A stretch of DNA of 32,624 nt, taken from contig JAGUVT010000079.1 of the NCBI GenBank assembly GCA_020062745.1, forward strand, positions 1 to 32,624, given 5' to 3'. A model generated the notes under the pieces. It had not been told where the DNA came from, ran no database searches, and was given only the letters and a program-made list of their open reading frames with translations. This document shows, piece after piece, positions 1 through 32,624 of the stretch; position 1 is the first letter of the stretch, and each line of letters starts with the position of its first letter. The position numbers and the translations under genes are program-made. The DNA comes from Deltaproteobacteria bacterium (lineage in GTDB: Bacteria; Bacillota; Desulfotomaculia; Desulfotomaculales; JAGUVT01).

Positions 1-2
1 AC

Positions 3-188
3 TTCCGGAAGTTGTGGATTGCCAGAATAAATGCTGCAGCACGCATGAACGGCTTGACTTATAGCCGGTTGATGAATGGGTTAAAGCTTGCCGGAGTGAA
101 TGTCAACCGCAAGATTTTAGCGGATATAGCTGTTAATGATGCGCAGGCTTTCGTTCGGTTGGTTGAGGTGGCGAAAGCCGAACTTTAA
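3..188 (+). CDS. rplT: 50S ribosomal protein L20, C-terminal part (5' truncated by window)
   Basis: Frame 3 reads [61 protein letters not shown], the typical L20 C-terminus. Confidence 0.93.
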
Positions 189-280
189 GCTTGATGAGTT
201 GCTGTTACTGGACAAAGTTAAATTATTTATAGTATTGTTGCTTGCAATGACAAAATGGGGGTTTTCGACAGGTTTTCTAA

Positions 281-1681
281 ATGGTTAGCTGGAAGGATGC
301 GAAAACAGACTTGGAGCATGCTTCTGCAAGGCGTAGATTTGTTGGCGTCGTCGGTCGGCTTAAAGGATGGCGCTTAACTCCTGCTCAGGTGCTGGTTTTT
401 GGTTTTAGCGGGGCGATCCTGGCCGGAACGATTTTGCTTACCATGCCTTTTGCCGTGCAGCCAGGCGCCAGTGTTAACTTCCTGGTATCCCTTTTTACCG
501 CTACTTCTGCGGTTTGTGTGACCGGCCTGGTGGTTGTGGATACCGGTACCCACTGGTCTTTAGCCGGTCAGGTGATAATCTTAATTTTAATTCAGGTCGG
601 GGGCCTGGGCATTATGACCATGGCCACTTTGTTTGCCATTTTGCTTGGCAGAAAAATAGGCCTCCGGGAACGTTTATTAATCAGAGAGTCTTTGAACCAG
701 GTAAGTATTGAAGGGATTGTCCGGCTGGTTAAATACTTACTGATCTTTACTTTTGGCACAGAGGTTGTTTTTGCTCTTATCCTGGGGGTCCGCTGGTCTG
801 CCGACTTCGGGTGGCAAAAAGGGCTGTGGTTTGGTTTGTTTCATGCCGTATCCGCCTTTAACAACGCCGGTTTCGACATTTTGGGCGGCTTCCATAGCCT
901 GACCGGGTACCGGGAGGACGTTACCGTTAACTTGAGCGTAACTACTTTAATTATCATCGGCGGCATTGGTTTTAGCGTCGTTGTAGATCTCTGGCAGCAC
1001 CGTAGTTTGAGGAGGATTGCTCTTCACAGCAAGCTGGTTCTATTGGTATCAACGGTGTTGGTGTTGTCCGGCATGTTGATGATTTTGTCTTTGGAGTGGT
1101 CCAATACCTTAAAACCGCTGAGCTTACATGGCAAAGTGCTGGCTGCCTATTTTCAGTCGGTTACCCCTCGCACGGCCGGCTATAACACTCTGGATATCGG
1201 TGGTTTGCGTGAGGCTACCCAGTTTTTGATTATTGTTCTGATGTTTATCGGCGCTTCCCCCGGTTCTACCGGAGGCGGGGTTAAGACTGCCACTATCGGG
1301 GTGTTGGTGCTGGCAGTATTATCTCAGATTGCCGGCAAGGAAGATGTGGAACTGTTTGACCGCCGCATTCCACGGTATCAGATTTATAAAGCGCTGACCA
1401 TTTTGCTGATGGCTGTTGCCCTGGTTATATCGATCAGCCTGGTTTTGTCTGTAACCGAAAAAGCCAGTCTTTTGCAGGTTCTCTTTGAAACAGTTTCTGC
1501 TTTTAGTACTGTTGGTCTGTCTACCGGAATTACACCGTCGCTTACTCCGTTCGGACAGATATTGATTATTATAACCATGTTTGTGGGCCGGCTGGGACCG
1601 CTGACTGTGGCTTTTGCTCTGGCCCAGCGCAAGCGGAGGACGGTATTGCGGTTTCCGGAAGAAAATATTATTGTAGGGTAG
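281..1681 (+). CDS. ktrB: Trk/Ktr-type potassium uptake membrane subunit
   Basis: 466 aa polytopic protein with TATSAVCVTGL, AFNNAGFD, VTPRTAGYNT and STVGLSTG selectivity-filter-like repeats; followed by a TrkA-N protein. Confidence 0.92.
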   Translation: MVSWKDAKTDLEHASARRRFVGVVGRLKGWRLTPAQVLVFGFSGAILAGTILLTMPFAVQPGASVNFLVSLFTATSAVCVTGLVVVDTGTHWSLAGQVIILILIQVGGLGIMTMATLFAILLGRKIGLRERLLIRESLNQVSIEGIVRLVKYLLIFTFGTEVVFALILGVRWSADFGWQKGLWFGLFHAVSAFNNAGFDILGGFHSLTGYREDVTVNLSVTTLIIIGGIGFSVVVDLWQHRSLRRIALHSKLVLLVSTVLVLSGMLMILSLEWSNTLKPLSLHGKVLAAYFQSVTPRTAGYNTLDIGGLREATQFLIIVLMFIGASPGSTGGGVKTATIGVLVLAVLSQIAGKEDVELFDRRIPRYQIYKALTILLMAVALVISISLVLSVTEKASLLQVLFETVSAFSTVGLSTGITPSLTPFGQILIIITMFVGRLGPLTVAFALAQRKRRTVLRFPEENIIVG

Positions 1682-1690
1682 GCGGGAAAA

Positions 1691-2338
1691 GTGAAGCAGT
1701 TTGCTATTATCGGCCTGGGCCGCTTTGGTACCAGTGTGGCTTTGACCCTGTCCAGGATGGGCTATGATGTCCTGGCGGTGGATACCTGCGAAGAAAAAAT
1801 AAATAATATTATTGAACATGTTACTCATGCGGTCCAAGTGGACGCCATGGACGAGCAGGCTTTAAAGGCATTGGGTATCCGTAATTTTGATGTAGTCATT
1901 GTGGCTATCGGGCAGGATGTTCAATCCAATGTTCTGGTAACGGTGATGTTGAAAGAAATGGGGGTTAAGACGGTAGTATCAAAGGCTCAGTCCGAGTTGC
2001 ACGGGAAAGTGCTGGAGAAGGTGGGAGCCGATAAAATAGTTTTCCCCGAGCGGGACATGGGGGTTAGGGTGGCTCATGCTTTGGTTTCGAAGAATATCCT
2101 GGATCATATTAACCTTTCTCCCCATCATAGTATTATTGAATTGATTGCGCCGACTGAATTTGTTGGCAAGACCCTGGCAGAATCGGCCCTGCGCATGAAG
2201 CACGGGGTAACCGTTCTGGCTATCAGAAGAGGTGATGATATTATCATTTCACCGGGTGCCAAGCAGGTAATTAAAGAAAACGATATCCTGGTAGTGGTCG
2301 GGCGCAACGAACGTTTGCAAAGTCTTGAGGAAAGGTAG
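1691..2338 (+). CDS. ktrA: Trk/Ktr potassium uptake regulatory subunit (RCK: TrkA-N + TrkA-C), GTG start
   Basis: FAIIGLGRFGTSVALTLSRMGYDVLAVD Rossmann motif plus C-terminal TrkA-C-like domain; 215 aa; directly downstream of ktrB. Confidence 0.92.
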   Translation: MKQFAIIGLGRFGTSVALTLSRMGYDVLAVDTCEEKINNIIEHVTHAVQVDAMDEQALKALGIRNFDVVIVAIGQDVQSNVLVTVMLKEMGVKTVVSKAQSELHGKVLEKVGADKIVFPERDMGVRVAHALVSKNILDHINLSPHHSIIELIAPTEFVGKTLAESALRMKHGVTVLAIRRGDDIIISPGAKQVIKENDILVVVGRNERLQSLEER

Positions 2339-2348
2339 GTAGGGTCTG

Positions 2349-3137
2349 GTGGCCGGTAAGCGAAACATCAAGTACCTGCGCCGCCTGGCCGGCCGCCGTT
2401 TCCGGAAAGAAGAAGGAAAATTTCTGATTGAGGGAGTGCGTTTTGTACGGGAAGCTCTGGTTTCCGGCTGGCCGGTAGAACTGGTGGGATACTCTCCGGA
2501 AGTAGCCGAATCCGCGCCGGGCAGGGCTTTATTGGAGATTATTGGTGATCATTGTATTCCCCTGCTGAGGCTGGAAAGGGGCTTGCTTCAAGAGTTAGCC
2601 GGTACTGAAACGCCACAGGGAATTTTGGCGCTGGTAAAACAGCCGGAATGGAAAATAGATGAGGCGCTGCGCCCGAAAGGAGTGCCTCTAATGGTTATAG
2701 TGGATGGTGTTCAGGATCCGGGTAACCTGGGTACTATCATCCGGGCTGCTGACGCAGCCGGGGCTGACGGTGTTTATCTCTTGAAGGGAACGGTGGATCT
2801 TTATAACCCGAAAAGCTTACGGGCTACGATGGGGTCTATTTTTCACCTGCCGGTGATGCAGGATCTTTTGCCGGGACAATTGCTTCCACTGTTGACTAAA
2901 TCAGGTATAAAACTGGTAATAGGCGATCCATATAGTGATCTACCGGTCTATAAAGTTGACTTAACTATTCCTTGTGCGGTAGTTGTTGGCAGTGAAGCCA
3001 GAGGCTCTGTGATAACGGTACCGGGTGATGCAGGAATGAGGGTATGTATTACAATGCCTGGACGGGCGGAATCTTTAAATGTGGCTATGGCCGCGTCTAT
3101 TATTCTTTATGAGGCAGTACGTCAGCGCTCCCTATAA
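2349..3137 (+). CDS. SpoU/TrmH-family RNA methyltransferase, GTG start
   Basis: N-terminal substrate-binding region, then VDGVQDPGNLGTIIRAADAAGADGVYL, VVGSEARG and MPGRAESLNVAMAASIILYEAVRQR (SPOUT motifs). Placement upstream of pheST resembles ysgA of Bacillus. Confidence 0.92.
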   Translation: MAGKRNIKYLRRLAGRRFRKEEGKFLIEGVRFVREALVSGWPVELVGYSPEVAESAPGRALLEIIGDHCIPLLRLERGLLQELAGTETPQGILALVKQPEWKIDEALRPKGVPLMVIVDGVQDPGNLGTIIRAADAAGADGVYLLKGTVDLYNPKSLRATMGSIFHLPVMQDLLPGQLLPLLTKSGIKLVIGDPYSDLPVYKVDLTIPCAVVVGSEARGSVITVPGDAGMRVCITMPGRAESLNVAMAASIILYEAVRQRSL

Positions 3138-3172
3138 GCGTCTTGTATACATTTTATTTCCAATAAACTTTC

Positions 3173-3201
3173 TTGTCATAAACATGGCCTTATGATATAA
3201 T
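3173..3201 (+). promoter_or_regulatory. Candidate sigmaA promoter P1 (TTGTCA-17 bp-TATAAT)
   Basis: -35 TTGTCA at 3173-3178, 17 bp spacer, perfect -10 TATAAT at 3196-3201. Confidence 0.7.
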
Positions 3202-3234
3202 CAGTCCGGAAGGTCCCCAAGAAGTTGAGGAAAG

Positions 3235-3270
3235 GTTGTGGTTAAATGTTTTTAACCGCCGACTTTTTTT
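3235..3270 (+). terminator. Terminator/attenuator-shaped hairpin overlapping the small ORF start
   Basis: GTTGTGGTTAAA (3235-3246) / TTTAACCGCCGAC (3251-3263) pairs about 12 bp with one bulged C, loop TGTT, followed by TTTTTTT (3264-3270). Confidence 0.5.
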
Positions 3271-3338
3271 GGAGGCTATTCGAAGCAACAGGTTCGGTGA
3301 GGGCATATATTCTTTACAGGAGGCTGGCTGTTCACTAA
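3246..3338 (+). CDS. YqzL-like small protein (30 aa), not in the supplied ORF track
   Basis: ATG TTT TTA ACC GCC GAC TTT TTT TGG ... CAC TAA = MFLTADFFWRLFEATGSVRAYILYRRLAVH. The FFWxLFExTGSVxAYxLYRRL pattern resembles the YqzL family. Weak SD (GAGGAAAGG) upstream. Confidence 0.72.
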   Translation: MFLTADFFWRLFEATGSVRAYILYRRLAVH

Positions 3339-3341
3339 GAT
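3313..3341 (+). promoter_or_regulatory. Candidate sigmaA promoter P2 for the pheS T-box leader (TTTACA-17 bp-TAAGAT)
   Basis: -35 TTTACA at 3313-3318, 17 bp spacer, -10 TAAGAT at 3336-3341; lies just before stem I of the T-box. Confidence 0.5.
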
Positions 3342-3349
3342 TATTTAAA

Positions 3350-3625
3350 TAAAACTAAAAGGTGATGAAAGGGAAAAGTAGGTGTGCCGGGTTCAGCAGG
3401 GAGGACAGGTCGGTGACTGAAAGCCTGGCCGGGACGAAGCACTCTGAAATTCACCCTGGAACTGCGACTGAACGTTTGCTAAACAAGTAGGTGACGCCGG
3501 GACTTCTGCCGTTATCCGGAAGGCGGACATTTTTTATGTTCGAAGCAGTTAAGGTAAAAAAGATCTAAACTAGAGGGTGGTACTGCGGATTTCCGTCCCT
3601 GTAGAGGGCGGAATTTTTATTTTTC
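3350..3625 (+). promoter_or_regulatory. T-box leader (tRNA-Phe responsive) of pheST
   Basis: AGTA motif at 3377-3380, specifier TTC (Phe) at 3450-3452 in ctgaaaTTCaccc, T-box core AGGGTGGTACTGCGG at 3574-3588, followed by terminator hairpin CCGTCCCT/AGGGCGG with T-rich tail. Confidence 0.93.
3591..3625 (+). terminator. T-box conditional intrinsic terminator
   Basis: ttCCGtCCCTgtagAGGGCGGaatttttattttt. Confidence 0.85.
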
Positions 3626-3702
3626 AGTATTATCAAGGAACGTTCATAAAAACATTTTTGCCGCGAAAGCTCACAGATTTTTCTTCAAGGAGGAATGGGG
3701 GA

Positions 3703-4725
3703 GTGGAAAAACGACTGCGCGATATTGCCGAAGAGGCCAGACGCAGTCTGGACAGTGTCAGCAGCCTGGCAGAGCTTGACGAAATCAGGGTGCGGTTTTT
3801 AGGTAAAAAAGGAGAACTGACCCGGGTACTTCGGAAGATGGGCATGGTGCCGGCCGAAGAGCGTCCCCGTATCGGTCAACTGGCTAATGAGGTGAGGGAC
3901 GTCATCGAGAAAAGCCTGGCGGGGAGAATTGAGGCTGTAAAAGAGCGGGTTAAAGAAGAACGTCTGCGGCAGGAGGGCATTGATGTAACCCTGCCTGGTT
4001 TGCCTGTGACCCGGGGGAGGAAACATCCGATCACTCTTGTCACTGAGGAAATTGCCGGTTTTTTTCTTGGTCTTGGCTATAGTATTGCCGAGGGGCCTGA
4101 AATAGAATTGGATTATTATAATTTTGAAGCTTTAAACATTCCGAAAGATCACCCGGCCCGGGATATGCAGGATACTTTTTTTATTGAACCCGAAATCCTT
4201 TTACGCACTCATACCTCGCCGGTTCAGGTGCGTGCTATGGAGAAAGCGACCCCGGCTTTGCCGGTGAAGATAATTGCTCCCGGCAGGGTTTACCGCCGTG
4301 ACGACGACGCCACTCATTCCCCCATGTTTCACCAGGTGGAAGGACTGGTGGTTGACCGGCACATTGCTTTGAGTGATCTTAAAGGTACGCTAGATCTTTT
4401 TGCCAGAAAGATGTTCGGGATTGGTATCCATACCAGGTTCCGTCCCAGTTACTTCCCTTTTACCGAACCCAGCCTGGAAGTGGATATTTCCTGTGTTATG
4501 TGTGGCGGAGACGGCTGCCGGGTATGCTCATCTACCGGTTGGCTGGAGATCTTGGGGTCCGGCATGGTTCATCCACGTGTGCTGGAGATGTCTGGCTACA
4601 ATTCGGAAGAAGTGACCGGCTTTGCCTTTGGTCTGGGCGTGGAGCGAATAGCCATGCTGAAGTACGGCATTGACGATATGCGGCTTTTATTTGAAAATGA
4701 TTTGCGCTTTTTACAGCAGTTTTGA
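3703..4725 (+). CDS. pheS: Phenylalanyl-tRNA synthetase alpha subunit (GTG start)
   Basis: [19 protein letters not shown]...[13 protein letters not shown]...[10 protein letters not shown]...[29 protein letters not shown]. The track start at 3577 lies inside the T-box; GTG at 3703 has SD AAGGAGG at 3687-3693. Confidence 0.95.
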
Positions 4726-4729
4726 AAAA

Positions 4730-4757
4730 GCAATAAGCAATCAGCAATCAGCAATCA
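4730..4757. repeat. Tandem heptamer repeat (GCAATCA)n in the pheS-pheT intergenic region
   Basis: GCAATAA GCAATCA GCAATCA GCAATCA: four consecutive units, the first with one mismatch. Confidence 0.85.
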
Positions 4758-4787
4758 GCGGCTAGCTCTTTGTCTTGCTTTACTGAA

Positions 4788-4815
4788 AGCTGACAGCTAT
4801 TAGCTGACGGCTAAT
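4788..4815. repeat. Tandem 14-mer repeat AGCTGACAGCTATT / AGCTGACGGCTAAT
   Basis: Two adjacent 14-nt copies with 2 differences, immediately upstream of the pheT SD. Confidence 0.75.
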
Positions 4816-4832
4816 ATGGGAGGTTTGTTTGG

Positions 4833-7253
4833 ATGCTGGTCTCGTTTAAGTGGCTGCAGGAGTTTGTGGATATCGATATTTCACCGGCGGATCTGGCCGA
4901 CCGGCTTACCATGGCCGGACTGGAGACAGGCCGGATTATAGAGCCGGGTAAAGATATTACCGGTGTCGTAACCGGCCGGGTGGATGATGTGTCTCCTCAT
5001 CCCAATGCTGATAAGCTTCTTGTGGTTAAAGTAAGTAACGGTGCGGAAACATTTCAGATTGTCACTGCTGCTACCAATATAGCGCAGGGTGACGTAGTTC
5101 CGGTGGCTCTGGAGGGGGCTCGTTTGGCCGGTGGGGTTGTTATTAAAAGGGCTAAACTGCGGGGGATAGAGTCTCAGGGGATGATGTGTTCCGGACGGGA
5201 GTTAGGGCTGGACCAAAAAATTATGCCTGCTGAACAGGCCCATGGGATAATGATTTTGCCGCCTGGGACGCCTTTAGGAGTAGATGCCAGGCAGGTTTTA
5301 GGGCTGGATGATGTAGTTTTGGAACTGGAACTGACGCCTAACCGCGGCGACTGCCTTTCGATCATCGGGGTGGCCAGAGAGGTGGCAGCCCTGTTGGGGA
5401 AAGACTTCCGGATGCCGGTCCCGGTCTTTCCGGAAATGCCGGAATCTATTGAGGGGCAGGTGCGGGTAGACATTCACAAGCCTGACCTGTGCCGGCGCTA
5501 TGTTGCCAGGCTGATTAAAAACGTCAGGGCCGGTAGTTCTCCACTTTGGGTGCAGCAGAGGCTCCGTTGTGCCGGGATAAGGCCCATAAGCAATATCGTA
5601 GACGTAACCAACTATGTAATGTTGGAACTGGGTCAACCCCTGCACGCTTTTGATTATGATCTTTTAACCGGTCATCATATTATCGTCAGACTGGCCGGAA
5701 AGGACGAAAAAATAACCTCGCTGGACGGAGTTGAACGGGAACTTGACCCTGATATGCTGGTTATCGCCGACCCGTCCGGAGCTGTGGCGATAGCCGGGGT
5801 GATGGGCGGCTTGAATTCGGAAGTTACCCCTGACACAAAGTCTGTCTTATTGGAATCAGCGTTTTTTGACCCGGTCAGCATCAGGCGAACCGCTAAACGT
5901 CTTGGGCTGAGTTCCGAGTCGGCGCAGCGTTTTGAAAAGGGTATTGATTTGAGCGGCTGTACCAGAGCGGTGGACCGGGCAGCCCAGTTGATTCAGGATA
6001 TGGGCGCTGGTGAAGTGGTGGCCGGAGTGGTTGATAATTATCCCTGCCCGGCAGTGGAAAAGGCTATTGTATTAAGGCCGTCCCGCGTTACTCATGTCCT
6101 TGGGGTGGATGTTTCTGTTTCTGCGATGCAAAACGTTCTTTCCGGCTTGCAGTTTAAAATTAGGGATGATGGAAACGAAATGCTGGTAACCGTACCTGTT
6201 CACAGGACGGATGTAAACGTGGAAATTGATTTGATTGAAGAAATAGCCCGTATGTATGGGTATCACCGGCTTCCCTGCACCTTGCCCGGCGGTTCCGCCA
6301 CTCCCGGGTATAAAACGGCGGAACAGCTTTTTACTGATAAAATAAGGGATGTTCTGGCTGAAGCAGGGTTGTTTGAGGTGGTCACTTATAGTTTTATCAG
6401 CCCCGGCATTTTTGACTTGATCAACCTTCCGCCGGAGCACCTTTTACGCCGGGCGGTGTCTGTCAAAAATCCCTTGAGTGAAGAGCATTCGGTAATGCGC
6501 ACGATAATGTGGCCTGGTCTTTTAGAGGTGCTGGTACGTAATTACAACCGGCAGGTGAAAAATGGAACCGTATTTGAGATCGGTCATGTCTTTTATCCCC
6601 GGGGTGAGGGCCGGCAGCCCGCAGAATGTCCGATGCTGGCGGCGGTTGTAACGGGCCGTACCAGAGGCGGCTGGAACCAGGCGCCTCGAGAAATGGACTT
6701 TTATTACCTGAAAGGTTTTTTAGAAATTATTTTTGACCGCGCAGGTGTTTCGGAAGTGTCTTATTTACCTGAAAAAACCAACCCCAGTTTCCATCCCGGA
6801 CGTACCGCTTGTCTGGTATCGGATGATTGTTTTCTGGGTATCATAGGTGAAATACATCCGGATGTGCTGGAAAAATTCGGTCTGGGGCAGCGGGCAGCCG
6901 CTTTTGAAATAGATCTTACCGCGTTGTTTAAAGTGTGTAAGGGTGGCAAAAAGTATCAACCAATATCCCGTTTTCCAGGCGTGGATAGGGATCTGGCTGT
7001 TGTGATCAGCCAGGATGTGCCGGCGCAGGAAGTATTTAAGGTAATTCGGGAAAGCGGTGGCATGTTGCTCAAGGAGGTCGAGCTTTTTGACCTTTATTAT
7101 GGCCGGCAGGTTCCGGAAGGATGCCGGAGTATGGCTTTCACCTTGAAGTTTCAAGCTCTGGACCGGACTCTTACCGATACCGAAGTAACCGGATGCCTGG
7201 ATAATATTGCTAATGACTTGAGGTTGCGTTTGGGAGCAAAGTTACGGGTTTAA
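4833..7253 (+). CDS. pheT: Phenylalanyl-tRNA synthetase beta subunit
   Basis: 806 aa; N-terminal tRNA-binding domain (GRVDDVSPHPNADKLLVVKV), B3/B4 and B5 domains, C-terminal FDX-ACB (ISRFPGVDRDLAVVIS). Confidence 0.96.
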   Translation: MLVSFKWLQEFVDIDISPADLADRLTMAGLETGRIIEPGKDITGVVTGRVDDVSPHPNADKLLVVKVSNGAETFQIVTAATNIAQGDVVPVALEGARLAGGVVIKRAKLRGIESQGMMCSGRELGLDQKIMPAEQAHGIMILPPGTPLGVDARQVLGLDDVVLELELTPNRGDCLSIIGVAREVAALLGKDFRMPVPVFPEMPESIEGQVRVDIHKPDLCRRYVARLIKNVRAGSSPLWVQQRLRCAGIRPISNIVDVTNYVMLELGQPLHAFDYDLLTGHHIIVRLAGKDEKITSLDGVERELDPDMLVIADPSGAVAIAGVMGGLNSEVTPDTKSVLLESAFFDPVSIRRTAKRLGLSSESAQRFEKGIDLSGCTRAVDRAAQLIQDMGAGEVVAGVVDNYPCPAVEKAIVLRPSRVTHVLGVDVSVSAMQNVLSGLQFKIRDDGNEMLVTVPVHRTDVNVEIDLIEEIARMYGYHRLPCTLPGGSATPGYKTAEQLFTDKIRDVLAEAGLFEVVTYSFISPGIFDLINLPPEHLLRRAVSVKNPLSEEHSVMRTIMWPGLLEVLVRNYNRQVKNGTVFEIGHVFYPRGEGRQPAECPMLAAVVTGRTRGGWNQAPREMDFYYLKGFLEIIFDRAGVSEVSYLPEKTNPSFHPGRTACLVSDDCFLGIIGEIHPDVLEKFGLGQRAAAFEIDLTALFKVCKGGKKYQPISRFPGVDRDLAVVISQDVPAQEVFKVIRESGGMLLKEVELFDLYYGRQVPEGCRSMAFTLKFQALDRTLTDTEVTGCLDNIANDLRLRLGAKLRV

Positions 7254-7370
7254 GGTAGGTTTTGGAATAATTTTCTGAAACATGTCCGGCAGGCAGGAAA
7301 TTAGTAAATGCATGGCGAATGATAAAGAAAAATAGCTGTTCGGCTAATTTAAAACTCCTGAGGGAATTTT

Positions 7371-7640
7371 ATGGATGATCGTAAAGCCCGAGTGGAAGTA
7401 GAAATCTTTGGTGAGTATTATACCCTCAAAGGGGATGCTGCACCAGAATATATGGTTATGCTGGCGAAATACGTCAGCAGCAAAATGCAGCAACTGGTTA
7501 GCCGCAATGACAGGCTTAACCGGAGTCAGGCAGCGGTACTGGCTGCTCTCAACATAGCTGATGAACTAAACAAACTGAGGGAGGAATATGATAACCTGGT
7601 CCGGCTGTTGGAACCGGATAAGGGTAAACAAAACTCATGA
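7371..7640 (+). CDS. zapA: Cell division protein ZapA
   Basis: 89 aa, VEVEIFGEYYTLKGDAAPEYMVMLAKYVSSKMQQL...AALNIADELNKLREEYDNL, downstream of pheT. Confidence 0.88.
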   Translation: MDDRKARVEVEIFGEYYTLKGDAAPEYMVMLAKYVSSKMQQLVSRNDRLNRSQAAVLAALNIADELNKLREEYDNLVRLLEPDKGKQNS

Positions 7641-7661
7641 AGCTGGCTTCATGAGTTTTTT
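7631..7661 (+). terminator. Intrinsic terminator overlapping the zapA stop codon
   Basis: AAACTCATGAAG-ctgg-CTTCATGAGTTT followed by TTT: perfect 12-bp stem with T-run; the zapA TGA (7638-7640) lies in the 5' arm. Confidence 0.9.
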
Positions 7662-7729
7662 AGCGGCTGTTTTGGGCAAGATAACGGCGTTGTGGAATTT
7701 TCACCACGCTTGCAGGGGAGAGGTAAAAG

Positions 7730-9454
7730 GTGCATAATATCGAGGTAGCCCGGGTGTTTGATGAACTGGCGGATTTACTGGAGTTAAAAGGAGAAGACTT
7801 TTTTAAGATCAGGGCCTACCGGAAAGCGGCGAGGGTGGTAGCCGGTTTGCCGGAGCCGGTAGAAAAAATCTGGCAGCGCGGTCAACTGGGCAAAGTGCCT
7901 GGCATTGGCAAAAATATAGCGGCTAAAATAAGTGAGTTGATGACTACCGGGAAATTTCAAAAACACGAGGATTTGCTCCGTGAGATACCGTCCGGCCTTT
8001 TGGAGATAATGTCACTTCCCGGTATTGGCCCAAAGCGGGCCAGGGTGCTTTGGGAAGGTTTGGGCATATCTTCAATTGCTGAACTGGAAGCGGCGGCCCG
8101 GGAGGGCCGGGTTCGTGAACTGCCTGGTATCGGCGGCAAGAGCGAGAGCGATATGCTCAGGAATATTGAGATGCGTAAAAACCAGGCGGGGTGGCTGCTT
8201 CTTGATACGGCCCGGCAGTTGACTACAGAACTGCTCGATCTTTTAAAGATTTTGCCTGGTGTCGGGCGGATAGAGATAGGCGGCAGTATGCGTCGCTGGC
8301 GGGAAGCAGTAAGGGACATTGATCTGGTGGTAGAAGCCGAAGACCAGGCGGAACTTTTTACGGTTTTGGCAAGACACCCCCAGGTTAAAGGGCTTCTTAG
8401 CAGGGAAGATAACCGGGCCAGGTTTGCCACCTCTTGGGGAGTTCCATTAGATGTAGAGGTGGTGTCGGGTGATCGTTTCTGGAGCGTTTTGCACTGCAGT
8501 ACCGGTAGTAAAGAACACTACCAAAAGTTACAGGAACTGGCTTTAAAGCGAGGGTTGAAACTTGATTCACGTGGTATCCGGCATCAGGGCGAAGGGATTA
8601 AGCCGGCAGCAGGTGAAGAGGACATTTATGCTCAACTCGGGCTGCCCTACATAGTGCCGGAATTACGGGAGAACCGGGGGGAAATTGAAGCTGCGCTGGC
8701 CGGTATCTTGCCTTTTCTCGTGGAACTTCCGGATATTAAAGGTGATTTTCATGTTCATACCGACTGGAGCGACGGCCTTAATTCTATTGAACAGGTAGCG
8801 GCCGCGGCAAGGGGGAAGGGATATAGTTATATTGCTGTAACCGATCATTCCCGGTCATTGAAAGTGGCCAGGGGACTGTCTCTTGAAAGGCTTGCCGAAC
8901 AGCATGAAGTCATACGCCGTTTGAATGAAGAACAGGGGTTTTATATCTTTACCGGTGTTGAGGCGGATATCCTGCCGAACGGAGAACTGGATTACCCGGA
9001 TGATATTTTGAGCAGGGTGGATGTGGTTATAGCCTCCGTGCACAGTGCTTTCCGCCAGGACCGGGAAATCATGACCGAACGCATTTTAGCAGCGGTTAAG
9101 AATAAGAAAGTCGATATTATCGGCCATTTGACTGGACGGCTTTTAGGCCAGCGGGAGGCGTATGCTCTGGATATTGACAGGATAATGGAAGCCGCTGCCG
9201 CCAATGGCACGATCCTGGAAATCAATTCCTGTCCCGACCGGCTGGATTTGAACGAGGAAAATGCCCGGCTGGCGAAAGAACGGGGGGTAAAATTGATTAT
9301 CAATACGGATGCCCATGATATCTGGCGAATGGATGAAATGAAGTACGGAGTAGCCGTAGCCCGCCGGGCCTGGTTATCACCGGAGGATATAGTCAACACC
9401 ATGCCTCTTCCGGAACTCCTTGATTTCTGGCAGAATAAAAAGGGTAAGGAGTGA
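7730..9454 (+). CDS. polX: DNA polymerase/3'-5' exonuclease PolX (pol beta-like + PHP), GTG start
   Basis: 574 aa; HhH motifs ([17 protein letters not shown]), nucleotidyltransferase [23 protein letters not shown] motifs [22 protein letters not shown]. Confidence 0.95.
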
Positions 9455-9467
9455 CACAGGAGTTGAT

Positions 9468-10052
9468 ATGGAATACTGTTTGTATAAAAAGGTCTTGCCC
9501 CGTTCTTTTTATGCCGGGGATACGGTTACTGTTGCCAGGGAATTGTTGGGCGCCTTGCTGGTACATGAAAGTTCATCCGGGTTGACAGTCGGGCGGATCG
9601 TGGAGGCGGAAGCTTACCTGCAGGGAGATCCGGCCTGTCATGCCAGCCGGGGTATGACCAGACGCAACCGGGTGATGTTTGGCCCGCCGGGGCATGCCTA
9701 TGTCTATTTTGTTTACGGGATGTATTATTGTTTTAATGTTGTTACGGCTGCCGAAGGTATCGGCGAAGCAGTTTTGATTCGTGCTCTGGAGCCGCTGGAA
9801 GGGATTCCGTTGATGTGCTCCCGGCGGCGGCGCCGGACGGAACTCTGTAGCGGACCGGCCCGGCTGGTGCAGGCTATGGGTATTGGAAAAGAACATAACG
9901 GGGCCGATTTAACTGCCGGTTCTCTGGTAGTCTGTGCCGGGGAACCGCCGGCAGAAGAAATTGTGACGTCAACCAGAGTCGGTATCCGGGCCGGGGCTGA
10001 TTTACCGTTGCGTTTTTATCTTTCCGGCAATAATTTTGTTTCCCGCAAGTAA
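9468..10052 (+). CDS. 3-methyladenine DNA glycosylase (MPG/AAG family)
   Basis: [79 protein letters not shown] at 9468 with upstream CAGGAG is preferred over the track start at 9420, which overlaps polX. Confidence 0.93.
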
Positions 10053-10077
10053 AAGTTGTTGAGGAGGGGTTGGTAGT

Positions 10078-11034
10078 TTGAAAATTAGGGAAATCTATGA
10101 ACTGGCTGTGCGCAGGGGAATGGAAAATGATCCCAGAGGATTAGATGCGGTGCAAAAGCTTCTAGACAAAGAGAGGAAAAATTATGAAGACTTAAAAGAT
10201 GATGAAAAAGGCGAGTTCGATCAGGAAAAGTTGAAAAATCCGTATAGCGATACCAGGCTGCTTTGCGGTGACCCGGAAAAGGAAGTAAGGAGAGTGCTGG
10301 CCGGTGTTGATATGGAGGTTGGAGAAGTGTTGCTGGCCGACCGGATTTCAGAGCGTGGTACGCCGGTTGACCTGGTTGTGGCGCATCATCCGGAAGGCAA
10401 AGCCCTGGCCGCCCTGCATCAGGTGATGCACCTGCAAGAGGATGTGTTGGCTAAATTTGGTATTCCAATCAATGTAGCGGAGGGGATTATGGCCTCCCGG
10501 ATCAGTGAGGTCAAACGGGGGCTTATGCCTTTGAACCATAACCGGGCCGTGGATGCTGCCAGAATCCTGGGACTGCCGCTGATGTGCATTCACACTGTAG
10601 CCGATAATATGGTCAATAGTTTTTTGCAAAAGCTGATGGATGAAAAAAAGCCGGAGACTCTAGGCGAAGTAGTAAAAATGCTGAAAGAAATGCCGGAGTA
10701 CGCCGAGGCTGTCAAGCATGAGGCCGGCCCTTCAATTGTGGTTGGCAGTAGAGAGCGCCGGGCCGGGAAGATCATGATTGAGATGACCGGCGGCACCGGC
10801 GGTTCGGAAGATGCTTTCGCCAGGCTGGCTCAAGCCGGGGTAGGCACTTTGATTGTGATGCACATCGGGGAAAAACACCGCAAGGAAGCAGAGAAGAATC
10901 ATGTAAATATTGTTATCGCTGGTCATATGGCCAGTGATTCCCTGGGAATGAACCTTCTTCTCGATGAATTGGCCGGGCATGGCGTTGAAATTATGCCTTG
11001 CTCAGGTCTGATCAGGTTTGAACGGAAGGAGTAG
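10078..11034 (+). CDS. NIF3-like (NGG1p-interacting factor 3 superfamily) protein, TTG start
   Basis: VDMEVGEVLLADRISERGTPVDLVVAHHPEGKALAALHQVMHLQEDVL... and VNIVIAGHMASDSLGMNLLLDELAGHGVEIMPCSGLIR. Confidence 0.65.
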   Translation: MKIREIYELAVRRGMENDPRGLDAVQKLLDKERKNYEDLKDDEKGEFDQEKLKNPYSDTRLLCGDPEKEVRRVLAGVDMEVGEVLLADRISERGTPVDLVVAHHPEGKALAALHQVMHLQEDVLAKFGIPINVAEGIMASRISEVKRGLMPLNHNRAVDAARILGLPLMCIHTVADNMVNSFLQKLMDEKKPETLGEVVKMLKEMPEYAEAVKHEAGPSIVVGSRERRAGKIMIEMTGGTGGSEDAFARLAQAGVGTLIVMHIGEKHRKEAEKNHVNIVIAGHMASDSLGMNLLLDELAGHGVEIMPCSGLIRFERKE

Positions 11035-11041
11035 TTTGCTT

Positions 11042-13603
11042 ATGACCTGCAGACCCGAGTTGCTGGCTCCTGCCGGCAGTTGGGAAGCACTGGTGGCGGC
11101 GGTGGAAAACGGAGCCGATGCCGTTTACCTGGGCGGCAGGCAGTTTAATGCCAGACTGCGGGCGGGGAATTTTGATGATTCTGAACTGGTTCGGGCAATA
11201 GAATATGCGCACATACGGGGGGTAAAAGTTTACGTTACAGTTAATACCCTGGTGGCTGACCGGGAATTACCAGAGGCGGCATTATTCCTGCACTTCATCC
11301 ATAATGCCGGCGCTGATGCAGCCATTGTCCAGGATCTTGGTCTGGCCAGACTGGCAAGGAACGTACTGCCGGAACTGGCGTTGCACGCCAGTACCCAAAT
11401 GACGGTACACAACCTGCCGGCGGCGGAACTTTTAAGAGAAGCGGGATTCCGCCGTATTATCCTGGCCAGAGAACTAAGCCTGGAGGCCATCACGGCAATT
11501 GTCAAACACAGCGGGATTGAGGTGGAAGTGTTCGGGCACGGGGCTTTGTGCCTGTGTTATTCCGGGCAGTGCCTTTTTTCCAGCATGGTCGGCGGCCGGA
11601 GCGGGAACAGGGGTCTGTGTGCTCAACCGTGCCGTCTCCGTTATGAACTGGCAGATGAAAAAGGGCAGGTGATAGTTAACCCGGGCGTGGCCGGGGATTA
11701 TCTGTTGAGTACAAGAGATTTGAACCTAAGCAACTGTCTGCCGGAGCTGATTAAGTCCGGTATTGTTTCTCTTAAGATCGAGGGGCGCATGAAACGGCCG
11801 GAGTATGTAGCCACGGTGGTACGTATTTACCGGAAACTAATAGACCGTGCGGTGAACGATGGGGACTATCGGGTGGAGCCGGAGGAAGCGAGAGAACTGG
11901 CCCAGGTTTTTAATCGGGGTTTTACGACCGGCTACCTTTTTGGTCGGCCTGGAGGAGAACTGATGAACGTAAGTAAGCCTAACAACCGGGGAATAAAGCT
12001 TGGCCGGGTAAAGAGTTACGACCGGGAAAGGCGGCAGGCGGAAATCGTCCTGGAGGAACCGCTGCAGGCTGGTGACGGTATCGAGGTATGGGTCACCGAA
12101 GGGGGCCGGCTTGCTTGTAAAGTAGGCCAGATGTTTCAAGATGGTAGAGTTGTGGAATGGGCTCCTGCCGGTACGACGGTGCTGCTTCCGGTGAGAGGAA
12201 GGGTGCGTACCGGCGACCGGGTTTTTAAAGTTTTTGATATCGGTCTTTTTAGAAGGGCCAGGGCTACTTTTACTTCCCCTCAAAAGCGGCGTAAAATACC
12301 GCTGTTTTTTTTGGTGAAAGGGCGTTTGAATATGCCTTTAAAGCTTGTTGCGGAAGATCCAGGCGGTCTGTTCGGGGAGGCCGAAACCCGGTCCCTCTGT
12401 CAGCCGGCGTTTAACCGGCCTCTGACCGAGGAGTTTTTACAGCAACAATTGGGCCGCCTGGGCAATACTCCTTTCACTCTGGAAGGTTTGCAATGTGATT
12501 TGGAAGGTGCGGTGATGGTACCGGTACGGGAGATTAACGCGGCCCGCCGCCTGGCTCTGGCTCAACTGGAGGAAAAAAGATTACAAGCGGCGAAAACCCG
12601 GCCGGTATCGGCGGAAGTATTTCAGCAGCGGCTTTTATTTGCTTTAAAACCCCGCTGCCGGAAGGTAAATTCCGATGAAATATTGCCGGGCGGCGGAATG
12701 TTGTCGCCGGCCATAGCCGTGGCTGTAACAGATCTGTCTTCATTAAAGGCAGCGGTATGCTCCGGCGCCGATGTGATTTATTATGGAGGTGAGCAGTTTC
12801 GTTTCAAGCTGCCTTTGGACCTGGAACAAGTCTATTCGGGCAGCAGTTACTGTGCCGAAAACGGCGTCCGTTTTATTTTCTCAACACCCCGTATCCTGCA
12901 TGATTTTGAGCTGGAACAATACTGCCGTTTATTAGAAAAGATAGTAGCCTTTCCAGTTGGCGGGGTGCTGGGAGGAAACCTGGGGTTGCTCCGGAGAGTG
13001 GAGGAAATTACCGGCCTGCCGATTTATGCCGATTTTCCTTTAAACGTGTTTAATTATGAAGCAGCAGCGTTTTTAGCCGAAGGAAGGGTAAAACAGATTG
13101 CTCTCTCACCTGAATTAACTTTAACTCAAATCAGCGAAATAATCCCTGATCTGGTAGTCCCGGCCGAAGTGCTGGTACACGGCGCTGTGCCCCTGGTGGT
13201 TTCAGAATATTGCCTGATAGGCGGTGTGCTCGGCTGCCCGGAGGCGAAGGGCGGTTGCGCTGGGCCTTGTAACCGGCAATATAACTTAAAAGATCGCATG
13301 GGGATAACTTTTCCGGTGGCGATGGATCGGTCTTGCCGGACGCACATTTTTAACTCCCGCGTTTTGTGTATGATAGAGGATGTTGATCAGTTGGCCGCGG
13401 CAGGGGTCGCTGTGTTGCGGGTAGAAGCCGGGAGGGAAGAGCCGGTTTACGTATCTGCCGTGGTCGAAGCTTACCGCCGGGTGATTGACTGCCTGAAGGC
13501 TGGTGGGAATGTGCAGCATCAGTCTTTGCTTGCCAGGAGGACCATTGCCGGGCTCGATCCGGGCGGTTTTACCAAGGGGCATTACTTTCGCGGCATTCTG
13601 TAA
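11042..13603 (+). CDS. U32 family peptidase / RlhA-like protein with two U32-like modules
   Basis: ELLAPAGSWEALVAAVENGADAVYLGG, FGHGALCLCYSGQCLFSSMVGGRSGNRGLCAQPCRLRYEL, KIEGRMKRPEYVATVVRIYR; second module ADVIYYGGEQFRF...CPEAKGGCAGPCNRQY. ATG at 11042 has better SD spacing than 11018. Confidence 0.92.
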   Translation: MTCRPELLAPAGSWEALVAAVENGADAVYLGGRQFNARLRAGNFDDSELVRAIEYAHIRGVKVYVTVNTLVADRELPEAALFLHFIHNAGADAAIVQDLGLARLARNVLPELALHASTQMTVHNLPAAELLREAGFRRIILARELSLEAITAIVKHSGIEVEVFGHGALCLCYSGQCLFSSMVGGRSGNRGLCAQPCRLRYELADEKGQVIVNPGVAGDYLLSTRDLNLSNCLPELIKSGIVSLKIEGRMKRPEYVATVVRIYRKLIDRAVNDGDYRVEPEEARELAQVFNRGFTTGYLFGRPGGELMNVSKPNNRGIKLGRVKSYDRERRQAEIVLEEPLQAGDGIEVWVTEGGRLACKVGQMFQDGRVVEWAPAGTTVLLPVRGRVRTGDRVFKVFDIGLFRRARATFTSPQKRRKIPLFFLVKGRLNMPLKLVAEDPGGLFGEAETRSLCQPAFNRPLTEEFLQQQLGRLGNTPFTLEGLQCDLEGAVMVPVREINAARRLALAQLEEKRLQAAKTRPVSAEVFQQRLLFALKPRCRKVNSDEILPGGGMLSPAIAVAVTDLSSLKAAVCSGADVIYYGGEQFRFKLPLDLEQVYSGSSYCAENGVRFIFSTPRILHDFELEQYCRLLEKIVAFPVGGVLGGNLGLLRRVEEITGLPIYADFPLNVFNYEAAAFLAEGRVKQIALSPELTLTQISEIIPDLVVPAEVLVHGAVPLVVSEYCLIGGVLGCPEAKGGCAGPCNRQYNLKDRMGITFPVAMDRSCRTHIFNSRVLCMIEDVDQLAAAGVAVLRVEAGREEPVYVSAVVEAYRRVIDCLKAGGNVQHQSLLARRTIAGLDPGGFTKGHYFRGIL

Positions 13604-13615
13604 AAAAGAAGTTTT

Positions 13616-15988
13616 TTGGCGGAGGGTTTTTGGTTGATTGATGGAGGCACGCTCAGACGATTAGAGTTTCCGAAAATCTTAGAGCAGTTGGCGAACTATG
13701 CCGATTCTGCTTTGGGTAAGGAGAAAGCCTTGGCCCTGCAACCGGTAACCGACCTGGAAACCGCCTGTCGGCGGCAGAAGGAAACTGCTGAAGGGTGTAA
13801 TCTGCTGCGCTTTGAGCCGCTGGCTGAAATTGGCGGCTGGCATGATCTACGGAACCAGTTGGAACGGGCAAAACGGGGAGCGGTGCTGGAACCGGAAGAA
13901 TTCCTGTTTATTGCCGATACTCTGGCAGCGGCCCGAAGGATCGGCAAGTTTTTGTCGGAGCGCCGGGAACGGTACCCTTTACTAAGTGGTATTGCTTCCA
14001 GATTAGCTGTTATGCCGGATCTGGAGCAGAAAATCAGGAAGGCTATTTTACCGGCGGGCGAGGTCGCCGACCATGCTTCACCGGAACTGGCTCAGATACG
14101 CCGCAGCTTAAACCAGGCTCAGGCGCGGGTAAAGGAACGTCTGGAGCAGATAATCCGTTCACCCGGTTACCAGAAATATTTACAGGAACCGATTGTGACC
14201 ATCAGGGAAGGCCGCTATGTAGTCCCGGTAAAGGTAGAGTATCGTGGTAGAATGCCGGGTATCGTACATGACCAGTCAGCCAGTGGGGCAACTCTTTTTA
14301 TTGAACCAATGGCGGTAGTAGAGGAAAATAACGAACTGCGTCGTTTGAAAACGGCCGAAAAACAGGAAGTCGAAAGGATATTAACCGTTCTGTCAGTTGC
14401 GGTTGCCCGGGTGGCTGGAGAACTGGGTGACTCTCTGGCGGCACTGGGGGAACTGGACTTCATTTTGGCTAAAGCCCGCTACAGCCGGAAGCTGAATGCG
14501 AGTGCCCCGGTTTTAGAGGAGGGGGCTTTCTTGGATATCCGGCAGGGACGCCATCCTTTATTGCAGGGTCAGGTGGTGCCGGTGGACATCCGCTTGGGGA
14601 TAGAATTTGACATTTTGGTTATTACCGGGCCGAATACTGGCGGCAAGACAGTGGTTTTAAAAACTGCCGGCCTGCTGGCGCTGATGGCGCAGGCGGGGTT
14701 GCACCTGCCTGCGGACGGCAGTTCCCGGTTGGGTGTTTTTCACCGGGTGTTTGCTGATATTGGCGACGAGCAGAGCATTGAGCAATCTTTGAGCACTTTT
14801 TCTTCCCATATGACCAATATTGTAGACATTATGCAAAAAGCAGGCCGGGACAGCCTGGTTCTGCTGGATGAATTGGGCGCCGGGACCGACCCGGTGGAAG
14901 GGGCAGCCCTGGCTCAGGCTATTCTGGAGCGTTTGCAGGTAAAAGAAACCAGGACCATAGCTACTACCCACTATAATGAGTTGAAAAATCTTGCTTATAC
15001 CCGGGAAGGGATGGAAAATGCGAGCGTCGAGTTTGATGCTGTTACTTTAAGGCCTACTTATCGATTGCTTACCGGCCGGCCGGGACGAAGTAATGCTTTT
15101 GAAATTGCTGTTCGGATCGGGTTGCCCCGGGAAATAATAGTCAGGGCCGGAGATTTTCTTACTGCTGAGCAGGCTCGGATGGAGGAACTGCTTCGGGATG
15201 TAGAGAAGGCCCGGCAAGAAGCAGAAACGAACCGGGAAACGGCAAATCGTTTAAAAGAAGAAGCAGCCCGGCTTAAGGATCAATATGAAAAGATGATAAG
15301 TGAAATATCGTCCAGGCGGGAGGAGTTGTTGACCAAGGCCCGGGCCGAAGCCAGGATGCTGGTTAAGTCAGCGAGGCTGGAAGCGAAAGCGGTAGTTGAT
15401 GAACTGAAGGCCGGGTTGGCCAAAGAAACAGGGCGGGAAAGAGCTAATGTGATCCAAAAGTCCCGTCAGCGGCTGGTAGAGCTTCAACATACCCATATGC
15501 AGGAACCTGCTGCCGGTGGAGAAATTCCGGCGCAGGTACAGGTTGGGGAAGAAGTGTTTCTGCCCCAGTTTAACCAGCACGGTTATGTGCAGGGGCTTTC
15601 GGCAAAGGATGGTGAAGTGCAGGTTCAGGTGGGGGCTATCAAGTTAAGTGTACCTTTGAGTGAACTGCGCAAAGCGGTGAAAAGAAGTGTTGCTGACAGC
15701 GGTCAGGAGCGGGTAGCCAGTGTTTTGCTGAACAAGACCAGGGAAATTTCCAGTGAATTAAGTTTGAGGGGGCTCTACGTTAATGAAGCCTTGTTGGAAG
15801 TCGAAAAATACCTGGATAATGCCTCCCTGGCAGGCTTGTTCAGGGTTAGCCTGATTCACGGCAAAGGAACCGGTTCCTTAAGGGAAGCGATCCATCGTTA
15901 TCTTACCGGGCATCAGCGGGTAAAATCTTTTCGTCTGGGTGATCACAATGAGGGAGGCAGTGGCGTGACCGTGGTAGAATTATCTTAG
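13616..15988 (+). CDS. mutS2: MutS2 family ATPase/endonuclease with C-terminal Smr domain
   Basis: Walker A ITGPNTGGKTVVLKTAGLLALMAQAG, LSTFSSHMTNI, DELGAGTDPVEGAAL, Smr motif SLRGLYVNEAL...LIHGKGTGSLREAIHRYL. The start may be TTG 13634 (SD GGAGGG) rather than TTG 13616. Confidence 0.96.
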   Translation: MAEGFWLIDGGTLRRLEFPKILEQLANYADSALGKEKALALQPVTDLETACRRQKETAEGCNLLRFEPLAEIGGWHDLRNQLERAKRGAVLEPEEFLFIADTLAAARRIGKFLSERRERYPLLSGIASRLAVMPDLEQKIRKAILPAGEVADHASPELAQIRRSLNQAQARVKERLEQIIRSPGYQKYLQEPIVTIREGRYVVPVKVEYRGRMPGIVHDQSASGATLFIEPMAVVEENNELRRLKTAEKQEVERILTVLSVAVARVAGELGDSLAALGELDFILAKARYSRKLNASAPVLEEGAFLDIRQGRHPLLQGQVVPVDIRLGIEFDILVITGPNTGGKTVVLKTAGLLALMAQAGLHLPADGSSRLGVFHRVFADIGDEQSIEQSLSTFSSHMTNIVDIMQKAGRDSLVLLDELGAGTDPVEGAALAQAILERLQVKETRTIATTHYNELKNLAYTREGMENASVEFDAVTLRPTYRLLTGRPGRSNAFEIAVRIGLPREIIVRAGDFLTAEQARMEELLRDVEKARQEAETNRETANRLKEEAARLKDQYEKMISEISSRREELLTKARAEARMLVKSARLEAKAVVDELKAGLAKETGRERANVIQKSRQRLVELQHTHMQEPAAGGEIPAQVQVGEEVFLPQFNQHGYVQGLSAKDGEVQVQVGAIKLSVPLSELRKAVKRSVADSGQERVASVLLNKTREISSELSLRGLYVNEALLEVEKYLDNASLAGLFRVSLIHGKGTGSLREAIHRYLTGHQRVKSFRLGDHNEGGSGVTVVELS

Positions 15989-18015
15989 GGCTCCAGCCGC
16001 GCGGGAGCCGGCTTCGGTTCGTCATAGACGTTTTTGCCGGTTTCCCTGGAATCGTTGTGATCGGCAAAAGGATCGGCAACCGGGTTTCTTTTGGGAGTCC
16101 TGAACCTATCAAAAAGGCCCGGTTCCTCATCAGAAGGAACATTTACCATCCCTTCCGGTTTGGGAAAATCTTTCACCGGCTCGTACCGGAGCGACTTGCT
16201 CATGATTTCTTTCCAGATTTGAGCCGGGTAGGTGCCGCCAAAAGCCAGCGGCATCGCTTTGGGTGTATCGTAACCAATCCAGATTACGCCGACCAGTTCA
16301 GGAGTATAACCGGCAAACCAGATATCCTTACCGTCGTCGGTGGTCCCTGTTTTGCCGGCAGCCGGTCTGTTCAGCCTGGCCCGCGTACCGGTGCCGTTTT
16401 GGACGACGGATTTAAGCATATCAGTAATCAGGTAAGCGGAAGCCGGTTTCATGGCCTGGTGCTGTTCGGGCACTTTGTCGATAATGGCGCCGTCCGGCCG
16501 TTCTATTTTAACGATTGCAGTGGGCTCTATGTAAATTCCAAGGTTGGCGAAAGCACCGTAAGCTCCGGCCATTTGCAGCGGTGATACCCCGGTATGCAAC
16601 CCCCCCAGCGCCATGCTTGCCCCGTGCATTTTCGGATCAAGCACGATTCCCAGGTTGGCGGCAAACTTAATAGCAATCGGTATGGTTACCGTGTTCATTA
16701 AGATTTTTACGGCAGCAACATTAACTGAGTGGGCAAGGGCACTGCGGTAGGTGATCAATCCCCGGTACCGGCCGTCGTAGTTGTGCGGCTCATAGGAGCC
16801 GTATTTGACAGGACTGTCATCTACCACCGAAGTTGGGCCCGCTCCTTTATATTCTACAGCCGGCCCATAGACGGCAATGGGTTTAAATGCTGAGCCCGGC
16901 TGGCGGAAAGATTGGCTGGCCCGGTTGAACTGTTGTTTTTTGGTATTATCACGTCCGCCTGTCATTGCTTTGATCTGGCCTGTATGAGGGTCCACTATCA
17001 CTACCGCACACTGGGGCTGGATAATTCCCCTGGCGTCCTGTCTGGAAGGAGGAAAATTTGCCTTATTGTTTATGGCGGCTTCAACGATTTTTTGTATGTT
17101 TGGGTCAAGGGTGGTGTAAATTTTAAACCCGCCTCTGTTAACTTTATCTTCACCATATTCTTTAACCAGTTGTTCCATAACAAAATCTAAAAAAAACGGG
17201 TAGGGGTATGGCTGCTGGGTGGATGGTTTTTTAGCAAGTACGGTTAATTTTTCTGATTTTGCCTTTTTATATTGGGATGAGTTAATTAAATTGTACTTGA
17301 GCATCTTGTCCAGCACGATGTTGCGCCTGGCCAGCGCCGATGAGGGATCCTGGTAAGGAGAATATCTGCTGGGAGCCTGCAGGAGGCCGGCCAGTGTGGC
17401 TGCCTCGTTCAGGCTTAAATTCTTTACCTCTTTGCCGAAGTAAGTCCTGGCGGCCACTTTGATCCCATAAGAACCTTCTCCCAGGTAGACTTTGTTTAAG
17501 TACATTTCTAGAATCTCATTTTTGGTATAAATGCGTTCCACCATAATGGCTAGAACCGCTTCTTGAATCTTGCGCTTTAAAGTGCGTTCCGGCGATAGTA
17601 TTGAGTTCTTGATCAATTGTTGGGTAATTGTGCTGCCTCCTTCTATTACCTCGCCTACCGTAAAATCCGACCACGCGGCCCGGATAATAGCCCGCGGGTC
17701 AATACCGCGATGCTGATAAAAACGATTGTCTTCGATTGCCAGAAAGGCGTTCCGTACGTGTTCCGGAATATCTTTAATTTTTACTGGCTCACTATTTCTG
17801 GCGCCAATTCTGGCAATGAGCTTCTGGTCTTTATCAAAAATTACATTAGTAGTGTTAGCTTCCAGGGTGGCCGGACTTAGTACAGGCATATCTTTTACGA
17901 TGGAAACAAAAAAAGTGAAAAAAGTAATAATTGCTGTCAGGCCGAGCAAACATAAAAGAAGAAAAATTAAGTGCAGAATATTTATTCTTCTCTTTTTTTT
18001 TCGTGCAGCCAACAC
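15985..18015 (-). CDS. Class A penicillin-binding protein (PBP1A family), GTG start
   Basis: N-terminal TM, GT51 motifs (AIEDNRFYQHRGID, GGSTITQQLIKN, KIQEAVLAIMVER, YLNKVYLGEGSYGI), transpeptidase SxxK (RQPGSAFKP), SVN, KTGTT. Confidence 0.95.
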   Translation of the reverse strand: MLAARKKKRRINILHLIFLLLCLLGLTAIITFFTFFVSIVKDMPVLSPATLEANTTNVIFDKDQKLIARIGARNSEPVKIKDIPEHVRNAFLAIEDNRFYQHRGIDPRAIIRAAWSDFTVGEVIEGGSTITQQLIKNSILSPERTLKRKIQEAVLAIMVERIYTKNEILEMYLNKVYLGEGSYGIKVAARTYFGKEVKNLSLNEAATLAGLLQAPSRYSPYQDPSSALARRNIVLDKMLKYNLINSSQYKKAKSEKLTVLAKKPSTQQPYPYPFFLDFVMEQLVKEYGEDKVNRGGFKIYTTLDPNIQKIVEAAINNKANFPPSRQDARGIIQPQCAVVIVDPHTGQIKAMTGGRDNTKKQQFNRASQSFRQPGSAFKPIAVYGPAVEYKGAGPTSVVDDSPVKYGSYEPHNYDGRYRGLITYRSALAHSVNVAAVKILMNTVTIPIAIKFAANLGIVLDPKMHGASMALGGLHTGVSPLQMAGAYGAFANLGIYIEPTAIVKIERPDGAIIDKVPEQHQAMKPASAYLITDMLKSVVQNGTGTRARLNRPAAGKTGTTDDGKDIWFAGYTPELVGVIWIGYDTPKAMPLAFGGTYPAQIWKEIMSKSLRYEPVKDFPKPEGMVNVPSDEEPGLFDRFRTPKRNPVADPFADHNDSRETGKNVYDEPKPAPARLEP

Positions 18016-18027
18016 CTACACCCCTCG

Positions 18028-18050
18028 TATGTGCTTAATTATAGCACATA
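18028..18050. promoter_or_regulatory. Perfect 8-bp palindrome spanning the candidate -10 of the PBP gene
   Basis: TATGTGCT-taattat-AGCACATA; minus-strand TATAAT is the reverse complement of 18038-18043, about 23 nt upstream of the GTG start. Confidence 0.5.
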
Positions 18051-18090
18051 TATTGGGTGATTATATTAAAAATCTTCAAAAAGTTGCGGT

Positions 18091-19212
18091 TTATATAAAA
18101 CGGTTGGGAGATAATGGTGAAATATTTACCAAACTGGTGTAACCTTTCCAGATAAGCTGGGCTGTTATTAAACCAATAGCCGGGGCGTGCATGAAACCAT
18201 GGTTGTTGAAACCGCCGGCACAATAAAATCCTTTAATTGTTTCAACTTCGCCGAGGATACCGTGATAATCCGGAGTAAGACACCTGGTTCCAACGTAGAC
18301 CCGCATTAAGCCCGTTGCCTGCATGGGTGGCACCCTGTGCACTGCTGCTTCAATAAAGTCATCCAGCAAGGACCGGTTTACTGCCGTGTCCCAACCTGGA
18401 TAATTATCCAGGTCGGTGCCGCCTGAAATCAGGGTGCCGCTTTTTTCAGCGTGGATGAAGAAACCGGTATCGATGTCTACTATCATTGGTATGCCCGGAG
18501 CAATTGCCGGTACCGGTTCGCAGACATAAACCTGGCTCCGGTAAAGCCCGGCCGGCAGGTTGACCCCGGCCATGGCAGCAACCTCGGCAAAGCGGGAACC
18601 GGCTGCGTTTATCACTATTCCGGCAGCGATGCGACGTTTCTCAGTTTGTACCGATTCAACCCTGCCCCTGGCATTTTGAATGGCCAGTACAGCTTCACTT
18701 GTGGAAACCTCAACCTCTCTTTTGCGGGCTTGTTTAAAATAACCCTGGATTACTCCGTGCGGGTCGGCATAACTATCCAGGACGCAAAAAATTCCACCCG
18801 CCAGGTTGCCGGCGTGGATGAACGGGTGCCGCTTTTTTATTTCTGACGGGCTGAGAAGTTCTGCCGGTATGTCCAGTTTATTTAACAGAGACATGGTTTT
18901 TTTAAGTTCTGCCAACCGTTCCGGCCTGGCGGTGAGGGACAGGCCGCCTCGCTGGCGCAGGTAAATAGGATAACGCATTTCGGCGTTAAAGCGTTTAAAA
19001 TAAGGCAGGCTGATTCTGGTCATTTCTATATTGATCCGGATGGGAAACTGGTGACTGATGTTACCCATGCACTGGGCTGTGGAACCCATGCCGGGAAACT
19101 TTTCGCGCTCGACGACGATTATTTTTAAACTGCTATCGGATACGGCCAGATGGTAGGCGATGCTGAGACCAATTACTCCGGCTCCGATGATTACCACATC
19201 TGCAGTTTCCAC
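18091..19212 (-). CDS. FAD-dependent oxidoreductase (DAO / sarcosine oxidase beta / proline dehydrogenase-like)
   Basis: ADVVIIGAGVIGLSIAYHLAVSDSSLKIIVVE at the N-terminus; DIDTGFFIHAE and GFYCAGGFNNHGFMHAPAIGLITAQLI typical of the DAO family. Confidence 0.88.
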   Translation of the reverse strand: METADVVIIGAGVIGLSIAYHLAVSDSSLKIIVVEREKFPGMGSTAQCMGNISHQFPIRINIEMTRISLPYFKRFNAEMRYPIYLRQRGGLSLTARPERLAELKKTMSLLNKLDIPAELLSPSEIKKRHPFIHAGNLAGGIFCVLDSYADPHGVIQGYFKQARKREVEVSTSEAVLAIQNARGRVESVQTEKRRIAAGIVINAAGSRFAEVAAMAGVNLPAGLYRSQVYVCEPVPAIAPGIPMIVDIDTGFFIHAEKSGTLISGGTDLDNYPGWDTAVNRSLLDDFIEAAVHRVPPMQATGLMRVYVGTRCLTPDYHGILGEVETIKGFYCAGGFNNHGFMHAPAIGLITAQLIWKGYTSLVNISPLSPNRFI

Positions 19213-19362
19213 CTCAGGACTTCCCTCCTAATCAGCTATCAGATGACTGCTTTATTGCTATTCTTCTGAACCCTGTATTATTTACTATTCTTTTAGCTGT
19301 CTGAGGACAAAAATCCTGTAACATCAAAGTAAATTTTTATATTAATTATCTGAAAATACTGC

Positions 19363-19391
19363 TTTAAACTAAATTATTTATAAGATATAAT
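19363..19391 (+). promoter_or_regulatory. Candidate sigmaA promoter of the HdrA-like gene (TTTAAA-17 bp-TATAAT)
   Basis: TTTAAA 19363-19368, 17 bp spacer, TATAAT 19386-19391; a second TATAAT is at 19409-19414 in a very AT-rich region. Confidence 0.45.
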
Positions 19392-19443
19392 CTAAATATA
19401 AAATATTATATAATATCAAAATAATAATTGAGGTGTTATCAAT

Positions 19444-22440
19444 ATGCAGACTGAGGCAGTGGGAGCGGTGCTTGTTATTGGGGCCGGAGTTGCCGGCATG
19501 CAGTCTGCGCTGGATCTGGCAGAAGCGGGCTTTAAGGTTTATCTTATAGAGCGGTCTTCGTCAATTGGCGGCACAATGCCAATGCTGGACAAGACCTTTC
19601 CGACCAACGACTGTTCGATGTGCACCCTTTCGCCCAGACTGGTAGAATGCGGCCGGCATCTTAATATTGAAATTTTGACCGACTCGGAACTTGTAGGTTT
19701 GAAAGGGTTTCCCGGAAATTTTCGGGCAACCGTGCGGAAGAGACCGAGGGGTGTTGATATTGAAAAGTGTCTGGGCTGCGGGGAATGTGCTGCCGCCTGT
19801 CCGCAGGAAGAAACCAGCGAATTTGACCAGGGTCTCGGCAAGCGGAAGGCGATTTATAAACCTTACCCCCAGGCATTCCCAGGCGCTTATACCATCGATT
19901 GGGGAAATTGCCTGCACTGTTTGGAGTGCGTGGAAGCCTGCCCAACAGGAGCCATAAGCCATGGAGAGGCGGAAAAAATGGTTGAACTTAAAGTTGGTGC
20001 GGTTATTTTAAGCCCGGGATTCGAACTTTTTGATCCTGTTCAGCGGGGGGAGTTTGGTTATGGTATTTATGCCAATGTGCTTACGTCTCTTCAATTTGAA
20101 CGTATGTTAAGCGCCTCCGGCCCTTATGCCGGGCACCTGGTGCGTCCTTCGGACAGGGTCACGCCCAAAAGGGTCGCCTTTATCCAGTGTGTTGGTTCTC
20201 GTGATTCTGCCCGCCGGCGTGAATACTGTTCGGCGGTATGCTGCATGTATGCCACGAAACAGTCCATTATAGCTCGTGAGCATGTCCCCGGTCTGGAATC
20301 AACTATATTTTTTCTGGATATGCGGGCTTTCGGTAAAAATTTTGAGAAGTATTATGAGCAGGCCAGGCAGGATTACGGGGTGCGTTATATCAGATGTTTT
20401 GTCTCGTCGGTTAAGGAACTCCAGCAGAGCAAAGATCTGCGCCTGCGCTACCGTACTCTTGATGGTGATTTACGAGAGGAAGACTTCGACCTGGTGGTGC
20501 TTTCCCTGGGCATCAAGCCACCTGCCGGGGTGGGCGAAATAGTTGCTGTGACCGGTATTGAACTTGATGAGTACGGTTTCTGCAAAACTCTGGAACATGG
20601 CCCGGGTTGCACCTCCCGACCCGGCATATTTGCTGCCGGAGCTTTCTGTGAGCCGAAGGATATCCCCGAAACAGTAGGAGATGCCGGCGCGGCTGCCGCC
20701 CATGCCTCTGCTTTACTCAATGCGGCCCGTCACAGCCTGACTGTTGCCAGTCAGTATCCGCCGGAGATAGATATATCCGACCAGCCCCCGCGTATCGGCG
20801 TTTTTGTTTGTAAGTGCGGGTCGAATATCCAGGGCGTAATCGATGCTCTTCATCTTGTTGCTTTTGCCAGAACGTTAAAAAACGTTGTTTACGCCGGAGA
20901 CTTTTTATTTTCCTGTTCACAGGACAGTATCCAGCGCATAAAAGAGCGGGGCAAAGAGCATGGCATAAATCGCCTGGTGATAGCTTCCTGTACCCCCCGT
21001 ACCCACGCGCCTCTTTTCCAGAACAGCCTGCGCGAAATAGGGCTGAATCCGTACCTGTATGAGCAGGCCAACATCAGGGAACATTCTTCCTGGGTACATC
21101 AGCAAAAGCCGGAGGAAGCCACCGCTAAGGCCAGGGACCTGGTGGCCATGGCAGTGGCAAAGGCTGGCCTTTTGAAGCCTGTGATTACTTCAGTTATTTC
21201 CGTTAACCGGCATGCTCTGGTGGTTGGCGGCGGACTGGCCGGCATGACGGCGGCACTCTCCCTGGCCGAACAGGGTTTTTCAGTTTACCTGGCAGAAAAA
21301 AGCAATGTCCTGGGTGGCAACTTGCGCAAAATCTACAGTTCCTTAGAAAGGCTTGACCCTCAACAACTCGTTGCTGATCTCGGCCGGCGCCTGCAGGAGC
21401 ATAGTCGTGTAAGTATCTTTACCGGGGCTGAGGTAATTGATGTTAAGGGCTATGTAGGTAATTACGTTACTACATTGGAGTGTGGTAATACCCGTTTTGA
21501 GTTGGCGCATGGAGCAGTAATTCTGGCCACCGGCGCTGAACCGGTAGTACCGCAGGAGTACCTTTATAATGAGAACCAGTGTGTGTTGACTCAACTGGAA
21601 CTGGAAGAAAAAATTGCTGATTTGGATCTCGACGGCGCGCGTAATATTGTGATGATCCAGTGTGTCGGTTCCCGTCAGGAAGGGCGGCCTTACTGCAGCC
21701 GCATTTGCTGTTCGCAAGCAGTTAAAAATGCGCTTAAAATAAAAGAAGTCAGTCCTGAAACAAATATTTTTATTTTTTACCGGGACATGCGCACTTACGG
21801 TTTTAAGGAAAAATACTACCTGCAGGCAAGAGAAAAGGGGGTGTTCTTTATCCGGTATGAAGATTCGAACAAACCGAAAGTGAGGGATACAGAGAAAGGG
21901 CTGGTAGTCAGTTTCACAGATCTTGCTTTAGGGGAAGATTTTGTTATAAGAGCAGATTTGCTTGTGCTCGGTACCGGTGTGGCTCCGGGCAGAGATAACG
22001 AAAAGTTGAGCCGTCTTTTTAAAGTGCCTTTAAATGCCGACGGCTTTTTTGCCGAAGCGCATATGAAGCTTCGCCCGGTTGACTTTGCTGCTGACGGCAT
22101 TTACCTGTGCGGTCTGGCCCATTCACCGAAGACAGCAGGGGAATCCATGGCCCAGGCCGGTGCTGCGGCCTTGCGGGCAGTCACTCTGCTGTCCAAAGAT
22201 AACCTTGAGAGCCCGCCCATAGCGGCTACTGTGGATGAGGAACTCTGCAGCGGCTGCGGTATGTGTGTTGCCGCCTGTCAATATGACGCCCGCTTTATTG
22301 ACGAAGATAAGGTGGCCCGGGTAAATGAGGCCCTCTGTCAGGGTTGCGGCGCCTGCGTGTCGGCTTGCTTAAACGGAGCTTCTCAGCAAAACACCTTTGA
22401 GAAAAAGCAAATCATGGCCATGCTCGACGCTGCTATATAG
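19444..22440 (+). CDS. Double HdrA-like flavin/iron-sulfur oxidoreductase (heterodisulfide reductase subunit A-like fusion)
   Basis: 998 aa; two FAD Rossmann motifs (VIGAGVAGMQSALDLAEAGFKVYLIE; VVGGGLAGMTAALSLAEQGFSVYLAE), two IQCVGSR...C..(V/I)CC motifs, 4Fe-4S motifs CLGCGECAAACP, CLHCLECVEACP, CSGCGMCVAAC, CQGCGACVSAC, and an internal HdrA N-terminus GVFVCKCGSNI. Confidence 0.93.
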   Translation: MQTEAVGAVLVIGAGVAGMQSALDLAEAGFKVYLIERSSSIGGTMPMLDKTFPTNDCSMCTLSPRLVECGRHLNIEILTDSELVGLKGFPGNFRATVRKRPRGVDIEKCLGCGECAAACPQEETSEFDQGLGKRKAIYKPYPQAFPGAYTIDWGNCLHCLECVEACPTGAISHGEAEKMVELKVGAVILSPGFELFDPVQRGEFGYGIYANVLTSLQFERMLSASGPYAGHLVRPSDRVTPKRVAFIQCVGSRDSARRREYCSAVCCMYATKQSIIAREHVPGLESTIFFLDMRAFGKNFEKYYEQARQDYGVRYIRCFVSSVKELQQSKDLRLRYRTLDGDLREEDFDLVVLSLGIKPPAGVGEIVAVTGIELDEYGFCKTLEHGPGCTSRPGIFAAGAFCEPKDIPETVGDAGAAAAHASALLNAARHSLTVASQYPPEIDISDQPPRIGVFVCKCGSNIQGVIDALHLVAFARTLKNVVYAGDFLFSCSQDSIQRIKERGKEHGINRLVIASCTPRTHAPLFQNSLREIGLNPYLYEQANIREHSSWVHQQKPEEATAKARDLVAMAVAKAGLLKPVITSVISVNRHALVVGGGLAGMTAALSLAEQGFSVYLAEKSNVLGGNLRKIYSSLERLDPQQLVADLGRRLQEHSRVSIFTGAEVIDVKGYVGNYVTTLECGNTRFELAHGAVILATGAEPVVPQEYLYNENQCVLTQLELEEKIADLDLDGARNIVMIQCVGSRQEGRPYCSRICCSQAVKNALKIKEVSPETNIFIFYRDMRTYGFKEKYYLQAREKGVFFIRYEDSNKPKVRDTEKGLVVSFTDLALGEDFVIRADLLVLGTGVAPGRDNEKLSRLFKVPLNADGFFAEAHMKLRPVDFAADGIYLCGLAHSPKTAGESMAQAGAAALRAVTLLSKDNLESPPIAATVDEELCSGCGMCVAACQYDARFIDEDKVARVNEALCQGCGACVSACLNGASQQNTFEKKQIMAMLDAAI

Positions 22441-22537
22441 CGAACCATGGCCGGAATTTCTCATGCAATTATTGGAAGAGGACTGCATCTGCATTGAGAC
22501 AGGGGGAGTTGGCCGAGGGCCTTTAAAATCCCCAATA

Positions 22538-22566
22538 TTGCATATTTTGGTGTGTTGGTTTATAAT
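22538..22566 (+). promoter_or_regulatory. Candidate promoter of tRNA-Leu
   Basis: TTGCAT 22538-22543, 17 bp, TATAAT 22561-22566, ending 11 nt before the tRNA. Confidence 0.5.
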
Positions 22567-22577
22567 ATATCTTGCCT

Positions 22578-22666
22578 GCCGGAGTGGCGGAACAGGCAGA
22601 CGCAAGGGACTTAAAATCCCTCGGGTGGTTTCACCCGTACCGGTTCAAGTCCGGTCTCCGGCACCA
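22578..22666 (+). tRNA. tRNA-Leu (anticodon UAA), CCA encoded
   Basis: Acceptor GCCGGAG/CTCCGGC + ACCA; anticodon stem-loop AGGGA-CTTAAAA-TCCCT (anticodon at 22612-22614); long variable arm CGGGTGGTTTCACCCG; T-arm ACCGG-TTCAAGT-CCGGT. Confidence 0.97.
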
Positions 22667-22684
22667 TTAGTAACCAAACGATTG

Positions 22685-22719
22685 GCTGGCTTCTCTGGTT
22701 GGGGGGCCAGCTTTTTTTT
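22685..22719 (+). terminator. Intrinsic terminator after tRNA-Leu
   Basis: GCTGGCTTCTC-tggtt-GGGGGGCCAGC (11 bp including G-U pairs) followed by TTTTTTTT. Confidence 0.85.
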
Positions 22720-22921
22720 GGCAGTATTCCACGCGGAACATGCTCAAATATTCCATGAAGAAAACAAGACGTCTGATTAAAGAGCAATACCATATTATGC
22801 AGGCAGGAACAATGTTTAGCGGCTTTTTCGATGCTGTTTTTGGAATGGTTAAAAGGTTTTTCGTACCCGGCTGTGGTATGTATTGTATGGGCATATATTA
22901 TTTCGGAGGATTAATTAAAAA

Positions 22922-24154
22922 ATGAGCAGGTTAGCTATGCGTGATGAGAAACTGTGCCTGTACTGCGGTTTTTGCAGTTGGGGTCTGGCCTGTCTTGATA
23001 CGGACCGGTGTGTCGGCTGTGGCGCCTGTGTGGATGCCTGCCCTGCTCAGGCACGACGGTTGGAGAGTGTTCTATGCGATGACAGCAAGAAGGTAAAGAT
23101 TACAGTCGATGGCAGGCCTTATCATTTTCCAGTTTCAACAACTCTTCTTCAGGCTCTTGAGAAGGTTGGGTATATTATTTCAGGGTTTCCAGGCGAGGGC
23201 CAGATTTCTGCTCCGTGTCGTACCGGAGGCTGCTGGAACTGTGCTGTGCTGGTCGACGGCGAGTTGAAACCATCTTGCATTACGCCGGTAAAGGAAGGAA
23301 TGAGGGTTGTTACTGAACCAGTTGCAATTTCTGAAAAACCGCCGCTGCGGCTGGTTTCAAATTTTTCGCCTCACCAGGCAGGGGGGGTAGGTACGCCGCA
23401 CTGGCTCAAGCCGAAAGGGCTTTTTACTGCAACTTTTCCGTATGTTGAACTGGCATGCTTTACTCATGGCTGCAACCTGCGTTGCCCGACCTGTCAGAAT
23501 TGGGAGGTTACTTATACTTCAAGGGGTTCTCCAGTAACCCCTGTTCAGGCTGCCGAGGCGCTTACCTTGCAGCGGCAGCAATATAACTTAAACCGGATTG
23601 CTGTTTCCGGCGGCGAGTCTACTTTGAACCGCCGGTGGTTATTGGAGTTGTTACGAACCTTGCGCCGCTTAAATCCACCTGAAGTACGATTGCATGTTGA
23701 TACCAATACCACGACACTTACTCCAGACTATGTGGATGAACTGGTGGCAGCCGGCATGACGGACATCGGTACGGATTTAAAGGCTATCCGAACCAGTACT
23801 TTTATGAAAATCACCGGTGTTACGAATACAGGGCTGGCAGAAGAGTTGATGAGACGGTCGTGGTCTGCCGTTGAATACCTTTTATATCGTTACCGCCAGG
23901 AGGTTTTCGTCGGTATTGGTATACCCTGCAATCCTTCTTTTGTCACTGTTGAAGAAATTCAGGCCGTTGGGCGTCGTCTGGCGGCTTTGGATTCATCGGT
24001 ACAGGTTTGTCTTCTTGATTACCGGCCCGAGTTCCGGAGGCAGGATATTATTCGTCCCGCGCCGGAACAGATGCTCGCGTTGGCAGAAAGTTTAAAGGAG
24101 ACCGGGTTGGAATGTGTAACCTGCCAGACTGAGAGAGGTAACTTCGGGCCGTAG
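22922..24154 (+). CDS. Radical SAM protein with N-terminal 4Fe-4S and 2Fe-2S ferredoxin-like domains (PFL-activating-enzyme-like)
   Basis: KLCLYCGFCSWGLAC...CVGCGACVDACP (4Fe-4S pairs), 2Fe-2S-like CRTGGCWNCAVLVDGELKPSC, radical SAM CNLRCPTC, VSGGEST. SD GGAGG at 22905-22909. Confidence 0.9.
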   Translation: MSRLAMRDEKLCLYCGFCSWGLACLDTDRCVGCGACVDACPAQARRLESVLCDDSKKVKITVDGRPYHFPVSTTLLQALEKVGYIISGFPGEGQISAPCRTGGCWNCAVLVDGELKPSCITPVKEGMRVVTEPVAISEKPPLRLVSNFSPHQAGGVGTPHWLKPKGLFTATFPYVELACFTHGCNLRCPTCQNWEVTYTSRGSPVTPVQAAEALTLQRQQYNLNRIAVSGGESTLNRRWLLELLRTLRRLNPPEVRLHVDTNTTTLTPDYVDELVAAGMTDIGTDLKAIRTSTFMKITGVTNTGLAEELMRRSWSAVEYLLYRYRQEVFVGIGIPCNPSFVTVEEIQAVGRRLAALDSSVQVCLLDYRPEFRRQDIIRPAPEQMLALAESLKETGLECVTCQTERGNFGP

Positions 24155-24218
24155 AAGGAATTGTTGATTGTTGGCAATGTTTGCAATTATTTACGGATGG
24201 AGGCTTTGCTTTAAGCAA

Positions 24219-24300
24219 TTTCGCTCATGCACGGTGCAAATGACCATCTCATAATATACATAAGATTCAAAAGATGTGAGGTAGAGTGGGATGAGCGAAA
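24219..24300 (+). promoter_or_regulatory. Structured leader upstream of the Nramp transporter (candidate)
   Basis: Perfect 10-bp inverted repeat TTTCGCTCAT (24219-24228) / ATGAGCGAAA (24291-24300) enclosing 62 nt with a possible inner stem ATCTCA/TGAGGT. Confidence 0.35.
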
Positions 24301-24303
24301 AAG

Positions 24304-25584
24304 GTGGGTCGTGAATATTCAACTGTTGATTCAGTAGCAGTAGACCGGTCAGTAGTTGGCGGCCGGTTGCCGGACATAGCAAGACTCAAGCGGCTTTGGG
24401 TTTATCTGGGACCGGCTTTTATTGTCAGTGTGGCCTATGTAGATCCAGGTAATTTTGCTACTAATATCAGTGGGGGGTCGTATTTTAACTATAATTTGCT
24501 CTGGGTAATTCTCTGGAGCAATTTGATGGCTATTTTATTACAGAACCTTTCGGCAAAACTTGGTATCGTAACTGGCCGGACATTGCCTGAAAACTGTGGT
24601 CTTTTGTTTAGCCGGCCGGTGAACTGGTGCCTGTGGGCAGTTGCCGAGGTGGCAGCGATGGCGACGGACCTGGCCGAGTTTTTAGGGGCTGCACTTGGTT
24701 TATACTTGCTTTTCCACGTACCCATGCTTTGGGCCGGCCTTCTAACCGGTGTAATAACCTTTTTATTACTTGGGCTGGAACGTTACGGCTATAGGGCGGT
24801 GGAATCGACAATTGCTGCCATGGTGGCATTGATCAGCGTGGCGTATATCTTTGAAGTGTTTATTGCCAGGCCGGACTGGCCCCAGGTAGCAATCCATACG
24901 GTGTTGCCGGCAATGAGTGCTGAAAGTACCATGGTAGCCGTCGGAATGCTGGGGGCAACGGTTATGCCGCATGTTATTTATTTACACTCGGCGCTGGTGC
25001 TGCCGCGCCGGCGCAGTTCAAACGAGGGAGAATTGCGAAAGCACCTGCGCATGGAAAAAGTTGATATAACCCTGGCTATGAACATTGCTTTTTTGATCAA
25101 TGCTTCAATGGTTGTTGTTTCGGCGGCGGTTTTTCATAGCAACGGATTTGCCATAGAGTCCATAGAAGAGGCGCATAAGACTCTGGCTCCCCTTTTAGGC
25201 GGCTTATCCAGTATGGTCTTTGGCATCGCTCTTTTAGCTTCCGGGCTTTCGTCTTCCGTGGTTGGAACGATGGCGGGACAGGTAATTATGAGCGGTTTTG
25301 TGGGGCTGAAAATGTCGCTGTGGCTCCGGCGGCTGGTAACCATGATGCCGGCGTTGATCGTCATTATGCTGGGGTTGAATCCCTTAAATATTTTGATTAT
25401 CAGTCAGGTTGCCTTGAGCTTTGCCCTGCCTGCGGCAGTTATCCCGCTGATCTTGATTACCGGGCGAAAGGACGTTATGGGCCCTTTTACTAACAGTTGC
25501 TGGTTAAAGCTCGGGGGGTGGCTGGTCGTTTTTTTGATTATCGCTTTAAACGGGGTCTTGCTCTGCCGGACTTTCATATTCTAA
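24304..25584 (+). CDS. Nramp family divalent metal (Mn2+/Fe2+) transporter; N-terminus uncertain
   Basis: YLGPAFIVSVAYVDPGNFATNISGGS (TM1 DPGN motif), MPHVIYLHSAL (TM6 MPH motif); polytopic, 426 aa. Confidence 0.93.
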   Translation: MGREYSTVDSVAVDRSVVGGRLPDIARLKRLWVYLGPAFIVSVAYVDPGNFATNISGGSYFNYNLLWVILWSNLMAILLQNLSAKLGIVTGRTLPENCGLLFSRPVNWCLWAVAEVAAMATDLAEFLGAALGLYLLFHVPMLWAGLLTGVITFLLLGLERYGYRAVESTIAAMVALISVAYIFEVFIARPDWPQVAIHTVLPAMSAESTMVAVGMLGATVMPHVIYLHSALVLPRRRSSNEGELRKHLRMEKVDITLAMNIAFLINASMVVVSAAVFHSNGFAIESIEEAHKTLAPLLGGLSSMVFGIALLASGLSSSVVGTMAGQVIMSGFVGLKMSLWLRRLVTMMPALIVIMLGLNPLNILIISQVALSFALPAAVIPLILITGRKDVMGPFTNSCWLKLGGWLVVFLIIALNGVLLCRTFIF

Positions 25585-27282
25585 GGGATCCAAGAGGGTG
25601 CTTTCGATACAATTGCGGCCTTTTGACTTGGCCCGATACATGGCGCTGTCGGCTTCCAGGAGAAGACGGTCGAGGATTTTTGCTGGTTTGTTGCCGGGCG
25701 GGAGTCCATAATTGATACTGGTTACTCCTAAGCTGATGGTTACTTTTATGTGCCCGCTGGCAGTTTTAATTATATTATCTTCTACTGCGGATCTTAACTT
25801 TTCGGCAAGTGCTTGAGCCGTGTTTAAATCTGTTTTGGGAGCAAAGATGATAAACTCTTCTCCTCCATACCTGGCCGGCACATCGGATGGGCGCAAATTT
25901 AATTTGATTATGTCTGTTGTCTTTTGTAGCACTTTGTCGCCGGTTAAATGGCCATGTTTATCATTAACACTTTTGAAATGATCCAGATCAAAGAGAATAA
26001 GGGATACCGGGGACTTTAAGCTGATTGCGCGCTCAATTTCTTTAACCAGGTGCCTCATGATATAAGTTCTGTTATATAAACCGGTCAATTGATCTGTAAT
26101 GGACATTATTTCCAGTTGTTCGTTCTTATGATTGACCTCACTGATAAGTTTTTTCAGGTCGGTAATATCGTTTAGGGCTACTACCCGACCCAGTAAATAC
26201 CCCTTATTATCTATCAGCGGCGAAATGTTTATGGACAGGCATAATTGTTTCAGCCCTATCTCTCTTTGAAAGATTTGCAATGGTTTGGAAGAGCGGCTGC
26301 TGTATTTTTCAAGGAAAAGATTGAATAATTCTATATCTTCAACAAAGTTGGAAAGAGCATGAAAAACATCGTATAAATTTTGTCCTGCTTTTACTTCTAT
26401 GAAAGGAGAGAGAAATATTGTAGCAGATTTGTTGATGTCGATAATAACATCCTGGGTGTCGAGGACGATTACTCCGCCGGTCATGTTGTCTATTACTTCC
26501 CGCTGAGCAATGTGAACTATTTTTATGAGGTCGTATTTGGTTATGGCGATTACAAAACAGGTGGCTGATATAACAATACCCAGGGATACCCAACCGGTGG
26601 AAACCCCCGACGAGGGGTTAATCAATATGTTAGTGAGGGCGTCTACCGCTCCCAGGATTACGGTTGAACTCGGGCCCCATAAAAGCAACTGGATTTGTTT
26701 TTTATAATGTTTTTGGGCGCGCAAACGCAATTCACGTAGTATAATCAATGTAGCAAAGAATACATAGGTAACTGTAATAAGGAAGAAAATCCAGAATGAA
26801 AAACCGAATGCCGGGTGTTTCCAGCTTCCATTGACAGGTTGGGCGAAGAGATGGTGATAAGGATTGGTACTTATGAAAATTATAATGAATACGACGGGTG
26901 TTGAAATTAAGAGTAAGTTCCGGCCTTTAAGCAGATGGGTTTGTCTTGTAAGCACCAGGGCAAAGATAAACCAGACGAAACCGAGGAGAAAGATACTGGA
27001 GAACGCAATGTTTATCCATAACCATTTGAAGGTGCCGTCGGGAGAAATTGAAAAAAAGTATTGACTTAAGGGCCAGAGCATTGCTACGGAATGGAGACTA
27101 AGATAAGCTTTATGCAGGGTGGTGATGCTGCTGGCCGCCAGGACGTAAATGAACAAGGTGAGAAGGAACAGAAACATAAGTAATTCTTTTATTTCAATGA
27201 CTGTCAAAAGCATGTTTGGAAACAATAAAATTTGCTCGCTTTCAGAAAGTTTAAGTATTGTATAATTTAGTTTATAATTCAT
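25546..27282 (-). CDS. Membrane diguanylate cyclase: N-terminal 7TM (histidine-kinase-type) + PAS + GGDEF
   Basis: Multiple N-terminal TM segments, PAS-like middle (VIVLDTQDVIIDINKSA...GRVVALNDITDLKKL), GGDEF domain DQLTGLYNRTYIM...ARYGGEEFIIFAP with I-site RPSD five residues upstream. Confidence 0.92.
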   Translation of the reverse strand: MNYKLNYTILKLSESEQILLFPNMLLTVIEIKELLMFLFLLTLFIYVLAASSITTLHKAYLSLHSVAMLWPLSQYFFSISPDGTFKWLWINIAFSSIFLLGFVWFIFALVLTRQTHLLKGRNLLLISTPVVFIIIFISTNPYHHLFAQPVNGSWKHPAFGFSFWIFFLITVTYVFFATLIILRELRLRAQKHYKKQIQLLLWGPSSTVILGAVDALTNILINPSSGVSTGWVSLGIVISATCFVIAITKYDLIKIVHIAQREVIDNMTGGVIVLDTQDVIIDINKSATIFLSPFIEVKAGQNLYDVFHALSNFVEDIELFNLFLEKYSSRSSKPLQIFQREIGLKQLCLSINISPLIDNKGYLLGRVVALNDITDLKKLISEVNHKNEQLEIMSITDQLTGLYNRTYIMRHLVKEIERAISLKSPVSLILFDLDHFKSVNDKHGHLTGDKVLQKTTDIIKLNLRPSDVPARYGGEEFIIFAPKTDLNTAQALAEKLRSAVEDNIIKTASGHIKVTISLGVTSINYGLPPGNKPAKILDRLLLEADSAMYRAKSKGRNCIESTLLDPLEYESPAEQDPV

Positions 27283-27349
27283 TATTTATTAAAAAATACC
27301 TGCTGAATTTTGCAATATTATGTAATTTTTTTAAAAAAGGGTGAAAAAA

Positions 27350-27931
27350 ATGAGATGCCTGGCTGTTGCCTGTAGCCCCCGTAAGGAGGCAAATACCAGT
27401 ATTCTTGCTGGAGAAGCCCTGGCAGGGGCAAAAAAAGCAGGTGCGGTTACTGAAATTCTCTATTTAACCGGCTACAGTTATGCGCCATGCATGGCCTGCG
27501 ACGGTTGTTTTAAAAACGGAAGGTGTATAGTGAAAGATGACGCGGCATTTATTTTTAATAAAATCCTGGAAGCGGACAGGATAATTTTAGCTGCGCCCAT
27601 ATTTTCCATGAGCATTTGCGCCCAGGCCAAAATGCTGATCGACCGCTCCCAGCAGTTTTGGGCTGCCAGGTATATTTTGAAGCAACCGGTTGTTGCTGAT
27701 AAAGAGATTCGCCCGGCCAGGCGCGGTATTTTTATTTCTGCTGCCGGGACAAACCTGCCTGGTGTCTTTGAGGGGGCAATACGGATAATTCAATACTTTT
27801 ACAAAATAATGGAAATATGCCTGGCGGGTTGTTTTTGCTATCCGAAGATTGACCGGAAAGGAGAAATTAAGAATCATCCTGCCGCGCTGGCTGAGGTTTT
27901 TACCGCGGGAATGGAGCTGGCAGGGAGCTAA
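27350..27931 (+). CDS. Iron-sulfur flavoprotein / NADPH-dependent FMN reductase family
   Basis: CLAVACSPRKEANTSILAGEAL flavodoxin-like start and compact cysteine motif CMACDGCFKNGRC (Cx2Cx2Cx5C) as in Isf. ATG 27350 is preferred over GTG 27341. Confidence 0.85.
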   Translation: MRCLAVACSPRKEANTSILAGEALAGAKKAGAVTEILYLTGYSYAPCMACDGCFKNGRCIVKDDAAFIFNKILEADRIILAAPIFSMSICAQAKMLIDRSQQFWAARYILKQPVVADKEIRPARRGIFISAAGTNLPGVFEGAIRIIQYFYKIMEICLAGCFCYPKIDRKGEIKNHPAALAEVFTAGMELAGS

Positions 27932-27967
27932 AACCTTTCTCAATCGGGTACCCCAGTTCCTGCCAGC
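27916..27967 (+). terminator. Possible terminator/inverted repeat after the Isf-like gene
   Basis: GCTGGCAGG (27916-27924) / CCTGCCAGC (27959-27967), 34-nt loop, followed by the T-rich stretch agcttctttatttt. Confidence 0.35.
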
Positions 27968-28041
27968 AGCTTCTTTATTTTGTGATGTTGAGTTTTTCTT
28001 TGCAGCATTATAAAATTAAAATTAAAAAATTAAGGTGAAAC

Positions 28042-29874
28042 ATGTCTTTGAAATCTAAAAAAACTGCTTTTTTCCTGATTGGTATGGTAATTTTACTGGT
28101 ATTGCCGGCTTTAGGCCATCTTTCCTGGGCACAGCCGGCCAGGACAATCCAGGTGGGTGTTTTGGCCATAGACCGGCAAACGGATCAGGAAAAGTTTACT
28201 CTGTCTGTGTACGAACAATTGCTTAAAGAAGAGGGATTTCCCTACCGGATACTTTCCCGGAACGATCTGGAAAACCTGATGACCGATGACTCGCGGGATG
28301 ACCTTGCGGCTTTAATCGTGCCGGAATATGTTAATGCTGTAATGTCGCCGGCTGATGCTGATGCTATTAGCAGCTATGTCAAGGAAAAAGGCGGCAAGGT
28401 TTTGCTGGTGTTGGACCCGGCGATCGGGCCGGATAACCGGTCTTTTTATCCGATTCCTCTGCTGACCGGTCTGGCGGAGGTAAATTATTGCCTGCCCGCC
28501 GCTGACGGTAATATTTCGTATTACCCCGGGCACTGGTATTTTACCGGTAAGGAAATGGGGCGGAAGTGGGGAGTGACTCCCGGCAAGCTGGATCAGGACG
28601 ATGCTTTTTCCAGTTATTCCTATGGCAAACTGAAGTTTGAACATAGCCGGGCCGGTTCCGCCGGCGCGCGGGTAATCGCTTCCGATCAGATCGGAGGCGC
28701 CGGAAACGTTGTCCTCAGCGAAAAACAATATGACAATGGCGGAACTGTTATTTATGCCAATGTGCCCCTGGGAAAATACAAGTTAAATTCGGATGATCTG
28801 CCTGCCCGCTCGGTGTTGCGTACGTTTTTGATTCATTATGCCAGCATACCGCGTTTGGTTAACAGCCCAGGTGGGAAAGGCGGTATTGTTTTCAACCTGC
28901 ACGTATGCAGCAATGCCTATTTACGTTCTTTGACGGTGATGATGATGCAGGGGTTGTTCCGGCCCGACCAGCCTTTTTCGATCCATTATACCGCCGGTCC
29001 GGATAACTACCGCCTGGGTGACGGGCTTGGTTTCGACGCCGGCAGTAATTTCAAGGGGCGTCCCCTCCTGCAACTGCTGCAGGATTACGGTGAGACGGGT
29101 TCTCATGGGGGCTGGATTCATAACTTTTTCGCCGAACGCTTAGAGAGCTTGCCTCCCGAACAGGCCTTTCAATTTCTGGCCTGGAATTTTGACACCCTGG
29201 AAGCGGTGACTGGGGAAAAAGTATTGGAGTACAGCGCACCGGGCGGAAACCACCCGCCCTGGATCAACACCTGGCTGGAGAAGCAGGGCGTAACCGCTTT
29301 TTATTACGCCGGCGACACCGGTTCCAGTCCGACCCGTTCCCGTTTTGACAATGATTATATCAGCCGGAAAATGTGGGCCTTTCCGATCACCCCTTATCGA
29401 AAATATGCCTCTCTGGAGGAAATGCAGAGGGGCCACGTGCCAATTGACGAGGTAAAACAGTGGATGGAAGATCTGCTGGATTTTACAGCCGGGGAGAGAA
29501 CGATTCGCATGATTTATACTCATCCTTCTGATAACCGCTATTGTCTTGATGCCATCCAAACTTTTGAGCGGAAAGCTGAAGATAAGCAAAGAGAAGGTCG
29601 CCTGACTTTTGCCCCGATGAGCCGGTTTGCTGCTTTTTTGAACCGTTACATGGAAACCAGTTGGACAATTAAAAAGCAAGGAGAGCAGAGCTATTTTATT
29701 GACCTGAGAAACCCGGAAGGTTTAAAAGATATTACTGTAGCTTTATATCTTGGTGACGACTCCAGCTATTTTGTATGGGACGGAAACGTCCAGACGGTTT
29801 TTGAAGATGGGTGGCTTTATTTGACTGTAACTTCTGACGAACGGGAAAAACATATCGAAGTGCGCCGCATTTGA
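28042..29874 (+). CDS. Secreted polysaccharide-deacetylase-like protein of uncertain activity
   Basis: Signal peptide (KKTAFFLIGMVILLVLPALGHLSWAQ), N-terminal alpha/beta GATase-like region, then FNLHVCSNAYL, GSHGGWIHN, YSAPGGNHPPW and TYTHPSDN-type segments (the last reads IYTHPSDN) reminiscent of NodB-like deacetylases. Confidence 0.55.
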   Translation: MSLKSKKTAFFLIGMVILLVLPALGHLSWAQPARTIQVGVLAIDRQTDQEKFTLSVYEQLLKEEGFPYRILSRNDLENLMTDDSRDDLAALIVPEYVNAVMSPADADAISSYVKEKGGKVLLVLDPAIGPDNRSFYPIPLLTGLAEVNYCLPAADGNISYYPGHWYFTGKEMGRKWGVTPGKLDQDDAFSSYSYGKLKFEHSRAGSAGARVIASDQIGGAGNVVLSEKQYDNGGTVIYANVPLGKYKLNSDDLPARSVLRTFLIHYASIPRLVNSPGGKGGIVFNLHVCSNAYLRSLTVMMMQGLFRPDQPFSIHYTAGPDNYRLGDGLGFDAGSNFKGRPLLQLLQDYGETGSHGGWIHNFFAERLESLPPEQAFQFLAWNFDTLEAVTGEKVLEYSAPGGNHPPWINTWLEKQGVTAFYYAGDTGSSPTRSRFDNDYISRKMWAFPITPYRKYASLEEMQRGHVPIDEVKQWMEDLLDFTAGERTIRMIYTHPSDNRYCLDAIQTFERKAEDKQREGRLTFAPMSRFAAFLNRYMETSWTIKKQGEQSYFIDLRNPEGLKDITVALYLGDDSSYFVWDGNVQTVFEDGWLYLTVTSDEREKHIEVRRI

Positions 29875-29891
29875 GAAAGGTGAGTCTTTAG

Positions 29892-30986
29892 ATGTATTTA
29901 ACTTGTGGATTGATTGGTCTCCCTGCAGCAGGAAAGACCACTATTTATAACCTCTTGACCGGTTCCCTGGCTCAAACCTCTGCTTTTCTGTCAGGCAAGG
30001 CAGATACTAATGTTGGGACGGCGAAAGTACCCGATGAAAGAGTTGACTTTCTGGCCGGACTGTACCGGCCCCGTAAAACTACTTACGCTATGATTCAATT
30101 TAGTGACGTGCCCGGACTTGGGTATGGTTCCAGCCGGGAGAAGAAAACAGGCAACCAGTTTTTAAATGCTGTTCGCAGTGCCGATATGCTGATCCATGTG
30201 GTGAGGGCTTTTTGCAATCCGGAATTGCCTCATGTGGAAAGCAGCATTAACCCGTTTAGGGATATTGAAACCATTAGTACTGAGCTTCTTTTTGCTGATA
30301 TGGAGATTATCGAGAGAAAAATCAGCCGCCTAAAAGGGAGCAAGAGAACCAATAAAGAAGAAGCTTTTGAATTACTGCTGATGGAAAAATGCTTAAGAAC
30401 TCTGGAGGATGAGCTTCCAATAGGTGATTTAGATCTGGATGACAATGAAAAGCTGGCCTTAAAAAGCTATGGCTTTTTAACTGAAAAACCCATGTTGATA
30501 GTTATCAACACTGATGAGCGGCAGTTTAAAACGCTCACCTTTCCTTTTAAGGAGGAAGTGGAACGATATGCTGTCAGCCGGAACCTGCCGCTTTTGGAGA
30601 TCTGCGGACAGCTGGAGATGGAGATTGGCATGCTTCCTCTGGAGGAGAGGGGAGTGTTTCTGGCTGATTTAGGTGTCAATCGTTCGGGGATTGACCGGCT
30701 GGCCCGGTTAGCTTATGATTATCTTGGTCTGTTCTCATTTTTTACGGTAGGGGAGGACGAGGTCAGGGCCTGGACTATTCCAAAAGGAACAAAGGCCAGA
30801 CAGGCGGCAGGAAAGGTTCATTCTGATATGGAGCGTGGTTTTATTAAAGCGGAAGTAGTTAAGTACCGGGATCTGGTGGAATCAGGAAGCATGGCCGGGA
30901 TTAAGGAAAGAGGTCTTTACCGGCTTGAGGGGAAAGAGTACCTGGTGGAAGACGGGGATATTATCAATTTCCGGTTTAATGTTTGA
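29892..30986 (+). CDS. ychF: YchF/OLA1-type P-loop ATPase with TGS domain
   Basis: GLIGLPAAGKTTIYNLLTG, DVPGLGYGSSREKKTGNQFLNAVRSADMLIHVVRAF, INTDE at the G4 position (NxxE, not NKxD), C-terminal TGS FFTVGEDEVRAWTIPKGTKARQAAGKVHSDMERGFIKAEVV. Confidence 0.93.
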   Translation: MYLTCGLIGLPAAGKTTIYNLLTGSLAQTSAFLSGKADTNVGTAKVPDERVDFLAGLYRPRKTTYAMIQFSDVPGLGYGSSREKKTGNQFLNAVRSADMLIHVVRAFCNPELPHVESSINPFRDIETISTELLFADMEIIERKISRLKGSKRTNKEEAFELLLMEKCLRTLEDELPIGDLDLDDNEKLALKSYGFLTEKPMLIVINTDERQFKTLTFPFKEEVERYAVSRNLPLLEICGQLEMEIGMLPLEERGVFLADLGVNRSGIDRLARLAYDYLGLFSFFTVGEDEVRAWTIPKGTKARQAAGKVHSDMERGFIKAEVVKYRDLVESGSMAGIKERGLYRLEGKEYLVEDGDIINFRFNV

Positions 30987-31046
30987 CCGGTCATTTATAT
31001 TGCTTTACTTTCAGTATTATAAGTAACTTTAAGGAGGGATCTGGCC

Positions 31047-32114
31047 TTGCTTTTAGAGGAGAGTATTAAAGCAATCGGTAATCTCAATTCAGATGTAATG
31101 CAAGAAGTGCAAAAGCGTCTGGACAGTTTAATTAAACCACCGGGCAGCCTTGGTATGCTGGAAGAGTTAGCCGTAAAAATAGCCGGCATTACCGGCAGTA
31201 CCAAGCCGGCAATCAAAGATAAAGCCGTTATTGTTATGGCTGGTGATCATGGCGTGGTATCTGAAGGGGTGAGCGCCGCCCCGCAGGAAATTACTTGCCA
31301 GATGCTGCCCGCTTTTTTGAACGGTACCGCCGGCATCGGGGTGCTGGCCGGGCATGCCGGTGCGCGGGTGGTTGTTGTGGACGTGGGCGTGGCTGTGCCG
31401 GTACAAACGCCTGGTGTGCTCCAGCGCAAAGTAAGAGCCGGTACGGGTAATATTGCCGCTGGGCCGGCCATGACCAGGGAGGAAGCAGTACGCGCGCTGG
31501 AAGCAGGCATTACGGTGGCCGGGGAGGAAATAGAGCGGGGTGTAAACCTGCTGGCTATCGGCGATATGGGAATCGGTAATACTACCCCCAGCAGCGCCAT
31601 TTTGGCTGTCTTTGGCGGGTTGACCCCGGAGGAAGTGGCCGGCCGGGGTACCATGGTTAATGACGAAGTACTGCTGCGCAAAAGAGGAGCAATTGCTTCT
31701 GCTTTAAAGATAAACCGGCCGGACCCAAATGATGCTCTGGACGTTTTGTCCAAAGTAGGCGGGTTGGAAATCGCCGGACTGGCCGGCGTTATTTTAGGAG
31801 CGGCGTCTAGACGGGTACCTGTTCTTCTGGATGGATTTATCACAACTGCTGCTGCCATGGTGGCTTTTAAGATTCAACCGAGGGCAAAGGAGTATATGAT
31901 TGCTTCCCACCTGTCCGGTGAGCAGGGGCACCGCCTGATGCTGGAGATGCTTGGCTTGTCGCCTATGGTACAGATGAATATGCGCCTGGGTGAAGGTACC
32001 GGCGCCGTATTGGTTATGCACCTGGTAGAGGCTTCACTTAAGGTTTTAAGTGAGATGGTTTCATTTAGTGAAGCTGGAGTGGCTGATTTAGAAGAAGACA
32101 AGCTCTTGAAATAA
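31047..32114 (+). CDS. cobT: Nicotinate-nucleotide-dimethylbenzimidazole phosphoribosyltransferase, TTG start
   Basis: KPPGSLGMLEELAVKIAGI, VIVMAGDHGVVSEGVSAAPQEIT, GDMGIGNTTPSSAI, LDGFITTAAAMVA; SD AAGGAGGG at 31031-31038. Confidence 0.96.
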   Translation: MLLEESIKAIGNLNSDVMQEVQKRLDSLIKPPGSLGMLEELAVKIAGITGSTKPAIKDKAVIVMAGDHGVVSEGVSAAPQEITCQMLPAFLNGTAGIGVLAGHAGARVVVVDVGVAVPVQTPGVLQRKVRAGTGNIAAGPAMTREEAVRALEAGITVAGEEIERGVNLLAIGDMGIGNTTPSSAILAVFGGLTPEEVAGRGTMVNDEVLLRKRGAIASALKINRPDPNDALDVLSKVGGLEIAGLAGVILGAASRRVPVLLDGFITTAAAMVAFKIQPRAKEYMIASHLSGEQGHRLMLEMLGLSPMVQMNMRLGEGTGAVLVMHLVEASLKVLSEMVSFSEAGVADLEEDKLLK

Positions 32115-32121
32115 AAATGTT

Positions 32122-32147
32122 AGGAGCAGAACCTTGTGTCTGCTCCT
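32122..32147 (+). terminator. Hairpin just after cobT (weak terminator candidate)
   Basis: AGGAGCAGA-accttgtg-TCTGCTCCT, perfect 9-bp stem; no adjacent T-run. Confidence 0.4.
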
Positions 32148-32165
32148 GGAAATATTCCTTATTTG

Positions 32166-32259
32166 TCATTGCGAGCCGAAGCGAAGCAATCTTGTTCCTC
32201 CACGAAGGGGATTGCTTCGTCGCTACCCGCCACACGGCTTCGGCTCATCCTCGCAATGA
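32166..32259. repeat. MITE-like palindromic repeat, 94 bp
   Basis: Terminal TCATTGCGA/TCGCAATGA (9 bp), nested GAGCCGAAGC/GCTTCGGCTC (10 bp), inner GAAGCAATC/GATTGCTTC (9 bp). Confidence 0.85.
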
Positions 32260-32315
32260 TATTTTCATTCACTGTTGGTACCGCATCAATGGTATAGGTG
32301 TCTAACCAGTTGGGA

Positions 32316-32624
32316 TTAGCGCAGTTTTTGGAAGCGATCTTTCAAACGCTTGCTCACATCGGGCATGGTGGTGTATTCCATTTCGTCCAGATGCAAGCGG
32401 TGCGGCTCAAACGGACCCATCCGGCGCAGGTAGTTGGCAATTTCATTGGCTATTTCCCGGGCCTTATCATAAGAAGGATCGGCAAAGAAATCCTGTGGCC
32501 CGATGAGTTTTCCATCACATAACTGGAAGCCGAGCGCTACCACCCGGGGCGGCCCGTCAAAGCGGGTGGGGTTGGATTGGGCTACGGAAACCGGCATCAG
32601 GGGCCCGGTATGAGAACCGCGCAT
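32316..32624 (-). CDS. Archaeal-type fructose-1,6-bisphosphate aldolase/phosphatase (class V FBPase), C-terminal part; runs off window end
   Basis: MRGSHTGPLMPVSVAQSNPTRFDGPPRVVALGFQLCDGKLIGPQDFFADPSYDKAREIANEIANYLRRMGPFEPHRLHLDEMEYTTMPDVSKRLKDRF resembles the C-terminus of FBPA/P. Confidence 0.85.
   Translation of the reverse strand: MRGSHTGPLMPVSVAQSNPTRFDGPPRVVALGFQLCDGKLIGPQDFFADPSYDKAREIANEIANYLRRMGPFEPHRLHLDEMEYTTMPDVSKRLKDRFQKLR

Follow-up and report, generated by a model that had tools for sequence, protein, structure and literature searches.

The YqzL protein of the Bacillus subtilis type (PF14006) has ~47 amino acids and the core F/W-x-x-F-x-x-T-G-x-x-x-x-Y. The long form of YqzL is linked to recO/era, and our search of the literature on YqzL function returned no paper. 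The locus analyzed here encodes a YqzL with the same core, but this version comprises 30 amino acids, is without the C-terminal half and is linked to pheS. It lies in a stretch of 32,624 nucleotides, which we term the window. Throughout this bacterial class and beyond, yqzL has an rRNA methylase gene on one side and pheST on the other.

Folded start sites of short genes have been described before. The aapA3 toxin mRNA of Helicobacter pylori forms metastable hairpins at its start site, and a synonymous codon is fixed there since its change alters the hairpin (PMC6733600). Translation initiation in Escherichia coli begins to suffer at a folding energy of about -6 kcal/mol (PMC3155529). At the level of transcription, NusG-dependent pausing in B. 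subtilis occurs at TTNTTT, and pauses stimulated by NusA have hairpins 10-13 nt upstream (PMC12288461).

A Short yqzL Gene Ahead of pheST

The gene and its neighbors are located in the window as follows.

2349-3137, plus strand: gene for a SpoU-family rRNA 2'-O-methyltransferase, the conserved upstream neighbor (PF00588, 106.6 bits)
3246-3338, plus strand: yqzL, a short gene encoding the 30-residue peptide MFLTADFFWRLFEATGSVRAYILYRRLAVH (PF14006 match and a 30-codon form in 106 class genomes)
3703-4725, plus strand: pheS, with a GTG start after the Shine-Dalgarno sequence AAGGAGG (PF01409, 347 bits; tblastn matches of relatives begin here)

The original prediction had proposed that a 30-residue YqzL-like gene was missed at 3246-3338, directly ahead of pheST, and both the gene and its position are borne out. 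The window reads an ATG at 3246-3248 and a stop codon at 3336-3338. In a profile search, the isolated peptide matches PF14006 with 28.8 bits, passing the Pfam gathering cut-off of 27 (the score is 26.7 in a six-frame search of the genome), with profile positions 1-21 of 44 aligned rather than the full length. The C-terminal half of the profile is missing in the whole group of short, pheS-linked YqzL sequences, and on the basis of this shared half-profile match we file the window peptide in a short, pheS-linked YqzL-like subgroup. NCBIfam contained no match for the peptide. An AlphaFold model computed from the single sequence (pLDDT 92) has helices at residues 2-15 and 18-29, and the peptide is thus predicted to be a helix-turn-helix hairpin.

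We sampled the class through one order, and the class-level search covered the same genomes as the order-level search. The 30-codon form was found in 106 genomes of this order, 101 by protein search and 5 by a model of the RNA described below; yqzL is intact in those 5 as well. In each of the 101 genomes that were read out, the frame stays open for 30 codons or more and closes at the identical residue; in 2 of them (G111 and G112), the codon exactly at the start position is not a usual start codon. A SpoU methylase gene lies upstream in 89 of the 101 loci, and pheS lies downstream in 98. Residues Thr-15, Gly-16, Ser-17, Tyr-21 and Tyr-24 are invariant in the 101 genomes with their synonymous codons free, and synonymous variation across codons 11-30 is roughly at background level, which shows that the yqzL peptide is translated and is under purifying selection as a protein. 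Some Bacillota genomes encode both a short, pheS-linked yqzL of ~30 codons and a longer yqzL elsewhere that has no link to pheS (locus pairs L123/L149, L130/L150, L151/L152, L153/L154 and L155/L156), suggesting that PF14006 contains two subfamilies.

Two Helices Around the yqzL Start Codon

The region between the promoter and the middle of yqzL contains the following features.

3173-3201, plus strand: sigma-70-type promoter, TTGTCA-N17-TATAAT, with an extended -10 element (11 of 12 matches, TG before the -10 box)
3212-3224, plus strand: 5' strand of helix P1, GGUCCCCAAGAAG, with which the predicted transcript all but begins (complementary to 3265-3277 except for C.A at 3216.3273)
3230-3235, plus strand: Shine-Dalgarno-like GAAAGG, 10 nt before the ATG (near-invariant in relatives)
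3238-3245, plus strand: 5' arm of helix P2, GUGGUUAA, the noncoding spacer between the Shine-Dalgarno sequence and the start codon (fold, pairing statistics and arm-swap test)
3252-3259, plus strand: 3' arm of P2, UUAACCGC, codons 3-5 (synonymous-site conservation)
3265-3277, plus strand: 3' strand of P1, UUUUUUGGAGGCU, which spans codons 7-11 and takes in most of the U-run at 3264-3270 (synonymous conservation, coevolution with the leader)

A similar promoter is conserved among relatives of the class in our alignment, and transcription likely starts near 3208. The leader that follows the promoter-like site is ~38 nt long and carries the GAAAGG at 3230-3235. At the -35 region of the promoter (3168-3201 in the window), most class members have CTTGTTTT or CTTGTCAT; this stretch is more conserved than a plain TTGACA-type box and could contain a further binding site. 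A promoter-like site on the minus strand (ATGACA-17-TAAAAT, 3179-3151, 10 of 12 matches) points into the SpoU methylase gene. A CsrA-type GGA site in the leader was considered and dropped because the GGA is not conserved.

The claim that the start codon sits at a hairpin followed by seven T's holds in the predicted fold of 3230-3268, where A3246 closes the stem over a 4-nt loop (3247-3250); the T's occupy 3264-3270. This fold has an energy of -15.4 kcal/mol (z -4.55), and none of 200 dinucleotide shuffles was equally stable. In the window, P2, the hairpin of the original prediction, gains the inner pair A3246-U3251 and continues downward as GUUG/CGAC, where one C is bulged. We compared the folding energy of the yqzL start with 18 comparable start sites in the window and with 77 pheS starts. 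The segment from -14 to +21 folds with -13.2 kcal/mol, below all 18 window sites (mean -4.0), and averages over loci are -8.1 for yqzL versus -2.2 for pheS, so the yqzL start is more structured than expected by chance. Across 101 sequences, 87% of the P2 cells are paired and 25 are double-change cells; neither value was reached in 500 permutations of the whole 3' arm among genomes. P2 is weak or rearranged in families f2, f7, f8 and f15. Loci from other classes place the start codon in the loop of stems with unrelated sequences, such as GGAGGGG/CCUUUCC, GUGGUCGA/UUGACCGC and UGAUAGG/CCUGUCG.

P1 is absent from the original prediction. Our attention was drawn to it by a leader motif, AAGGTCCCCAAAAAA, that much of the class conserves and that is complementary to the U-run plus GGAGGCT; the 3' strand of P1 comprises the U-run and GGAGGCU. 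The C.A mismatch at 3216/3273 stays at one fixed position in most of the class, and some other classes share it; it is replaced by a U-A pair in most of f8, f12 and f14. Changes in codon 10 are compensated in the leader: CGA occurs with GGUGCC in G070, and AAA occurs with GGUUCCC in G015. As read from the sequence, two f2 genomes (G001 and G002) can instead form a ten-pair P1 of other composition, AAAAGCUUUC/GGAAGCUUUU. Tested locus by locus against dinucleotide shuffles (p<0.05), P1 is significant for 60 of the 101 genomes of the class and, beyond the class, for only 5 of 45 loci; we therefore claim P1 for the class and a few neighbors only.

Coevolution of the Helices and Constraint on Codons 3-10

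Codons 3-10 of yqzL read TTA ACC GCC GAN TTT TTT TGG AGG and are kept far above the codon usage of neighboring genes. TTA at codon 3 is found in 82% of sequences versus 12% expected, ACC in 90% versus 55%, GCC in 83% versus 45%, the two TTT codons in 96% and 98% versus 62% and 61%, and AGG at codon 10 in 89% versus 20%. We conclude from the alignments that these codons are under nucleotide-level selection, and pairing in P1 and P2 accounts for their single synonymous spelling, including AGG.

In an arm-swap test, 5' and 3' arms were exchanged among 43 families and compared by a Wilcoxon test over families. Matched arms pair better than exchanged ones, with p values of 5e-4 and 3e-3 in P2 and of 1.5e-6 and 1.2e-3 in P1; a control stretch of the yqzL open reading frame gave no better matched pairing (p 0.13 and 0.21). 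When nine clades were folded separately and unguided with RNAalifold, seven returned P1 (f1+f16, f4, f5, f9, f10, f8+f12+f14 and f15) and five returned P2 (f1+f16, f4, f5, f9 and f10). RNAalifold on a pooled MAFFT alignment of 45 class members gave no P1/P2 consensus and nothing beyond a trivial 4-bp helix, with misalignment of the A-run as the probable cause, and in a 20-sequence alignment (A2) double changes did not exceed those of shuffles because the sequences are too similar for pair counting to be informative.

A covariance model of the P1/P2 element found it in 107 of 113 genomes with no comparably strong second copy in any of them, and near-identical copies occur in named hosts including Pelotomaculum, Desulfoscipio and Desulfocucumis. 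P1 and P2 thus form a coevolving pair of helices, constrain codons 3-10 at the RNA level and are present in one copy per genome. None of the 4227 Rfam families matched the element, the T-box being the only match near the locus. Pairing is conserved around both the Shine-Dalgarno sequence and the start codon, and we file the element as a candidate structured translation-initiation region.

The T-box of pheST

The pheST genes have a leader of their own downstream of yqzL.

3356-3603, plus strand: T-box leader with the Phe specifier UUC at 3450-3452 as read from the sequence (RF00230, 82.9 bits, E 1.8e-18)
3591-3613, plus strand: terminator-like hairpin of the T-box, then TTTTTATTTT (terminator-like site call)

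The score of the Phe T-box is below the Rfam gathering score (82.9 versus 93), and a default Rfam scan therefore misses it. Of 20 class representatives other than the window, 9 had a detected T-box, and P1/P2 is also present where no T-box was detected. By this distribution, P1/P2 is independent of the T-box and a separate element. A literature search for an open reading frame inside a pheST T-box transcript found none. The mechanical list of open reading frames starts pheS inside the T-box, at GTG 3577 (window 3577-3703); the true start is most likely GTG 3703, where the matches of relatives begin. Elsewhere in the window, 22578-22663 is a tRNA gene (Rfam, 55.9 bits) whose length of 86 nt makes a long variable arm probable.

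Control of Transcription or of Translation

According to the original prediction, P2 and the seven U's form an intrinsic attenuator coupled to initiation: transcription would terminate near 3270 unless a ribosome at 3246 opens P2, and yqzL initiation would in this way gate pheST. A terminator-like site is indeed called at 3238-3259, TTTTTT is present in 92 of 101 class genomes and the promoter is located ~60 nt upstream. The U-run, however, is already explained as the 3' strand of P1, and attenuation leaves both the constraint on codon 10 AGG and the leader CCCC unexplained. P2 is poor in G-C pairs (three of nine). In the window the stem directly abuts the U-run, whereas most relatives have GAA or GAG as codon 6, and their 8-bp stem ends ~4 nt before it. 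Outside the class, TTTTTT is found in only 18 of 45 loci although the start-codon hairpin is often kept; stem and U-run are not conserved as a unit, since many pheS-linked relatives that keep the stem have lost the U-run. Finally, pheST has its own attenuator in the T-box with its Phe specifier. An initiation-coupled attenuator of pheST is not supported as the conserved function, and we regard this reading as unlikely; in vivo, RNA polymerase may still pause or partly terminate at 3264-3272. A Phe leader-peptide attenuator was also rejected because the peptide is conserved along its length, and the hairpin is located at its start rather than among control codons near its end.

A transcription pause is compatible with translational control, and both could act together. 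Here the hairpin and the T7, which fits the NusG motif TTNTTT, would hold RNA polymerase while a ribosome loads on the just-emerged yqzL start. The motif and the hairpin pattern are known from B. subtilis pauses (PMC12288461), and the T7 is conserved within the class; yet P1 alone can account for the T7, any TTTTTT trivially satisfies TTNTTT and conservation of the U-run does not extend beyond the class, making a pause quite unlikely as the explanation. It is very unlikely that the structure serves mRNA stability, as a 5'-terminal hairpin near +1 that protects the T-box/pheST transcript against 5' decay enzymes and overlaps the start codon incidentally: P1 does start a few nucleotides from the predicted transcription start, but shielding accounts neither for the inner stem surrounding the start codon nor for the persistence of P2-like stems with other sequences. 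We dismiss as extremely improbable a DNA operator, in which a repressor would bind the palindrome GGTTAA-N6-TTAACC, a near-perfect inverted repeat in the window with strong sequence conservation in several families, because relatives swap the sequence yet keep the pairing, a second perfect site was not found in the genome, and near matches with at most two mismatches (13 forward and 8 reverse) are not much commoner than for a reversed control pattern (5 and 8).

The P1 fold is favored over pairing of the Shine-Dalgarno sequence with the U-run in 86 of 100 genomes, with a difference of <2 kcal/mol in 32. For the window, the ensemble energy is -25.6 kcal/mol when only P1 is allowed versus -23.5 kcal/mol when only the alternative is allowed, and the single best fold of a longer window stretch has the Shine-Dalgarno sequence paired. 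In the P1 fold, GAAAGG is predicted to be largely unpaired in the internal loop that separates P1 from P2, and the start codon is located in the apical loop, an arrangement that might expose the start site instead of masking it. The ensemble energy of ~-25 kcal/mol is far beyond the ~-6 kcal/mol level of E. coli, and the yqzL start is much more structured than pheS starts; from these two observations we infer control of yqzL translation. We thus consider it reasonably probable that the first ~70 nt of the yqzL/T-box/pheST transcript are a conserved cis-acting structure controlling yqzL translation initiation. P1/P2 probably regulates production of the YqzL protein, and a role mainly as a transcription stop signal is improbable.

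Under translational control, the closed P1/P2 fold would keep yqzL translation low, and a ribosome would load during transcription, before P1 closes. Alternatively, temperature or a protein, which could be YqzL itself, may open P1/P2. A pause at the U-run could give the ribosome more time to load, and pheST would be controlled separately, by the T-box. A more far-reaching proposal is conceivable but doubtful: P1/P2 would represent an undescribed class of regulatory RNA that overlaps a coding region and senses a signal (e.g. YqzL, ribosome availability or temperature), its U-run exchanging partners between the 5' leader (in P1) and the Shine-Dalgarno sequence to switch yqzL translation.

If translational control is confirmed, whatever opens the structure would be a handle on YqzL function, and the arrangement suggests that a transcript stopped at the T-box can still serve as the mRNA of a small protein. 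The locus would also illustrate how a hairpin shaped like a terminator can form the tip of a structure that acts on translation, with its U-run there for pairing.

Comparison with Known Systems

The T-box (RF00230) shares a transcript with P1/P2, lies immediately downstream and controls pheST; it is a separate element. Intrinsic terminators and leader attenuators resemble the window in having a stem-loop and then seven U's. The window hairpin differs from them in its G-C-poor stem, which is usually spaced from the U-run, and in a U-run that pairs elsewhere and is not kept beyond the class. The closest parallel, as a mechanistic analogy only, is the aapA3 mRNA, which like yqzL has hairpins at the start of an open reading frame of ~30 amino acids, alternative pairings of the start region and a synonymous constraint driven by folding (PMC6733600). 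In aapA3, the Shine-Dalgarno sequence itself is paired, and the gene belongs to a toxin-antitoxin locus with an antisense RNA (PMC6733600), whereas yqzL gives no hint of a toxin and its Shine-Dalgarno sequence is predicted to reside mostly in a loop.
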